From the NCBI RefSeq assembly GCF_017312365.1, contig NZ_BLJI01000002.1, positions 248,001 through 312,000 on the forward strand: a stretch of DNA of 64,000 bases, written 5' to 3'. Origin of the DNA: Chroococcus sp. FPU101. Its GTDB lineage: Bacteria > Cyanobacteriota > Cyanobacteriia > Cyanobacteriales > Microcystaceae. This document shows, one piece after another, positions 1-64,000 of this stretch. How positions within the stretch are numbered: the stretch's first letter is position 1; the number at the start of each line of letters is the position of its first letter. A model generated the notes under the pieces. The model did not search any database. It was not told the DNA's origin and was given only the letters and a program-made list of their open reading frames with translations. The position numbers and the translations under genes are program-made.

Positions 1-423
1 TTAGGATTAGGAATTCTGGCGATGATTACGCCCTATGCTTTGGGTTCGGGTGAGGGGGATACGGCGAATTTGGTACGTTCAGCCACTCAACTGGGTGCGC
101 CAATGGTGTTTGTAATTGCTTTCATTAAGCTGTTGGCTAATGTTATATGTATGGCGTGTGGATACAAAGGCGGTAATTTTTTTCCGATCCTATTTTCCTG
201 TGTCAGTCTAGCAATGGCGATGAGTCTTATTTTACCTTTTCTACCAGCATCGATCGCTGCTTCTTCTGCTATGGTCGCTGGATTAACGGTGATCACTAAA
301 ACACCAATTGCTGTAGTGATTCTATTGAGTGGAGTCATTCCAGCAAATCTGACTCCTATTGTAGCAATTGCTGCGATCGCTAGTTATATTACGATCAGTA
401 CAAATATCAACGAAAGTGCATGA
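1..423 (+). CDS. ClC-family chloride channel/antiporter, C-terminal part (5' end outside window)
   Basis: The reading frame is open from base 1, so only the last 140 residues are here and the true start lies to the left. The segment is a run of hydrophobic helices. It contains GGNFFP, which matches the GxFxP anion-selectivity motif found in the second half of ClC proteins (usually GGIFAP), followed by the helix-rich end of the membrane domain (MVAGLTVITKTPIAVVI is the usual ClC helix ahead of the last ones). No CBS domain follows; the protein ends in the membrane part. ClC proteins move Cl- or exchange it for H+ across the membrane. The stop TGA overlaps the ATG of the next gene (ATGA), so the two are probably co-transcribed. 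The family call is fairly sure; channel versus exchanger cannot be told from this piece. Confidence 0.8.
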   Translation, partial: LGLGILAMITPYALGSGEGDTANLVRSATQLGAPMVFVIAFIKLLANVICMACGYKGGNFFPILFSCVSLAMAMSLILPFLPASIAASSAMVAGLTVITKTPIAVVILLSGVIPANLTPIVAIAAIASYITISTNINESA

Positions 424-2027
424 GCAATATTGCTAGGTCATCAACTTGGCTACCTTTGCGCCGCTCTTTATTCCGCGATCGCTGGATTGCTTTGATTATC
501 TCCAGTGTCGGAACTTGGATGCAGGATACGGCGGGAACTTGGTTAATGACTTCCCTGACGACTTCACCGCTTTTAATTGCTTTGATGCAAACCGCCGCGA
601 CTTCACCTGTACTTCTGTTGGGACTTCCCGCAGGTGCTACAGCCGATATTTTTGATCGTCGCAAGTTGTTAATATTCTGGCAAGGTTGGATGCTGGTCAC
701 AGCCTTGATTCTGAGTGGTTTGACTTTAAATGGTTTAATGAGTCCCTGGTTACTCTTGTCACTAACATTTTGCTTGAGTTTAGGGGCGGCGATGAATAAT
801 CCTGCATGGCAAGCCATTGTTCCAGAATTAGTTCCTCGTTCGGAATTACCTGCAGCGATCGCTCTTAATAGTGTGGGTTTTAATTTAGCCCGTGCTTTAG
901 GCCCTGCCTTGGGTGGGTTAGTGCTTGCGGGTTTTAGCCAAGTGAATCAAGGTGTGGGGTTTGTTTTTGCGATCAATGCTCTTTCGTTTATTGCGGTTAT
1001 TTATGTTCTATATCAATGGCACCGTCAGCCGATTTTTATCAGTGCATTACCGACAGAACGACTACTTAGCTCGATCCGAACAGGACTACGGTATGTGAAT
1101 TATACACCCACCATCAAAGCTATTTTTATTCGCTCTTTGGCTCAAATGAGTTGTTTTAGTGCGATGTGGGCGTTATTAGCGGTGGTGGCGCGACAATACC
1201 TTAAACAAGGTGCGATGAGCTACGGTATTCTCAACGGTTGTATTGGCTTGGGGGCGATTCTAGGTGCTGTGTTGCTCCCTAAGCTCCGTCAACGTTTGTC
1301 AGCCGATGCACTGCTGGTCATTTCGGCGTTAATCTGTAGTGCGACGCTGTTAATCATGGCTTATGTTCATAATCTCCCGATTTTGATGAGTTTTTTAGTA
1401 ATTGCTGGAATCGCTTGGATCAGTACCACTTCAACTTTAAATATTGCTGTCCAACTTTCGGTCGCTCCTTGGGTACAAGCGCGGACGTTGGGCGTTTATC
1501 AAATGGTTTTTCAAGGAGGGTTGGCTTTAGGGAGTTTGGTTTGGGGTCTTGTTGCTGAAGAATATGGCACGACGATCGCTTTAGTCTGTGCTGCTGTGGG
1601 TTTAATTGCGGGATTACCTCTGGCTTGGCGTTATCGTCTGACGACAGGTGGAAAATCTGATTTAACTCCTTCACTCCATTGGACTGAACCCCAAGTGATG
1701 ATTGAATTAAACCCCGAACAAGGGCCAGTTTTAGTGACTGTTGAATATCGGATTAATCCTAATGATGCTGAGGAATTTACAAAAGCGATTCACCAATTAA
1801 GATTAATTCGGCTCCGCGATGGGGCGATCCGTTGGGGTGTTTTCCAAGATATTACGGATGCGTCGCGTTTTGTCGAAACTTTTGTGGTTGAATCTTGGTT
1901 AGAACACCTCCGTCAACACGAACGATTTACGAAAAGCGATCGCTTAATTCAACAGCAAGTTAGAGCTTTTCATCAAGGTGGAATTCCCTTGACATCTCAC
2001 ATGATTTATGCTAAACCATCTAACTGA
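420..2027 (+). CDS. MFS exporter, EntS-like (MFS_3 family)
   Basis: A 535-residue major facilitator protein with about 12 membrane helices in residues 20-410 and a soluble C-terminal domain of roughly 115 residues. The N-terminal half has GTWMQDTAGTWLM and the loop GATADIFDRRKLL, which is the MFS loop-2/3 signature in the EntS/MFS_3 subfamily (siderophore or drug exporters and 'transmembrane secretion effectors'). The soluble tail (from about residue 425, 'GPVLVTVEYRI') is typical of MFS_3 members and resembles a small dimeric alpha/beta barrel of the ABM type. The substrate is unknown. The start overlaps the upstream ClC stop by four bases. The 3' end overlaps the convergent gene on the other strand by eight bases. 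Confidence 0.85.
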   Translation: MSNIARSSTWLPLRRSLFRDRWIALIISSVGTWMQDTAGTWLMTSLTTSPLLIALMQTAATSPVLLLGLPAGATADIFDRRKLLIFWQGWMLVTALILSGLTLNGLMSPWLLLSLTFCLSLGAAMNNPAWQAIVPELVPRSELPAAIALNSVGFNLARALGPALGGLVLAGFSQVNQGVGFVFAINALSFIAVIYVLYQWHRQPIFISALPTERLLSSIRTGLRYVNYTPTIKAIFIRSLAQMSCFSAMWALLAVVARQYLKQGAMSYGILNGCIGLGAILGAVLLPKLRQRLSADALLVISALICSATLLIMAYVHNLPILMSFLVIAGIAWISTTSTLNIAVQLSVAPWVQARTLGVYQMVFQGGLALGSLVWGLVAEEYGTTIALVCAAVGLIAGLPLAWRYRLTTGGKSDLTPSLHWTEPQVMIELNPEQGPVLVTVEYRINPNDAEEFTKAIHQLRLIRLRDGAIRWGVFQDITDASRFVETFVVESWLEHLRQHERFTKSDRLIQQQVRAFHQGGIPLTSHMIYAKPSN

Positions 2028-2613
2028 CCAGTGTTGGTAAGATTTTTCTAACGCGAAAGCCTAATAAGGTAAAGGATTGAGCAATATTTGATACGGCGAT
2101 CGGTTCTGTTTTTTCCCATTGTTCATGAGAGGTAAAAAGAACACCTAACACGCTTAAAGGCACTTGTAAAAATAGATGACTCACTAAAAAAGCGATTCCC
2201 GCAATCAGTAAACCAATAATTCGCCACTGAGGTAAAAAAGCCGCCGCAGGGGTGGCAATGGGAGCAAGTTTATAAGGAAGCCAAATGCTCACCGTCATAA
2301 TTAAAGACCCGATGACTGTAATTACGCGGTGTTTTTGACTTTTAAATAAACTCAAAATTCGTAATTGTTCAAGAGTGAGAAGATCAGGTTTGAGGGCGAC
2401 AAACAATAAGCTAAAGATGTCAAAGGGTTTCTGCCACTGCATCCAAGCAATAGGAGCGATCGCCACAATCCATAAAAAAATTACCTCTAACCAATAGCCA
2501 GGTAACGGCTCACCAACCGCAAGACCTAACCAAGCAATTTGTAATAACAGTGGAAATGCAGCAATTCCAGCTAAATGAATCCACAAAAAAGGCTCAGAAC
2601 GAAAAGAAGACAT
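2020..2613 (-). CDS. conserved cyanobacterial membrane protein next to infB
   Basis: A 197-residue protein with about five hydrophobic segments (roughly 10-30, 40-58, 98-115, 128-150 and 152-166) and a short polar tail. I recognise no enzyme motif. A cyanobacterial family annotated as 'low-complexity tail membrane protein' is, as I remember it, found beside infB and convergent with its neighbour; this gene has that position, but its tail is short and not obviously low complexity, so the link is tentative. Transcription starts after the infB terminator, so it needs its own promoter or read-through. Its stop codon (TAG at 2020-2022) lies inside the last codons of the MFS gene. Confidence 0.7.
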   Translation of the reverse strand: MSSFRSEPFLWIHLAGIAAFPLLLQIAWLGLAVGEPLPGYWLEVIFLWIVAIAPIAWMQWQKPFDIFSLLFVALKPDLLTLEQLRILSLFKSQKHRVITVIGSLIMTVSIWLPYKLAPIATPAAAFLPQWRIIGLLIAGIAFLVSHLFLQVPLSVLGVLFTSHEQWEKTEPIAVSNIAQSFTLLGFRVRKILPTLVS

Positions 2614-2622
2614 ATTAATACT

Positions 2623-2663
2623 AAAAATCCCTAGTCCTCTTTATTTTAGGAGAAGACTAGGGA
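2623..2663 (-). terminator. intrinsic terminator of the rimP-nusA-rnpM-infB operon
   Basis: On the minus strand the arms TCCCTAGTC (2655-2663) and GACTAGGGA (2628-2636) form a perfect 9-bp stem. It extends inward by three more pairs past one mismatch, with a 10-base loop. A run of five T (2623-2627 as A on the plus strand) follows immediately. It lies 15 bases past the infB stop, exactly where operon termination is expected. Confidence 0.9.
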
Positions 2664-2678
2664 GTGTGAAAGTTAAGA

Positions 2679-5600
2679 TTAAACTGATAAAGTACGACGC
2701 TTCATCACCATTTCATAGGCTTCAATCAGATCACCTTCTTGCCAAGTATTAAATTTAGCTAAGCCAACACCACATTCATAACCAGCATTGACTTCTCTGG
2801 TGTCTTCTTTCATCCGTTTTAAAGAATCAAGGTTGCCTTCGTGAACAATCTCGCCTTTGCGACGGACTCTGAGCATACGGTTACGAACCAGTTTACCCGA
2901 CAAGACGTAACAACCTGCGACGGTACCGCGTCCTACTGGGAAGACGGCGCGTACTTCTGCTTGTCCAAGAGGTTCTTCAACCTGTTCTGGATCAAGTAAT
3001 CCTTCCATTGCGCCTTGAATGTCATCAAGCAGTTTGTAAATGATGTTGTATTCTCGAATGTCAACACCCTCTCGATCAGCCGCCGCCCGCGAACCACTGG
3101 CTAAAGTGGTATTAAAGCCAACAACTACCGCACCACTCGCCGCAGCTAGGTCTACATCTGTTTCAGTGACTTCACCCGGCGCCGCAAGGAGTACTCTAAT
3201 TTGTACTTCTTTTTGTGGCAGTTGGTTCATGGCGTTTACAATTGCTTCTACAGAACCTTGTACGTCTGCTTTGAGGATCAAATTGAGTTCTTTGAGCTTA
3301 CCTTCTTGAGCTTGCGCAGAAATGGTACTCAGAGTAACACGCCGCGTTGATAGGGCTTGCTGTAATCGAGTCTGACGCTTATCATCAGAACGATCTTCGG
3401 CAGTTGTTCTCGCTTCTTTATCACTGCTAAAGACATCAAATTCATCACCCGCCGCAGGTACATCACCGAGTCCTAGAACCTCAACTGCAAAAGATGGGCT
3501 TGCTGCTTCAACTTTTTCGCCTCGGTCATCGATCATGGCGCGAATTTTACCGAAAACGGAACCCGCTACGATCAGATCTCCGACTCGCAATGTTCCATTT
3601 TGAACCAGTAGGGTCGCTACAGGGCCTCTGGTGCGATCAAGATGAGCCTCAATTACAGTTCCTTTCGCGGGACGATTTGGGTTAGCAGAAAGTTCGCCAA
3701 CTTCTGAAACGAGGACAATCATTTCGAGGAGCGTATCTAAATTTTCTCCTTTTAAAGCACTGACAGGAACCATAATGGTATCACCGCCCCATTCTTCAGG
3801 AACTAAGCCCTGTTCGGATAGTTCTTGTTTAATTCGGTCTGGATTAGAGTCTAGTTTATCAACTTTGTTAATGGCGACGACAATCGGAACACCTGCTGCT
3901 TTAGCATGGCTAATCGCTTCACGGGTTTGAGGCTGTACCCCATCATCAGCCGCAACTACAAGAACGGCAATATCAGTAACCCTCGCTCCTCTAGCACGCA
4001 TCGCGGTGAAGGCTTCGTGTCCTGGGGTGTCTAGGAAAACGATTTGCTGAGGTTGGCCTTCGTGTTCAATATCAACGTGATAGGCTCCGATGTGTTGGGT
4101 AATTCCTCCCGCTTCTCCCTGTGCTACTTTGGTCTTACGAATTGAGTCAAGGAGAGTCGTTTTACCATGATCGACGTGACCCATAATCGTTACGACGGGC
4201 GGACGGATCTGGAGATTATCGAGATCGGCAATATCGATCATCTCTGTTGTTTTCGTCGCTGCTGCTTTTTCTTGTTCTGTTTCGACACTGATTTCAAAGT
4301 CAGCCGCAATCATTTTGATCGTTTCTTGATCAAGCGTTTGCGTAATATTAACAGGAACCCCTTTAAAGAAAAGATTTTTAATGATTTCTGTTTCAGGAAC
4401 TTTCATTAACTCGGATAGACCCCGAACGGTTAATGAACTATTTAAAGTGATCGACTCTGGACGTTTTTCTTCTTTGTTGTCTTGTCGATCGTTTTTGCTC
4501 CGTGAATTGCTGCTCTCTGACTTAGATGAGGGTTTTTTCGGTTTATTGGCAGTACTGAGGGTGGCGACGGCGGGGGCTTTCGGCGTTCCCGAGTTGGGTT
4601 TGGGTGGACGTGCGATCGACAAGCTGATACTAGCGGCGGCTTGAGCGGCTGCGAGATCAGCATCAAGATCATCATCGTCTTCATCAAAGAGAACTTGCGA
4701 TCGCCGTTTATTTTTACCTGTTTTACTTGCTTTGCCAGTTTTGGATTTATCTTCTTTATCGTCTTCTCCATCTTCCCATTCTTGACGTTTGCCCTGACGA
4801 ATTGGGGCCGCCATTTTCTTCGGTTTTTGTTTGGGTTTACCTGATAGATCCGTTAAAAGATCATCTGCATCATCGAGCGGTACATCAATTTCTTCTGGTT
4901 CTTCACCTGCTAGGTCGTCTAGATCCGTTGCTTGAATTTTTGCTGGAACTTGAGGACGTGCGGGACGCTTAAGCTCTACTGGAGCTTTTGCTATTTCTGT
5001 AACTTTTCTTTCTCTATCTTTGAGTTGATCCCGATCTCGATCCTTCGGTTTAAGCTGTACTTCTAGCCCTCCTTTGTCCGCAATTTTTCTTTCTGGTGCG
5101 TTCTGGGTTTTGATACTTGGCGCACCAACTCTAATCGGTTTGTCTGATTGAGGTTTGGGACGCGAATCTAGCTTAAGTCCTGGGCGACTTGGGCTGGTGC
5201 GTTCTGGTGGCTGTACAGTTTTTTGATCTGAGATTGCCGCAGGAGAAATCGGTGTAGTAGAAGGGCTTTCTGATGGCGATTTGGCATTTTTCTGAGGGGC
5301 AATTGGCTGAAGTGGTTTTCTTTCAGCTTGAATCACTGGTTTACTGTCTCTACTGTTATTAGATGGTAACTTTTCTGCAGGGGTTTGCACCTGCTCGTCA
5401 AATTCTACAGCCTCGGATTCGACAGCATCGAGATTAATTGCATCGGCAGATTTTAGGGAATTCGGTTCGACAGGCTTAGATGGGGGATTACTAGATGGTG
5501 AATTTAATGAAGCTGCCACCGTCGGACGTGAAGGAGCGACCAAGGCGGGTGCGGTACTCGTTTCTTGTCCCTGCGTTGGGGAATTCGGACGATTATTTTT

Positions 5601-5870
5601 ATAGTGAACGGCTAGGATTTGCTGTTTTTTTTCTGCTGATGCACCATGTGACCCTTCATTGGAAGGGTTGCCATGAGCTTTGCCGTGATTTGGGTTCTGT
5701 GCTTGTTTGGCGGCCACTGATTTTATGCGATCGGCTTCTGATTCAGTTATGGTACTACTATGACTTTTCACTGAGATGTTTAACTGTTCACAAATATCTA
5801 AAATATCTTTGTTCTCCAAGTTCAACTCTTTTGATAGCTCGTATATTCTCACTTTTGACGAATTACTCAT
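2679..5870 (-). CDS. infB: translation initiation factor IF-2
   Basis: A 1063-residue GTPase that places initiator tRNA on the 30S ribosome and promotes subunit joining. The first ~90 residues hold an IF2_N-like helical domain ([17 protein letters not shown]). About 400 residues of charged, Pro/Ser/Lys-rich, probably disordered linker follow, then a second IF2_N segment ([20 protein letters not shown]). The G domain shows GHVDHGKT near residue 565, [14 protein letters not shown] and SAL. Domains II, III and IV follow to the end. The length is typical of cyanobacterial IF-2, which has a much longer N-terminus than the E. coli protein. It is the last gene of a four-gene operon and is followed directly by a strong terminator. 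Confidence 0.98.
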
Positions 5871-6029
5871 CCAATATCCCCCTGCTTAAGTATAAATGAT
5901 TTTAACTCCTGTGAATATCTTTCGCTGTCATTTTTTTATATTTTGTTGATTTTCAGCTTTCGTGTTTTGACTAAAATTGTTTGCTATTTCTATCCTAACG
6001 ATTTTTGGGGATGTTTATGGAATGATTCA

Positions 6030-6287
6030 TCAAGTTGTTGCTCTTTCGAGACGCTCCTGTAAAACTTGGTAAAGATCATTGGGAATGGGTGCTTTTAAAG
6101 CTCTTTGCAGGCGGTTTTTCTGGCGTGCGTTCATTAGACAATTCTGTGTAGGACACAAATAGGCTGAACGCCCCATCCCCTGATCTAATTGTACTTGCCC
6201 CGATGGATACACCCGAACAATTCGCCAAAAAGAGGTTTTCGGGGCAATTTTACGACAACTCAAACAGCGACGAATATTACTTGGCAT
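6030..6287 (-). CDS. rnpM: YlxR/RnpM family RNA-binding protein
   Basis: An 85-residue basic protein of the YlxR (DUF448) family. It has RRCLSCR near the start, then the conserved GRSAYLCP (family consensus GRGAYLC) and a basic helix (ARQKNRLQRALK). In Firmicutes the YlxR protein binds RNase P RNA and modulates its activity, hence the name RnpM; the role in cyanobacteria is inferred from homology. It sits between nusA and infB, the usual place, with 34 bases to nusA and a 159-base gap to infB. Confidence 0.88.
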   Translation of the reverse strand: MPSNIRRCLSCRKIAPKTSFWRIVRVYPSGQVQLDQGMGRSAYLCPTQNCLMNARQKNRLQRALKAPIPNDLYQVLQERLERATT

Positions 6288-6321
6288 CAGGAGAATTCAT
6301 GAGGGCTAATTCTAGATTCTC

Positions 6322-7560
6322 TTATTCTAATTCGGATTCTTCGTCATCTTCAGAGGCTAACACTGGACTGGCACTGGCTACCACACCGACCTTAGTGCTG
6401 GCTGTATTTTGTTTTTGTTGAGCTTCTGCTTTATGAATCGCGGCATCTTTGATATCAATTTTCCAACCCGTTAGACGTGCGGCTAGACGGACGTTTTGTC
6501 CTTCTTTCCCAATGGCTAAACTTAGTTGATCTTCTGCCACCAAGACTAAGGCGTGACGTTCATCGGGGTTGCTCAGAACAACTTGATCAACTCTAGCAGG
6601 ACTTAGAGCATTAGCAATATACGTTGAGGGATCTGGCGACCAACGAATCACGTCAATTTTTTCGCCGCGCAATTCATTAACGACGGCTTGAATGCGCGAT
6701 CCTCTAGCTCCAATACAGGCCCCAACAGGATCAACATCTCTTTCTAAGGTATCGACGGCGATTTTGGTACGAGAACCGACGGATCGAGATGGCGGGTTTG
6801 CTTCTCTGGCTACGGCAACGATCCGCACGACTTCTTCTTCTATTTCTGGGACTTCGTTGGCAAAAAGATAGACCACTAAGCCTGCTGCCGCACGAGAAAT
6901 AATTAATTGAGGCCCACGATGGGAACCTTCTCGAACTTTTTTCAGTAAGACTTTAAAAGTCGCATTGGCTCGATAGTTATCGTTAGGCAGTTGTTCGCGT
7001 TTGGGTAGTTCGGCCTCGACTTCGGGTTGACCGTAGGTACTTTGAACGGACATAATTACTGCTTGACGTTCAAAGCGTAGAACTCTAGCTTGTAGAACGG
7101 TGCCGTCTAAATCTTGGAATTCTTCTTGAATGATTTTCCGTTGTTGATCTCGCAGTTTTTGTAGAAGGACTTGTTTGGTTTGAATGGCTGCCATCCGCCC
7201 AAATTCTTTTTGATCGGGGGTGACATCTAATACTACTTCGTCGCCTAGTTGAGCTTCGGCTACGTATTCTTGTACTTCTTTTAAAGCAATTTGATGATCG
7301 GTGTCGCTAACACTTTCAACGATTTTTTTAGTTGAAAGAATACGGAAGCTTTCGTCATCAATATCGAGTTCTACATCAAAGTTATCAAAGTATTCATCGT
7401 TAAATTGCCCCTTTTCCATGTTTTGCGCCCGACGATAGCGTTCATATCCTTTAAGGAGGGCTTCTCTTAAAGAGTCTTGGACAGCCGAACGAGGAAGATT
7501 ATGGCGTTGGCTAATTTCTTCTATCATGTCTTTGAGTCCGGGCAGGCTAAAGCTGGGCAT
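6322..7560 (-). CDS. nusA: transcription termination/antitermination factor NusA
   Basis: A 412-residue RNA polymerase-binding factor. It has an N-terminal polymerase-binding domain (residues 1-125), an S1 domain (about 130-200), KH1 (GACIGARGSRIQAVVNEL) and KH2 (LAIGKEGQNVRLAARLTGW), then a short acidic tail. The C-terminal acidic repeats of the E. coli protein are absent, as in other cyanobacteria. I start at ATG 7560 rather than the in-frame TTG at 7566 because the GGAG box (within 7569-7576) is about nine bases from the ATG and only three from the TTG. It lies 28 bases downstream of rimP in the same operon. Confidence 0.97.
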   Translation of the reverse strand: MPSFSLPGLKDMIEEISQRHNLPRSAVQDSLREALLKGYERYRRAQNMEKGQFNDEYFDNFDVELDIDDESFRILSTKKIVESVSDTDHQIALKEVQEYVAEAQLGDEVVLDVTPDQKEFGRMAAIQTKQVLLQKLRDQQRKIIQEEFQDLDGTVLQARVLRFERQAVIMSVQSTYGQPEVEAELPKREQLPNDNYRANATFKVLLKKVREGSHRGPQLIISRAAAGLVVYLFANEVPEIEEEVVRIVAVAREANPPSRSVGSRTKIAVDTLERDVDPVGACIGARGSRIQAVVNELRGEKIDVIRWSPDPSTYIANALSPARVDQVVLSNPDERHALVLVAEDQLSLAIGKEGQNVRLAARLTGWKIDIKDAAIHKAEAQQKQNTASTKVGVVASASPVLASEDDEESELE

Positions 7561-7588
7561 AGGCAAGTTCTCCTTAATATTTTTTTAA

Positions 7589-8050
7589 TTAACGGTTGGC
7601 ATCTAATTGGACTTTTAGAACCAGATCGCGGGGAATTGCGATCGCTCGTCCTTTTTGGTTGATATAAATTGCTGTTTCATCTTTGCTTTGAAGGTTTCCT
7701 CGCCATTCTTTTTGCCCTTCATAGGGGGGCTCTGTGGTTAGGATGACGGCAAATCCTTTAAAAGCGATAAACTCACGATCACTGGTTAATTGTCGAGATG
7801 TCCCTGGGCTGGAGATTTCTAGTACATATGCTCCTGGAATCAATTCCAAGGTATCTAGAGTTGCTTCTAAATTACGACTCATCCGCTCACAATCTTCTAA
7901 ACCTGTATCGCTGCTAAGGTTGCGAATGTCAACCCGCAGGACTGGTGGACGCTTATTGGTATGAAACACAATTTCGACCACTTCTAACCCCAGTGAAAGA
8001 GCGATCGGTGTTGCTACGTTTATAATTTGAGGAATTAATGGATGAGTCAT
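7589..8050 (-). CDS. rimP: ribosome maturation factor RimP
   Basis: A 153-residue protein needed for assembly of the 30S head. It has the N-terminal alpha/beta domain (HPLIPQIINVATPIALSLGL, LEVVEIVF) with the conserved segment LEDCERMSRNLEATLD and YVLEISSPG, then a C-terminal SH3-like domain. It is the first gene of the rimP-nusA-rnpM-infB operon, an order conserved widely in bacteria. The ATG at 8050 is chosen; an in-frame TTG at 8071 would add seven residues that look unlike a RimP N-terminus, and neither start has a strong ribosome-binding site. Confidence 0.95.
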   Translation of the reverse strand: MTHPLIPQIINVATPIALSLGLEVVEIVFHTNKRPPVLRVDIRNLSSDTGLEDCERMSRNLEATLDTLELIPGAYVLEISSPGTSRQLTSDREFIAFKGFAVILTTEPPYEGQKEWRGNLQSKDETAIYINQKGRAIAIPRDLVLKVQLDANR

Positions 8051-8079
8051 GGACAAAAAGCAATTAAACAAAAAGCAAT

Positions 8080-8103
8080 AAAAAAAGCGGGTTAACCCGA
8101 CTT
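8080..8103 (-). terminator. short terminator-like hairpin upstream of rimP
   Basis: The palindrome CGGGTTAACCCG (8088-8099) is followed on the minus strand by a C and seven T. The stem is only four G-C pairs around a TTAA loop, so strength is uncertain. It could end transcripts arriving from the gene at 8248-9780 or act in the rimP leader. Confidence 0.5.
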
Positions 8104-8144
8104 CCCTTGTGACGAACGACCTAGTAACTTTGGTGATTTGGGCA

Positions 8145-8190
8145 AGCGATCATTCAAGCGCACCGCTATGCGGATCTCTTTGAGATCGCT
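8145..8190. repeat. REP-like nested inverted repeats in the rimP upstream gap
   Basis: The outer arms AGCGATC (8145-8151) and GATCGCT (8184-8190) enclose two smaller stems, CGCA...TGCG and GATCTC-TTT-GAGATC. Compact G-C-rich nested palindromes carrying GCGATC cores are common interspersed repeats in cyanobacterial intergenic DNA; whether this one is repeated elsewhere in the genome cannot be seen here. The rest of 8104-8247 shows nothing recognisable. Confidence 0.4.
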
Positions 8191-8247
8191 TCCTTCTAGG
8201 ATAACAAATTTTTATCTAAGCGAATCAAATTTCTTTTTCGTTATTGA

Positions 8248-9780
8248 TTAAATGTCAGAACGACGAATGAGTGTGGGTTCAACCAAAGTTAAATCTCTCC
8301 CTTGTTCTCTTAAAATGCGGGTTTGCTCGAAAATCACTTCTAAATCTTCAGCCGATAAAGGTTTAACGTAATTAATCTTAAACTCTTCTAAAAACTCAGT
8401 CACTAAGGATTCTAATTGATTAATCCGCTCTTTTCCTTGTAATTCTTTGCTTAATTCTTGATTAAAGGTCTGCAACAATCGTTCAAATAATCGATTAGCT
8501 TTGGCATCTTCTTTAGTCATTTGAATTAAAGTTTCAGAAAAAGCTTGATAGAAATGGGATGAGAATTGCTCACCCATCTGATTTTCTAAATTCTTCATGC
8601 CCGGCCATTTTTGTAAGCTTTGATACATCGCGGATTTAGCCAGAGCCTTTTCAAAATTATATTTTAGGAGTGCTTCGGCATCTGGCTTAATTTTAGGGAG
8701 AACTTTGTGTACGGTAGTTTGAAAGATAATTTTTAAAATTTCTGCAATTTCATTACGCTGATTATCCAACAGATGATTCTGTTGATAACGCTGCTTAATA
8801 AACTTTTGGATATCTCCTTGACCAATTGAGCTTTGTATTTGATTAATGACTCTAATAACGACAACTTGTACTAAATCTTCAGCAAAACTAGACACAAAGC
8901 CTTGACTAAATTGCCGTTGTATTGTTTTTAAATTAAAAAATTTAGCGTGATTGAGCCGAATCATTAAAGGTATAATTCTTAAAAAACGCCAGAAGGGAAG
9001 AAATAAAAAGACATCATACCAACGCCAGAACATAGCATCAGTCCAAGTCACGGCTAAGTAATGACGAGAGATAAGCCGAGTTCGCCAAAGAAATTCGAGA
9101 AAAAAGAAAGTAATAAAAGGCAGATCTAAAAGATAAAAATAATCGATTGGTTGACCATTTCCATCAAGGGAACGAAAATAGAGAGTTTGCATTAAAGGAC
9201 TAATTTGCTGCTCAAAAAATTCTAATTCTTGGCTAATTCCTTGTTGTTGAAAATAGTCACTACTCCAAAAAACTCTAAATGCTGCCTCAGCCGAAGCTTG
9301 ATTACTTCCGTAAATATGTTGACTCATCCGATTGTTAATGATCTCTAGGGAGCGATTTTGATGGACAACTTCTAAAGAATTTAACTGGAGCATTTCAGCA
9401 GTTAAATTTCTTAAATCAGCAAAAATTTCTTCACTATCTTCGGTTTTTTCTGCATCGATTTGTTTTAATTGATTAACTTTATTGAGATAATCTACGGTCG
9501 TTTGATAAGGTTCAATTCCTTTTATCCAATCATATTGATCTGTGACTCGAAAAGGAAGAACTTTAAGAGGATGAGTTGGAAAATTGATACTAGAATTAGG
9601 AATGTTATAATTAAGTTGAATTTGTCCTAGCTGCCAAAAATCATGAAAGGGAATATAACTTAAATCGAATAAAACTAAGAGATAATTTAATAAAATCACA
9701 ATTACCATTATTTTCTCGTACCAGAGATTAAGACGGCTTTTAGGCTTAGATTTTGATTGAAGAGTCAGGGTGGCAGTCAT
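8248..9780 (-). CDS. unknown membrane protein with a basic, S4-like helix
   Basis: A 510-residue protein that I do not recognise as a named family. There is a membrane helix at about 24-46, a long polar region (50-205), then two hydrophobic segments at about 212-232 and 251-273. The last contains regularly placed Arg residues (FLPFWRFLRIIPLMIRL), reminiscent of an ion-channel voltage-sensor helix, but no pore signature follows. The remaining ~230 residues are charged and helical, probably cytoplasmic. It sits alone between the rimP operon and the antiporter gene, on the same strand, about 300 bases after the antiporter stop and beyond its terminator, so it is likely a separate transcript. No function is proposed. 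Confidence 0.75.
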   Translation of the reverse strand: MTATLTLQSKSKPKSRLNLWYEKIMVIVILLNYLLVLFDLSYIPFHDFWQLGQIQLNYNIPNSSINFPTHPLKVLPFRVTDQYDWIKGIEPYQTTVDYLNKVNQLKQIDAEKTEDSEEIFADLRNLTAEMLQLNSLEVVHQNRSLEIINNRMSQHIYGSNQASAEAAFRVFWSSDYFQQQGISQELEFFEQQISPLMQTLYFRSLDGNGQPIDYFYLLDLPFITFFFLEFLWRTRLISRHYLAVTWTDAMFWRWYDVFLFLPFWRFLRIIPLMIRLNHAKFFNLKTIQRQFSQGFVSSFAEDLVQVVVIRVINQIQSSIGQGDIQKFIKQRYQQNHLLDNQRNEIAEILKIIFQTTVHKVLPKIKPDAEALLKYNFEKALAKSAMYQSLQKWPGMKNLENQMGEQFSSHFYQAFSETLIQMTKEDAKANRLFERLLQTFNQELSKELQGKERINQLESLVTEFLEEFKINYVKPLSAEDLEVIFEQTRILREQGRDLTLVEPTLIRRSDI

Positions 9781-9999
9781 AGATTTAGTGAAGAGAAGTT
9801 AAGGATTATTTTCAGCATAATTTTGAGTGTGAATAAATCATATCCATCTAAAGTTAATCCTTAACCTCAACATAAAGCTATATTTACCAGTAATTGTTGG
9901 TTATTCAGTTCACACCTTATATTAAATCTGTCATAAAGTAGATTTTTATCAAGGTACGTCTTTAAGAATAATTTAAAGAATTGATTTCTTTGAGCCATT

Positions 10000-10026
10000 A
10001 AAAAAGAGGGTTTGCTTGCCAAACCC
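10000..10026 (-). terminator. intrinsic terminator after the Na+/H+ antiporter gene
   Basis: On the minus strand GGGTTTG (10020-10026) and CAAACCC (10008-10014) form a 7-bp stem with a 5-base loop, followed by TCTTTTTT. It lies about 60 bases past the antiporter stop. The rest of the 306-base gap 9781-10086 is AT-rich, presumably with the promoter of the 8248-9780 gene, and shows no other feature. Confidence 0.8.
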
Positions 10027-10086
10027 CCACATATTAAAAGAATTCTATTTCTACGGATTTAGGGCAAATTATCCCCATCCTACCGA

Positions 10087-11670
10087 CTAAACGGCTTTTT
10101 CACTTTGTAATTTGATTTCAATTTCTTCTAAAATAGGTGTGAGACTGCGATTTAACCAGCCAGAGCGAAGTAATTCCGCATAAGTATCGGCTTCGACATC
10201 CAGCATTGTTCTTTTATATTGTTCTTCAGCAAGAGTGCGTAGTTTTGGATATTCTTGCCGCATAGTTTTAATTTTTTCTTCAAGACCTTGTAATTCTACT
10301 TCGACTAACTTGCTTTGATAGCTCCGAAATTCTGGATCAAGATCGGGAAATTCGTCAACAGAATCCACCATTGATTGTTTCACCCGTTGTAGTGCAATTC
10401 GACGAGCTAACATTTGAGTGTATTCTTGACGTAACGGTTGATCACCAACCAAATTGAGTGTTTTCATCAGTGTTTGCATACTCAAACCTTGTACTAACAA
10501 AGTAAAGAGAACGAAACCGAAAACGATATTAATGAGTACGTCTCGTCCGGGCAAGGTTTCAGGTATACTCAAAACGAGAGCAATCGGAATCGCACCTCTT
10601 AACCCACCCCACCAGAGGGCTGTTTGTTCAGGTAAAGTTATTTTACTTTTACTGAATGCGTTACTAACTAAACCCAAACCAAAAACGCTAATTAAACGCC
10701 CAATAGTAGCCGCAGCGATCGCAATACCAATTAAACCTAAATGACTAGCAAGACTATCGTAACGAATCTGGGTACCGATTAGTAAAAAGATAATCGAGTT
10801 GAGAAAAAAGGCTAGAAATTCCCAAAATTCGGTTACTACAAGACGGGTACGCGGACTCATACCAACTTGTGAGCCAAAATTACCTAAAATCATACCCACC
10901 ACCACAACGGCAATGACACCAGAACCGCCGAGATGTTCAGCAACAAGATATGAGCCATAAGCGGAAACTAAGGTTAGAGATTGTTCAACTAAAGGTAGAT
11001 CAAAACGTTGTGTCAGATAAGATACGCCAAAACCGACTACAAGACCAATAGCTAATCCAACACTGACAAACGTTAAAAAACGAGCTACAGTACCACTGAG
11101 AGTAAAAGCCTCTGTTCCCAAACAGATATCAAGTAGTAGAACAAAAGCTACAATTGCCACCCCATCATTTAATAAACTTTCTCCCTCTGTCACCGCTTTT
11201 AAGCGTGGATTAGCCCCTAAATCTTTAAATAACGCAACCACCGCAACGGGATCAGTTGCTGAAAGACCTGCACCAATTAAAAGCGCGACTGGCAAAGAAA
11301 AAGCAGTCAATTGATTTAAGGCAACGCCCACTAAGAGCGTACTAACCACTACCCCAATCGTGGCATACAGCACAATAGGTAGCGAATACTCTTTAAATTC
11401 TCGCCAAGAGAAGTTCCATGCTGCTTCAAATAATAAAGGCGGCAAGAAAATTTCTAAAATTAATTGTGGTGAAAGAGAAACTAAACGAACATTAATAAAC
11501 GCGAAACCCAGTCCCACAATCACTAGGAGTAGAGTATAGGGGAATCTACGAAACCAAGGAAATAGAGGAGATCTAGAGATTGCGGCGACACTTAAAGACA
11601 CTGATAAAACAATCAAGAATTGCTCTAAATTATTCTCTATCGCTTCACTAGCGGTAGCTTCTAAACTCAT
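10087..11670 (-). CDS. Na+/H+ antiporter, CPA1 (NhaP-like)
   Basis: A 527-residue antiporter that exchanges Na+ (or K+/Li+) for H+ in pH and salt homeostasis. The membrane domain (residues 15-405, about 12 helices) has the CPA1 signatures SATDPVAVVALFKDLG with the paired Asp region, and ESLLNDGVAIVAF. A cytoplasmic tail of about 115 charged residues follows, as in cyanobacterial NhaP/NhaS1 proteins. Cyanobacteria carry several paralogues, so I do not assign a number. Its 5' end faces the ARTO-oxidase block across a 302-base divergent gap, and a terminator follows its stop. Confidence 0.92.
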   Translation of the reverse strand: MSLEATASEAIENNLEQFLIVLSVSLSVAAISRSPLFPWFRRFPYTLLLVIVGLGFAFINVRLVSLSPQLILEIFLPPLLFEAAWNFSWREFKEYSLPIVLYATIGVVVSTLLVGVALNQLTAFSLPVALLIGAGLSATDPVAVVALFKDLGANPRLKAVTEGESLLNDGVAIVAFVLLLDICLGTEAFTLSGTVARFLTFVSVGLAIGLVVGFGVSYLTQRFDLPLVEQSLTLVSAYGSYLVAEHLGGSGVIAVVVVGMILGNFGSQVGMSPRTRLVVTEFWEFLAFFLNSIIFLLIGTQIRYDSLASHLGLIGIAIAAATIGRLISVFGLGLVSNAFSKSKITLPEQTALWWGGLRGAIPIALVLSIPETLPGRDVLINIVFGFVLFTLLVQGLSMQTLMKTLNLVGDQPLRQEYTQMLARRIALQRVKQSMVDSVDEFPDLDPEFRSYQSKLVEVELQGLEEKIKTMRQEYPKLRTLAEEQYKRTMLDVEADTYAELLRSGWLNRSLTPILEEIEIKLQSEKAV

Positions 11671-11972
11671 TTTTTATACCTTTAGATAGATACATTTTGA
11701 TCGTGCTATTGATTGTGGCATACTCCAGTAAGCAGATGCTATAAATTTCAAAAAGGTTTCAGATTCAAGATCTAAATACTGAATTTCTGTATAAATGATT
11801 ATGGTTTAGACACTTCAGCTTTTTGTACGATAGGTTAGTAAAAAATCAGAGTAAATTACTCAATACATTGTATTGACCATAACAATTCATCTTCTCAACA
11901 TTGGTGGAAATGCGAGCGTTTTGGCGTTCAATTTTTAAAAATCTTAGACTTGGCTACTTTGGAGAACCGAAA
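11671..11972. other. divergent intergenic region between the antiporter and the oxidase operon
   Basis: This 302-base gap separates two divergently transcribed units and must hold both promoters. It is AT-rich with several TATAAAT-like boxes, none convincing enough to name. An in-frame upstream extension of the first DUF2231 gene (from ATG 11910) exists but is judged non-coding. No RNA gene was recognised. Confidence 0.5.
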
Positions 11973-12473
11973 ATGTTTGATGATCTTTTACCCCCATTGA
12001 ATGACCACAATTTACCTTATCCCGACACGATACACCCGATTGTGGTTCATTTTGTGATTGCGATGGTCTTATTTGCTTTTATTTGCGACTTAATAGGTTA
12101 TTTTACCCAAAATACTCGTTTGTATGAGGTAAGCTGGTGGAATATGCTTTTTGCTACCATTTCCATCTTTATAGCGATTATTTTTGGGCAAACTGAAGCA
12201 GGTTTAGCACAACCCTACGACGCGGTTAAACCTGTTCTGAACTTGCATACCCTCATCGGTTGGTCACTTTCAGCCATTTTAGCTACGATTACAGGATGGC
12301 GGTTTATTTTACGTTCTCGTGACCCGCAAAAAGTACCTGTCAGTTATTTGGCGGTGAGTGTATTACTGGTAGGAGTTGTGTGTTTTCAAGTTTATCTAGG
12401 TGATGAACTCGTCTGGGTTTATGGACTCCACACCGTTCCAGTCGTTGAAGCGATCAAAGAAGGTACATTGTAA
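11973..12473 (+). CDS. DUF2231 membrane protein, first of a pair
   Basis: A 166-residue protein with four membrane helices of the DUF2231 family, carrying the hallmark HPIVVHF near residue 20 and further conserved His (LHTLIGW, GLHTVP). The function of the family is unknown; the paired His in helices would suit haem or metal binding, which is only inference. I start at ATG 11973 because GGAGAA lies eight bases upstream and because the resulting N-terminus lines up with that of the next protein; starts at 11901 or 11910 lack this. Its TAA overlaps the next ATG by one base (TAATG), so translation is coupled. It is the first gene of the ARTO block. Confidence 0.82.
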   Translation: MFDDLLPPLNDHNLPYPDTIHPIVVHFVIAMVLFAFICDLIGYFTQNTRLYEVSWWNMLFATISIFIAIIFGQTEAGLAQPYDAVKPVLNLHTLIGWSLSAILATITGWRFILRSRDPQKVPVSYLAVSVLLVGVVCFQVYLGDELVWVYGLHTVPVVEAIKEGTL

Positions 12474-13078
12474 TGAATACAGAATTGATTGATCAATTAA
12501 CCCCATCGGTTGGAGCCAATGGTTTACCCTACCATATCCCGATCCATCCTAACCTAGTTCATCTGACGCTCGGTTTATTTATTATTGGGATTGCTTTTGA
12601 TATTGCGGGTGCCTTGTTCCCTTTTCAAAAACCGATTTTCAAGTTTTTGGCTTTAACCGCGACTCGTTCCAACTTTTTTGATGTTGGTTGGTACAATGTA
12701 CTTGCCGCCGCAATTATCACCTTTTTTACGGTTGCTAGTGGCTTTTATGAAATGTTGTTAGCCACCCCGTCTTATGATGTGGTGAGTGCCTGGGGACTGC
12801 ACGCGCTAGATACGATGATCTGGCATGGCTTAGGAGGTGTATTGTTACTCACCCTCATTGTAGGGATGGCCGTTTGGCGTGGCTTTCAGCGTTACGCGTG
12901 GCGACAAGAGCGAGGACGACAAGTTCAGTGGAGTTATCTGATAGCAGGTCTATTTATTCTACTTCTGATGTTTCTTCAAGGTACATTAGGCGCACACCTA
13001 GGCGGCGAATTTGGTGTACACGTAACGGCTGATTATCTGTTGCGTTCTGGAGAAGATCCTAATTCAATACTTAAGTAA
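12473..13078 (+). CDS. DUF2231 membrane protein, second of a pair
   Basis: A 201-residue paralogue of the preceding protein with about five membrane segments. It carries HPNLVHL near residue 28 and a His-rich set further on (GLHALDTMIWHG, GAHLGGEFGVHV). The two genes are translationally coupled and lie six bases ahead of the oxidase subunit II gene, which suggests membrane partners or accessory factors of the oxidase. Similar pairs are, to my recollection, found beside ARTO oxidase genes in other cyanobacteria. No biochemical function is known for the family. Confidence 0.82.
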   Translation: MNTELIDQLTPSVGANGLPYHIPIHPNLVHLTLGLFIIGIAFDIAGALFPFQKPIFKFLALTATRSNFFDVGWYNVLAAAIITFFTVASGFYEMLLATPSYDVVSAWGLHALDTMIWHGLGGVLLLTLIVGMAVWRGFQRYAWRQERGRQVQWSYLIAGLFILLLMFLQGTLGAHLGGEFGVHVTADYLLRSGEDPNSILK

Positions 13079-13084
13079 CTAATC

Positions 13085-13984
13085 ATGAGAACTAAAGATA
13101 TTATATTCTTGATTTTTTTGGCTATTGTTCTAGCTTTGATTAGTTGGGCAATGGCGATCGCTTCTTATTCTTGGCTTCCTCCCCAAGCTGCTGCCGAGTC
13201 TAAACTAATTGACGATCTTTTTGCTCTTTTTGTTTTTTTGGGTAGTTTTATTTTCTTTGCGATCACGGGAACCATTCTTTACTTACTTTTTACCCGAAGC
13301 GTGAGCCGTTTTGATATCAGTGATGGGCCGCATATTGAAGGCAATATCCCTTTAGAAATTGTCTGGACAGCGATCCCAGTTGTTTTAGTGTTGTTCCTTG
13401 CCTCGTATAGTTACAAAACCTATGAGCAAATGGCAATACGGGGCCCGATGGATCTGGTTCATTTAGATATGCCTGGCATGGAAAGTGCTTATGCGGCCCC
13501 ATTAAAAGATCAACCTGTTGAAGAAATAGAAGTACACTCTAAACAGTGGGCTTGGACATTTTATTATCCTCAAGCAAAGGTTACAAGTTCCGAATTACAC
13601 GTCCCTAAAGATCAACGAGTGCGTTTAAAAATGCAAACCGATGATGTGATTCATGGTTTTTATGTCCCTGCTTTTCGCCTCAAGCAAGACATTATTCCTA
13701 ATAAAATTATTGACTTTGAATTTACTCCTATCAAAGAAGGTTCTTATCGCATTAATGACTCTAATTTTAGTGGTACTTATTTCGCCATTATGCAGAGTCA
13801 AGTTGTGGTCGAACCCTCTCAAACCTATGAACAATGGTTAGCTGATATGGCGACTCATCCGCTAGTCCCTGCACAAAACCAAGCTTATAAAGAATATGCC
13901 ATCCGTTCTAAACCTGGCATCAAAACAGGATGGCCAACAGTAGCTCCTGCTGAACCCCCAATGGTGAATAGCTCGAATAATTAA
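13085..13984 (+). CDS. ctaC: ARTO-type terminal oxidase subunit II, CuA site lost
   Basis: A 299-residue haem-copper oxidase subunit II with two N-terminal helices (about 7-27 and 45-70, with a further hydrophobic stretch 92-108) and a periplasmic/lumenal cupredoxin domain (145-245). The first Cu-site His is present (DVIHGFYVPAF, H190). The C-x-E-x-C-x3-H-x2-M loop reads D225, N227, S229, F233, M236, so both Cys, the Glu and the second His are gone. It therefore cannot build a CuA centre or accept electrons from cytochrome c or plastocyanin in the usual way. Loss of these ligands is known for the cyanobacterial alternative respiratory terminal oxidase (ARTO), thought to be a quinol oxidase in the cytoplasmic membrane. 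It is followed 14 bases later by subunit I. Confidence 0.92.
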   Translation: MRTKDIIFLIFLAIVLALISWAMAIASYSWLPPQAAAESKLIDDLFALFVFLGSFIFFAITGTILYLLFTRSVSRFDISDGPHIEGNIPLEIVWTAIPVVLVLFLASYSYKTYEQMAIRGPMDLVHLDMPGMESAYAAPLKDQPVEEIEVHSKQWAWTFYYPQAKVTSSELHVPKDQRVRLKMQTDDVIHGFYVPAFRLKQDIIPNKIIDFEFTPIKEGSYRINDSNFSGTYFAIMQSQVVVEPSQTYEQWLADMATHPLVPAQNQAYKEYAIRSKPGIKTGWPTVAPAEPPMVNSSNN

Positions 13985-13998
13985 AAGGAATCTTATTT

Positions 13999-15672
13999 AT
14001 GACTAATGCTCCAGTAGAAGGACTTGATCAGATTGTCAATAAATTAAAAAATAAACCCGCGTCTGAGTGGCGACCTTATTTTAGTTTTAGCACCGATCAT
14101 AAAGTGATCGGAATCCAATATCTAGTCACATCCTTCGTTTTCTTCCTCATTGGTGGTTTATTGGCGATGGTCATTCGCGCCGAACTGATTACACCCGATG
14201 CTGATGTGATTAGTCGAGCACTATATAACAGTATGTTTACCATGCACGGGACGGTGATGATCTTTTTGTGGATTTTTCCGTCTTTGGTTGGTCTTTCTAA
14301 TTATCTCGTTCCTCTGATGATTGGGGCGCGAGATATGGCGTTTCCTCGCTTAAATGCGATCGCTTTTTGGCTCGTTCCAGTGTTCGGTATTCTCCTACTT
14401 TCTAGTTATTTGTTACCCAGTGGTACGGCTCAAGCGGGGTGGTGGTCATATCCTCCTGTCAGTATCCAAAATCCGTCAGGAGATTTAATTAATGGTGAAT
14501 TCATCTGGATTTTAGCGGTTGCGATTTCGGGCGTTTCTTCGATTATGGGAGGCGTGAACTTTGTCGCAACAATCTTTAAAATGCGTGCCCCTGGGATGAC
14601 TTTTTTTAGAATGCCTGTTTTTGTCTGGACAGTCCTAAGCGCACAATTACTTCAGCTAACCGCCCTCCCTGCCCTCACTGGAGGCGCGATTATGTTACTC
14701 TTTGATCTCTCACTGGGAACAAGCTTTTTTAACCCCGCAACAGGTGGTAGTCCAGTCCTATACCAGCATTTTTTCTGGTTTTATTCCCATCCTGCGGTTT
14801 ATGTGATGGTTCTGCCCGTTTTAGGTGTTTTTTCGGAAATACTGCCCGTATATTCGCGTAAACCTCTATTTGGTTATCGAATTGTCGCGGTATCATCGTT
14901 ACTGATTTCGATTGTGTCGATTTCCGTCTGGGTACATCATATGTATGCGAGTGGTACCCCTAGCTGGATGCGAATGCTGTTTATGTTTACAACGATGTTG
15001 GTTGCTGTTCCTACTGGCATTAAGATTTTTGCTTGGACGGCAACTCTCTGGGGTGGCAAAATACGTCTACAAACGCCGATGCTGTTTGCTTTAGGCGCGA
15101 TTATTATGTTTTTATTCGCTGGTATCACTGGCGTAATGCTGGCTTCAGTTCCTCTTGATATTCATGTTAATAATACTTATTTTGTGGTGGGACATTTTCA
15201 CTACATTGTTTATGGCACGATTACGATGGGGATGTTTGCGGCTATCTATCATTGGTTTCCGAAAATGACGGGCAAAATGTACTATGAAGGCTTAGGTCAA
15301 CTTCATTTTTGGCTTGCTTTTATTGGAACTAATTTGAATTTTTTACCGATGCACCCCGTCGGTTTACAAGGGATGTTGCGCCGTGTTTCCTCGTATCCTC
15401 CTGAGTATGCTTTCTGGAATGTTCTGGCGAGTCTTGGCGGTTTTCTCCTTGGGATGTCTACTCTTCCTTTTATCCTAAATATCGTCAGTTCTTGGATTCA
15501 AGGGAAAAAAGCACCCGATAATCCTTGGCGAGCGATTGGGTTAGAATGGTTAGTCTCCTCACCGCCACCTGTTGAAAATTTTGAAGAAATTCCGATCGTT
15601 ATTTCAGTTCCCTATGGCTATGGGAAAACTGAGCCGTTAGTGTCAAATGAAGCGGCACTAAAAGCCGAATAA
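13999..15672 (+). CDS. ctaD: ARTO-type terminal oxidase subunit I
   Basis: A 557-residue catalytic subunit with 12 helices that reduces O2 to water. The ligands are in place: H83 (low-spin haem, in TMHGTVM), H264 (CuB), Y268 (cross-linked Tyr), H313 and H314 (CuB), H399 (high-spin haem) and H401 (low-spin haem). Helix VI reads YSHPAVY instead of GHPEVY: the D-channel Glu is replaced and Tyr-Ser is present, which defines the A2 subtype of A-family oxidases. A good AAGGA box precedes the ATG. It is the second structural gene of the oxidase; a hairpin with a T-run separates it from subunit III. Confidence 0.95.
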   Translation: MTNAPVEGLDQIVNKLKNKPASEWRPYFSFSTDHKVIGIQYLVTSFVFFLIGGLLAMVIRAELITPDADVISRALYNSMFTMHGTVMIFLWIFPSLVGLSNYLVPLMIGARDMAFPRLNAIAFWLVPVFGILLLSSYLLPSGTAQAGWWSYPPVSIQNPSGDLINGEFIWILAVAISGVSSIMGGVNFVATIFKMRAPGMTFFRMPVFVWTVLSAQLLQLTALPALTGGAIMLLFDLSLGTSFFNPATGGSPVLYQHFFWFYSHPAVYVMVLPVLGVFSEILPVYSRKPLFGYRIVAVSSLLISIVSISVWVHHMYASGTPSWMRMLFMFTTMLVAVPTGIKIFAWTATLWGGKIRLQTPMLFALGAIIMFLFAGITGVMLASVPLDIHVNNTYFVVGHFHYIVYGTITMGMFAAIYHWFPKMTGKMYYEGLGQLHFWLAFIGTNLNFLPMHPVGLQGMLRRVSSYPPEYAFWNVLASLGGFLLGMSTLPFILNIVSSWIQGKKAPDNPWRAIGLEWLVSSPPPVENFEEIPIVISVPYGYGKTEPLVSNEAALKAE

Positions 15673-15680
15673 ATTGCCAT

Positions 15681-15712
15681 GGTAGGGGTTTGATTACTCC
15701 TACCCCTTTTTT
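15681..15712 (+). terminator. terminator-like hairpin between oxidase subunits I and III
   Basis: GGTAGGGGT (15681-15689) pairs with ACTCCTACC (15696-15704), giving nine pairs including one G-U around a 6-base loop. Two C and six T (15707-15712) follow. This has the form of an intrinsic terminator in the middle of an operon, so it may attenuate expression of the subunit III gene and GMC oxidoreductase relative to subunits II and I. Confidence 0.65.
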
Positions 15713-15728
15713 ATTACTAGGATCAAAC

Positions 15729-16328
15729 ATGGATAGTTCAATTAAGACAGAACCACTACACCACACTGAAGAACATACCCACGATGTTCAAGGAACCAGT
15801 CTTTTTGGTTTCATTATTTTTCTGCTGTCTGAAAGCGTCATCTTTTTAAGCTTTTTTGCGGGTTACATTGTTCTGAAAACCACTTCCCCTAGTTGGCTAC
15901 CTGAAGGAGTCGAAGGACTCGAAACACATGAGCCATTAATCAATACTATTGTATTAGTTTTGAGTAGTTTCGTGATTTATTTTGCCGAAGAAGCCCTTAA
16001 AAAAGGCAAGCTCAATCTTTTTCGTGTATTTTGGTTACTCACTTCAGCAATGGGGATTTATTTTCTTGTTGGACAAGCTAAAGAATGGAGTGAACTTAGT
16101 TTTGGCTTAACTTCGGGGTCTTTTGGCGGAACCTTTTATCTACTCACAGGTTTTCACGGTTTACACGTCTTAACGGGCATTCTTTTACAGTTTTATATGC
16201 TGTTTCGCTCGTTTATTCCGAATAATTACGAGCTAGGCCATACAGGTGTAACGGAAGTTTCCCTATTTTGGCACTTCGTTGATGTGATTTGGATTATTCT
16301 GTTTTGTTTAATTTATCTTTGGCAGTGA
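15729..16328 (+). CDS. ctaE: ARTO-type terminal oxidase subunit III
   Basis: A 199-residue subunit III with five membrane helices, the short form common in cyanobacteria and other A2-type oxidases. Conserved features are SESVIFLSFFAGY in the first helix, GTFYLLTGFHGLHVLTG and the C-terminal SLFWHFVDVIWIILF. I start at ATG 15729, preceded by AGGA six bases upstream. A TTG at 15690 would extend the frame, but it lies in the loop of the hairpin and lacks a ribosome-binding site. It is followed 16 bases later by the GMC oxidoreductase gene. Confidence 0.93.
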   Translation: MDSSIKTEPLHHTEEHTHDVQGTSLFGFIIFLLSESVIFLSFFAGYIVLKTTSPSWLPEGVEGLETHEPLINTIVLVLSSFVIYFAEEALKKGKLNLFRVFWLLTSAMGIYFLVGQAKEWSELSFGLTSGSFGGTFYLLTGFHGLHVLTGILLQFYMLFRSFIPNNYELGHTGVTEVSLFWHFVDVIWIILFCLIYLWQ

Positions 16329-16344
16329 TTAAGAGGAACAACCC

Positions 16345-17850
16345 ATGATTATTGATGATCAGTATTACGACATAATTATTATCGGTACGGGTGCAGGTGG
16401 TGGGACTTTAGCTTATAAATTAGCCCCTACTGGCAAGAAAATTTTAGTGCTAGAAAGAGGCGGTTTTATGCCTCTTGAGGAGCAAAACAGAAGTAATGTT
16501 GATGTGTTTAAAAAAGAACGCTATCACGCCCCTGAAAGATGGTATGACATTAATGGTGAACCTTTTTCCCCACAAACCAATTATGCGATCGGTGGCAATA
16601 CTAAAATCTATGGTGCTACGATGATGCGGATGCGTGAACGTGATTTTGAAGCGGTCAATCATCAGGAGGGAATTTCACCAGCATGGGGTCTAAAATATAG
16701 CGATTTTGAACCCTATTACACCGAAGCCGAACAACTCTACAAAGTTCATGGAAAAGCTTCAGATGACCCCACAGAACCCCACAGAAGCGCAGATTATCCC
16801 TATTCTGCTCTTGAGCATGATCCCCAAGTCAAAGACATCGTAGAGGCACTTTCTAAACAGGGTTTACATCCTGCGTCGCTACCTTTAGGATTAACGCTCC
16901 AAAAGGAAGACCCAACCAATGATTCAGAAGTGAGTGGCATTGTTCCAGCCTTAACTCATCCCAATGTAACGGTTAAAACTTCAGCAAAAGTCGTTTGTTT
17001 ACACACTAACCCGTTAGGACGTGCCATCAAAGCAGTAGAAGCAGAAGTAGCGGGACAATCTTATTTATTTATGGGCGATATTATTGTACTCGCTTGCGGG
17101 GCAATTAATTCGGCTGCTTTATTGTTGCGATCGGCTAATGATATTTGTCCCAATGGAGTCGCCAATAGTTCGGGGATGGTTGGGCGTAATTTCATGAAAC
17201 ATCGTATTACATCAGTAGTACAACTCAGTGCTAGACCAAATTCAGGTAAATTTCCCCGTAGTGTAATGATTAACGATTTTTACTGGGGTGATCAAGATTT
17301 TCCCTATCCGATGGGACAAGTTCAAAATACTGGAGGACTTCTCCAAGATATTATTTTTGCTGAATCTCCGCCCATCTTATCGGTACTCGCTAAAGTCCTG
17401 CCTGGTTTTGGACTTAAACAAATGGCTACCCGTTCTATCGGTTGGTGGGTACAAACCGAAGATTTACCGAATCCCACGAATCGCGTACGAATCGAAGGAG
17501 AAAGAATCTATTTAGATTATACGCCGAATAATACAGAAGCCCATGAGCGTTTAGTCTATTTTTGGACAGAAGCCCTCAAAGAAGCCGAAAAAACAACGAA
17601 TCAACGCGGGGGATTACATCCTTATGGAGAAATGCCGATCTCAGTTGTAGCAAATCAATGTGGTACGTGTCGATTTGGTGAAGATTCTACCACTTCGGTA
17701 CTCGATCTCAATTGTCGCTCTCACGATGTCGATAATTTATATGTCGTCGATAGTAGTTTTTTCCCATCTAATGCAAGTGTTAGCCCTGCTTTAACCATTA
17801 TTGCGAATGCGCTTCGGGTTGGTGAGCATTTGATAGAACGGCTCAAATAA
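16345..17850 (+). CDS. GMC-family FAD oxidoreductase
   Basis: A 501-residue glucose-methanol-choline type flavoprotein. The N-terminus has the FAD dinucleotide-binding fold (DIIIIGTGAGGGTLAYKLA, residues 8-26, then VLERGG), and IGGNTKIYGA is the second FAD segment. The C-terminus has the GMC block (CGTCRFGEDSTTSVLDLNC, then NLYVVDSSFFPS and SPALTIIANALR). Such enzymes oxidise alcohols, sugars or polyols. The substrate here is unknown. It starts 16 bases after subunit III with a clear AGAGGA box, so it belongs to the oxidase operon. It may pass electrons to the quinone pool that the oxidase drains, but this is inference from position. Confidence 0.88.
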   Translation: MIIDDQYYDIIIIGTGAGGGTLAYKLAPTGKKILVLERGGFMPLEEQNRSNVDVFKKERYHAPERWYDINGEPFSPQTNYAIGGNTKIYGATMMRMRERDFEAVNHQEGISPAWGLKYSDFEPYYTEAEQLYKVHGKASDDPTEPHRSADYPYSALEHDPQVKDIVEALSKQGLHPASLPLGLTLQKEDPTNDSEVSGIVPALTHPNVTVKTSAKVVCLHTNPLGRAIKAVEAEVAGQSYLFMGDIIVLACGAINSAALLLRSANDICPNGVANSSGMVGRNFMKHRITSVVQLSARPNSGKFPRSVMINDFYWGDQDFPYPMGQVQNTGGLLQDIIFAESPPILSVLAKVLPGFGLKQMATRSIGWWVQTEDLPNPTNRVRIEGERIYLDYTPNNTEAHERLVYFWTEALKEAEKTTNQRGGLHPYGEMPISVVANQCGTCRFGEDSTTSVLDLNCRSHDVDNLYVVDSSFFPSNASVSPALTIIANALRVGEHLIERLK

Positions 17851-17980
17851 CAGGGTTCCAATTTAATCCAAACTAAATAACTTAGCTGGCTTTTGAATGG
17901 TAAAACGATTAAGATTGACATTTTAAAAATTTTACAATACAATTCAAAAACAAATCAACAAGAGCCAGCAGCAAGATTTT

Positions 17981-19159
17981 ATGGAGAAAAACTATCTCGT
18001 CTACACATCACATTTATCCATGAAGCCCGATTCTGCTCATGAAATTCATGATGTTATGTGTGCTAATGCGGCTAAAAATTTAGGTTATTCTTCTATTTTT
18101 GCTTATCCAAATTATGAGCCTCCTTCAAGCAAAACTAAACAATGGCTTTTTCCATCTACTCCTCAATTACCTACTCAAGCGTTTAAAGAATTTTATAATG
18201 TTGATGATGGATTAAAAATCACTCCACTTCCAATACCGAAGCTACTTGATAAATATAAAAATAGAATTATAAATCCCTATAAACTTGTTTATCAATATTA
18301 CTTACCTCTTCATATTATTCCCACAGCAAAAATCGTTCATACCAGAGATTGGAGTTGTGTCAAGGCAGCAGTGAAAAAGAAAATCAACGTTATTTATGAA
18401 CGCCACTACTTTGAAGAAAGAGTAATGGAACCTAAAATTACTAATAGTCCCTATTTAAAAATTGCTATCACTCAATCAGATTTAATTAAAAAAAGTTTAA
18501 TTGAATTTGGAATGCCTGAACACAAAGTATTTAGCTTACATAATGGTTTTAGTCAATCTTTTTTAGTCAGAGAACCAGAAGCGGCTCAAGAATGGCGTAA
18601 TAAACTTTTAAAAAATAACCGTCAACAGTTAGTGATTTATTCTGGTGCTTTATATTCTTTTAAAGGAATTGATGTTTTAATTGATGCTGCAAAACATCTG
18701 CCAAATGTACAATTTGCTGTGACTGGGGGCACACCCGAACAAGTAGAACACTATCGTCAATCAGCGAAAGATAAACAAGTCGATAATATTGATTTCTTGG
18801 GCTGGATTTTACCAAGATCTAGTTTAATTAGTCTGTTACAAGCAGCGGATATTCTAGCACATCCTCATTGTTCAGGACATTCAGCAAGCTTCACTAATCC
18901 TGTAAAATTCTTTCAATATATCGCTGTCGGTGTGCCAATTGTTGCCACAGAAATTGAGCCTTTAATGGAGTTTAAAAAGTCTCCTATTGTTGGGGCTTGG
19001 TGTGAGCCAGATCATCCAGTCAAATTTGCCGAATGTATTAAAAAAGTTCTTCAGCAGTATCCGAGAAAAGTTGAAGGTTACGCGGAAAATATTTCATTTG
19101 CTCAACAATTTACTTGGGAAGCCAGAAGCGCGAAAATTTTGCAACTGGCTAATCTTTAA
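17981..19159 (+). CDS. glycosyltransferase (GT4-like, GT-B fold)
   Basis: A 392-residue GT-B type glycosyltransferase. The N-terminal half holds an acceptor domain (GYSSIFAYPNYEPPSS; VHTRDWSCVKAA). The C-terminal Rossmann half begins VIYSGALYSFKGIDVLIDAAKHL, with IDFLGWILP and a donor-site region GHSASFTNPVKFFQYIAVGVPIVAT. The usual E-x7-E of GT4 is replaced by a variant (S-x-x-N-P-x-K-F-F-x-Y), so the donor may differ from that of the enzymes in the cluster at 46-64 kb. It lies 130 bases after the GMC gene, and a pyruvyl transferase follows 50 bases later, which suggests a small cell-surface glycan unit. Confidence 0.82.
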   Translation: MEKNYLVYTSHLSMKPDSAHEIHDVMCANAAKNLGYSSIFAYPNYEPPSSKTKQWLFPSTPQLPTQAFKEFYNVDDGLKITPLPIPKLLDKYKNRIINPYKLVYQYYLPLHIIPTAKIVHTRDWSCVKAAVKKKINVIYERHYFEERVMEPKITNSPYLKIAITQSDLIKKSLIEFGMPEHKVFSLHNGFSQSFLVREPEAAQEWRNKLLKNNRQQLVIYSGALYSFKGIDVLIDAAKHLPNVQFAVTGGTPEQVEHYRQSAKDKQVDNIDFLGWILPRSSLISLLQAADILAHPHCSGHSASFTNPVKFFQYIAVGVPIVATEIEPLMEFKKSPIVGAWCEPDHPVKFAECIKKVLQQYPRKVEGYAENISFAQQFTWEARSAKILQLANL

Positions 19160-19209
19160 ATTAGATTTTCATCATCAAATATCTTAAGTTTATTCTTCGT
19201 CAATTAACC

Positions 19210-20145
19210 ATGCAGCTTTATTATTGTAAATATCCCGATGGTCGTCAAAATTTCGGTGATGCACTCAATCCTTGGATGTGGCAACAACTTTTACCAGACA
19301 TCATTAATGATGAAGATGATGGGGTGACTTTTGTCGGAATTGGAACTTTAATTCACGAAGCATTACCTAGACGCACTTCAAAAGCTAAAAAACGGGTCAT
19401 TTTTGGAACGGGGGCAGGTTTCCCTGGTTCGGAATACAAAAGTATGCCTCAGATTGATGATTCATATACCATTTATAGTCTGCGTGGCCCATTATCTGCA
19501 AAAGCATTACAGGTATCCGAAACTTTAGCCATTACTGATGGAGCCATTTTAGTTAGACGATTATTTGATTATCATCAGCCGAAAAAGTATCGTTTTTCCT
19601 ATATGCCTCACTATAATTTTGCGGGTGAGGGATGGGCGCAAGTATGTCAAAATCTGGGTTTTGGTTATATTGATCCTAGTTCGCCAGTTGAAGAATCTTT
19701 AGCACTTATCAGTCAAACCGAAATCTTGCTTACTGAAGCGATGCACGGAGCCATTTTAGCTGATGCTTTTGGAGTTCCTTGGATTCCGATTAAAACTGAT
19801 CCCAGTATTTTAGACTTTAAATGGCAAGACTGGTGTTTATCGGTGGGTGTGGAATATCAACCAGTGTCGATGTCTCGCTATCATCAACCTCGTGGCACTT
19901 CAGGAGGATGGTCAAAAACCGATTTATCTTCAAAAGATCTGATTTTAAAACCTGTACGACAAGTACGGGACTGGTTACGACAAAAACAGGTGATGAGCGA
20001 GTTTTTAAAGATAGTTCAAACCGTCAAGCCAACCTTAAGTAAAGACGATCGCACTGAGCAGTTAACCAGACAAACTGAGGACAAGCTAGAACAATTTAAG
20101 CAAGATGTCAAAGAAGGAAAATTTCAAGTTTATAGCAAGCTTTAG
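19210..20145 (+). CDS. polysaccharide pyruvyl transferase family protein
   Basis: A 311-residue protein of the polysaccharide pyruvyl transferase family (ExoV/CsaB-like), which adds a ketal pyruvate from PEP to a sugar. Visible family features are NFGDALNPWMW at residues 14-24, RGPLSAKAL (about 96), a Gly-rich FGTGAGFPG, and the C-terminal EAMHGAILADAFGVPWIP with the conserved His. About 45 residues at the end are charged and helical. It pairs with the upstream glycosyltransferase and probably decorates an exported glycan with an acidic group. Confidence 0.82.
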   Translation: MQLYYCKYPDGRQNFGDALNPWMWQQLLPDIINDEDDGVTFVGIGTLIHEALPRRTSKAKKRVIFGTGAGFPGSEYKSMPQIDDSYTIYSLRGPLSAKALQVSETLAITDGAILVRRLFDYHQPKKYRFSYMPHYNFAGEGWAQVCQNLGFGYIDPSSPVEESLALISQTEILLTEAMHGAILADAFGVPWIPIKTDPSILDFKWQDWCLSVGVEYQPVSMSRYHQPRGTSGGWSKTDLSSKDLILKPVRQVRDWLRQKQVMSEFLKIVQTVKPTLSKDDRTEQLTRQTEDKLEQFKQDVKEGKFQVYSKL

Positions 20146-20157
20146 ATGGAGGATAAA

Positions 20158-20209
20158 AATTCACTCTTTAGATAGATAATTGGCTCTATCTATAGGGTAG
20201 AGGTGAATT
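20158..20209. repeat. long imperfect inverted repeat after the pyruvyl transferase gene
   Basis: AATTCAC (20158-20164) and GTGAATT (20203-20209) are perfect outer arms. ATAGATA and TATCTAT form an inner stem around a short loop. No T-run follows on the plus strand; on the minus strand TTTTTA follows. It may be a weak terminator between the pyruvyl transferase and kinase genes or an operator-like site. The rest of the gap to 20327 is AT-rich and shows nothing else. Confidence 0.5.
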
Positions 20210-20327
20210 AAAACAAAATTACTTGCTTATCTTGTTTTAGGATTAATTTTCTTAGGATTCCTCAAGCTCATAAAACGCTCATTTTAGATAAACTAATGGT
20301 TAGATCCTTAACTTGAGAGCTATAACT

Positions 20328-23300
20328 GTGACTCATCAGATAAATTTCAGACTATCTGAAATCATATTTGTTGGCGATAGCCAAATGGCGACATTAATGC
20401 AATCATATGATTGGTCAACTACGTCAATGGGTCTAGTTGAAACATGGCCACAAAGCCTTAAAACAGTTATTCGTATTATCTTAGCTTCCCCTCATCCGAT
20501 GTGTATCTGGTGGGGACAGTCGATGATAAATTTCTATAACGATGCTTATATTCCTCTTTTAGGGCAACGTCATCCTCAACCTTTGGGTCAATCTGCTTTT
20601 GATGTGTGGCCAACAATTAGACAACAAGCTGAAGCCGTTCTCAATGAGGGAAAATCGTTCCAAAATGAAGATCAACTACTAATATTAGATCGTAACGGTT
20701 ATTCAGAAGAAACCTACTTTACTTTTTTTTATAGTCCTTTACTAGATGACGATGGTCAAGTGGGAGGCGTATTCTGCACCGCTACTGAAAACACTAAACG
20801 AGTCCTGAGCCCTCGTCGTATACACACACTAGACCAACTCGCACAAACAACCACAAAAGCAACAACGCGAGAATCAGCAAATCAAGATGAGAATGAAAGA
20901 TTAACACAACTGCAACAAGAAGCCCAGACGAGCAAACAACAGCTTAAAAGCATTTTATCGAGTATTAGTGATGGTTTTTATGTCTTAGATCGCAACTGGC
21001 ATTTTATCTATGTTAACGATCGCCTGTGTGAAATGGCGGGGATGCAACGAGAAGAAATGCTTGGGAAAAGCATATGGGATTTATTTTCTGACGCTGTTGA
21101 TACCGATGTTTACGTGCAGTTCCATCGAGCATTACAAGAGCAAATACCACTCCAGTTTGAGTATTTCTATTCTTCTTGGAGTCGTTGGTATGAAAACCGA
21201 GTTTATCCGTCATCTAATGGAATATCTATTTTTGCGGCTGACATTACCAAACGCAAACAAACAGAACTTTTGCTGATTGAACAGAAACAAATCCTAGAAT
21301 TGATTGCAACAGGGCAACCTTTAGAAAACTGTCTTCAAGCCATATGTAACTCGATTTCTAAGCTAAATCCCCGCATCCGTGCCTGTTTCTTGCTCGCCGA
21401 TGAAAGAAGAGCGGCCTTTCAATGCCTTATCACTCCAGATCTTCCGCCATCTTTTGGACAAGGGATTAAGGGTGCGCCGATTAATGAATTATGTATTGGT
21501 ACTTGTGGTACAGCCGTGTATTGTGGTGAGCCGATCACTTGTACTGATATCGTTAATGATACTCGCTGGTCTCCAGCATGGCGGGAATTATGTATCGCTC
21601 ACGGGATACAGGCGTGTCATTCTAGACCCGTGTTTAATGTAGAAGGATTAGCTCTTGGCTCACTGATGCTGTGCTTTGATGAGGCGCGGCTGCCCTCTGA
21701 ATGGGAATATCAACTTGCTGACTTTGGGACACAAGTGGCTAGTATTGTCTTTGAGGACGATCAATCCAATTTGGCCCTACGCAAAAGTGAAGAACGGTTA
21801 AGTTTAGCGATCAACAACGCTGGGATGGGGACTTGGGATGTTAATTTACAAACACGCCATACCATCTGGTCAGAAAACCATTTTGCCTTGTTGGGCTATG
21901 AACCTGTAGCCAGTGGTGAAGCGACCTACGAAATGTGGGGCAGCCGAGTCTATCCAGATGATTTTAAACCCGTGCTTCGGGCCATGAAACAGGCCAAACA
22001 GACGCGATCGCTCTACAGTTCAGAATATCGCATCATTCGAGCCGATAATGGTGAAATTCGCTGGTTAAAAGAATTTGGGCGATTTATCTATGACGAGATG
22101 GGGCAAGCTGTGCGCTTTATTGGCATTTTCTTTGATACTAGCGAGGCCAAACAGCAGGAAACCGAACGCCAGCAAATCGAAACCGCCCTTCAAGAAAGCC
22201 AAGCTTTATTAGAAGCATTTATGCGCTATTCCCCTGGGGCAACCTATATTAAAGATGAAGCAGGACGTTATCTGTATGTCAATCCATTAAACGAACGTAT
22301 CTGCAATCGCCCTTTAGCAGAATGGTTAGGCAAAACCGATTTTGAATTATTTTCTTTCTCACAAGCTCAACACTGGCACAATCATGATTTGATGGCTCTC
22401 GAAACAGGACAAGCGATCGAGGTAACAGAAACCTTTACAAAAGAAGATGGCGAACACCATTACATCTCATTTAAGTTTCCCATTCCTCAATCAGATGGTA
22501 GACAACTACTAGGTGGAATTTCGGTGGATGTGACGGAACGCTATCTGACCGAAATCGCACTTCATCAAAGCGAGGAACAACTTCGACTAGCCACCGATGC
22601 CGCTAATTTAGGAATGTGGTATTGGAATGTAGCCACTGATACACTGACTTGGACAGACCGAGCAAAAGCCATGTTTGGTTTACCAGTAGATACCAAAATG
22701 TCAATGCAGGTGTTTTTAGAGGCTATACATCCAGACGATCGCTCCTTTGTGCAAACAGTTGTCAGTGAATTGAAAGCGGGTCAGGTGTATACAGAAATCG
22801 AGTACCGAACGCTGTGGCCCGATGGTACAGTCCGTTGGATCTTGGCTAAAGGTGATTGTGCTTATGATGCTGAGGGAAACCTGACGGCAACGCGGGGTGT
22901 ATTAATCGATATTAGTGAGCGGAAGCTTTCAGAAGCTAAAATCGCCGCTAATGAAGCCAAACTAAGCAGTTTTGTTGAAGCGAATGTGGTAGGCATTCTC
23001 TACGGTGACATTTACGGGAACATCTGGCAAGCGAATGATGAACTACTCAGAATCGTTGGCTATACAAGAGAGGAGCTTCAAGCAGGACGACTTCGTTGGA
23101 TTGATATCACACCCCCTGAGCATTTACCACTAGATGAACAAAAAATTGCCGAAGCCAAAGCGAATGGTGCTTGTACTCCCTATGAAAAGGATTACATTCA
23201 CAAAAAGGGTCATCGGGTACCTGTTTTGGTGGGCTATAGTTTGGTTGGAGAAGATAGAGTAGAGTCGGTGGCGTTTATTCTCGATTTAAGCGCACGTAAA

Positions 23301-24431
23301 CAAGCTGAAGAAGCATTACGTCAAAGTGAAGCTCGTCTGAAGCAATTGGTCGAACTGAATTTGCTTGGTGTTATGTTTTGGGATACCGATGGTAAGATTC
23401 TAGATGCTAATGATGCTTTCCTTAATTTAGTGGGTTACACTCGCGAAGATTTACAAGCGGGACGAGTTAACTGGAGAGCGATGACACCCCCCGAACAACT
23501 CGACATCAGTGAATTGTCTTTAAACAGGATGCAGCAGCAGTCATCCGACGCGATTGAAAAAGAGTATATCCGTAAAGATGGAACACGTGTACCTATTTTG
23601 TTAGGCGGTGTGATGTTTCAGAATTCACAAAATCGAGGCGTTAGTTTTGTGGTGGATATCAGCGAACGTAAGCAATCCGAAATGCGTCTACAACAACAAG
23701 CCTCTAAACTAATACAATTGAACGCAACTTTGGAGCAAACCACCGCTAAACTAATTGAACGCAATCAAGAGTTAGATCGTTTTGTTTATACCGTTTCCCA
23801 CGATCTCAAAGCTCCTTTGCGCGGTATTTCTAACCTCTCACAATGGATTGCTGATGATCTAGAAGGACAACTAGACGATGAAAATCTTCGCCAAATGAAG
23901 CTTTTGCAAAATCGAGTGGTTCGTATGGAAGCTTTGATTAATGGTTTGCTGGCCTATTCTCGGATTGGTCGTACTGAAGTCGCTACAGAACCCGTTAAAG
24001 TTGGAGAGTTACTGAATGAGATTCTGGATTCTCTGATCATACCACCTACTTTTACAATCTATGTACAGCCCGATCTGCCAACTATTTTGACTAAAAGATT
24101 GTTGTTATCCCAAGTCTTTTCTAATTTAATTAGTAATGCGATTAAACACAACGATTGCATCGATGGACGAATTGAAATTAAAGCGAATTTAAAAGACGAA
24201 TACTATGAATTTTCAGTGAGTGATAATGGCCCTGGTATCGCCCCAGAAAATCATAATCGCGTTTTTGATATTTTCCAAACCCTCAAAGCGCAGGATGTCC
24301 CAGAAAGTACGGGAATCGGTTTATCAATTGTCAAAAAAATTATTGAAACAGAAGGAGGTACGATTGTTTTAGAGTCACAATTAGGTGAGGGGGCTACTTT
24401 CCGTTTTACTTGGCCCCTAAAACCCACTTAA
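20328..24431 (+). CDS. multi-PAS/GAF sensor histidine kinase
   Basis: About 1367 residues with no clear membrane helix, so probably soluble. The order is an N-terminal PAS-like module (YDWSTTSMGLVETWPQSLKT), a PAS domain (about 180-300), a GAF domain (about 310-465), then five more PAS/PAC modules (about 470-1110), a HisKA domain (TVSHDLKAPLRG, phospho-accepting His near 1158) and an HATPase_c domain (SNLISNAIKHND, SDNGPGIAP, STGIGLSIVKKI). No receiver domain is attached and no response regulator lies beside it. The GTG at 20328 is chosen because homologues of this class have residues before the YDWS motif that would be lost from ATG 20385; a TTG at 20313 is also possible. The signal is unknown. 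The stop shares bases with the convergent pheA stop. Confidence 0.92.
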   Translation: MTHQINFRLSEIIFVGDSQMATLMQSYDWSTTSMGLVETWPQSLKTVIRIILASPHPMCIWWGQSMINFYNDAYIPLLGQRHPQPLGQSAFDVWPTIRQQAEAVLNEGKSFQNEDQLLILDRNGYSEETYFTFFYSPLLDDDGQVGGVFCTATENTKRVLSPRRIHTLDQLAQTTTKATTRESANQDENERLTQLQQEAQTSKQQLKSILSSISDGFYVLDRNWHFIYVNDRLCEMAGMQREEMLGKSIWDLFSDAVDTDVYVQFHRALQEQIPLQFEYFYSSWSRWYENRVYPSSNGISIFAADITKRKQTELLLIEQKQILELIATGQPLENCLQAICNSISKLNPRIRACFLLADERRAAFQCLITPDLPPSFGQGIKGAPINELCIGTCGTAVYCGEPITCTDIVNDTRWSPAWRELCIAHGIQACHSRPVFNVEGLALGSLMLCFDEARLPSEWEYQLADFGTQVASIVFEDDQSNLALRKSEERLSLAINNAGMGTWDVNLQTRHTIWSENHFALLGYEPVASGEATYEMWGSRVYPDDFKPVLRAMKQAKQTRSLYSSEYRIIRADNGEIRWLKEFGRFIYDEMGQAVRFIGIFFDTSEAKQQETERQQIETALQESQALLEAFMRYSPGATYIKDEAGRYLYVNPLNERICNRPLAEWLGKTDFELFSFSQAQHWHNHDLMALETGQAIEVTETFTKEDGEHHYISFKFPIPQSDGRQLLGGISVDVTERYLTEIALHQSEEQLRLATDAANLGMWYWNVATDTLTWTDRAKAMFGLPVDTKMSMQVFLEAIHPDDRSFVQTVVSELKAGQVYTEIEYRTLWPDGTVRWILAKGDCAYDAEGNLTATRGVLIDISERKLSEAKIAANEAKLSSFVEANVVGILYGDIYGNIWQANDELLRIVGYTREELQAGRLRWIDITPPEHLPLDEQKIAEAKANGACTPYEKDYIHKKGHRVPVLVGYSLVGEDRVESVAFILDLSARKQAEEALRQSEARLKQLVELNLLGVMFWDTDGKILDANDAFLNLVGYTREDLQAGRVNWRAMTPPEQLDISELSLNRMQQQSSDAIEKEYIRKDGTRVPILLGGVMFQNSQNRGVSFVVDISERKQSEMRLQQQASKLIQLNATLEQTTAKLIERNQELDRFVYTVSHDLKAPLRGISNLSQWIADDLEGQLDDENLRQMKLLQNRVVRMEALINGLLAYSRIGRTEVATEPVKVGELLNEILDSLIIPPTFTIYVQPDLPTILTKRLLLSQVFSNLISNAIKHNDCIDGRIEIKANLKDEYYEFSVSDNGPGIAPENHNRVFDIFQTLKAQDVPESTGIGLSIVKKIIETEGGTIVLESQLGEGATFRFTWPLKPT

Positions 24432-25288
24432 AGTTCAGATAAGATTGAGTTTGACAAAGGAGTGACTGAATATTGTCCAAATACTCTAAGAATTTCCGTA
24501 TGGGTGGCTAATTCGGTTAAAGCTTCTTCAGTCAGATGATTATTTTCGACTTCTAGATCGATAAAAAATAAATATTCTCCTAGCGATCGTCGAGTGGGGC
24601 GTGACTCAATTCGTGATAAATTAATCTCTTTACTGGCAAAAATCTGTAACGGTTTGACTAAGGCCCCTGGTACATTAGCAGGGACACTAAAACCCAGAGT
24701 AATTTTATTGCCAACAGTATTAGGATTTAAACCCACAACCCAAAATCGCGTACAGTTATCGGGATAATCATTGATATTCGTCGCTAAAACTGGTAAATCG
24801 TATAATTTTGCTGCACGAGGAGACGCAATAGCAGCCGATGTGGGATCTTGATTAATGAGGGATAAAGCTTCTGTTGTAGAATTAGTGGGAATTAGCTTGA
24901 CTTTTGGTAAAGAATGTGTAAGCCAGCGTTGACATTGCGCTAAAGCTTGTGGATGGGAATAAACTGTATCGATGCCTTGTAGCGATGTACCTCTAGAGAG
25001 AAAAACATGAGGAATCGGTAAAACTAACTCTTGTTGAATTTTGAGTTGTTCGAGTTGCCAGAGGGTATCTAGGGTAATCGTCACGCTTCCCTCGGTTGAA
25101 TTTTCTACTGGTGCAACCGCCAAATTAGCCTCTTTTGTAGCGACAGATTGGATCGTTTGAGCAATACTTGAACAAGGATGCAAAATAATCTTTTCATCAG
25201 TTGTATCTGCCAAAATACGAGCGTAGGCTAAAGCTGCGGTTTCAGTATTCGTTCCCTGCGGGCCAAGATAAGCAAGCGAGATCGCCAT
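24428..25288 (-). CDS. pheA: prephenate dehydratase
   Basis: A 286-residue enzyme that converts prephenate to phenylpyruvate in phenylalanine synthesis. The catalytic domain (1-185) starts IAYLGP-like (ISLAYLGPQGTNTETAA) and contains NCTRFWVVG, with the catalytic Thr of the TRF motif. The ACT regulatory domain follows (about 197-275), with the Phe-binding signature SRIESRPTRRSLGEYLFF. It is monofunctional: no chorismate mutase domain. Feedback inhibition by Phe through the ACT domain is expected. The TTAA at 24428-24431 supplies the stop codon for both this gene and the convergent kinase. Confidence 0.96.
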   Translation of the reverse strand: MAISLAYLGPQGTNTETAALAYARILADTTDEKIILHPCSSIAQTIQSVATKEANLAVAPVENSTEGSVTITLDTLWQLEQLKIQQELVLPIPHVFLSRGTSLQGIDTVYSHPQALAQCQRWLTHSLPKVKLIPTNSTTEALSLINQDPTSAAIASPRAAKLYDLPVLATNINDYPDNCTRFWVVGLNPNTVGNKITLGFSVPANVPGALVKPLQIFASKEINLSRIESRPTRRSLGEYLFFIDLEVENNHLTEEALTELATHTEILRVFGQYSVTPLSNSILSEL

Positions 25289-25523
25289 AAACGTAAATAT
25301 GAGTCGATAATACTCTACTTTAACCCCTTTAGAACGGCTTTTGTATTAAGTAGTTTAAACATCAACACGCCTCGTCGAAAGTGTAAGGCTACTACCATAG
25401 CTGCATTCTGTGAAACGTTGACCTCAAAGTAGCGTGGTGAGGCATTCCAGCTATTCAGTAAAAAGAAGATATATTGATATTATTCTAATAGGCAATTGTC
25501 AAGATAAATTAATAAGAGGAATC

Positions 25524-26204
25524 ATGATTAACAAGCTTAAATCTATGGTCAAACAACTACTTTTTACCTCTTCTGATGAAAAACGGCATTCTTTGGTAGG
25601 ATCTTCTCAACTTTGGCAAATGAAGCGTAATTTTCAGATTCAGTTCCTTAAAAGCGTTGGTTTACAACCCGAAAATTATTTATTAGATATCGGTTGTGGA
25701 ACATTGAGGGGTGGTATTCCCTTGATTAAATATTTACAAAAAGATCATTACTTTGGAATAGAGGCTAGAGAAAATGCGCTCTTAGAAGGTCGAAAAGAAA
25801 TTAAAAAGTTTAATCTTGAGGAGAAAAACCCGACACTGATTTGCACAAAAGATGTTTCATCACTCACATTAGAGCAAAAATTTGATTTTATTTGGGCATT
25901 TTCTGTTTTATTTCACATGAGCGATGAGATTTTAGATAGTTATCTATCTTTAATTAGTAAGAGCCTGAAAAATGATGGGGCTTTTTATGCCAATGTAATG
26001 ATTTATAATAGTTTAGATGAAAAAAGTAAACAAACTGGAAATTGGAAAGAATTTCCGGTGATGAATCGCACTTTAGATTTTTATCAAGAATTAGGACTAC
26101 ACCATAACCTAGGCTTTGCTGAACTAGGGACACTAGCAGACTTGGGTCATCTTTCAAACACTGGACAAGATCAACAAAAAATGCTCAAATTTTGGAAAAT
26201 TTGA
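25524..26204 (+). CDS. SAM-dependent methyltransferase
   Basis: A 226-residue class I methyltransferase with the SAM-binding motif YLLDIGCGTLRGG near residue 55, the acidic residue of motif II (YFGIEAREN) and motif IV (FDFIWAFSVLFHM). The substrate is unknown. ATG 25524 follows AAGAGGA a few bases upstream; a GTG at 25434 is in frame but would add 30 residues without family resemblance. It is divergent from pheA across a 235-base gap that holds no recognised feature, and it stands alone on its strand. Confidence 0.82.
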   Translation: MINKLKSMVKQLLFTSSDEKRHSLVGSSQLWQMKRNFQIQFLKSVGLQPENYLLDIGCGTLRGGIPLIKYLQKDHYFGIEARENALLEGRKEIKKFNLEEKNPTLICTKDVSSLTLEQKFDFIWAFSVLFHMSDEILDSYLSLISKSLKNDGAFYANVMIYNSLDEKSKQTGNWKEFPVMNRTLDFYQELGLHHNLGFAELGTLADLGHLSNTGQDQQKMLKFWKI

Positions 26205-26250
26205 ATTTTTTGAGCATTATGGAATTTGTTGAATTCCTAAATATTACGTT

Positions 26251-26412
26251 AAAAAACAGACTAAATTAGCACCAGAGATCGGTTATCAGGCAGTTAAAGA
26301 AAATAAAAAACACAAACGGCACATTTTAGCCGATACTTTGGGCTTACTATTAATGTAGTAGTTACAGCCGCTAATCTAACTCAAAAAGCGGTAGTCTGGC
26401 TTGTTCTCATCG
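26251..26412 (+). pseudogene. IS5-type transposase fragment, frameshifted
   Basis: From 26251 the frame reads a stretch ending KHKRHILADTLGLLLM and a stop at 26356. The -1 frame then continues VVVTAANLTQKAVVWLVL. Together they match the conserved 'GRKRHILVDTLGLLLTVVVTAAN' region of IS5-family transposases, including the catalytic Asp context. Both ends of the gene are missing and the frame is broken, so this is a dead remnant. The remaining non-coding stretch 26413-26608 shows nothing recognisable. Confidence 0.75.
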
Positions 26413-26608
26413 AAATTAACACTCATCTCCTAGTCATCCTTGTTGTGCTAAACAGCCATTGGTTAAGATTTTATAGAATAAAACTTCTATGGCTCAAAAT
26501 AATGGTATTCTAACTTACGTTTCGCGCATTTTCTAACCTTGGACTTTTGTCAGAGCAAAATCCTTCGCACTACGATCAATAATATAGAGCCAACTTAGGG
26601 GAAAACGG

Positions 26609-26740
26609 ATGAAAGGCTTAATTGTGCCATCTCTAGTGATTATAGCAACAGGAATATTTGTAGCAGTTGCCTATGCAGACTCAGAGCATGATGCGACAAC
26701 AGTCGAACATACTCAAGTTACGCAAGTGCTAAACCATTAA
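26609..26740 (+). CDS. 43-residue exported mini-protein
   Basis: A short ORF beginning MKGLIVPSLVIIATG and ending QVLNH, with AGGGG seven bases before the ATG. The N-terminus is a hydrophobic stretch ending VAYA-DS, a good signal-peptidase site (AxA-type); the predicted mature part is about 20 polar residues rich in Glu, His, Asp and Thr. I know no family. It converges on the grr operon (grrM stop is 49 bases away). No aromatic-x-Asn triplets are present, so it is not an obvious second substrate of GrrM. It could also be a chance ORF, but the ribosome-binding site and signal peptide favour a real gene. Confidence 0.5.
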   Translation: MKGLIVPSLVIIATGIFVAVAYADSEHDATTVEHTQVTQVLNH

Positions 26741-26788
26741 AATGATGTCGAGCAATACCAATCTAACAGACTAAATTAAATAATGGGA

Positions 26789-27946
26789 TTAATTTAAGAG
26801 TAAAGTTTCCAACTGATCGAGAATTAGATCGGTAACACACTTAACTCGATAAAGACAGGCATTTGTCTGAGTTGAGCGAAACGTTCCATTCTCCCAGTAT
26901 TTATTACTTCCCGCACCTCCCCCACAAACACCAAAATAGGGGCAGGTTTCTCGACAGGATCTCACACCTGCTTGCATATCCTCATAAACGCGCCAGAATT
27001 TTTCCGTATGACAGGCTGACTCGAAAGAACTAGAAAGAACATTACCGAAAATAAAATCCCCGTAAGTTTCCGTTTTCACTGAAAGTAATTCGGGATCGAA
27101 GGTCGAAAAATTCCCCTGATGATCGATATTGATGATCATAAAGGGACGATTCATATCGGTATGATCTAAACGTGCGTCTGCGTAAATGAGACTACAAAGC
27201 GTTTCAAATTCCCTAAGTTTAAACTTTCCTTCTGTTTGTGTGACTAACTCCCAAAACCGCCCCATGAACTCACGATAACGCTGTTCGATTCCAGATTTAT
27301 TGAGCGAAGAAATCGGATGAACTCCCTCGCTTTCTTCCATATTAAAACCGACATCAATAATTCCGTTTTCCCAGAAAAAATTAAAAATCTCATCAGGATA
27401 ATTTAAAGAATCTTCAGTTAAAACGGCGATCGCATGAACCTCAATCTCGTGTTTTTGTAAAAACGAAATCCCCCGTAAAGTAGCCGCATGACTTCCCAAA
27501 CCTTTTCGGGTTTTCCGATGTGCGTCATGAAGAAAAGCAGGCCCATCGATACTCACCCCGACATAAACCGAATGTTTTTTAAACAGATCACACCAAGCGT
27601 CATTAATTAAGGTGGCGTTTGTTTGTACAGAGTGGCAAAAACCGTAACCCTTGGTATTATATTGATGACTCATCGATTCGATCAAGGGGAAAGCGGACTC
27701 ATAAAAGTCAATGGGAACAGCTAACGGTTCTCCTGCGTGCCAACAGATCGTAAAATCATCTTCTAAAAAACGGCTTGTAAAAATTGCCTTGAAAATCGGT
27801 TCGATTAACTCTAACGATAGAGTATTTTTTAAATGACGATTCGGTAGATAACAGTAATCACAATCGAGATTACAAAAGGATGTTGGTTGAACGACCACTA
27901 AAGTGATCGGGCCAAAATCCGACCAATTTAATACAGAATTTCTCAT
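26789..27946 (-). CDS. grrM: radical SAM/SPASM cyclophane-forming peptide maturase (GrrM/OscB family)
   Basis: A 385-residue radical SAM enzyme. C25, C29 and C32 (CNLDCDYC) bind the SAM cluster. The C-terminal SPASM region (C331, C335, C341, C364, C370; CPYFGVCGGG) binds auxiliary Fe-S clusters. The overall layout matches the anaerobic-sulfatase-maturase-like branch that matures Gly-rich repeat peptides in cyanobacteria. Members of this family join an aromatic side-chain carbon to the beta-carbon of the residue two places on, making three-residue cyclophanes. The likely substrate is the GrrA peptide encoded five bases upstream in the same operon. It is the last gene of grrP-grrA-grrM. Confidence 0.9.
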   Translation of the reverse strand: MRNSVLNWSDFGPITLVVVQPTSFCNLDCDYCYLPNRHLKNTLSLELIEPIFKAIFTSRFLEDDFTICWHAGEPLAVPIDFYESAFPLIESMSHQYNTKGYGFCHSVQTNATLINDAWCDLFKKHSVYVGVSIDGPAFLHDAHRKTRKGLGSHAATLRGISFLQKHEIEVHAIAVLTEDSLNYPDEIFNFFWENGIIDVGFNMEESEGVHPISSLNKSGIEQRYREFMGRFWELVTQTEGKFKLREFETLCSLIYADARLDHTDMNRPFMIINIDHQGNFSTFDPELLSVKTETYGDFIFGNVLSSSFESACHTEKFWRVYEDMQAGVRSCRETCPYFGVCGGGAGSNKYWENGTFRSTQTNACLYRVKCVTDLILDQLETLLLN

Positions 27947-27950
27947 CTTC

Positions 27951-28355
27951 TTAACGACGATTTAAAAAACCGCCCCCCGGTCTAGCGTTCCCAAAACCGC
28001 CACCATTGAGCCAACTGGGTCGATAATTATAAAATCTACCAAAATCTGACCAACCGTTACGCCAAGGTCTAGCATTAGCAAAACTGCCACGAGATCCATC
28101 TGCCCAACCTCCTACACGACTATTGACCCAACCTCGATTACCCCTACCGTCGCCCCAACCGAGGGCTTGTAGGGTGGGATCTTCTTCAGGATTCGGCATT
28201 TGATCGATCCGTTCTCGCATAACGGAGGAGAGACGGCTTAAACGTGCTTCGATCGTCATGGGTTGCTCTGTAGTTGCCTGTGCGGTCGATGGAAGGTTCA
28301 AGGCGGCTATAACCAGAAGAAAGCCAACTAAACCCGTTTTATTACTGATAACCAT
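27951..28355 (-). CDS. grrA: GrrA/OscA-type RiPP precursor with ten aromatic-x-Asn/Asp triplets
   Basis: A 134-residue precursor. Residues 8-27 form a hydrophobic signal-peptide-like segment ending TAQA. Residues 30-60 are a charged, helical leader. From 65 to the end comes a Gly/Arg/Asn/aromatic-rich core. The core has ten triplets of the form Trp/Phe-x-Asn/Asp, starting at W67, W76, W84, F92, W98, W102, F108, W115, F121 and F130, spaced four to nine residues apart. Such triplets are the known targets for three-residue cyclophane formation by GrrM/OscB-type enzymes. The product is therefore predicted to be a multiply cross-linked, exported peptide. Its biological role is unknown. It lies 14 bases after grrP and four bases before grrM. 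Confidence 0.9.
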   Translation of the reverse strand: MVISNKTGLVGFLLVIAALNLPSTAQATTEQPMTIEARLSRLSSVMRERIDQMPNPEEDPTLQALGWGDGRGNRGWVNSRVGGWADGSRGSFANARPWRNGWSDFGRFYNYRPSWLNGGGFGNARPGGGFLNRR

Positions 28356-28369
28356 GTTATGTAATCCTG

Positions 28370-29269
28370 TTATTTGCTTGTTTGCGGGTCAATTTGAGCG
28401 TGTTCGATGATGGTAAAACTAAAAAACCCTTTTAGGAGTTCTGAGGGAATGGGTACGAGTCCATCTGCACCAAACCAACGATTAATATTTGTAACAGTAG
28501 TGGCATCTTCCGTCACATAATCTTGCATCATCTTAACGATCGAATAATTGACGATATCGAGAAAGGTAGAGTTATTTTCGGGAACCATACAAGCCACTCC
28601 AAAACGAGCGTAGGGGTCTTCTGGCACCATTTTAAACTCTTTCGGATTCTCTCGAAGAATGCTACCTGCCAAAGCGACGCTATCACCTGCGATCGCGTCT
28701 ATTCTGTTGGTTTTCAGGGCTTCTATTCCCTCCTCTACTGTTGCGTAGGTAGTGATAATAGTCACGTTCGGTTGTACTAATTTTAAAGCATTCTCAGCGA
28801 CGGAATTAGGCACAACAGCAATCCGCTTACCTGTCAAAGATTCGGGAGTAGATAGATCGACTCCTTGTTTAGTTAACAAACGAATTCCAGAGATAGCATA
28901 ACTGGTGGAAAAATCGACGACTTTCGCTCGTTCCCAAGTGAAAGCAGTATCGCAAGAAATATCAATTTCACCGCTACGAAGTTGAGTGATTCTCTGTCCT
29001 GGGTCATTTGCCTCGATCATCTGTAGAGTGACTGGCCGACCGAGGGTTGTCTGTAGGTTTTCTCTGACTCTTTCGAGAACATCGATCGAGTAACCGACTA
29101 ATTCCCCTTTATCATTGATGTATGAATAGGGAATTGCATCAAAGCGTGTTCCTACTGTTAAAAATCCAGTACGAGCGACCTTTTCGACGACCGTTTCTGC
29201 TTGAACTAGACTCGGTGACAGAAACGGTAACAATAAGCCAAACCAAGCCAACTGTAATATTTTTTTCAT
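28370..29269 (-). CDS. grrP: GrrP, periplasmic substrate-binding-like protein
   Basis: A 299-residue protein with a cleavable signal peptide (residues 1-24, ending VQA) and a type 3 solute-binding fold (KVARTGFLTVGTRFDAIPYSY, then the two-lobe pattern with DISCDTAFTWERAKVVDFS). It resembles amino-acid ABC binding proteins, but no permease or ATPase gene lies nearby, which is the defining trait of the orphan GrrP family. It probably acts in the periplasm, perhaps binding the GrrA-derived peptide or a ligand linked to it; this is inference. It is the first gene of the grr operon, divergent from the gene at 29546 across a 276-base AT-rich gap that must contain the promoter. Confidence 0.87.
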   Translation of the reverse strand: MKKILQLAWFGLLLPFLSPSLVQAETVVEKVARTGFLTVGTRFDAIPYSYINDKGELVGYSIDVLERVRENLQTTLGRPVTLQMIEANDPGQRITQLRSGEIDISCDTAFTWERAKVVDFSTSYAISGIRLLTKQGVDLSTPESLTGKRIAVVPNSVAENALKLVQPNVTIITTYATVEEGIEALKTNRIDAIAGDSVALAGSILRENPKEFKMVPEDPYARFGVACMVPENNSTFLDIVNYSIVKMMQDYVTEDATTVTNINRWFGADGLVPIPSELLKGFFSFTIIEHAQIDPQTSK

Positions 29270-29545
29270 ATTTGAGCGACTTTTACCCTATTTTCTGTAA
29301 CTATAGCTGAACTGTTACAAGCGTAGTCGATTGCTCAACATTTTTTTAGTTATTGCTCATTCAACGTTTTGGCTCTTTTGTCAAACAAATTTAAGAAAAC
29401 TTCAAAATACTGGTCAAAATTCTTTAAAAAACCAAATTTTTACCGTAATACCTCAAAAAACAGTATGATGACTGAAATATACTTTAATAATTGTTAAAGA
29501 ATTGTAAAATAAGATTAATATAAGCAACGAATCTGAGAACAATAA

Positions 29546-30130
29546 ATGTCTATGGAAGTTCGTTTTACCGCATCAGAATCAGTAGAAATACGGGTAGAGG
29601 AACAAACTGTACCCATTCAACATTATCTAAGACAACCGCAACGTCTAGTCAATGCGATCGCTGATCCGAAGTTAATGGAAGCTTTATCAGAAGATTTATT
29701 TTTACTGAAAATGCGTCCCCTTAACTTTATGGACATTTATCATTTTCAGCCGACTGTAGTTTTAAAGGTCTGGTCAACCCCAAAAGGAACACTTTATCTA
29801 CAATCCCAAAGTTGCGAAATTCGTGGGATTGATTATATCAATAATCGATTTTTCTTAAATATTACTGGAATTCTATCACCCCAACAGCGTCAAGATCAAA
29901 CCTATTTAGTTGGTCAAGCAGACTTAGAAGTTAAAGTGGCTTTACCTCCTGCTTTGTGGTTAACACCAAAACCTCTATTAGAAGTGGCAGGAAATGGACT
30001 ACTCAAAAGTGTTCTCGTTCGCATCAAACAAAGAATACTCAGCCATCTCTTAAGCGACTATCAGCAGTGGACAAAAGATGAGCCGTTATTGGAAGGTTTA
30101 CCGACTCAAACACTACCCGTTTTGGAATAA
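29546..30130 (+). CDS. DUF1997 family protein
   Basis: A 194-residue protein of the DUF1997 family, present in cyanobacteria and plastid-bearing plants. The family pattern is seen in IQHYLRQPQRLVNAIADP near residue 25, LSEDLFLLKMRPLNFM and VVLKVWSTPKGTLYLQS. The fold is probably a START/SRPBCC-like beta-rich cradle, but no function is established. No membrane segment or signal peptide. A second in-frame ATG lies two codons downstream, so the exact start is uncertain by two residues. It is followed 99 bases later by the TauE gene on the same strand. Confidence 0.82.
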   Translation: MSMEVRFTASESVEIRVEEQTVPIQHYLRQPQRLVNAIADPKLMEALSEDLFLLKMRPLNFMDIYHFQPTVVLKVWSTPKGTLYLQSQSCEIRGIDYINNRFFLNITGILSPQQRQDQTYLVGQADLEVKVALPPALWLTPKPLLEVAGNGLLKSVLVRIKQRILSHLLSDYQQWTKDEPLLEGLPTQTLPVLE

Positions 30131-30229
30131 ATTTACCTTAAAAGCAATTTTGTTCATTAGGAGAACGAATTGGAGACAACTAGGTTATATTGGGATCATC
30201 AAATCTTAAATTTTTCTTAAGCTTGCTCA

Positions 30230-30967
30230 ATGACGCTCCTCATTCTTGCGTTAGCCAGTTGTACGGGTTGTTTTTTAAGTACCCTTGCAGGTGGTGGTAG
30301 TCCTCTAATTCTTATTCCAGTTTTAGGCATATTTCTCGACTCATCGGTTATTCCTCCCGTTCTTACGGTTGGTATGTTTATCGGCAATAGTCAACGGACT
30401 TATTTATATTGGAACAATATTGATTGGACACTGACTAAATGGTATGTACCTGGTGCGATCATTGGTTCAGTGATTGGTGCCTTTATTTTTACTAAAATAC
30501 AGTTTGAGTGGTTATCTTTAGTCTTTGGAATCTTATTAATCCTATCGACACTGAGTTATGTAGGTAAAGGAACAAAACCCTCATTTTCAGTACAAGCTTG
30601 GCACTTTCTCCCAGCTGGAATGATTTATGCTTTCTTATCGGGTTTAGTCGGAAGCATGGGGCCCATTTTAAATCCCTTTTATCTAAATTATGGACTCGAT
30701 AAAGAAGACCTGATCGCTACAAAAGCCTTTCATATGATTATTGTTCATTTTGTCAAAATAATTGCTTATATTGCTTTTGGAGTTATGACAAGACCCACTT
30801 GGGGATATGGAATATTATTAGGGTTAGCCGCTTTACCAGGGAATTGGTTCGGACAAAAAATCTTAAACCAAATGAGTCCCCAACAATTCCGCCAAATGGT
30901 CATGAGTTTTGTTGGTGTGAGTGGCATGATCCTAGTTTGGGAACAGCGACACATTTTTTTACCGTAA
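30230..30967 (+). CDS. TauE/SafE family anion exporter-like permease
   Basis: A 245-residue protein with about eight membrane helices in two homologous halves. The first begins with the family motif LAGGGSPLILIPVL and the second has LSGLVGSMGPILNPFYL. TauE/SafE proteins are thought to export sulfite, organosulfonates or related anions; the substrate here cannot be told. Its last nine bases overlap the 3' end of the FAD protein gene on the opposite strand. Confidence 0.87.
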   Translation: MTLLILALASCTGCFLSTLAGGGSPLILIPVLGIFLDSSVIPPVLTVGMFIGNSQRTYLYWNNIDWTLTKWYVPGAIIGSVIGAFIFTKIQFEWLSLVFGILLILSTLSYVGKGTKPSFSVQAWHFLPAGMIYAFLSGLVGSMGPILNPFYLNYGLDKEDLIATKAFHMIIVHFVKIIAYIAFGVMTRPTWGYGILLGLAALPGNWFGQKILNQMSPQQFRQMVMSFVGVSGMILVWEQRHIFLP

Positions 30968-32953
30968 ACTATAAGAAAAACTCAATAAGCGTAACCATAA
31001 TGAAGGATATCGCTTTTCTAACCAAGGTTGAGCATCTTTTAGCCAACTTCTAAACCACGGACTAAATAGAGCATTTTTGACTCCATCTAGCGTAAAATCA
31101 GCATATGACCCTAACCAACGGATCAGATCTTTATTTCCAGCCATTTCCAATATCCAGAGTAATAAGGCGGGATTTTTTCTGGCTGCTTTGATGGCTAACC
31201 GAGTAAACATCATCCAGTTAGTTTTATCTTTAATAAAAGTATCGGCGACTTCTGGGGGTTCATCCGCTAATAAACCAAAAAACGTATTTAACATCGAATT
31301 AATACGCTGTGGGGGTAAAGTTTGTCCCGTCGGTACCATCATTCCTTTAGAAAATAACCAAGTTACCGCAACATTACTTTGATAGGCCCGAATTAAGTCT
31401 AAATTTTCCGCTTTGAGTAAATCATGTTTTAAGGCTGTATCTAGAAGATGGGTTAAACGGCCTAAATTCCGTACCAGAGAACCAAACCCTGTAAAAATGA
31501 GAGGAGACTGGAGAGAAGCCGCGTCACCAATGGATAATAAACGATTATAGGAAATTTTGCGATCGCTTTTACTGGTACTAAAATGACCTGGAATATAACC
31601 AAACGTCGGCTTTTTCCACGTTAGTTCATCCATATTACAACGTCGATACTCTGGCAAAATCGTAAAGAAATCTTCATACATTTCCAACAATGAACCAGGG
31701 TTATCGGGATGGACTTGATGATAATGAAATAAATAAATCGTTAATTCGTCTGCTTCTGCGGGAAACAATTCCCAAATTAACTGTCGTCCTTTAGATATAT
31801 CGCCATGTGAATTTAAAACATCGCCGTATCTACTATCCCAAACCCCAGTATCAAACCCAGAAACCACCGCGCCAACCGTTGGGCAAACACTATCAAAAGC
31901 GCGAATTCCGTTGAGTTGCCAAGCAATAGGTGAAGCGGTTCCCATCGCATCAACTAACAGCCTTCCTGTGGCTTGTTTTTCTTCTCCTGTCACAATATGC
32001 TTTAAACTCACGGTGACTTGTTGCGGTTCGATGTCTGCTTGAAGAAACTCGGTTTCGTCCCAAATTTCTCCCCCTACTTGTTGTAATTTTTCGCCACACA
32101 ACTGAAGAAGTTTTTCTGAATTAATGGCAATATTTAAGACGGTGGGTGTATGTAGAATAGCTGCTTTGAGATGAGGAGGGTTATTACCATCGAAAAACTT
32201 ACTATAGCCGTCTACATATTCTCTCGCGATAACTTGTTCAAATTCATCGCTAGTAAACAAACCTAAATCGATTAAACACTGAAACTCTGAGCGTGAGATA
32301 TTCCATTCACGGTTCATCCGTCCAAATGCTAATCTTTCGATTAATAAAACACGATAGCCCAAACGCGCCATCACTGCCGCATGAATCACCCCTAATGCGC
32401 CACCAATATAAATTAGATCATAGGTTGGAGTAGAATTAGAAGCTGTTTCTTTCGTAAAAATGACAGGTTTAGGTGTTTGAGGGTTAGCGACACTTTCGCG
32501 CCAACGTTTTTCCCACCAGTACACCCGTTGTAAGTCATATTCTCCTTTGGGCATTTTTTGGAAAAAATGTACTGTTTTAGGGTAATGTGGTGCTAAAGCT
32601 TCAAAAATATTCGCCTCAGAATCAATTTTGGGTAAAGCAGGGTATTGAGGAGGAAATTGAGTTTCTAATTCTGCTAACAACTGCTGACAAATACGTTTTT
32701 GTTCTGGAGTGGGTTGGTTTTCCCAACAAAATACTTTAAGATAAGTGGTTCGTTGGAGTGACCAAACAAAAATAGATAATTCATTTTTTGGAATTTCGTT
32801 TGGTGAGGCTGAAGTATTTTGAGAAAGCTGTAAACGAATTCCATTCGGTGTTACAATTCTTAACCCTGTCTTAGGTTGCCATTGTTGCTGTAACCATTGA
32901 CAGATCACCTCTGTATTTGGCGTAGGGATTTCTTTATAAATGATTTCTTGCAT
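30959..32953 (-). CDS. FAD-dependent oxidoreductase, CruA/CruP lycopene-cyclase-like
   Basis: A 664-residue flavoprotein. An N-terminal region of about 180 residues has no recognised motif. Then comes an FAD-binding Rossmann fold (YDLIYIGGALGVIHAAVMA, about residues 178-196, followed by LLIERLAFGRMNREWNISR). A second FAD segment is LLSIGDAASLQSPLIFTGFG, and a C-terminal helical part of about 150 residues ends the protein. The GRMNREWNISR segment and the length resemble the CruA/CruP branch of lycopene cyclases, found in cyanobacteria and plants. CruP itself has weak or no cyclase activity and has been linked to singlet-oxygen stress in plants. I cannot decide between CruA, CruP and an uncharacterised relative, so no symbol is given. 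Confidence 0.7.
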   Translation of the reverse strand: MQEIIYKEIPTPNTEVICQWLQQQWQPKTGLRIVTPNGIRLQLSQNTSASPNEIPKNELSIFVWSLQRTTYLKVFCWENQPTPEQKRICQQLLAELETQFPPQYPALPKIDSEANIFEALAPHYPKTVHFFQKMPKGEYDLQRVYWWEKRWRESVANPQTPKPVIFTKETASNSTPTYDLIYIGGALGVIHAAVMARLGYRVLLIERLAFGRMNREWNISRSEFQCLIDLGLFTSDEFEQVIAREYVDGYSKFFDGNNPPHLKAAILHTPTVLNIAINSEKLLQLCGEKLQQVGGEIWDETEFLQADIEPQQVTVSLKHIVTGEEKQATGRLLVDAMGTASPIAWQLNGIRAFDSVCPTVGAVVSGFDTGVWDSRYGDVLNSHGDISKGRQLIWELFPAEADELTIYLFHYHQVHPDNPGSLLEMYEDFFTILPEYRRCNMDELTWKKPTFGYIPGHFSTSKSDRKISYNRLLSIGDAASLQSPLIFTGFGSLVRNLGRLTHLLDTALKHDLLKAENLDLIRAYQSNVAVTWLFSKGMMVPTGQTLPPQRINSMLNTFFGLLADEPPEVADTFIKDKTNWMMFTRLAIKAARKNPALLLWILEMAGNKDLIRWLGSYADFTLDGVKNALFSPWFRSWLKDAQPWLEKRYPSLWLRLLSFSYSLR

Positions 32954-33103
32954 TGTTATAGAAAAGAATCAATCTATTAAATTACGGATATCCACCGAAT
33001 CAATTCAGTAAAAAGTACGCTAAACTACCAGTTACTATAAATCATAAAAAAGTTTAAAAAATTTAACATTTTTGACCAAGTGAGTCTAGCATATCAAATC
33101 ATT

Positions 33104-33346
33104 ATGAATTATCCTATTCCAAACACTCCAGACGAAATAAACGCCCTACGTTATCGACCCGTTAATGGAGATGATATCTTAGCAGCGATCGCAGGTACGA
33201 TCAAAATCGCTCGTTCTCAAGGACAATCTTTAGATGACTTAACGGCAGAAGTCTTAGCCGAAGATACTATCTTAGATCAAATGCAGCGTCGCTGGCTGAG
33301 TCAGATCATTACCCAAGCTTGGGCTATCTTACCCGAAATATCCTAA
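33104..33346 (+). CDS. small conserved cyanobacterial protein of unknown function
   Basis: An 80-residue soluble protein, mostly helical and acidic, with NALRYRPVNGDDI near residue 12 and an AEVLAEDTILDQMQRRWLSQII segment near the end (given here in parts: AEVLAEDTILD, QRRWLSQII). It resembles small hypothetical proteins common in cyanobacteria; no function is known. ATG 33104 is preferred over an in-frame GTG at 33080, although neither has a clear ribosome-binding site. It ends nine bases before the convergent pyrB stop. Confidence 0.7.
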   Translation: MNYPIPNTPDEINALRYRPVNGDDILAAIAGTIKIARSQGQSLDDLTAEVLAEDTILDQMQRRWLSQIITQAWAILPEIS

Positions 33347-33355
33347 CAACCTTTT

Positions 33356-34351
33356 TTAGACTTCGGTTTTCAAGGTTCCTATTAAATATAATAAAGCCAT
33401 TCGTACCGCGACTCCACTGGTGACTTGTTGTGAAATCAAACTCACGATCGGATCATCCATCAAATCTGAACTAATTTCAACACCTCGGTTGACTGGGCCA
33501 GGATGAAGAACTTTTACAGAAGGTTGACAAAGATTCAAACGTTCTCTAGTAATGCCGTATTTAAGATGATATTCTCGCAGACTCGGTAACAAATGATTGG
33601 TCATGCGTTCTCGTTGTAGCCGTAAGGTCATGACAAAATCAGCATCAGCGATGGCGGGTTCTAGTTTCCAGTGTAAGAAAAGTTGACCTGTGTGTGAGGG
33701 AGAAGTTAACCCCGAAAAAAACTGCGGTAATAAAGTCGGTGGCCCTGCTAAATGGACATCGGCACCAGCAGCCGTTAAACTCCAGATATTAGAACGGGCG
33801 ACCCTTGAATGTAAAATATCCCCAACAATTGCGATTTTTTTGCCCTGTAGCAGTTCTAAACGCGGATTCTCATCATCTAGTAAACAGCAGATGGTAAACA
33901 GGTCTAAGAGGGCTTGTGAGGGGTGTTCATGTTGTCCATCACCTGCATTAAGGATACTGACTCCAGATTCTAGGCGATCCATTTCTGCCGCGATCGCGTT
34001 ACATACCCCTGCTTGTTGATGACGAATCACAAAAATATCAGTTCCCATTGCCAAATAGGTTTTAGCCGTATCGAGAATTGTTTCACCTTTCGTTAAAGAT
34101 GAACTCCCTGGGGCAAAATTCAACACATCCGCAGACAGTCTTTTAGCGGCTAATTCAAAACTACTGCGAGTCCGAGTCGAGGGTTCAAAAAATAAATTAG
34201 TGACCACTTGTCCTTGCAAAGCGGGAACTTTTTTCGTGCGTCGTGAAAGCACTTCGCGGAAACTAGAAGCCGTCTGAAGTAAAGATTCATATTCTGCGGG
34301 AGTCCAATCCGCTAAACTGAGAATGTGGTGGCGAGTCCAAATAGCAGCCAT
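33356..34351 (-). CDS. pyrB: aspartate carbamoyltransferase catalytic subunit
   Basis: A 331-residue enzyme that makes carbamoyl-aspartate in pyrimidine synthesis. The carbamoyl-phosphate site STRTRSS lies at residues 58-64. [12 protein letters not shown] follows in mid-protein and [11 protein letters not shown] in the aspartate domain. Length and motifs are normal. No pyrI regulatory subunit gene lies next to it. It is divergent from the secreted GUN4 gene and nearly touches the convergent small gene at 33104-33346. Confidence 0.97.
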
Positions 34352-34424
34352 GTAACAAACAGCAATTATTCCGTCTATGCTATTGTAGGACGTTTGGTTA
34401 TTAGCATTAAAAGGAAATTTTTAA

Positions 34425-35057
34425 ATGATTCGATATTCTATTATCAAAAAATTAGCTTTAACAGTTCTCTTATCAGTGCTACCTTTAAATATGGTGCTGG
34501 CCCAATCGACACCTACCAAAAATGACGAGGCTGACGCGGCCTTAATTTCTCCAGTTACTCAGATTGATTACGCCCCGTTACGAATTCTTTTAGCTACTCA
34601 ACAATGGCGACAAGCAAACGAAAAAACCATAGAATTATTATTACAAGCAACTGGACGTGCTAAACAAGGTTGGATGCCGCCAGAAAGTTTAAAAAAAATC
34701 TCCTGTTGGGATCTTAAAACTATTGATGATCTTTGGCGAGAATATTCTAATAATCGTTTTGGCTTTAGTGTTCAGTTTCCCTACTTTGTTGAAACAGGAA
34801 ACCGTCCAGGGCGACTGGTGGATGTCGAAGCGTATCAGAAATTTGGCGATCGCATTGGATGGCGCAACAACGGTGATTGGATTGTGTTTAAAGAAGATCT
34901 TAACTTTAGCTTAGATGCACCAACTGGTCATCTTCCTGCCCCTCGTCAAGAATATCAATTTGCGGGTGGTCGATTAGAATATACCACCCTCGCGCAAACA
35001 ATGGTTAGCTGTGGGCTTGTAACTTATACTCCACCGCAGCCTTCCATTATACCTTAG
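34425..35057 (+). CDS. GUN4-domain protein with a signal peptide
   Basis: A 210-residue protein. Residues 1-26 are a classic signal peptide (positively charged start, hydrophobic core, VLA-Q cleavage). The GUN4 domain spans about 48-175: DYAPLRILLATQQWRQANEKT, GRAKQGWMPPESL, DLWREYSNNRFGFSVQ and FGDRIGWRNNGDW. GUN4 normally binds Mg-protoporphyrin and helps Mg-chelatase in the cytoplasm or plastid stroma; an exported GUN4 domain cannot do that directly and might bind tetrapyrroles outside the cytoplasm. The ATG has AAGGA upstream. The 3' end overlaps the NDH-2 gene by 11 bases. Confidence 0.87.
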   Translation: MIRYSIIKKLALTVLLSVLPLNMVLAQSTPTKNDEADAALISPVTQIDYAPLRILLATQQWRQANEKTIELLLQATGRAKQGWMPPESLKKISCWDLKTIDDLWREYSNNRFGFSVQFPYFVETGNRPGRLVDVEAYQKFGDRIGWRNNGDWIVFKEDLNFSLDAPTGHLPAPRQEYQFAGGRLEYTTLAQTMVSCGLVTYTPPQPSIIP

Positions 35058-36408
35058 CCGTTGCTTGCTCCATCTTATTTAAAGTTGGTTCGTAGGACGT
35101 GTCTGGAATCATCGAAGCAAGATCCGATGAAGCTTCACCCGTGATCAGACGCGCTCCTCTACCTTTGGTAAAATAATTCCAAGCCCACTCAAACATGACA
35201 ATCAACTTATTATCAAATTCGATCAAATAATAAATATGGGCCCAAACCCAAATAAACCAAGCAATAAAGCCAGAGAGTCGCACAAATTTAAAATCAGCCA
35301 CCGCCGCATTTTGACCGATCACAGCTAAACTACCTGCATCTGAATAAACAAACGGTTCTAGTGATTCTCCATTAATGCGTTTTGTAATTAATTTAGCGAC
35401 ATATTTACCCTCTTGAACCGCTACAGGGGCGACACCAGGTAACGGTTTATCACCCTGGTGCATAAAGTTCGCTAAATCACCAATGACAAACACATTCGGA
35501 TATCCTGCCACACTAAGATCCGATTCAACCATCACCCGTCCGACTCGATCTAACTTCGCTTGGGTGCGTTGGGCAATAATTTCTCCCATTTTAGACGCTT
35601 TAACCCCTGCCGCCCAAAGAATCGTTTTTGCTGAAATTTGTTGAACGTCTTCTCCTACTTTAACCGTTACTCGATCCGCTTGAATATCGGTAACCATCGC
35701 CTTCGTCATCACCGTCACACCACGATTCGCTAAGGTTTCTTCAGCTTTTGCTGATAAATCGGGTGTATAGGGAGGTAATAAGCGATCTAAGCCTTCAATT
35801 AAGATAATTTTGGCTTCACTGGGATCAATTCGACGAAAATCTCCTTTTAGAGAACTATTTGCAATTTCAGTAATAGCCCCCGCTAATTCTACACCTGTTG
35901 GCCCGCCTCCCACAATAACAAAGGTTAACCAGGCTTTTTGTTGTTCGGGATCGAGTTCTTTTTCGGCGGCTTCAAATGCGGCAAAAATTTGACGACGCAT
36001 ATTAACCGCATCTTCGATCGTTTTTAAACCGGGGGCTAAGGGTTGCCAGTGATCATTTCCAAAATAATGATGACTGACTCCTGTCGCCACAATTAACGTA
36101 TTGTAGGGGACAGGAGGATGATCGTTTAATATAACCTGTTGTTGGGTCGGATTAATATCAATAACTTCATCTAAAATAACTTGGGTATTTTGATGTTTTC
36201 TTAAGACAAGACGCAAGGGTGTCGAAATATCAGCAGGTGAGAGGGTACCTGTTGCAACTTGATAGAGTAGGGGTTGAAAAAGGTGAAAATTGCGTTTATC
36301 AATCAGAGTCACTTCAACAGGGGCATATTTTAAAGCTTTGGCTGTATTTAATCCCGCAAAGCCGCCGCCAATAATCACAACTTGATGTTTTTGGCTTAAT
36401 TGATTCAT
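35047..36408 (-). CDS. type II NADH dehydrogenase (NDH-2)
   Basis: A 453-residue FAD protein with two dinucleotide folds: VVIIGGGFAGLNTAKAL at the N-terminus (FAD) and FVIVGGGPTGVELAGAI in the middle (NADH). Between and after these are NFHLFQPLLYQVATG and VFVIGDLANF, both typical of NDH-2. The C-terminal part has a hydrophobic stretch (FIAWFIWVWAHIYYLI) that anchors the enzyme to the membrane. It passes electrons from NADH to quinone without pumping protons. Cyanobacteria have several paralogues (NdbA/B/C); I do not assign one. Confidence 0.9.
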   Translation of the reverse strand: MNQLSQKHQVVIIGGGFAGLNTAKALKYAPVEVTLIDKRNFHLFQPLLYQVATGTLSPADISTPLRLVLRKHQNTQVILDEVIDINPTQQQVILNDHPPVPYNTLIVATGVSHHYFGNDHWQPLAPGLKTIEDAVNMRRQIFAAFEAAEKELDPEQQKAWLTFVIVGGGPTGVELAGAITEIANSSLKGDFRRIDPSEAKIILIEGLDRLLPPYTPDLSAKAEETLANRGVTVMTKAMVTDIQADRVTVKVGEDVQQISAKTILWAAGVKASKMGEIIAQRTQAKLDRVGRVMVESDLSVAGYPNVFVIGDLANFMHQGDKPLPGVAPVAVQEGKYVAKLITKRINGESLEPFVYSDAGSLAVIGQNAAVADFKFVRLSGFIAWFIWVWAHIYYLIEFDNKLIVMFEWAWNYFTKGRGARLITGEASSDLASMIPDTSYEPTLNKMEQATAKV

Positions 36409-36501
36409 GATTTTTAACAGAACTCGTTTTCTATTAGTTTAGAAGCACTTTCCCTAATAGACCGTCTATCTTGAACAATAATTTTAGCTTTCAACCACTA
36501 T

Positions 36502-37098
36502 CTAACTATGTATTCTCGGTTCGGGATGAAGGTTAGACAAAATGTCACTTTCAACGGTGGCAAGTTCATCGAGTCTTTGTTCGATAACGTTCCGTTCAAA
36601 ATAAGTATCGGCTAAAACCCAATAGACTCCATAGTGACGCGCTTCAGAAGCCATTAAACTACGATAAAATTTGGCTAATTCAGGTTCGGGACAATGTTCC
36701 CCTAATAATCCTAATCGTTCATGGGATCGCGCTTCAATCAGAGCCGTCATCAGCAAAGAATCTAATAAACGCACTGGTTCAGGGGGACGGACATGGGTTT
36801 TGAGTGTAGCACCATAAGGCGGTGGAGTTAATGGGGCTAGAGGAATACCGCGACGATCTAACCATTGGTTGACTTGTTCAAAATGTTCTAATTCTTCTTG
36901 TGCGATCGCTGTTAATTTTCTCACTAGAGGGGCATAGGAGGGATAGCGAAACATAAAGTTAAGTGCTGCACCTGCGGCTTTACGTTCACAATGAGAATGA
37001 TCTAATAAAATTAAATCAAGATTAGCAAGGGCTTGATGTAACCATGCTTCTTGAGTGGAGGTCTTCAGTAAATTAATTTTGGCGATCGTTGAAGTCAC
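36502..37098 (-). CDS. miaE: tRNA-(ms2io6A) hydroxylase
   Basis: A 198-residue ferritin-like di-iron enzyme that hydroxylates the isopentenyl group on ms2i6A37 in tRNA. The iron ligands are visible: E38 in HCERKAAGA, E69 and H72 in QEELEHFEQ, then EARSHERL and SEARHYGVYW in the second helix pair. It starts with GTG at 37098; no in-frame ATG lies near enough. It stands alone on its strand, divergent from the phosphatase gene. Confidence 0.93.
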   Translation of the reverse strand: MTSTIAKINLLKTSTQEAWLHQALANLDLILLDHSHCERKAAGAALNFMFRYPSYAPLVRKLTAIAQEELEHFEQVNQWLDRRGIPLAPLTPPPYGATLKTHVRPPEPVRLLDSLLMTALIEARSHERLGLLGEHCPEPELAKFYRSLMASEARHYGVYWVLADTYFERNVIEQRLDELATVESDILSNLHPEPRIHS

Positions 37099-37218
37099 GT
37101 TCGTTGCTAAACATTACAGTTTTGTTCTAGTTTAACTTTTTGAGCCAAACTTTTTGAAAATGGGAATACTAGATTATATATACAACCCGTCGCCCTGTTA
37201 TCTTCTGTGGGAATTTCT

Positions 37219-37965
37219 ATGACTCTGAGACGTATTATTATTGGTGATGTTCACGGACATTACGAAGCTTTGGTAGTCTTGTTGAATGAGATCGCACCGA
37301 ATGACAGCGACGCGGTTTATTTTTTGGGTGATTTAATCGATCGCGGCCCCCAAAGTGCAGAAGTCGTTGAATTTGTCAAGACACATCATTATCGATGTCT
37401 ACTGGGAAACCATGAACAAATGCTGTTACAAGTGATGGCTTCTCAGATGGTGACTTCCGAAATTTTCCAAGACTGGTTATATTGTGGCGGTTATCAGACC
37501 CTTTTGAGTTACAACTATAAAGTAAGCCAAGATCATCTAGATTGGATGAAAACCTTACCTTTGTATCTAGATTTAGGTGATATTTGGTTAGTTCATGCGG
37601 GTGTGCATCCAGACTTTCCCATCGAAGACCAAAGCGTTGAAGAATTTTGCTGGATTCGTGATGAGTTTCATTGTATGACTAAACCCTATTTTCCCGATAA
37701 ACTGATTATTACAGGTCATACAATTACGTTTACGTTCCCTGGGATTGAACCGGGCTATTTAGCGGCGGGTGCAGGTTGGTTAGGCATTGATACAGGGGTT
37801 TATCATCCCTATAGTGGTTGGTTAACGGGTTTAGATATTAATCAAGAATTGGTTTATCAAGTTCAAACGAAAACACTTGAATTACGCAAATTTTCTTTAC
37901 CAGAAATAGTATCTTTTGTCAAACCAGCGATGGTTCATGCCAAAAGAATGAAAGCATTAAGCTAA
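37219..37965 (+). CDS. PPP-family metallophosphatase (Ser/Thr phosphatase-like)
   Basis: A 248-residue calcineurin-like phosphoesterase. The metal-binding motifs are GDVHGHY (residue 9 on), GDLIDRGPQS, GNHEQM, then HAGVHPDFP and GHTIT. This is the layout of bacterial PrpA/lambda-type protein phosphatases and of related diadenosine-tetraphosphate hydrolases, so the substrate is open. ATG 37219 is chosen; a GTG four codons upstream is also in frame. It precedes proB by 48 bases on the same strand. Confidence 0.88.
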   Translation: MTLRRIIIGDVHGHYEALVVLLNEIAPNDSDAVYFLGDLIDRGPQSAEVVEFVKTHHYRCLLGNHEQMLLQVMASQMVTSEIFQDWLYCGGYQTLLSYNYKVSQDHLDWMKTLPLYLDLGDIWLVHAGVHPDFPIEDQSVEEFCWIRDEFHCMTKPYFPDKLIITGHTITFTFPGIEPGYLAAGAGWLGIDTGVYHPYSGWLTGLDINQELVYQVQTKTLELRKFSLPEIVSFVKPAMVHAKRMKALS

Positions 37966-38013
37966 ATAATGCAAAAATAACAATAGTTAGCATGATTGAA
38001 TAAAGAGGGTTTG

Positions 38014-39135
38014 GTGAATCATCAAACGATCGTAATAAAAATTGGGACTTCTAGCCTCACTCATCCGACAACGGGACAATTAGCTCTTTCTACGATCGCT
38101 ACTCTCGTCGAAACCCTAACGCAACTTAGACTTTTAGGGTATCGGGTAGTATTAGTCTCATCTGGGGCCGTTGGAATTGGCTGTAGTCGTCTTAATTTAC
38201 AAGAGCGACCTAAAAAGATGTCCCTTAAACAAGCCGTTGCAGCCGTCGGACAAGGGCGACTGATGCGAATTTATGATGATCTCTTTAGTGGACTCGGACA
38301 AGCGATCGCTCAAATTCTCCTGACACGACGTGAGTTAATGGATCGCAGTTGTTATGTGAATGCCTACAATACTTTTCAAGAACTTTTTGAGCTAGGCGTT
38401 ATTCCAGTCGTTAACGAAAATGACACTGTAGCCGTCGATGAACTCAAATTTGGCGATAATGACACACTTTCAGCCTTAGTAGCGAGTCTCATTGAGGCGG
38501 ATTGGCTTTTTATTCTAACCGATGTAGCTCGACTCTATTCGGCTGATCCTCGTGTCTTTCCCCATGCTCATCCCATTAGTTTAGTACGTGCTGAGGAATT
38601 AGCCAAACTGCAAGTCGAAGCAGGTTCAACGGGTTCTCAGTGGGGTACAGGGGGAATGGCGACTAAACTCGCAGCAGCCCGTATCGCCACCAGTGCTGGG
38701 GTAAGAATGGTCATTACACGCGGTAAACAGCCCGAAAATATTAGCAAAATCTTACAAGGAGAAACACTTGGCACCCAATTTGAACCCCAACCCCGTAGCG
38801 GAAATGCCCGAAAACGCTGGATCGCCTATGGTTTACTGCCGATGGGTAAGTTATATCTCGATGCAGGGGCAGTTAACGCAATTTGTTATCAAGGAAAATC
38901 TCTTTTAGCGGCGGGAATTACTCGTATTGAAGGTGATTTCTCCGCTTCAGATGCCGTTCAATTATGCGATCTCCAAGGACACGAAATTGCTAGGGGTTTA
39001 GTGAACTACAATAGCAATGAAATTGAACGAATTAAGGGACATCATTCAGAAACCATCCCAGAATTATTAGGCTATGAAGGGGCTGAAACGGTGATTCATC
39101 GAGATAATCTGGTTGTTTTATCGTTTTCAGGTTAA
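38014..39135 (+). CDS. proB: glutamate 5-kinase
   Basis: A 373-residue enzyme for the first step of proline synthesis. The amino-acid-kinase domain has [10 protein letters not shown] at the start, [26 protein letters not shown] and [16 protein letters not shown]-terminal PUA domain follows (about 285-370). GTG 38014 is chosen because GAGGG lies four bases upstream and the product then starts like other ProB proteins; a TTG at 37996 is in frame. No proA gene adjoins it. It is inhibited by proline in other bacteria. Confidence 0.95.
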
Positions 39136-39220
39136 TTGATGTCAAAATAACCTCAAAAATTGGCAAGAAATCCATCAAAAAAGTCACATTTTAAAAATAA
39201 GTTGCTAATCTTGTGATAAA

Positions 39221-39643
39221 GTGACCAACGATTATTTAAGAATTTTGGAGTCAAATCGAAAATTGAACGATCGTTATTTTCTCTTTAAAGTTGTGATGTT
39301 CTCTACAAACGAAGAAATTAAATCGCCTTCTCATTATCGTCAAAGCTATTTTACTCTTAAAGTGCCATATCGTCGCATGAAACAAGAAATACAGCGCATT
39401 ACTCGATTGGGCGGCAAAATCCTTAATATTACGCCATATGATCTTAGTTCTACTCTTCCGTGGTGGATCGAAATAGAAACCCGTGAACCGAATTGCTTAT
39501 ATTATTTTGGCCCTTTTGATGAACTTGATGAAGCTCGCTCCTATGAGTCGGGATATATCGAAGATTTACAACAAGAAGGCGCACAAGGAATACGTGTTCA
39601 ATTAAAACAGTGTCATCCTTCAATACTGACTGAAGAACGTTAG
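39221..39643 (+). CDS. CpcD-like domain fused to DUF1816
   Basis: A 140-residue protein. The first ~75 residues align with the CpcD phycobilisome-linker domain (RYFLFKV near residue 18, then FTLKVPYRRMKQEIQRITRL and GGKILNI). The rest is DUF1816 (PWWIEIETREPNCLYYFGPF, EARSYESGYIEDL, EGAQGIRVQL). CpcD domains cap phycobilisome rods and also tether FNR to phycobilisomes; this fusion is a known but uncharacterised cyanobacterial type. The GTG start at 39221 is needed, because starting at the internal ATG 39296 would cut the first strands of the CpcD domain. The last four bases overlap the convergent pentapeptide gene. Confidence 0.85.
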   Translation: MTNDYLRILESNRKLNDRYFLFKVVMFSTNEEIKSPSHYRQSYFTLKVPYRRMKQEIQRITRLGGKILNITPYDLSSTLPWWIEIETREPNCLYYFGPFDELDEARSYESGYIEDLQQEGAQGIRVQLKQCHPSILTEER

Positions 39644-40932
39644 CGTCTTAGTAAATTGGGAATGCCTTCACACCCGCCTGGAATCGTAGCGCGGGTTCTC
39701 TCTCCTCCCCAAGCACAACAATAATAACGTTGTTCTGCACTTAGGTTTCTTACATCAGTCAGATCCGCATTTTCGATCACAACCCCTGTATAAGCTCCCG
39801 TTTCATAATTAGGCGGATGAACCCGACTCCGAGGGCTGGCAGTTTGAACAGGGCCATAAAATAATGTAGCACCCTTAAGATCGGCTCCTCGTAAACTCGC
39901 TTCATAAAGAATGGTTCGTGATAGATTTGCTTTTACTAAATCACATTGACTTAAGTTCGCCCGTACCATATTCGCCCCACTTAAATCTGTCCAGCGTAAA
40001 TCTTGTCCTTCGATGTCGGCTCCTGCTAACATCACGCCTAAGTCAACAACTCTAGTACCGTCAAGACGATCTTCTGCATAACCTCCTTCACCATCTAAAA
40101 TAGGTCGCCCTAAAAAACGATCCCGTTTGAGGGGTGTTAGCATTCTCGACTGGCTTAAAAACCGCAGAATTTGAGCTTTACCAGAAGCATTCACATTACT
40201 GATAATAGAGGCTGTACGACCCTCTGCGATCGCTCTTTCTTGTGGCCAATCTTCTAAAAATCCCTCTTCATCTAATGCTAAATCAGAAATGCCCTGAAAA
40301 TAAGCATCGATCGTTTGTTGTTGTGTAATGCGATTTTGTTGAATGGTTAAATCTTTGGATATGACATATTGCGCCCAAGCCACATAGACCGCTAAGATTG
40401 CGATCATAATCTGTCCGAGTGCGCCTACCCATTCCGCCCAAGAACCAAACTCATCATACTTAAAAGTATTGAGCCAAAGCGAAATCCGATTATAAACACC
40501 AAAATAATTGGCTAACACTGCTACAGAGGCGATGAAAACCACCGTAGCTAAAACACTACTTCGTTCTTTGGGCGAAAGATAGCGAATCAGCCAATCTTTA
40601 AAGGCAGGTAAAATCACTTGTAAAGCGAGTAAAATAGCCACTACCGCCCCAGAAAATCCAACCCAAGCCCACTTAAAAATTAAACCCACAATCATGATAG
40701 CGACTGCGGTTAATAAAATCTTAGGGCTAGTCGGTTTAATCTCTTTTAAAAAAGGACTACGCCGCGCCGTACTTTGAAAGGATAAAGGGGATAAATAATC
40801 AGCCCGCAACGGTTCAGAGGGATGAGTATTAAGTTCTTCATCTGAAGTAATTTTAAGATCTCTCCCGTTTAATTCTGGCGCGTTTTTTGGAGGACGTTTA
40901 GAAGTAGAGTCTGGATCGCTTTGAATAGTCAT
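39640..40932 (-). CDS. membrane-anchored pentapeptide-repeat protein
   Basis: A 430-residue protein. The first 60 residues are polar. Hydrophobic helices lie at about 68-90, 92-110, 125-143 and 168-186. Then comes a charged helical segment and, from about residue 315, pentapeptide repeats (A[D/N]LxX: GADIEGQDLRWTDLSGANM, RANLSQCDLVKANLS, EASLRGADLKGATL) forming a short right-handed quadrilateral beta-helix. The end is Cys-containing. No catalytic motif is visible. Pentapeptide proteins with N-terminal membrane helices are frequent in cyanobacteria and mostly of unknown role. The gene faces the large AT-rich gap. Confidence 0.85.
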   Translation of the reverse strand: MTIQSDPDSTSKRPPKNAPELNGRDLKITSDEELNTHPSEPLRADYLSPLSFQSTARRSPFLKEIKPTSPKILLTAVAIMIVGLIFKWAWVGFSGAVVAILLALQVILPAFKDWLIRYLSPKERSSVLATVVFIASVAVLANYFGVYNRISLWLNTFKYDEFGSWAEWVGALGQIMIAILAVYVAWAQYVISKDLTIQQNRITQQQTIDAYFQGISDLALDEEGFLEDWPQERAIAEGRTASIISNVNASGKAQILRFLSQSRMLTPLKRDRFLGRPILDGEGGYAEDRLDGTRVVDLGVMLAGADIEGQDLRWTDLSGANMVRANLSQCDLVKANLSRTILYEASLRGADLKGATLFYGPVQTASPRSRVHPPNYETGAYTGVVIENADLTDVRNLSAEQRYYCCAWGGERTRATIPGGCEGIPNLLRR

Positions 40933-41463
40933 TGGATAGCTAATATTTCATTTAATTAAATGGTAATATCATTTTTCAAAAGCCACAATCAATTTGAAGG
41001 CTAGGGTTTCCTCTTTACAATTCTTGTAACTGAAGATTGATCAGATATTACGCAGTTAGCACAAAAAACAGATGGCCTCGCCGACTCTAGCTTTAATCCT
41101 CCTGAGTTAGTTGATCGCTAGGTACTTGAAGGTGCTACACATTGATTAGTTCATTTAGGTTTCAATTAAATCTATTTTTAATGAAAGACTGAACTGCTCA
41201 AAGAAAGTAGACATTTTAACGCTAAACTTATTAAAATAAGCTTAATTAAGATTTAAAAATGTTTTTCTTAAAAAAATTTGGCAATAAATATACTTAACTA
41301 TGGTCTTAACAAACAAAATAAAAATTTTAAAAAAAAAGAAATTATAGTTTACTTATATAAAAAATATAATATAAAATAATTTTTAAAACAACATAATTTT
41401 TGATAACTAATTTCTTTATTTTACTTCTTACACATAAATTCTTACGAAGGAATCAAATAAAGA

Positions 41464-41714
41464 GGTAGTCCTGCATAGTAATAGTAAACTGGTGAGCTAG
41501 AAACTTCAATTATCGCAGCCCTCTCAATGAACTGTCCCAAATGCCAACCATTATTGAACGATTCAACAACACTCTACGACAACAAGTAGGGCATTTAGTG
41601 CGTCAAACCTTGTCATTCTCTAAGAAATTGAGCAATCACATCGGTGCAATTTGGAACTTTGTACATCATTACAATGCCTCTTTCCGTGCTTAACCATTAC
41701 TATTCATCACTACC
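41464..41714. mobile_element. MITE-like internally deleted IS1-family element with inverted repeats and target duplication
   Basis: A 251-bp unit. The left end starts GGTAGTCCTGCATAGTAAT; the right end read inward on the minus strand starts GGTAGTGATGAATAGTAAT. They match at 20 of the first 25 positions. The flanks are AATAAAGA on the left (41456-41463) and TATAAAGA on the right (41715-41722), seven of eight identical, as expected from an 8-bp target duplication. The inside carries only the two ends of an IS1 transposase, so it cannot move alone but might be moved by a full-length relative. Confidence 0.8.
41527..41693 (+). pseudogene. IS1-family transposase remnant (start and end only)
   Basis: It begins ATG with MNCPKCQ, the zinc-finger start of IS1 InsA-like proteins. 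After a few codons a different frame carries the C-terminus: IERFNNTLRQQVGHLVRQ, then LSFSKKLSNHIGAIWNFV and HHYNASFRA with a stop at 41691. This matches the end of IS1 InsB (HIERFNLNLR... LGRKSLSFSKS). Nearly all of the catalytic part is deleted. Confidence 0.85.
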
Positions 41715-42036
41715 TATAAAGAATGATCGTGTTTTTACTGAGATTAATAGAAAGATTATAATCATCTAATTTGTAATATTTAATAATTGCTGTTTTGTAT
41801 AATAATATGAAGTTTAAGTTAATTTTTATTTAAAAAGCATCAATTTATTGATTTAATAATAAACTAAATTTATTCAATAAGTAACCTCTTTTTTTACTTT
41901 TTAAGTATAAGTTCATAGACAGGAAAAAAAACACAAGAAAAAACCGTATTTTTACGGTGGCAGCCTAATAATAATGAGTGTTTTGGTTTAAGTAATCACA
42001 AAGCATTCGTGGAATCACAAGTAGTTTATTTTTAAA

Positions 42037-45000
42037 ATGATTGAATCTAACCCTAATCAGACGCTAAATCCTGCGTCATCTACATCTAGTAACGAACTTA
42101 TTTTTGTAGACTCTGCTCTCAGTAATTACAACAGCTTAGTTTCTACGATGAGTCCTCAAGCAAATTTAATTGTTCTTGATTCGCAAATTGCTCAAATAGA
42201 GCAAATTACTGAGGTCTTGAGCCAATATAAAAATGTTTCTAGCTTTCATATTTTTTCTCACGGAGAAGCAGGGCAATTAAAACTGGGTGATACCTTATTA
42301 AATGACTCTACCCTCGCTCAATATGAGACGGAAATAACAGGTTGGTCAAACTCTTTAAGTGATCATGCTGATATTTTATTGTATGGCTGTAACATTGCTA
42401 AAGACCTAAAAGGACAATCATTTGTACAGCAGTTGGCTCAGTTAACAGGTGCAGATTTAGCCGCATCAAGCAACCTGACAGGAAATCAATCTCTAGGCGG
42501 GGACTGGAGCCTAGAATACCATACAGGCTCAATCGAAACAACAACCCTTCAAGCAGAAACTTATGGTGCTGTTCTGCATAGTAATTTTGTAGAATTCCTC
42601 GATACTTTTGCGAAAACTCATACAGCCGTCAAAGATGGTTCTTGGTTCGATCCAAGTACCTGGGGGGCATCAGTTCCAGGAAACGAGGCAGGTGTGTTTA
42701 TTCCTGCAGGTCGCAAAGTGATTTACGATGGGGAAAGCAGCACTCGTCTAAAAACAGTTAGAGTCGATGGCGCGTTAGAATTTGCGACAACTAAAAATAG
42801 TAGTATGGTGGTAGATACCTTTGGGGTAGCTCCAACGGGCCAACTCACGATCGGTACAGCAACTAATCCAATTCAGTCCGATAAAAAAGTTACGATTACC
42901 TTTAGAAGCGATACAGCCATTAATACGGCGATTGATCCCCAACAGCTTGGTAAAGGTTTAGTTAGTCATGGACAAGCCAGAATCTATGGTGCTAATAAGT
43001 TAGACTATGTTTCTCTCCAAGGAGATGCTTTGGCTGGATCTTCTGAACTGATCTTAAGTGCAACACCAACTGGATGGCAAGTCGGTGACAAAATCGTTTT
43101 GGGTGGTACTGACTATAATGGCAGTGGCTCAGATGCTAATAACACCCGTTTTGAAGATGAAGTGTTGACGATTACCTCAATTAGCGGAAATCGAATCCGA
43201 TTCACGAATGATAACATCACATCAGGAAATAATACAATTCTAAGATTTGATCACCAGCGACCTACCTTGTCTATCAACGGCAATGGAGGAACAAAGCTTT
43301 ACGTTGCAAATACTACCCGCAATGTGATCTTTCAAAGCGAGCAAGGAGCGTCTACCCCTCTTTTGAGACGGGGACACACCATGTTCATGCACAACACTGA
43401 TGTAATTATTAAAAATGCTGGTTTTTACAATTTAGGGAGAACTGATAAGACCAAAATTATCAATGATGTAGGAACTAACAAGGATGGTACTTCTGGAAAC
43501 GGGACAAATGTAAGAGGTCGCTATCCTCTACACTTTCACGAAAATGGAGTTGATGACATTAAAGGTCTAGCTGCGATCAGTGAAGGCAATGCCGTTGTCG
43601 GCAGTCCTGGTTGGGGTATTACCCATCATGATAGCCACGTCAACATTGAGAGTAATGTAGTGTTTGATGTGGCAGGGGCGGGAATTGCCGCAGAACACGA
43701 AAATGAGATCGGGGTCTGGAAAAACAACATTGTCATTAAAATGAGAGGGGATGGTAATAGTACTTTTGAACCAAATGATCGAGCCAGAAGCGATCGCTTT
43801 GATTTTGGACACGAAGGTGAGGCTTACTGGGTTCAAGGTTCTGGTGCTGGTTTAGAGATGGTGAATAACATTGCGATCAGTACTGCAGGCTCAGGCATTG
43901 ATTTTATGAATTCGCGTGGATACATTGAAGAATATACTATTCCAGTCAAAAACCTGGCCCCAGAACTCCAAAGCTTGTTTACTGGACTTGGATATACTGA
44001 AGTCGATCCTCGAGTCCTCCCCTTACGAAAACTTTCGGGATTTGAAGCATATAACGTCGGATTTGGGATTAATTTCTATCAGCATTTAAAGAATGGAGAT
44101 GGGCAGGGAGTATTTGATGATGGGCATCCCAGACCAGCACATAATGTACATTCAGTCGTTGACAATTTCAAAGTTTGGAATGTCAGGACAACAGGGGTTG
44201 GAGTTGTTTATACCACTAATTTAGATTTAGTGAATGGTTTAATTCATGGTTCAAATGATCCCTATGGAAGCACAGGCATCGGAGGAAATGGTGCTTCTCC
44301 ACATCACCTATATAAGAATTTACAAATAGAAGGTTTCAAAACAGGGATTGTACCGCCAATTGAATCCGTCTCTACAACTCCCGATCTAACCGTCCCTCTA
44401 ACAGCAAGTCGAATTGAAAATAGCTACTTAGCTAATAACCTAAATAACTTTAGCAGTTTTTTGAGTCGGATTATCAAGAATAGAGACGGCTTTTGGTATA
44501 CCGACTATCTTGAGATTGTGAACACGACACTACTTGGAAATTCCAATAATGTTGCTCCCGTCGCAAACTTCAATTCTCAAGCATCTGGCGGTCTTGGGGT
44601 TAATTTTGACGCTACTTCCTCTTACGATCCAGATGAAAGCTCTGCTTCAATGCCATCCTACGACTCAATTGTCGGCTATGGTTGGGATTTTAATGGAGAT
44701 GGAACAATTGACCAGTTTGGTCGCAAAGTCGCTCATGCCTTCTCAAGTGCTGGTTCATATCCAGTAAAGTTAACAGTATGGGACGATCAAGGAAAGACAA
44801 CAATCATTCAGAAAACAGTCAATGTACAGCCGACAGCCTATTCAAATTTAATCCTTGATGGAGATTTTAGCTCTACCCAAGATTTTGTTCGTAGCGTCTA
44901 TACCTATGCGGGAAGCTCTGGTGAGTTTTACAGTAATGCTTCAGCTAATTATGGCTGGGTTGCCTCTTCATCACAAGCTTGGAAACGCATTGGTGGAGCA

Positions 45001-46296
45001 GCCGTTTTTGTTAAAAACGTTATTCCTTCTAGTGACAATGACAATCAGTTTGGACAGGTGATTCGTGATGATTATATGCGTCGGGGTCAGCAACAGTTAA
45101 GTGTCAGCGTCAAGAATACTCAGGTCAATGGCAACCCAAATCAAGTTACTTTTAAAGTGTGGGGAATCAACGGGCAATTTGGCTGGACAGATGCGGGGCC
45201 TAGCAAGTTTGATGCAATTCCTATGAACAGCACCAAACTTTTAGAACAGACAGTAGGTGGTTCAACTTTCGATTGGAAAAACTTTACCTGGGATGTGAAC
45301 TTTGGCAATGGATATCAGTTTATCTTAATTCAGGCTACTCCCAATAATGTTAATCAGAACGGGGGCGACTATCTAGCTTTAGATAACTTTAAGATTATTT
45401 CTGGTACAGTAACGCCACCATCGCAAAACATTAATTATGCTGTTGTGACCAGCAATGCTGCTATCACTGAAGGCAATAGTGGTTCTCAAACCTTGACCTT
45501 CACTGTTACCCGTACAGGAGCCACCCAAAATGCCAGCAGCGTTAATTACGCCCTCGCTGGAACGGCGACTAATGGCAGTGATTACAACAGTATCGGTGGA
45601 ACGAGTGGAGCAACTGGACTGACGGGAACGATTAGCTTTGCAGCAAACCAGACGAGTAAAACCATTACCCTTAATGTCCTGGGTGATACGATTGTCGAAC
45701 CCAACGAAACAATTCAGGTATCCCTCAATAACGGAACGGCACCTGGTGGCACAGCTACCATCACAACAGCTAGTGCGACCACGACCATTAGTAATGATGA
45801 CTCTAATGGAACCTCAACCAGTCTTTTTGCTCCAACGACAACACCCGTCGAACCCAATGCAACCGATGGAACGGGAAGCGCGGGAGATTATGAATTAGGA
45901 ATGGAGTTTCGTACGGCTCGTGCTGGAAAAATTACGGCGATTCGCTATTACAAAGCACCAAGTGAGACAGGTACTCACATTGGCCGCATTTGGTCGAGTA
46001 CGGGACAACTACTTGCCAGTGTTACTTTTACCAATGAAACGACTTCGGGTTGGCAAGAACAAGCTCTGCCTACAGCTTTAACCATTCAACCTAACACGAC
46101 TTATATCGTCTCGGTCAATTGCAATAGCCATTATGCTAATGCGGAGAATGGATTAGCTACAACGATTACTAATGGCGATTTAAGTGCGATCGCAGACGGC
46201 AGTAATGGAGTCTTTAACACTTCTCCAGGTTTGTTCCCAACTCAATCATGGAATAACAGCAACTACTACCGCGATCTCGTTTTTGTTCCTACCTAG
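42037..46296 (+). CDS. giant multidomain surface protein: DUF4347, G8/CEMIP-like beta-helix, PKD, Calx-beta, DUF4082
   Basis: A 1419-residue, acidic, Asn/Gly/Ser/Thr-rich protein with no Sec signal peptide. Order: DUF4347 (about 20-185; FHIFSHGEAGQLKLG, ILLYGCNIA); a G8 domain (about 198-320; DGSWFDPSTWGASVPG); a right-handed beta-helix region (about 330-830) with GRYPLHFHENG (H499, H501) as in CEMIP/TMEM2 proteins; a PKD domain (about 837-930; YGWDFNGDGTIDQFG); a jelly-roll-like segment (935-1125); a Calx-beta domain (about 1132-1250); and DUF4082 (1260-1419). DUF4347 proteins of cyanobacteria are typically very large surface or secreted proteins. The core resembles animal hyaluronan-degrading proteins, so glycan binding or cleavage is possible but unproven. 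The single gene lies between an AT-rich gap and the polysaccharide cluster. Confidence 0.9.
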   Translation: MIESNPNQTLNPASSTSSNELIFVDSALSNYNSLVSTMSPQANLIVLDSQIAQIEQITEVLSQYKNVSSFHIFSHGEAGQLKLGDTLLNDSTLAQYETEITGWSNSLSDHADILLYGCNIAKDLKGQSFVQQLAQLTGADLAASSNLTGNQSLGGDWSLEYHTGSIETTTLQAETYGAVLHSNFVEFLDTFAKTHTAVKDGSWFDPSTWGASVPGNEAGVFIPAGRKVIYDGESSTRLKTVRVDGALEFATTKNSSMVVDTFGVAPTGQLTIGTATNPIQSDKKVTITFRSDTAINTAIDPQQLGKGLVSHGQARIYGANKLDYVSLQGDALAGSSELILSATPTGWQVGDKIVLGGTDYNGSGSDANNTRFEDEVLTITSISGNRIRFTNDNITSGNNTILRFDHQRPTLSINGNGGTKLYVANTTRNVIFQSEQGASTPLLRRGHTMFMHNTDVIIKNAGFYNLGRTDKTKIINDVGTNKDGTSGNGTNVRGRYPLHFHENGVDDIKGLAAISEGNAVVGSPGWGITHHDSHVNIESNVVFDVAGAGIAAEHENEIGVWKNNIVIKMRGDGNSTFEPNDRARSDRFDFGHEGEAYWVQGSGAGLEMVNNIAISTAGSGIDFMNSRGYIEEYTIPVKNLAPELQSLFTGLGYTEVDPRVLPLRKLSGFEAYNVGFGINFYQHLKNGDGQGVFDDGHPRPAHNVHSVVDNFKVWNVRTTGVGVVYTTNLDLVNGLIHGSNDPYGSTGIGGNGASPHHLYKNLQIEGFKTGIVPPIESVSTTPDLTVPLTASRIENSYLANNLNNFSSFLSRIIKNRDGFWYTDYLEIVNTTLLGNSNNVAPVANFNSQASGGLGVNFDATSSYDPDESSASMPSYDSIVGYGWDFNGDGTIDQFGRKVAHAFSSAGSYPVKLTVWDDQGKTTIIQKTVNVQPTAYSNLILDGDFSSTQDFVRSVYTYAGSSGEFYSNASANYGWVASSSQAWKRIGGAAVFVKNVIPSSDNDNQFGQVIRDDYMRRGQQQLSVSVKNTQVNGNPNQVTFKVWGINGQFGWTDAGPSKFDAIPMNSTKLLEQTVGGSTFDWKNFTWDVNFGNGYQFILIQATPNNVNQNGGDYLALDNFKIISGTVTPPSQNINYAVVTSNAAITEGNSGSQTLTFTVTRTGATQNASSVNYALAGTATNGSDYNSIGGTSGATGLTGTISFAANQTSKTITLNVLGDTIVEPNETIQVSLNNGTAPGGTATITTASATTTISNDDSNGTSTSLFAPTTTPVEPNATDGTGSAGDYELGMEFRTARAGKITAIRYYKAPSETGTHIGRIWSSTGQLLASVTFTNETTSGWQEQALPTALTIQPNTTYIVSVNCNSHYANAENGLATTITNGDLSAIADGSNGVFNTSPGLFPTQSWNNSNYYRDLVFVPT

Positions 46297-46306
46297 TATT
46301 AAATAA

Positions 46307-46347
46307 AGAGAGATTAAAGAGTACCACCATAACTCAATAATCTCTCT
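46307..46347. terminator. bidirectional terminator-like hairpin between convergent genes
   Basis: AGAGAGATTA (46307-46316) pairs with TAATCTCTCT (46338-46347), ten perfect pairs around a 21-base loop. It sits 10 bases past the giant gene's stop and just past the minus-strand glycosyltransferase stop. Flanks are A/T-rich on both sides but without a long T-run, so strength is moderate. Confidence 0.6.
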
Positions 46348-46349
46348 AT

Positions 46350-47491
46350 TTAATTACTAAGCAATTGAAATAGTTCTTGCTCTATTTGTTGATTAATTAC
46401 TTTTAAATCAAAACGTTGGCTTGCTTGAAATTGAGCTTGTTTAGCTATTCTTTGCACTGGTTCTGATTGATCTTTTATCGCAATAATTTTTTCGGCTAAT
46501 TGTTGTGCATTACCCGACGCGAATAACCATCCTGTTTTTTCGTTTTCAATTAATTCTCTCACACCTCCTTCCCCCGCAGCAATTACAGGTCGCCCGCATA
46601 GCATTGCTTCAACAATGACTCGACCAAAAGGCTCAGGCAAGATTGATGTATGAGCAATTAAATCACAAACCTGCATCAATGGTATTACATTGGTTTGAAA
46701 GCCTAAAAACTTTACTCGCTTTTTTAAGCCTATACTTCCGTTCGCTCTAATAAATCTTGAGCATAAGCTTCTTCACCAAAGAGAGCATCACCAATAAAAA
46801 TTGCTGTAGTGTCATCAGGGCATAAAGTCAGAGCTTCTAATAAAATATGTTGCCCTTTCCAAGGAGAAAGACGGCTGAAATGCCCTACGACAAATCGGCT
46901 TTCTAAGTCAAGCTTTTGTCGAAGATCTTTAAGATCAATATCAATTTGATATTTCTTGGGTTCAAAACCGTTATAGACCACTTTAGTCTTATCTTGTTGT
47001 CCTCCAGCTTCAATGAAAGCGGCTTGAGTCGCTTGAGAATTGGTGATGATAAGAGAGGCAAAACGATTCGCTAATATTACGGCAAGGCGGCGATTAATAG
47101 GGCTGAAATGCTCATCTGAGAGAATATCGTGTAGATGATAAACTAAAGGGCGGCGACTCAAAATACTAGCTAAAGCGCCGACTACTAAAGCTTTTTGCGT
47201 ATTGGCATAGATAATATTATAGTTGTTTGCTATCTGGGCGACTTTGCTCACCAAGGGAATTACAGTATTTAGACTCCCTAAACTTTGGAAAAAATGGCTG
47301 TCTTTTCTGACTTTAAAAGGAACTGCTGTTAACACTTGTACTGGAATTTGCTTTTGTTCTAAACTTTGTCTAAATAAACCATCTTCAAACAAGACCACTA
47401 AACAATTATCTTGATAAAATTTGGCAAGATCTAACAAAAATAACTCCGCGCCCCCTAGTTTTCCACTCTGATCCAAAAATAGTATTTTCAT
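46350..47491 (-). pseudogene. GT4 glycosyltransferase broken by a single-base frameshift
   Basis: The frame from ATG 47491 (MKILFLDQSGKLGGAELFLL) runs to a premature stop at 46730-46732 after DLLERTEV. The -1 frame continues without loss: GLKKRVKFLGFQTN, then EPFGRVIVEAMLCGRPVIAA (the E-x7-E donor site) to a stop at 46350. Restoring one A in the run at about 46736-46737 would give a 380-residue GT4 enzyme of normal length, so no sequence is missing except one base. It is either a recent pseudogene, a phase-variable tract (short here), or a sequencing error. A GTG-led extension upstream to 47707 is judged non-coding; 47492-47801 holds no other feature. Confidence 0.85.
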
Positions 47492-47801
47492 ACCCAGGTC
47501 TTGTAAAGTTTTGTGAATACTATACACAAATGACTGCAAAGGTAGGTAGCAAAGATGTTGAATGATACTAAATATCTCTGTCTCGATTTTTAGTATCTTG
47601 TATTTACTGATTTGCCTTTTTTCTTTAGTTAAAGAATGCTCGTAAGTTTTTAATTTATCAGTATAAAACTTAGTGATTCCGAATAGCTTGAGCAATCTTT
47701 TTAACACTATTAAAGAAAATACTGGCTAGATTGAATCATAAAATTAATACTTCTACTCGCTCAACATCTTTGTGACACTACCAGGATTTTAACCCATATC
47801 T

Positions 47802-48875
47802 TTATAAGGCAAGACTTTCAAGTTTAGCCTGATTCTCACCTCCGTGTTCACGTTTGTAAAAAGAACAGTTCCGACAAGGGCTAGGGAAGTCACCTTCAGG
47901 AATCGCCCCTTTCTGGAAAAGTTCTCTCGCTCGTTGCATAGTGGGACTATTGTAAAGCTGTTGTACTGTATGAGTCTTAGCATCACCATACTCGGCTACG
48001 TTTTGATAGATCAAACAACGTGCCATGCGACCATTGGAATTTAGCACAAGCCCTCGCCATAAGAAGTAACAGGGAAACTTATGGCGGGTCTCTCCAAGAG
48101 CAAGTCGTCCTGCATCCCATGTTGAGTTTTCGGGTAACCATTCATCTTGAAGTTTGGGATCGAACTCCATCCCGTGCAAATTGGAGAAGCGTAAGTAGAC
48201 TCCCAGTTCTTTTGCTATCTCACGAGCTTGCTCCATCTCATGAATATTATGTCGATGTACTAGATACTGCCACTCGATCTGCATCGGGCTTTTTTGAAGA
48301 TTGCGTTCTTGAACAAAAAGCCGCATTCCTGCAAAAGCCTGATCCACATTGCCCCCAACTCGATAATAACGATAACTTTCCTGACTGACTCCATCAATGG
48401 CACATACCAGATGATCTAAACCTGTTGAAGGCATCTCGGCCGCAATCTTAGGCGTAACCAGTGTGCAGTTCGTCGAAAGAAGGGTAAAAATTCGTTTTTG
48501 GTGTGCTTTTGTGATAATTTCTTTTGTTCTGCTCCAATCAAGTAGTGGTTCACCTTGACCGAAAATATGGCATTGGAATAGATAATCACCTACTTCATCT
48601 AAGATGCGATCCCATAGCTCTAACGATAACTTTCCTGCCTCGTTTCCCTTTCGAGCGAAAGGAAAGATCTGGCGATCACACAGAGGACACTCAAGATTGC
48701 AGTAATAGAGTGGCTCAACATTAATTAGATAGGGCATTGACTGCACATTAGTAATACCCCGCCGATAGGCAATTTCTGTGCGTAGTGCATTAACTATCTT
48801 TTTAGGAGTTGAATAACTTAATACAGAACGACCATAAACTCGTAGTAATCGACCTGGATTTTTGTAATTTAACAT
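47802..48875 (-). CDS. radical SAM/SPASM-like protein in the polysaccharide cluster
   Basis: A 357-residue radical SAM enzyme. C59, C63 and C66 (CNLECPLC) bind the SAM cluster, followed by the GEP motif (HIFGQGEPLLDW). The C-terminal part has Cys at FPCYF, ARCLIY and CRNCSFY, consistent with an auxiliary SPASM/twitch cluster. The substrate is unknown. There is no small peptide gene beside it, and it lies among glycosyltransferase genes, so it may modify a sugar, a lipid-linked glycan or a protein of the surface system. A 277-base AT-rich gap separates it from the gene upstream, and it may have its own promoter there. Confidence 0.85.
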   Translation of the reverse strand: MLNYKNPGRLLRVYGRSVLSYSTPKKIVNALRTEIAYRRGITNVQSMPYLINVEPLYYCNLECPLCDRQIFPFARKGNEAGKLSLELWDRILDEVGDYLFQCHIFGQGEPLLDWSRTKEIITKAHQKRIFTLLSTNCTLVTPKIAAEMPSTGLDHLVCAIDGVSQESYRYYRVGGNVDQAFAGMRLFVQERNLQKSPMQIEWQYLVHRHNIHEMEQAREIAKELGVYLRFSNLHGMEFDPKLQDEWLPENSTWDAGRLALGETRHKFPCYFLWRGLVLNSNGRMARCLIYQNVAEYGDAKTHTVQQLYNSPTMQRARELFQKGAIPEGDFPSPCRNCSFYKREHGGENQAKLESLAL

Positions 48876-49152
48876 ATAGTAATAAATGAAAATTTAATTA
48901 ATTCTAATTTAATACAGCAGTATTAAATAAGCAATATAATTTTACATTTAAACATATAATACTTTTATAAGAGAAAAATAAAAATAGATTGCTCTAAGTC
49001 TTATAAATAAACAAGTTCATGAATTTCATAAAAGTCATTAATTATTGATCCAGTTAGAATTTTTATATTTAAATGATTCAAACAAATTAGCTAACAAAAC
49101 CATCTTAATAAAACTAAAAAATAAAGGGGAGACTTCGTTACACTACCCAGAA

Positions 49153-50307
49153 TTAGTAACTATTGCCTAATAAGGCTTTTTGATACACAGATTTAATTTG
49201 TTGCGCGATCGCAGGCCAAGCATAATTTTCTTTAACATACGTTTGACAGGCTAGATGACTTGGAAGTTGACGTTGGCCTGATAGAACCTCGATGATTCCC
49301 TGTGCTAAATGTTGTGTTGAGCAGCTTTCAAACAATAAATTCTCAGAAAAAGGTTGTAAAATTTCGGGAATACCACCAACAGGTGTTCCTAATACGGGTG
49401 TTCCTGTTGCTAGAGACTCAATAACTATCAAACCAAAACCTTCTAATGCCACTGTAGGAACAACCGAAAAATTAGCAGCACGATAAGCAAGAGCAAGATT
49501 TTGTTCAGGAAGATAACCCAGCAAGCGAACATGATTCGTTAGTTCTAAATCAACAATTTGCTGTTTTAAAACAGGTTCTAATGTCCCTTTACCTGCAATG
49601 AGTAATAAAACATCGGGTTCTTTTTGACGGACTTGAGCAAGTGCTGCAATTAAATTTTCTAACCCCATCCGTTTTTCTAAGCGTCGTATTGCTAAAATAA
49701 TCGAGCGTTCTTGTGACCAGCCGAGCTTTGTTCGAGCCTCATTGGGAGATAGAGCAATATTAAACTGTTCTACTTCTACTCCTCCTGAAACGATCTGAAT
49801 TTGCTCGAATGGAACCCGATATTCTTGGTGTAAAATTTCACGGAAAGCCTGTGATAGAACAACAAATTTTGTAGCTTGCTGGTAAGTGATCTGTTCTAAG
49901 TTTTTTCTAAGCCAAACTGAAATGATGTTGCTCCCTGCTACACGGCTTTCTGATGCCCAGGGCCCGTGAAAGTGAATAACTAAAGGACGATCGCCCAACT
50001 GATCCAACACAGGAAATGTATAGAGCGCAAAGTGAGAAACAATGAGGTCATAGTCATTTTCTTGTAAAAGTTGAAAGAAATTCTCTCGTAATGACTGCCA
50101 ACGATGCCAAAGTGAAGCAGATGGAGATGCAAACGAGCGTACTATACCATTAGAGTTTTGCAGCACCGATGTTGAGCCAGCAACTAAACCGTTGAGAGTT
50201 ACACCAACTTGAGGTAAATACTTGATGCAATCATAATAAACACGATTAAGTCCTCCCGCATTTTCAGGTTGCCAATGTAAACCTAATTGTAATGTTCGTA
50301 AGTTCAT
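49153..50307 (-). CDS. GT4 glycosyltransferase
   Basis: A 384-residue GT-B glycosyltransferase of the GT4 family. The acceptor half has NAGGLNRVYYDCIKYLP and VIHFHGPWASES. The donor half has ILAIRRLEKRMGLENLIAAL, LLIAGKGTLE, VRLLGYLPE and EGFGLIVIESLATGTPVLG (E-x7-E). It probably adds a sugar from a nucleotide donor to a lipid-linked glycan at the inner membrane face. It is 13 bases downstream of the next glycosyltransferase in the same direction. Confidence 0.9.
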   Translation of the reverse strand: MNLRTLQLGLHWQPENAGGLNRVYYDCIKYLPQVGVTLNGLVAGSTSVLQNSNGIVRSFASPSASLWHRWQSLRENFFQLLQENDYDLIVSHFALYTFPVLDQLGDRPLVIHFHGPWASESRVAGSNIISVWLRKNLEQITYQQATKFVVLSQAFREILHQEYRVPFEQIQIVSGGVEVEQFNIALSPNEARTKLGWSQERSIILAIRRLEKRMGLENLIAALAQVRQKEPDVLLLIAGKGTLEPVLKQQIVDLELTNHVRLLGYLPEQNLALAYRAANFSVVPTVALEGFGLIVIESLATGTPVLGTPVGGIPEILQPFSENLLFESCSTQHLAQGIIEVLSGQRQLPSHLACQTYVKENYAWPAIAQQIKSVYQKALLGNSY

Positions 50308-50320
50308 CTAAATCAATATT

Positions 50321-51424
50321 TTAAGAGTTTAATTTCACTAAATCACAGCAGATACGTTCAACTTTACTGGCAAGTAAATCATAATCAAAATGCGATCGAG
50401 CAACTTGTTTAGCTGGTTCAGTAATCTCTAAAAGTTTCGGTTGAGCTAAGAGTTTTTTTAACTGTTGGGCAAGGCGAAACGGATGATGATTATCTCTGAC
50501 ACCATCGTAAGGAAGAAGACAGCCCACCGCTGGAAGAACCTTTTTGGCTTCACCCACATCTGTCGCAATAACGTACTTTCCATATGCCAAATAAAGCGGC
50601 AATTTCCCCGTGGTTCGTACCATCCCCACTAAATCGTTCGATTGAGTGGAAACACAGATATCCATGGCACAAAGATAGCGAGAGAGTTCATCGTAAGGAA
50701 TTTGTCCCGTAAAGATTACACGGTCAGCAACACCCAGTTCCTCGGCACGAGATTGTAAGATAGAACGCCCATTACCATCGCCAACGATGAGAGCTTTGAT
50801 CGGTAAATCTTTCAAGAAGCTTAAGGCCTCAATAATGTCCCATCCATAACACATTTGATGTTTGTCAGACCAAGTTAGTGTTCCTACTACACCAACAACC
50901 AAATGATGAATTAAACCTAATTCTGTTTTTAAGGAGGTTACATCGACCGACTTTATAGAACTTAGTTTAACCCCATCAGGAACAAAAAAAACATTTTGTA
51001 TCCCTTGTTTTTCTAACCAGTTTTGATGATAACTACCCCGTACAATTAAACAATCTGAGTAAGCGATCGCAAGTTGTTCAACCCAGTGAATTAAGGCTAA
51101 TTGTTGTTGGGAATAATTGCCTGTAGATTTAGCTAACTCATATGCAACATCCCCTGTATCCGTGATTAACTTGCATCCTAAGAGCTTTTTCGCCATGTAT
51201 CCCGCTAACACACCTGTATAAGCAGTATCCATCACATAAATAATATGAGGGCGAAAGTGCAGAGCCGATCGCACAAAAGTCACTATACCTTTCCATTTAG
51301 GAACAGGCCGATAGTTAAAGCAAATCTCCCATCTTGATGATAATCTCTCGGCAAACAATTTAGCACGAATCCCAGCCGCCTCAGATTCGGCACTGTTTAC
51401 AAAAAACATTAACTTTAATAACAT
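50321..51424 (-). CDS. GT-B glycosyltransferase with atypical donor site
   Basis: A 367-residue GT-B protein. The N-terminal half has ESEAAGIRAKLFAERLS and KLITDTGDVAYELA. The C-terminal half has LVVGVVGTLTWSDKHQMCYG, KALIVGDGNGR and VIFTGQIPYDELSRYL. The usual GT4 E-x7-E is replaced by VGMVRTTGKLPLYLAYGKYV, as in a distinct GT4-related subgroup. Donor and acceptor are unknown. It lies 25 bases after the acetyltransferase gene and 13 before the next glycosyltransferase, so all three are likely co-transcribed. Confidence 0.82.
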   Translation of the reverse strand: MLLKLMFFVNSAESEAAGIRAKLFAERLSSRWEICFNYRPVPKWKGIVTFVRSALHFRPHIIYVMDTAYTGVLAGYMAKKLLGCKLITDTGDVAYELAKSTGNYSQQQLALIHWVEQLAIAYSDCLIVRGSYHQNWLEKQGIQNVFFVPDGVKLSSIKSVDVTSLKTELGLIHHLVVGVVGTLTWSDKHQMCYGWDIIEALSFLKDLPIKALIVGDGNGRSILQSRAEELGVADRVIFTGQIPYDELSRYLCAMDICVSTQSNDLVGMVRTTGKLPLYLAYGKYVIATDVGEAKKVLPAVGCLLPYDGVRDNHHPFRLAQQLKKLLAQPKLLEITEPAKQVARSHFDYDLLASKVERICCDLVKLNS

Positions 51425-51449
51425 CTTTTAAAACTACTTATGAAAAGAA

Positions 51450-51896
51450 TTAAGCTATTTTCTTCATTAAAGGTCGTGCAGGAATACCAACGACCGTTTG
51501 ATTAGGTAATACATCTCTGGTGACTACAGCATTAGCACCAATAATCGCGCTATTTCCAATAGTTAAGCTTTGATCCCCACGACCGATGATCACTACACCT
51601 GCCCCTATTATCACATCATTACCAATCAATATATGATGTTCTGAACCGATCCAAGTTTCAGATGCAAGGGTAACATGTTGATAAATTTTGACGCGTTCAC
51701 CAATTTTGACATTAGGATGAACAACAACACCTAAACCATAATGCTCCAAGATAATATCTTTTTTTATATCAGCCTGATAGGGTAAAATTGCATGAAAAAC
51801 CATATAGTTAATTGTTTTTAACAAACGAGCTAACCAATAATATTTTTTTTGGTAAGCTTGACAACTTAACCACCAAAGGTATGAAGGATTGATCAT
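51450..51896 (-). CDS. hexapeptide-repeat O-acetyltransferase (CysE/WcaB-like)
   Basis: A 148-residue left-handed beta-helix acetyltransferase. Hexapeptide repeats run from about residue 55 to 135 (VVVHPNVKIGERVKIYQHVT, IGNDVIIGAGVVII, IGNSAIIGANAVVT), ending with VVGIPARPL, the serine-acetyltransferase-like close. It is much shorter than true CysE (about 250 residues), so it fits the sugar O-acetyltransferases found in polysaccharide clusters. It probably acetylates a repeat-unit sugar. A 190-base gap to the upstream gene shows only AT-rich sequence. Confidence 0.88.
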   Translation of the reverse strand: MINPSYLWWLSCQAYQKKYYWLARLLKTINYMVFHAILPYQADIKKDIILEHYGLGVVVHPNVKIGERVKIYQHVTLASETWIGSEHHILIGNDVIIGAGVVIIGRGDQSLTIGNSAIIGANAVVTRDVLPNQTVVGIPARPLMKKIA

Positions 51897-52086
51897 GTTT
51901 TTTTACGTCTTACAAGTTTGATTGTTGATAGCTCTCTTAATCAATTTTGTATTTCTAATATTAATTAAAATTAAAAATATCTAATTTATATTTAATTAGA
52001 TAAAACAACTTTTATAGAGATATAAAAAGATTGAAAAATATATTACTACTCATTAGAAAATAAAAAATTTTTTCTTAGCTCAAAGC

Positions 52087-53163
52087 TCAATCTTGTATCA
52101 TTGTTTGTTTCTTGTTTATTAGAGTTAACTTGACATTTAGCCATTTTTTGAGTGGATCAACAACTGTTGCGATCGCTGTAAGAGGTAAGCCACGTAAAGC
52201 ATGATGCCCCAAACCGATGACGCGAAAGAATAAACCGACACAGGAATGTCTATGTAACCAAGAGCCATTCCCTAACCATGCAGGTAAGGTGTGAAATTCT
52301 ACTTCTGATTCGTAAGAACGACATAAAGCCATGTAAGGAGACGTTTCTACCAATAAACGGCGTAGTCCAGGATACCAACAAAATCGAGGTGTATGGTTTT
52401 CATGAAACATAATCCAAGGCTTACAGCCAATGCCGTGAATAAAAGTCGGTATTGATTTAAACAAACCAATAAAACGCTCACGAAGCGAGTAGCCTAATGC
52501 ACCTCCACAATGAATAACATTTATCCCACTACGTAGATAATAGACAGGAAAATCAGCGAACTCAGTCGCACCAACGAGCGCGCCTAAAACGTCTTGATCA
52601 CCCAAAAGATGAATAGGTCTTTGAGCAATGGGTAGACTAGCAGAGGTGATGTATTCAGGATGGTTTAACAGTTCTATCCACTTTTTGAGTAAAGGAATGT
52701 GATAAGATGTCACTCTAACCACACAACTATTCAGTGTCCAGGGCAAAGAACGTCCTACTGGAAGATTCCAGCCATTAGTTCTAATCTCAGTCCCTTGATA
52801 GGGTTGGCTTAAAGGTTCTTGTGCTGCAACAAGTGTTTCTAGACTCAAATCAGTAAAAAGGGGGCTAGGGTCACGAGTTAGCATGATATCAGAATCAAGC
52901 CAGATTACTTCTTCTTCCCCTCTCTCTAGCAACGAGAGTAAAGCATAAGGCTTACAATTCCATCCTGCATTTTTAGGAACGTCTGGGAAATCAGAGATAT
53001 GTTCAGCTTGAGGGATTTTGGTCAACCAATTTTTAAAAGTATCACAAGGCTCTGGATAAAATACAGCTATCCGACCTTCTGGGCAGAAACGTCGAAACGT
53101 AATAAGTAGATAACGCAGACCAATTTCGCAATCTTGGCGATTTTCAGCAACACAATAAAGCAT
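52087..53163 (-). CDS. GT-A-like glycosyltransferase with DxD motif
   Basis: A 358-residue protein with a GT-A style Rossmann half. It shows EEEVIWLDSDIMLTRDPSPL, with the DxD metal-binding motif at about residue 92, and DQDVLGAL later on, both as in GT8-type or nucleotide-diphospho-sugar transferases. The N-terminal CDIEIGLRYLL-type segment and C-terminal aromatic region are not diagnostic. No signal peptide. The sugar is unknown. It starts 31 bases after the stop of the next GT4 gene in the same direction. Confidence 0.75.
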   Translation of the reverse strand: MLYCVAENRQDCEIGLRYLLITFRRFCPEGRIAVFYPEPCDTFKNWLTKIPQAEHISDFPDVPKNAGWNCKPYALLSLLERGEEEVIWLDSDIMLTRDPSPLFTDLSLETLVAAQEPLSQPYQGTEIRTNGWNLPVGRSLPWTLNSCVVRVTSYHIPLLKKWIELLNHPEYITSASLPIAQRPIHLLGDQDVLGALVGATEFADFPVYYLRSGINVIHCGGALGYSLRERFIGLFKSIPTFIHGIGCKPWIMFHENHTPRFCWYPGLRRLLVETSPYMALCRSYESEVEFHTLPAWLGNGSWLHRHSCVGLFFRVIGLGHHALRGLPLTAIATVVDPLKKWLNVKLTLINKKQTMIQD

Positions 53164-53193
53164 TTTTCTTGATTTCTATTTTATTTTAGGTGT

Positions 53194-54315
53194 TTATGGT
53201 GTAGTCGTTATAAGATGATTGATGGCTTTCTTGAAGTTACGCACATAATTTTGGCTTGAAAAATCATTGACTCTTTTTTTAGCGGCGATACCAAGCTGAC
53301 AAGCGAATTCTGGATGATTTAAATAACAAAGAATTGCTTGAGCCAGTGCAGATGAATTACCATAAGGTGTTAAGAGTCCATCAATTCCGTCAGTCACAAT
53401 TTCAGTAGGCCCACCTGTATTCGTCGCAATAATCGGTTTTCCCAATGCCATTGCTTCAAGAATTACCATGCCAAAAGGTTCATGATCCGATGCGTGAACA
53501 ATAATATCCATCGCTTGCATCCATTCGGGGATATTCTGTTGTAGTCCAACAAGTTTGACGCGTTCTTCAACTCCAAATTTTTTAATTTGCTCTTTTAGAT
53601 AGTCTTGATAATTAGGTTCTAAATCATGTTTGCCCCCGATGACTACACAATAAGCATCAGGATAGAATTGCAAAACAGAAGACATCGCCTCGACTAAGAT
53701 ATGTATCCCTTTCCATCGCTGAAGACGAGCAATTATTCCGATCAGTTGGCTTTGCGTTGGTAATTCTAATTTCTGACGGATTTCTTGTGGAGTAAGTAGC
53801 CGTTCTGGGTTAAATCGATCAAGATCGACACAGGGATAAACAACATTAATGGGAACGATCGGTCTAAGCTTTTTTTGAGCTTCAGCAGATGTTTTTGAAC
53901 AAGTCAAAACCCCCTTTGAGGGTAGCATTGTGGCAATTTTGTCCATCCAGTTTTCCGAAGATGGGACACCATGCTGATACCAAAGAGCAGGAATTCCTGT
54001 TAGTTTAGCGGCTAAACTACTATAAAGATGAGCTTTAGTCATCCAACTAAAAATTAGGTTAACACCACTGCTTTTGACGATCGCTGCGATTTCAATAACT
54101 GTTTTAATAAAACGATAAGGTTCTCGCAAACGACCCGCTAAAATAACCGATGTTTCTATTCCTAATGCTTGAATCTGCTGAACCATAGAACCATCTTCGA
54201 GAAAAATGATAAGCAAGTCTGCATAATTATCCTGCCAATGGGACATTAGTTGCTCAAAGAGCAACTCTGCACCTCCTTTTTGTTCAGCAAGTGGAATGAT
54301 GATTGCAATTTTCAT
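53194..54315 (-). CDS. GT4 glycosyltransferase
   Basis: A 373-residue GT4 enzyme. The N-terminus is IIPLAEQKGGAELLFEQLM. The acceptor half has WYQHGVPSSENW. The donor half has LIGIIARLQRWKGIHILVEA, VVIGGKHDLEP, VKLVGLQQNI and EPFGMVILEAMALGKPIIAT (E-x7-E). It resembles the frameshifted GT4 at 46350-47491 in its N-terminal GGAELF/GGAELL motif, so the two may be related copies. The 145-base gap upstream is AT-rich. Confidence 0.9.
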   Translation of the reverse strand: MKIAIIIPLAEQKGGAELLFEQLMSHWQDNYADLLIIFLEDGSMVQQIQALGIETSVILAGRLREPYRFIKTVIEIAAIVKSSGVNLIFSWMTKAHLYSSLAAKLTGIPALWYQHGVPSSENWMDKIATMLPSKGVLTCSKTSAEAQKKLRPIVPINVVYPCVDLDRFNPERLLTPQEIRQKLELPTQSQLIGIIARLQRWKGIHILVEAMSSVLQFYPDAYCVVIGGKHDLEPNYQDYLKEQIKKFGVEERVKLVGLQQNIPEWMQAMDIIVHASDHEPFGMVILEAMALGKPIIATNTGGPTEIVTDGIDGLLTPYGNSSALAQAILCYLNHPEFACQLGIAAKKRVNDFSSQNYVRNFKKAINHLITTTP

Positions 54316-54460
54316 GAAGGTACAACTTCGTTAAGGAATTTTTTTAAAATTTAATTGACTACTTAGTTAGAATGGCAAACAGACCATCACTCCAGAGCTT
54401 GTTACTTGCTTAAGGCTAGGTAGAATTCAACTTATTATGTCTAAAAGTTAATGCTAAAAA

Positions 54461-55300
54461 TTATTTTTTAGCAATAGCCCAAAGATGAGGACTCATGATT
54501 GACCATAAACCTAATAAAGTTATCAGTTTTTTCAAAAGACCATTTGGATTAACTGGAGCATAAAAAACTTGAATGTCATTAGATAAAAATGATTGATGAA
54601 GATATAACTTTAGAGAGGATTTTGATTGAATATTGATATGACCAAATACAATTTCTTCTTTAGTAGTAGGAGTAGGCCAATCGATACTCTTCAAACGAAA
54701 ATAGTATTTAGTAATGTACTGGCCATAAAGCTTAAAGTTAATAGTTGGTAGAGTATGAATGATTAAAGTCCCTCCTGGCTTCAGAACTCGATAGGCTTCA
54801 GAAATAGCTTGTCTGAGGTTGGCATCTGAGAGATGCTCAACAAGATCAGTCATAAAAGCAATATCAAAGGTGTTGTTGTCAAATTCTAATTGCGTAGCAC
54901 TCATATTTTTGACCGTTACCTGCCCCTGAGCTATTTGTTGCTGACAGGTTTGCAATGAGAGATTAACTGATTCTTGAGATAAGTCGATGCCAACTACATG
55001 GTGTAATTCATGATTAGCTAAAGCAAAAAGTAGTTCTCCTCTGCCACAGCCAATATCTATAGCAGTATCACCTGGTTTTAAAGAGCATAATTTCAAAACA
55101 TACGACCTAACGTCATCTAACTCACTACCCTGAGAAAGTTTAAAAATTTCAGAGCCACCACATTCTTTCGTGTAGTATTCTTCATTATAAATATCAATTG
55201 ATGGTTCTTGATAAATACGTCTTTTATTGTCTTGATAATTTTTGATAAATTCAATCATTGGAAAATAACCCATTAAGCTTTCAAATTTTAAAATTAACAT
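54461..55300 (-). CDS. SAM-dependent methyltransferase
   Basis: A class I methyltransferase of up to 279 residues. SAM motif I is TAIDIGCGRGELLFALA (near residue 90). Motif II acidic HHVVGIDLS and motif IV DIAFMTDLVEHLSD follow, then YRVLKPGGTLIIHTLP, as in the Methyltransf_11/UbiE-like class. It probably methylates a sugar or a lipid intermediate of the glycan. ATG 55300 is given; ATG at 55273 or 55258 is also in frame and equally plausible. It lies 43 bases before the polymerase gene in reading order. Confidence 0.85.
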   Translation of the reverse strand: MLILKFESLMGYFPMIEFIKNYQDNKRRIYQEPSIDIYNEEYYTKECGGSEIFKLSQGSELDDVRSYVLKLCSLKPGDTAIDIGCGRGELLFALANHELHHVVGIDLSQESVNLSLQTCQQQIAQGQVTVKNMSATQLEFDNNTFDIAFMTDLVEHLSDANLRQAISEAYRVLKPGGTLIIHTLPTINFKLYGQYITKYYFRLKSIDWPTPTTKEEIVFGHINIQSKSSLKLYLHQSFLSNDIQVFYAPVNPNGLLKKLITLLGLWSIMSPHLWAIAKK

Positions 55301-55343
55301 AACAGCAAAATCAAGAAGATAAATTAATTTAGGTATAAACTAA

Positions 55344-56756
55344 TTAATCTTTGTTGAGCAAGCCCTGCTGATAGTATTTATGTCCTGCAATTACAAAGCC
55401 AGCAAAACCCCAAAAAATAACGCCAGGTAATGCAGTGACGACAACACCATTTGGCATCATGGCAAAGATACTACAAGCAGTAGCTCGTGAGGCAATCAAG
55501 GAAGAATCGAATCTGCCTGGTGTTTTTTGGAACATCTGTAAAAATAACAATACTAATCCACCACCATAGGGAAGTACGCCCAACCATCCCATCTCATGAA
55601 ACATTACAATCACGCCACTATCGGCTAAATCGATGCTGGCTATTCCATGACCAAACGGATTAAGCAATGCTCGTTCAAAATAGGCTTGATAGATAAGCTG
55701 TCTCGAATTGAGGCTGACATCATCTTCAAGATTAGAAAAACTTTGAAAACGAGCATCAAGCATACTAGAAAAAGGCTCTACTGTCGCTAGTGGAAATACG
55801 GCTAAAAGTAGCACGAGTAGCGCGAGAATGATACGGATTTGAAGACGTGGATGAAGATTACTAATGAGCAATACAATTCCAATTATACAAGCTGCCCAAG
55901 CCGTCCGAACTTGAGCTAATAAAAAAGCTAAAATACTGACGATTGCAACTGGAATTCGCCAAGTATTTTGATGATTAAATAATAAAATTAAACAAGGAAT
56001 CATTAAAGCGGCGAAATGTCCATTTGAGTTTGATGTACTCCAGATAGTATGTTCTACATTAGCAAAACCTCTAAGTTCAACAACTTTTTCTCTCCAGTAC
56101 AAATCCCAGGGCGGCATGAAAAAAAACTGAATTAATCCATAACCTCCCATAACGATCGCACCCCAAAAAAAAGTACGCTGTAAATTTTGTTTTAAGTTGG
56201 GATAATTTCTCCAGTTAGCCAATATGTAAAAACCGAAAGTAATGGGAGAAATCCACTCGATTAATCGACGCATCATCAAAGTTAAACTTGACTGATGATC
56301 TAAAATATTAGTTAACCCAATACTAAAACTATATAAGATACCGATCAATGCCAAAATAAAAGGTAAACCCCCTTGACGATAAGGATACTTTTTTAGAATA
56401 TACTGCAAAAAGTTAAGTGCGGGAATTAACGAGATGAGAAAAGGTGTTATTAGAATGATACTTTGATCTTGATAACCACTTCTAAAATCAATTAAGCGAC
56501 GGATTAATGGTGCAAGAAACCAAATCCACCAACAAAAGCTTATATAAAAAGTAGAGTATCTTTGATAGAGAAATACTCCGACTCCAAAGGATGCCACTGG
56601 AAAAGCTAAACGGACAATTTTTCCAGCCCCTAAAACTCCCAGCAATGTAAAAACAACTAATCCTAAGATAGCCATCCATGCTGAAGCTGGTTGTAAGTTA
56701 AAGAAAGAATTCCCTTTTGTAAAAGATTGCTGACGAGGATTATATAAAGATGACAC
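55344..56756 (-). CDS. O-antigen ligase/Wzy-like polymerase
   Basis: A 470-residue integral membrane protein with about 12 helices from residue 28 on. A large extracytoplasmic loop lies at about residues 310-370, with RQLIYQAYFERALLNPFGHG, the region that in O-antigen ligases and Wzy polymerases holds the conserved Arg/His. It probably polymerises or ligates glycan repeat units at the outer face of the membrane. It starts with GTG at 56756; ATG 56675 would remove the polar leader just before the first helix, so the start is uncertain. It lies 29 bases after the methyltransferase at 56786. Confidence 0.85.
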   Translation of the reverse strand: MSSLYNPRQQSFTKGNSFFNLQPASAWMAILGLVVFTLLGVLGAGKIVRLAFPVASFGVGVFLYQRYSTFYISFCWWIWFLAPLIRRLIDFRSGYQDQSIILITPFLISLIPALNFLQYILKKYPYRQGGLPFILALIGILYSFSIGLTNILDHQSSLTLMMRRLIEWISPITFGFYILANWRNYPNLKQNLQRTFFWGAIVMGGYGLIQFFFMPPWDLYWREKVVELRGFANVEHTIWSTSNSNGHFAALMIPCLILLFNHQNTWRIPVAIVSILAFLLAQVRTAWAACIIGIVLLISNLHPRLQIRIILALLVLLLAVFPLATVEPFSSMLDARFQSFSNLEDDVSLNSRQLIYQAYFERALLNPFGHGIASIDLADSGVIVMFHEMGWLGVLPYGGGLVLLFLQMFQKTPGRFDSSLIASRATACSIFAMMPNGVVVTALPGVIFWGFAGFVIAGHKYYQQGLLNKD

Positions 56757-56785
56757 TACTTTTTTGGATACTATTAATAATTAAA

Positions 56786-57511
56786 CTAATTTACTTCTAG
56801 AAGCACATATTGTAAGTAAGAATATTTTTTAAAACGTGGAAACTGTTCTAAAAAAGAATCTAATTTTTGTAATGAAGAATGCCAATTTCCTTTTAATAAA
56901 TAAATTGAAGCCAGTCCAAAAAAGACTAATTGGGGGTGAATAATATTAACAGTAAATTTTTGTTTAAGTATGGCAATTTCGGCAGGTGTTAAAGGAAATT
57001 CATCATGATCACCATACTTAGGAATTCCATATTTACCGACGAGATGAGTCCGAAACCAAATTAATAAATTACTTAAAGCATTATTTTCATAGAAAAAAGC
57101 TTTACCTTTCGGTGAAAGACTTTGCTTTAGAGATTCAACAAAAACGGCAAAGGGTTCGAGATGATGAAGAATCATACTTCCAAAGACAAAATCAAAGGTT
57201 CCTAGTTCCGCAATTTCAAAAGCCGAACATTTCATCGGAGTGATATTTGTAATATTATTCTCGACACAAAGTTGAGTAAGACTTTGAATGGCGACATCAC
57301 TGATATCAATAGAAACAACATTAGCTCCCTGCTTAGCAAAAAATAAAGAACTACTTCCATTGCCACAACCTAGATCTAATAATCTTGCACCTTTAATATT
57401 GCCAAAATGTTTTAAAGCAGCTAGTAACACTGGATCTTGCTCATTGGGTGCTTGAGTTGGATTAGCCTCATAAATTTTATTCCAAAAAGTTTCAATACTG
57501 ATTTGACTCAT
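56786..57511 (-). CDS. SAM-dependent methyltransferase
   Basis: A 241-residue class I methyltransferase. SAM motif I is ARLLDLGCGNGSSSLFFA (near residue 40), motif II is NVVSIDISD, and motif IV is TFDFVFGSMILHHLEP. The C-terminal half is hydrophobic and ends FKKYSYLQYVLLEVN. The acceptor is unknown; the place between the polymerase and a GT2 suggests a glycan or lipid carrier. The next gene upstream (GT2) ends 27 bases away. Confidence 0.85.
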   Translation of the reverse strand: MSQISIETFWNKIYEANPTQAPNEQDPVLLAALKHFGNIKGARLLDLGCGNGSSSLFFAKQGANVVSIDISDVAIQSLTQLCVENNITNITPMKCSAFEIAELGTFDFVFGSMILHHLEPFAVFVESLKQSLSPKGKAFFYENNALSNLLIWFRTHLVGKYGIPKYGDHDEFPLTPAEIAILKQKFTVNIIHPQLVFFGLASIYLLKGNWHSSLQKLDSFLEQFPRFKKYSYLQYVLLEVN

Positions 57512-57538
57512 TGAATGTAACTCCTTAAAAATGGGTGC

Positions 57539-58486
57539 TTAAATTTTAGGTAAACAAGATTGCTGCCAAGTTTTCCAGCCGAGCCAGCGACCTTGTAAAG
57601 AAGCGAACATCTTCTGTCGAGCTAGTTTTCCTTCACTGGGCAATAACCGAAGCCATTGTAGAAAACCTGGGGTGGCTCGGTTACCGACTAAGATAGCCCA
57701 CATTAGAAAGAAAAAACGACGTGTCAAGCCTAAATACTCCAGTAAAGCTAATGTTTCATTGTGGGCAAGATTGATTAAAGCCGTTTCATTAAATTGTCCG
57801 CGCCGATCTTCATCAAAACGAGGACTTCCATAATGATTGACTGCGATCGTTGGATCATAAATCAGCTTCCAACCTTCGTCTTTTAAGGCAAAACAAAAAG
57901 CCATTTCATAATGTACCTGTGCCCCACTTCCTCTCATGCGGCAATCAAATCGTTGATTATGAATTGCTGTTTTGCGAAAACTCATATTGACACCTTTAAG
58001 TACATCTACCTCACGAGCCGTTCCGATTCCCAAATGATGATTGCCAATCATTTTCCCATACCATAAAAGCTGGCCAACAATTTGACGCTCACCTTCAATG
58101 AGCCAAGATTCTTGAGTCCCGTAATAGACAAAGTCACGCCCTCCAACTCCACCAATGCGCTCATCTAAGACAAAATGACATTCCATCCTCTCTAACCATG
58201 AAGGATGTGGTGCTGCATCATCATCCGTAAAAGCGATCAGATCTCCCGTCGCTGCATCTAAACCCAAATTCATCGCCGCTACGACCCCTGGTACTTCCAC
58301 CATGAGCGTTTTCAAAGGTAGTAACTCAAAATTAAACGTCTTAAAATAGTCCCAAGTTTGAAGATCACTCTGACGAATGATGACTAAAATTTCATCCGCC
58401 AAACGAGTTTGTTCTTGTAGTGCGCTCAAGCATCGCGCTAAATCTTGTGGACGGCGGTAAGTGGGAATAATAACGGTTATCTTCAT
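57539..58486 (-). CDS. GT2 glycosyltransferase
   Basis: A 315-residue GT-A enzyme of family 2. It starts KITVIIPTYRRPQDLARCLS. The metal/nucleotide site is DLIAFTDDDAAPHPSWLERM (DDD near residue 93), then NMSFRKTAI and a C-terminal part with a hydrophobic segment (RFFFLMWAILVG) that may touch the membrane. It transfers a sugar to the growing repeat unit. The ATG overlaps the stop of the upstream GT4 gene by four bases (ATGA), so the two are translationally coupled. Confidence 0.92.
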   Translation of the reverse strand: MKITVIIPTYRRPQDLARCLSALQEQTRLADEILVIIRQSDLQTWDYFKTFNFELLPLKTLMVEVPGVVAAMNLGLDAATGDLIAFTDDDAAPHPSWLERMECHFVLDERIGGVGGRDFVYYGTQESWLIEGERQIVGQLLWYGKMIGNHHLGIGTAREVDVLKGVNMSFRKTAIHNQRFDCRMRGSGAQVHYEMAFCFALKDEGWKLIYDPTIAVNHYGSPRFDEDRRGQFNETALINLAHNETLALLEYLGLTRRFFFLMWAILVGNRATPGFLQWLRLLPSEGKLARQKMFASLQGRWLGWKTWQQSCLPKI

Positions 58487-59607
58487 GGCTCGACTAATGC
58501 TTCAAATAGATCAAAATAACTCTGAGCCATCTTGCGCCAGCTATGATGTTGGGCGATTGTCATGGCTGAATGACCCATTTGTAATCTAAGAATGCGATCA
58601 TGAGTTAGTTTAGTCAGAGCTTGTGTCAACGCGGCTGTATCTTCTGAATCTGGTAAAACGATGCCGCAATCTGGTGTAATCATCTCAGATCCCCCTGCTG
58701 TAATTGCTGTGATAATTGGTAAACCCGTCGCCATCGCTTCTAATAGAACCAGTGTACAAGCCTCATAGCGCGATGGAAAAACAAAGAAATCCACCGCTTT
58801 CATTACATTTGAAACATCAGAGCGATACCCTAAAAAATGGACACGCTCACTGAGAGCTAATTCTTTAGCGAGTTGAGGATAAGGACTTTTTTCTAGAGAG
58901 CCTACTACAGCCAAATGTAACTCAGGGACATCAATTAAAGCATTTAATACAGTATCTAAGTTTTTGCGAGGAGTCCGAAGATCGCCGACAAAAAGAGCTA
59001 AGGGGACTTCTTCTGGTAAACCTAGAGAGCTTCGTTCAACAAAACCTGGGGAAAATTCATCAAGATCAACACCATTGAAAATGACTCGAATTTGCTCTTT
59101 TGGAATGCCGAGATCCATTAATTCTTGCTTAACTTTCTCGGATACGGCCACAACAATTTTCGCTTGACAAAAGGCTTTTTTTTCTTGTTGAGCATTCAAA
59201 ATAGTATAAAGCCACTGATAAGCACCCGAAAAATTGCGCCGCAATCGCCAAGGATGAACAGGTGAGCGTAACCAAGAGCTATGGATAAAATGGGCTGCAT
59301 TAATATCACTTGGTACTTCTGTATTAGTTCCATTCACTTGAACTACATCAAGCTCATGACGGTGTTGCCGTAGCCATTTAGCACTTCGCCAAGAAAAAAT
59401 TTTACTGCTCAGAAGTTGAGAGGGCCATCGTTTTACTGAAATATTAATCCAGTTAATTTGATGGCTACGCTGGAGTTCAGGCGCAATGCAACTTGCCAGT
59501 AAAGTCACCTGATAACCGCGTCGAATCGCTTCCTGGGCAATTTCATAATTTACACGGCTTTGACCATCCCCTTTGATGATGTTGCGTGTCACAATAGCTA
59601 ATTTCAT
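58483..59607 (-). CDS. GT4 glycosyltransferase
   Basis: A 374-residue GT4 enzyme. The N-terminus is LAIVTRNIIKGDGQSRVNYE. The acceptor half has VVQVNGTNTEVPSDI and KIVVAVSEKVKQEL. The donor half has LALFVGDLRTPRKNLDTVL, VHFLGYRSDVSN and YEACTLVLLEAMATGLPIIT (E-x7-E). It lies two bases from galE, so galE, this gene and the GT2 form a tight run. Confidence 0.9.
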   Translation of the reverse strand: MKLAIVTRNIIKGDGQSRVNYEIAQEAIRRGYQVTLLASCIAPELQRSHQINWINISVKRWPSQLLSSKIFSWRSAKWLRQHRHELDVVQVNGTNTEVPSDINAAHFIHSSWLRSPVHPWRLRRNFSGAYQWLYTILNAQQEKKAFCQAKIVVAVSEKVKQELMDLGIPKEQIRVIFNGVDLDEFSPGFVERSSLGLPEEVPLALFVGDLRTPRKNLDTVLNALIDVPELHLAVVGSLEKSPYPQLAKELALSERVHFLGYRSDVSNVMKAVDFFVFPSRYEACTLVLLEAMATGLPIITAITAGGSEMITPDCGIVLPDSEDTAALTQALTKLTHDRILRLQMGHSAMTIAQHHSWRKMAQSYFDLFEALVEP

Positions 59608-59609
59608 AC

Positions 59610-60698
59610 CTAACGATTGGTCAGATGAGTTAAAACTTTTTGAATAGGTAAAGCATCTGCTAAACTATCCGTCAATTGAGGCTCCAAACTGATTTTTTCT
59701 GGATTATGCCGTTTTTGATGCCATTGCCAAGCATGACTAATAATCTGAGTTAAATCGGAATACTGGGGATGCCAATCTAAAATTTTTCTGGCTTTCTCAC
59801 TACTGCCAACTAACATAGGGGGATCACCCAGGCGGCGCGGATGTTCAACTGCAAGAATGTCTTTTTGGGTCACTTGTCGAGCCGTATCAATGACCTGTTT
59901 GACTGAAAATCCATTCCCATTACCCAGATTAAAAACTTCTGTGTGTCCACCTTGCAACAAATACTTCAGCCCTAAAACATGCGCTTGAGCGATATCAGCA
60001 ACATGAATATAATCTCGAATACAAGTTCCATCAGGTGTCGCATAATCTGTTCCAAAAACGCTGACTGAGTCTTGTTGTCCTAAAGCAGTGAGCAAGACAA
60101 GTGGCAACAGATGAGTTTCAGGAGAATGATCCTCACCGAGCATCCCTGATGGATCGGCTCCTGATGCGTTGAAATAACGAAATGTGACCGATTTTAGACC
60201 AAAAGCTGCGTTAAAATCTTGCAAGATTTGTTCAACCATCAACTTACTAGCTCCATAAGGATTAATCGGAGCTTGGGGATGATTTTCATAAATTGGTGTA
60301 GTTTGCGCTTTACCATAAGTTGCACAAGTTGACGAGAAGACAAATTTATCAATGGATGCTGATAACATGGCTTCTAAAAGAGTTAGAGTGCCGACGACAT
60401 TATTACGGTAGTATTTATCAGGACTAACCGTAGACTCGCCGACATAAGCATAAGCCGCAAAGTGCATTACAGCAGCAATATCATAGGTTGCGAATACATG
60501 ATCGAGTAATAGGCGATCGCCTGTATCTCCAACAATTAAAGGGACTTGAAGAACGTTTTCGATTAGATCTCGATGTCCATAAACTAGATTATCGAGAACT
60601 AACACTTCAAAACCTGAACGCTGCAAAGCTAAAACGGCATGGGAGCCAATATAACCCGCACCGCCCGTAACTAAAATTTTGGGTTGAGTTGATGACAT
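59610..60698 (-). CDS. galE: UDP-glucose 4-epimerase
   Basis: A 362-residue short-chain dehydrogenase/epimerase. NAD binding is TGGAGYIGSH at residues 11-20. The catalytic triad is in SSTCATYG (about 122-129) and Y148-x3-K152 (PYGASKLMVEQ). FRYFNASGADPSG and TPDGTCIRDYIHV are typical of GalE. It interconverts UDP-glucose and UDP-galactose, supplying the galactose donor for the glycosyltransferases around it. The C-terminal ~25 residues extend past the usual end. Confidence 0.93.
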   Translation of the reverse strand: MSSTQPKILVTGGAGYIGSHAVLALQRSGFEVLVLDNLVYGHRDLIENVLQVPLIVGDTGDRLLLDHVFATYDIAAVMHFAAYAYVGESTVSPDKYYRNNVVGTLTLLEAMLSASIDKFVFSSTCATYGKAQTTPIYENHPQAPINPYGASKLMVEQILQDFNAAFGLKSVTFRYFNASGADPSGMLGEDHSPETHLLPLVLLTALGQQDSVSVFGTDYATPDGTCIRDYIHVADIAQAHVLGLKYLLQGGHTEVFNLGNGNGFSVKQVIDTARQVTQKDILAVEHPRRLGDPPMLVGSSEKARKILDWHPQYSDLTQIISHAWQWHQKRHNPEKISLEPQLTDSLADALPIQKVLTHLTNR

Positions 60699-60733
60699 TT
60701 TTTTGACTGTTGCTCCACAATAAATTTTTAGAA

Positions 60734-61816
60734 TTAGGCAAGATACTGCTCATAAATTTTTTGTAGTTTTTGAACATGAATATCCATCGTGAATTTCTCC
60801 TTAAACAAAGTATGGCCTTGTTGTCCCATCTTCTGAGTTTTAAAATAGTCTTGACTGAGTTCATTAATTGCTGCTGCAAGTTGTGTCCTATGATTTGCTT
60901 TGATGAGCAAGCCTGTTTCACCAGAGTGTAAATATTCAGGAATACCGCCAACTGCACTAGCAATAACAGGACGATAACGCGCATAAGCTTCGAGGGTGAC
61001 TAACCCTGCTGGTTCAGGCCAAACACTCGGAAAAATAACGCAAAAACACTGTTGATAGAGTTCATCTAACTTTTGCTGATGACACCAACCCTGCCAAGTT
61101 ACTCTTTTTGTTAAACCTAATTTCTTTACTAAGTTTTCCATCTGAGGTCGTTCCCATCCGTCACCTGCAATATCAAGATGAATTTTTGGCTCAGTTAAAG
61201 TTAAAGCTTCGAGAAGCCAGCTAAGTCCTTTATCAGGAACAATGCGCCCCACAAATAAAATCCTCTGATTTTGGTGAATATTTTGTGTTAAAGGTTGAAT
61301 CGCTGAGGGCTTAGAAACACCACAGTGTAGAGTGATAACTTGATGGGGAGGTAAACCATTTTTAATGAGCCATCCTCGAACATAATTACTATTAGCAATA
61401 ATCAGAATTTTTAACCTTTTTAGAGTTTCTAATTCCCATTGCGATCGTTGTAAATTTTTAATCATATTTTGTGGGCGGCGGCTGCCACAACCTTCCACTA
61501 AATGACCCCAAGTACAGCCTAATTTTGACATTGTACGCTCACAACTTAATTGATTAGCTGTTAGATATTTAGTCCCACTCGGACAGTATGAATTATGATT
61601 GTGTAGAGTGTAAATAACAGGACATTTATGCCAAATCTCACCTAAGAGTTCGGCTCCATGAATGTGAAGCAAGTCGAACTGTTCGAGGCGAATATTCTGA
61701 AGTGTTGTAAGAATATTATCGCTTGTATTTGGTATTCGCCAATCTAGTAAAGATTTTACATAATTTTTGACTCCCCCATCTACATTTAAAGAAGAAGGAA
61801 TACATTGATAAATCAT
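60734..61816 (-). CDS. GT4 glycosyltransferase
   Basis: A 360-residue GT4 enzyme. It starts MIYQCIPSSLNVDGGVKNYV. The acceptor half has CPVIYTLHNHNSYCPSGTKY and a Cys-rich stretch (CERTMSKLGCTWGHLVEGC), a pattern seen in a subgroup of GT4 enzymes. The donor half has ILFVGRIVPDKGLSWLLEAL, VTWQGWCHQ and EPAGLVTLEAYARYRPVIAS (E-x7-E). It is separated from galE by 35 bases and from the upstream gene by four. Confidence 0.9.
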   Translation of the reverse strand: MIYQCIPSSLNVDGGVKNYVKSLLDWRIPNTSDNILTTLQNIRLEQFDLLHIHGAELLGEIWHKCPVIYTLHNHNSYCPSGTKYLTANQLSCERTMSKLGCTWGHLVEGCGSRRPQNMIKNLQRSQWELETLKRLKILIIANSNYVRGWLIKNGLPPHQVITLHCGVSKPSAIQPLTQNIHQNQRILFVGRIVPDKGLSWLLEALTLTEPKIHLDIAGDGWERPQMENLVKKLGLTKRVTWQGWCHQQKLDELYQQCFCVIFPSVWPEPAGLVTLEAYARYRPVIASAVGGIPEYLHSGETGLLIKANHRTQLAAAINELSQDYFKTQKMGQQGHTLFKEKFTMDIHVQKLQKIYEQYLA

Positions 61817-61820
61817 AATT

Positions 61821-62660
61821 TCAAATACTTAAATGAAACCAGAATTTGTGTCTAATATCACTTACATAATGTCTTAAAACAAGATTAGATTCAGCAAATT
61901 GATCAGGATAAATAAATTGGTCATCAACACTTAAAACATAGCGTTTAGTACAAAGAGGTTGAGAATGATTGTGGTGCATAGTGAGATGAACCAGAGTTTG
62001 TTCTGTAAAATAATGAGTGAGTTCTTTAAGTTTTAAAAAACGTTTCATGGCAAATTGCCAGTCAGGTTTTTCTTTGAAAATAATGAATCCTCCATTGACA
62101 GGATTTAACTTTTCTGAATCGTTATAAATAACTCGCTCATCCATTTTTGTCGCACAATCGGGTAAGTAGCGAGAAAACGTCTCCTCAGAATTGATAATCC
62201 TCACTAAATCAACTGCACCTGGAAAAAAAAGAATATCTGAATCAGTGTAAATCGTCGTTTTTTGAATGGGAATCGATAAAAGAACGGCTAACTTTTTTCC
62301 CATCGGATTATTAGCAGCATATTCATACACCGCTTGAGGAAGATCAGGTTTAACTAACTGATGAATCGGGACAACTTTAACACAAGGATGAATTTGACTG
62401 AGTAAATGACAGCTTTGCTCAGTGTAACTACCATCAGAAATCACCGTAAACTGATCAGGAACCCCAACATAACGAATAAATGAGCGAATACTAGCAACTT
62501 GTTCAGGCAAATCCCGTTCACAGGAAAGCGCAAAAACATTGACGGAAATCTCTTGACTTGGTGGGAGAGGCACCCTGACAATTTGTGCTAGTCCAGCTTG
62601 ATAGAGAGTGCGACTCACTCGTCCTCGAAGTCTAGCCATGTGATAAGGAATATTTACCAT
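61821..62660 (-). CDS. GT-A-like glycosyltransferase candidate
   Basis: A 279-residue protein. It has TTIYTDSDILFFPG near residue 137, a DxD motif in a GT-A context, and NPVNGGFIIFKEKPDW later, as in nucleotide-sugar transferases of the GT8/GT77-like kind. No signal peptide. I do not recognise a specific family. Its start overlaps the stop of the HAD-type gene by seven bases, and its stop is four bases before the GT4 gene, so it belongs to the same transcript. Confidence 0.7.
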   Translation of the reverse strand: MVNIPYHMARLRGRVSRTLYQAGLAQIVRVPLPPSQEISVNVFALSCERDLPEQVASIRSFIRYVGVPDQFTVISDGSYTEQSCHLLSQIHPCVKVVPIHQLVKPDLPQAVYEYAANNPMGKKLAVLLSIPIQKTTIYTDSDILFFPGAVDLVRIINSEETFSRYLPDCATKMDERVIYNDSEKLNPVNGGFIIFKEKPDWQFAMKRFLKLKELTHYFTEQTLVHLTMHHNHSQPLCTKRYVLSVDDQFIYPDQFAESNLVLRHYVSDIRHKFWFHLSI

Positions 62661-64000
62661 AAAGTCTTCCTGATTAAAATTTGATAGTCATTTTTAAGAC
62701 GTAAGATAGCTTTTGCGGTTAAAAATAAACCCATACGGCTAAAACGTTTGGATAACAAGATGATTGGATTGGCTTGTAAAGCTTTAAACCCCAAATTTCT
62801 AGCTTGTTGTTCGTTTTCCTTCTCAAATTCCTGCCAGGCAAAATAAGCATAGGTTAAGCTGGATCGTAGTCTTTTGATAAAGCGCAGGGGCAGGCGTGTC
62901 AGTGGATGACTTCTGTGGATTGATGCAGGAAGCCAGGCAAAGCTATGTACATATTGCCAGTCAAAGAGCATTTTTATGCCATCGATCCAGTTATAGGCAG
63001 GAGCAAGATCATAAAATCGGCTTTCTGACTGGTGCTGTGAGAAGGACTGTGTACCAAATGCCTCCGATTCTGCTCGGTTTGGACTATTAATAAAGATGTG
63101 AAGTAATTCTTCAGTCACTTGTTGGAAATACTCAACTTTACATTCATCGGGTTGTAAGTTTTCAGTTAAATATTTTGTAAATTCAACAATTGCTTCTTGC
63201 TGGACTAAAACACCCCAGGCAATACCACTTTCATTTTTTTGTGAACGTAGGATCGGATGATAGCGATCGTCTTGTTGTTCATATCTTACGGTACTACCAT
63301 GATCGGCTGCTAGAAACAGTTCCAGAATTTGAGAATCACACAAGAAGCGTCGTTCACTAACTTGATCACTTTCTAGAAAATAAGACATTAAACAATCGGT
63401 GGAAAAAGCTTGTGTCTTGCTGAGTAATCCAAAAAAGAATCCCTGTAAACCCGTTGCTGGATAGATCTGAGCCGCCGCCAGAATTTGACTAAGCGATCGC
63501 TGAGATTTACCAGACCAACCAATATCGACGGTTGCAAAAGGAATTCCATCTGCCATCCCCTCTTGTTTAAAGTATCCTACCGCTTTTTCTCGATAGGTCT
63601 TGGCTAAAGTTAAGATCATTTTACTGACCGATGGTTCTTGAAGTACTGCTTTTAAAGCCAGTACTTCGTGATGAGCCAAATTTCTGTCCCAACTTTCTCG
63701 CAAGAAACCATGATGTATCAGTGTATCAGCAATCTTTTCGGGTTCAAGATTGACGCGCTGACAAACAATACGAACCGATAGAAACGCAGGATTATCTAAA
63801 ATCCAGTTAAATTCATGTTCACCTAGCGTTTGTAGCGCAGGAAAATGAAAAGCTTGTCTAGAACCATAAAGATATCGGCAATCAAGATCATATCCCCATT
63901 GATGACAAATGATTTGAGCCACTTTTAGGAGAATTTGGCCATCTCTAGCCATAAAATACAGTCTTTGTATCCCTTGTTGCTTGGCTTGTTGTAATACCCA
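62654..64000 (-). CDS. HAD-type protein of the COG5610 kind, C-terminal part (5' end outside window)
   Basis: The frame is open to base 64000, so the N-terminus lies beyond the window. The visible 448 residues begin WVLQQAKQQGIQRLYFMARD, with the FMARDGQIL segment typical of predicted HAD-superfamily hydrolases of COG5610, which stand in polysaccharide clusters next to glycosyltransferases. The HAD nucleophile motif itself would be upstream. The middle has VDIGWSGKSQRSL, another conserved piece. The last ~130 residues are helical and basic. The role is unknown; a link to glycan assembly is inferred from context. Confidence 0.75.
   Translation of the reverse strand, partial: WVLQQAKQQGIQRLYFMARDGQILLKVAQIICHQWGYDLDCRYLYGSRQAFHFPALQTLGEHEFNWILDNPAFLSVRIVCQRVNLEPEKIADTLIHHGFLRESWDRNLAHHEVLALKAVLQEPSVSKMILTLAKTYREKAVGYFKQEGMADGIPFATVDIGWSGKSQRSLSQILAAAQIYPATGLQGFFFGLLSKTQAFSTDCLMSYFLESDQVSERRFLCDSQILELFLAADHGSTVRYEQQDDRYHPILRSQKNESGIAWGVLVQQEAIVEFTKYLTENLQPDECKVEYFQQVTEELLHIFINSPNRAESEAFGTQSFSQHQSESRFYDLAPAYNWIDGIKMLFDWQYVHSFAWLPASIHRSHPLTRLPLRFIKRLRSSLTYAYFAWQEFEKENEQQARNLGFKALQANPIILLSKRFSRMGLFLTAKAILRLKNDYQILIRKTLW

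Follow-up and report, generated by a model that had tools for sequence, protein, structure and literature searches.

The window analysed here, a 64-kb stretch of cyanobacterial DNA, carries an intact three-gene operon, grrP-grrA-grrM, of the known GrrA/OscA family (positions 26789-29269, minus strand). It encodes an orphan solute-binding-like protein (GrrP), a RiPP precursor (GrrA) and a radical SAM/SPASM maturase (GrrM). We consider it probable that GrrM forms rings at ten triplets of GrrA in the cytoplasm, and that the peptide then leaves through Sec and likely meets exported GrrP. If this is true, one enzyme plus the general export route of the cell would produce a secreted protein whose stiff ring knots, up to ten of them, are joined by flexible linkers. 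The locus is one more well-preserved member for a named family, and its comparison with relatives yields three testable points: the ring count per peptide, Sec export and the role of GrrP as a partner.

The operon and its family

All three open reading frames are on the minus strand, which a preliminary description had not mentioned. grrP (29269-28370, 299 amino acids) is followed after 14 bases by grrA (28355-27951, 134 amino acids) and, after another 4 bases, by grrM (27946-26789, 385 amino acids), the same spacings as had been described. The earlier reading of these genes as a Grr operon is supported by searches with the curated NCBIfam profiles. GrrM reaches 616.8 bits with TIGR04261 (cut-off 310), GrrA 82 bits with TIGR04260 (cut-off 31) and GrrP 295.9 bits with TIGR04262 (cut-off 190). 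Since the cut-offs are passed, GrrM does match the cyclophane-forming family, the point on which the original assignment had been made to depend. GrrM also has the CxxxCxxC radical-SAM cluster motif (C25-x3-C29-x2-C32, 27851-27874) and the SPASM cysteines (C331, C335, C341 and C364, 26855-26956) that had been noted, and all 113 aligned GrrM sequences have Cys at these positions. About 1 kb past grrP there is a gene for a TauE/SafE-type membrane protein (30230-30967, plus strand), which might have a part in export. A small convergent open reading frame 3' of grrM was considered and set aside, being seen in the nearest relative only.

GrrA was found in 57 of 388 genomes, with GrrM above cut-off in 55 of them and GrrP in 56. 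In the 55 complete sets, GrrA lies no more than 3 kb from GrrP in 53 and from GrrM in 48. At the level of individual GrrA clusters, GrrP is near 87 of 101 and GrrM is near 72. Here genes on separate contigs are scored as not near, and the list of GrrP places covers neither unlinked paralogues nor genomes lacking GrrA, but does include one GrrP below the cut-off (genome G122). Eight clusters have GrrM nearby but no GrrP. Conversely, 23 have GrrP without GrrM nearby; 12 of these come from one genus, and in three others GrrM is 4.4-4.9 kb away on the same contig. Eleven genomes of a genus read as Microcystis have grrP-grrA away from grrM, which is more than 0.5 Mb distant on the same contig in three and on another contig in eight. 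Three loci have two grrP-grrA pairs and one grrM.

The neighbourhood did not yield a further operon gene such as an exporter, protease or immunity gene. Among the 80 best loci of 131, only three families are widely shared (by position GrrM, GrrP and GrrA, present in 71, 42 and 40 loci), and beyond the Grr families no cluster occurs in more than nine of the 80. This count used frames of at least 60 amino acids with overlapping frames thinned and clusters named by eye, and many loci were ended by contig ends.

Triplets of GrrA and their predicted rings

The GrrA core (residues 65-134, 27954-28163) is Gly-rich (18 Gly in 70 residues) and contains ten Trp/Phe-x-Asn/Asp triplets, at exactly the positions listed previously (67, 76, 84, 92, 98, 102, 108, 115, 121 and 130). 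Ten of its 11 Trp/Phe residues belong to such triplets. When the 70-residue core was shuffled 200,000 times the mean was 1.70 triplets and the maximum seven, so that ten was never attained. Alignment of 19 GrrA orthologues revealed that the first and third positions of all ten triplets are kept wherever the column is present. W67-G-D69 (28149-28157), W84-A-D86 (28098-28106), F92-A-N94 (28074-28082), W98-R-N100 (28056-28064), W102-S-D104 (28044-28052) and F108-Y-N110 (28026-28034) are kept in all 19. The others are W76-V-N78 (28122-28130; 17 of 17 with the column), W115-L-N117 (28005-28013; 18 of 18), F121-G-N123 (27987-27995; 16 of 16) and F130-L-N132 (27960-27968; 10 of 10). The middle residue of the triplets and the linkers are variable. 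An eleventh ring had been suggested at F105-G-R107. This is unlikely because F105 and R107 are each retained in only 2 of the 19 orthologues. Across the family, Arg is found two residues after Trp/Phe in 13 of 691 cases.

That family count comes from 205 GrrA-like frames, some of them incomplete, which were reduced to 95 representatives at 80% identity. A core, beginning at the first triplet, was obtained from 94 (L104 was excluded), and the first triplet was omitted from the count. Asn or Asp is at +2 for 653 of the 691 Trp/Phe residues. For Phe the residue is Asn in 375 cases and Asp in 9 (n = 405), and for Trp it is Asn in 172 and Asp in 97 (n = 286). In these sequences Phe is paired nearly exclusively with Asn, and Trp with Asn or Asp, in agreement with the linkages given for OscB in the available text of one review (PMC11002830). 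Triplets number between 2 and 12 per core and 25 of the 94 cores have at least ten. Therefore, the weight that had been placed on the number ten is not justified and the idea that it is exceptional was dropped; ten ring sites are ordinary for the family.

How might the rings be made? The leader stretch TIEARLSRLSSVMRERI (residues 34-50, 28206-28256) is conserved in the 19-orthologue alignment and is a candidate recognition element for GrrM. Having bound there, GrrM would link an aromatic carbon with the beta-carbon of the residue two places further along, pairing Trp with Asn or Asp and Phe with Asn, as is reported of OscB. In this way the ten triplets would become three-residue cyclophane rings while GrrA is still in the cytoplasm.

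The number of rings in the cell may be below ten. Perhaps only part of the triplets are ringed, for example the Trp or the N-terminal ones, with export competing with modification. The Sec-like signal on the precursor would suit this, no operon partner is known to retain GrrA, and at least one other RiPP class must avoid premature export (available text of PMC12452194). However, unused triplets should drift, whereas the first and third positions of all ten are retained in each orthologue with the column, so we regard partial ringing as rather unlikely. The same position-specific constraint argues against a far less probable explanation, which is that GrrA is a Gly-rich surface protein with structural, unmodified aromatic repeats and that GrrM has another substrate. 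A Gly/Arg-rich low-complexity core behind a signal-like start is what such a protein might look like. Nevertheless, 55 of the 57 GrrA genomes have GrrM above cut-off, the two genes are within 3 kb in 48 of the 55 complete sets, and OscB reportedly works on motifs of this kind (PMC11002830, in the part available).

Predicted export of GrrA and the place of GrrP

GrrA was originally described as having a signal-peptide-like start, and this was found again on inspection. Residues 1-27 (28275-28355) include K6, a hydrophobic stretch from 8 to 21 and, read by eye, a cleavage site A25-Q26-A27|T28. A home-made signal rule was passed by 78 of 83 GrrA-family starts, but the rule is crude, since it was also passed by a mean of 31 and a maximum of 42 of 83 shuffles and by 16 of 113 GrrM sequences, and on the window's own GrrA it fired at a site earlier than the AQA read by eye. 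Of the five misses, three are frames that had been extended upstream, and two are clipped at the start, one by the locus edge and one by trimming. The signal-like start suggests Sec export of GrrA. The modified protein would exit through Sec. Once signal peptidase had cut after A27, a product of about 107 residues would be left, either periplasmic or outside the cell, in which Gly/Arg linkers presumably join stiff ring knots.

GrrP also has a signal-peptide-like start (residues 1-24, 29198-29269; ...LVQA|ETV, cut by eye), and 67 of 75 GrrP sequences were signal-like by the crude rule that GrrA shuffles pass at 31 of 83 on average. The AlphaFold2 model of GrrP (pLDDT 90.8) matches PDB 2ia4 with a TM score of 0.80 by target length. 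To judge from this model, GrrP has an amino-acid-binding-protein fold and is kin to the glutamate/aspartate-binding proteins. R114 (28928-28930) and D196 (28682-28684) are invariant in an alignment of 40 sequences, an unlinked paralogue included, and in the 2ia4 alignment they coincide with an Arg and an Asp in the ligand site of DEBP/GltI. GrrP may bind a free amino acid because these amino-acid-type ligand residues are retained. No ABC permease or ATPase was found among the six neighbours scanned, which include the TauE/SafE-type protein. Without an adjacent permease, GrrP would serve the exported product as a partner instead of feeding an ABC transporter. GrrP is near more GrrA clusters than GrrM is (87 against 72 of 101), and therefore it is likely to be a periplasmic partner of the product.

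What if GrrM rings GrrA and GrrP merely shares the promoter? GrrP would then be an amino-acid-binding protein in its own right, importing or sensing a free amino acid and having no contact with the product. The invariance of R114 and D196 even with the unlinked paralogue included is in keeping with this, as are the top PDB matches, which are Asp/Glu-binding proteins. In addition, 22 of the 388 genomes match TIGR04262 above cut-off while lacking grrA and grrM, and a paralogue in the same genome as the window adjoins a gene read as guaA. Other observations do not fit. GrrP is present in 56 of 57 GrrA genomes, lies within 3 kb of GrrA in 53 of 55 complete sets and remains with GrrA where GrrM sits elsewhere. 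Conversely, none of the nine genomes of 388 with GrrM but no GrrA above cut-off has GrrP above cut-off, although one, G127, has a match of 182 bits, just below 190. By eye, the 25 most shared gene clusters of the 80 loci included no recognisable permease family, and an ABC ATPase-like cluster occurs in four of the 80, at 4.4-5.2 kb from grrM. We therefore doubt that GrrP is independent. Its tie to GrrA could still be one of operon inheritance only, because 12 of the 23 clusters with GrrP and no nearby GrrM share one genus and three have GrrM at 4.4-4.9 kb.

A related branch is mostly without GrrP nearby. It often has gapless Trp-x-Asn/Asp arrays and adjoins STAND/WD40 proteins. A loose WD40 pattern found five loci and missed others, and sequence comparison was used instead.

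The partner role of GrrP can be taken further, tentatively, as a possibility that we consider more improbable than probable. GrrA would be a Sec-exported poly-cyclophane protein, a RiPP able to do without an exporter or peptidase of its own. GrrP would be a transporter-less glutamate-binding protein turned into a dedicated periplasmic carrier or receptor, lost or never joined where GrrM serves STAND-linked arrays. As a dedicated carrier or receptor of GrrA, GrrP would therefore be found with the Gly-rich precursor rather than with the maturase.

Comparison with known systems

Literature searches found no study of the window's locus, and none of the papers they listed dealt with GrrP or with what GrrA does; what is said here of OscB comes from the available text of a single review (PMC11002830). 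The closest known system is the GrrA/OscA1-GrrM/OscB triceptide system (TIGR04260, TIGR04261; OscB is IPR026357), and the window's three Grr proteins are all above the curated cut-offs. The linkages reported for OscB show the same motif preferences as the window's GrrA family (PMC11002830, in part). The window's GrrM is 67% identical to the GrrM of locus L048. The window's GrrA has ten triplets against five in the L048 representative, a second precursor there having been clustered and left uncounted, and against five and seven in the precursors of L051, near kin of L048. Presumably, L048 is the source of OscB.

GrrP, which matches SBP_bac_3 in a domain scan, shares its fold with the GltI/DEBP-type glutamate-aspartate binding proteins (SBP_bac_3). 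Its invariant Arg and Asp align with their ligand site, and its two invariant Cys align with Cys of DEBP. In contrast, the F-T-W stretch at 110-112 is not seen in DEBP, and grrP sits with a RiPP precursor, the six neighbours scanned including no ABC permease or ATPase.

The bufferins and other MNIO-modified RiPPs carry a Sec-type signal but have no exporter dedicated to them (PMC12452194), as may be the case for GrrA. According to the available part of that paper, Sec export is rare in bacterial RiPPs and has been demonstrated in the natural host for bufferins only. However, these RiPPs depend on another enzyme class, a Cys-based modification and an enzyme partner protein, and no MNIO enzyme or partner protein is present among the nine proteins scanned in the window. 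Finally, XncB, MscB and further enzymes that form three-residue cyclophanes resemble GrrM in their i to i+2 aromatic-to-beta-carbon chemistry, as far as the available text of PMC11002830 describes it, whereas the families and motifs of XncB and MscB differ from those of Grr.

The grr locus and its maturase

The three genes follow one another on the minus strand as grrP (29269-28370, 299 aa), grrA (28355-27951, 134 aa) and grrM (27946-26789, 385 aa). The intergenic gaps are 14 and 4 bases, exactly the operon given in the preliminary description. Membership was judged by the curated NCBIfam cut-offs, and the profile search that had been proposed places all three proteins above them: GrrP with 295.9 bits for TIGR04262 (cut-off 190), GrrA with 82 bits for TIGR04260 (cut-off 31) and GrrM with 616.8 bits for TIGR04261 (cut-off 310). 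Family membership, motif, constraint and gene linkage all support the Grr RiPP reading. The locus is a new and well-preserved member of this known family, with the usual number of triplets (Trp/Phe-x-Asn/Asp, the predicted sites of three-residue cyclophanes).

There is a single GrrM match in the organism's own genome. Of the named relatives among the best 80 of 131 loci, Aphanothece hegewaldii CCALA 016 comes closest (94% GrrM identity). A tree built from 81 GrrM joins this pair to Microcystis sequences (support 100/99). The three radical-SAM Cys and C331, C335, C341 and C364 (SPASM) are Cys in 113/113 GrrM. By sequence, the solved structures closest to the enzyme are those of anaerobic sulfatase maturases. 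Judging from its family, the window GrrM probably makes cyclophanes.

Convergent to grrM is a 43-residue ORF with a signal-like start (26609-26740, plus strand). It has a match of 56% identity in A. hegewaldii (L032) and no other among the compared loci, many of which are too short to reach that position.

Linkage of GrrP with GrrA

A sample of 388 genomes from the class, which includes the organism's own, has GrrM above the cut-off in 64, GrrA in 57, GrrP in 78 and all three in 55. Genomes with GrrA have GrrM in 55 of 57 cases and GrrP in 56 of 57. Of the complete sets, 53/55 have GrrA and GrrP no more than 3 kb apart and 48/55 have GrrA and GrrM that close, and the order is GrrP-GrrA-GrrM in 35 of 46 linked loci. 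A second sample, 118 genomes of relatives that again include the organism's own, has all three in 44, with GrrA close to GrrP in 37 of these and to GrrM in 28. Joined, the samples give 101 GrrA clusters in 90 genomes; GrrP is near in 87, GrrM in 72 and neither in 6. Clusters with GrrP but no nearby GrrM number 23. Twelve come from one genus (g7, taken as Microcystis), and in three (G436, G445, G448) GrrM is on the same contig, 4.4-4.9 kb off. Clusters with GrrM but no GrrP number 8, counted regardless of contig ends, and three loci have two GrrP-GrrA pairs and one GrrM. In the named Microcystis loci the gene beside grrM presumably encodes an MltA-like product.

By these counts the tie of GrrP with GrrA is no looser than that of GrrM. 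The linkage favours a role of GrrP with the product, with one genus carrying much of the difference between GrrP and GrrM. In the best 80 of 131 loci the three widely shared gene clusters occur in 71, 42 and 40 loci (named GrrM, GrrP and GrrA by position) and the next in 9; no exporter or peptidase stands out among them by eye. Nor was an immunity gene recognised among the shared neighbours; given this, nothing here points to the GrrA product as a toxin, though the evidence is weak.

Two loci are incomplete. In G007 (L151:3769-5090, plus strand) grrP and a triplet-bearing grrA are present, and a search at E 0.001 gives no match to GrrM; the maturase may have been lost naturally. In the one-contig genome G122 (C1:755681-757247) GrrA is present, the GrrM match is confined to a 112-residue frame and GrrP is partial, so that the locus looks to be decaying.

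An AlphaFold2 model of GrrP from 40 sequences (mean pLDDT 90.8) finds its best PDB matches in DEBP/GltI-type glutamate/aspartate binding proteins and sensors built from them (TM 0.80 to 2ia4, by target length). Binding proteins of this type match by sequence too. R114, D196, C106, C227, F110 and W112 are invariant in the 40 aligned sequences, and R114 and D196 align with ligand-contact residues of DEBP/GltI. The alignment contains an unlinked paralogue, so these residues do not set the Grr-linked form apart. This paralogue (L150:5179-6072, plus strand, contig C25 of the same genome) is over the TIGR04262 cut-off and adjoins a gene read as guaA. Because of it, and because 22/388 genomes that lack both grrA and grrM have a GrrP above the cut-off, TIGR04262 is not operon-specific. 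A scan of six neighbours shows no ABC permease or ATPase; one of the six is a TauE/SafE-type membrane protein gene (30230-30967, plus strand) about 1 kb past the grrP start on the opposite strand. GrrP may be a partner of the GrrA product, as its linkage suggests.

A branch of GrrM beside STAND and WD40 genes

Outside the window, 9 of the best 80 of 131 loci (L085, L087, L091, L092, L094, L095, L097, L098, L104) have a WD40 or STAND-type protein no farther than 1.3 kb from grrM; the only other match in this set is a weak one in L073 (24 bits), at a distance of 3.0 kb. Eight of the nine fall in one ten-row branch (support 100/96), together with L093 and L105. GrrM of this branch is 52-59% identical to that of the window. 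A GrrP-like protein is found within 3 kb in 1/10 of its loci (L105), several of which end at contig ends. The precursors include head-to-tail W-x-N/D arrays that lack Gly linkers in L091, L094, L095, L097 and L098 (e.g., W-N-N-W-P-N-W-S-D) and F-D-D arrays in L087; L092, L093 and L104 yielded no precursor. Counting also L180, L181, L183 and L184 (below), some of the STAND NTPase/WD40 neighbours have TIR, CHAT+SIR2 or EAD4+NB-ARC domains.

Ten stretches from 9 GrrM-only genomes, half of them shortened by contig ends, are only partly independent since L179, L180 and L181 duplicate named loci. Arrays like those of the side branch occur in 4/10 (L180, L181, L183, L186), and STAND, WD40 or NB-ARC proteins in 4/10 (L180, L181, L183, L184). 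Directly beside GrrM in three loci is a conserved protein of ~260-320 aa (L183:4692-5684, minus; L185:1189-1992, plus; L186:4837-5787, minus) with no Pfam match at 0.001. It carries an H-x-D ... H ... R pattern resembling that of an Fe(II)/2-oxoglutarate oxygenase. For another system of this kind, a paper on conflict systems already predicts radical-SAM modification of a peptide effector (PMC7159879).

Triplets and predicted export of GrrA

The N terminus of GrrA has a lysine, a hydrophobic stretch and then A25-Q-A27, a cut site placed by eye. A home-made rule, applied to family members of at least 100 aa, scores a signal-like start in 78/83 GrrA; shuffled N termini pass in 31/83 on average (at most 42), and GrrM sequences in 16/113. 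The twin-arginine pattern occurs in 0/83 family members and the lipobox pattern in 1/83. GrrA would be exported by Sec, the simplest route, and cut by signal peptidase. According to one article, few bacterial RiPP precursors carry Sec signals, and bufferins are the only case in which these are known to function in the native producer (PMC12452194).

The window GrrA has its ten triplets at the positions first described. Asn/Asp stands two residues after 10/11 Trp/Phe of the 70-residue core, and 200,000 shuffles of the core give a mean of 1.70 triplets and a maximum of 7. In 19 orthologues of at least 52% identity, the suggested homologue alignment has the aromatic residue and the Asn/Asp of all ten triplets kept wherever the column is present (10 to 19 of 19). 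Middle residues match in 47% of cases and linker residues in 69%. The eleventh ring once suggested at F105-G-R107 is unlikely, F105 and R107 each being kept in only 2/19.

A precursor frame adjoining a GrrM, open at the locus start (L067:1-360, plus strand), has 17 aromatic-x-Asn/Asp/Arg triplets in 120 residues; its record is labelled Candidatus Eremiobacterota (possible mis-binning).

Across the family, 205 GrrA-like frames from gathered loci and proteins reduce to 95 representatives at 80% identity, 94 with a core (the part from the first triplet on). These hold a median of 8 triplets. Ten is a usual number, because 25/94 cores have ten or more and the range is 2 to 12. Asn/Asp is at +2 of Trp/Phe in 653/691 cases, against 127.5 expected, and at +1 in 43/696. 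Two residues after Phe stands Asn in 375/405 and Asp in 9/405; after Trp the figures are 172/286 and 97/286. The window fits: 4/4 Phe triplets end in Asn, and of six Trp triplets 3 end in Asn and 3 in Asp. For OscB, a GrrM-family enzyme with reported cyclophane chemistry, a review describes bonds to a beta-carbon that start at C7 of Trp, with Asn or Asp as the partner, and at C4 of Phe, with Asn as the partner (PMC11002830). The +2 preference of Trp and Phe in the 94 cores is the same as this bond pattern.
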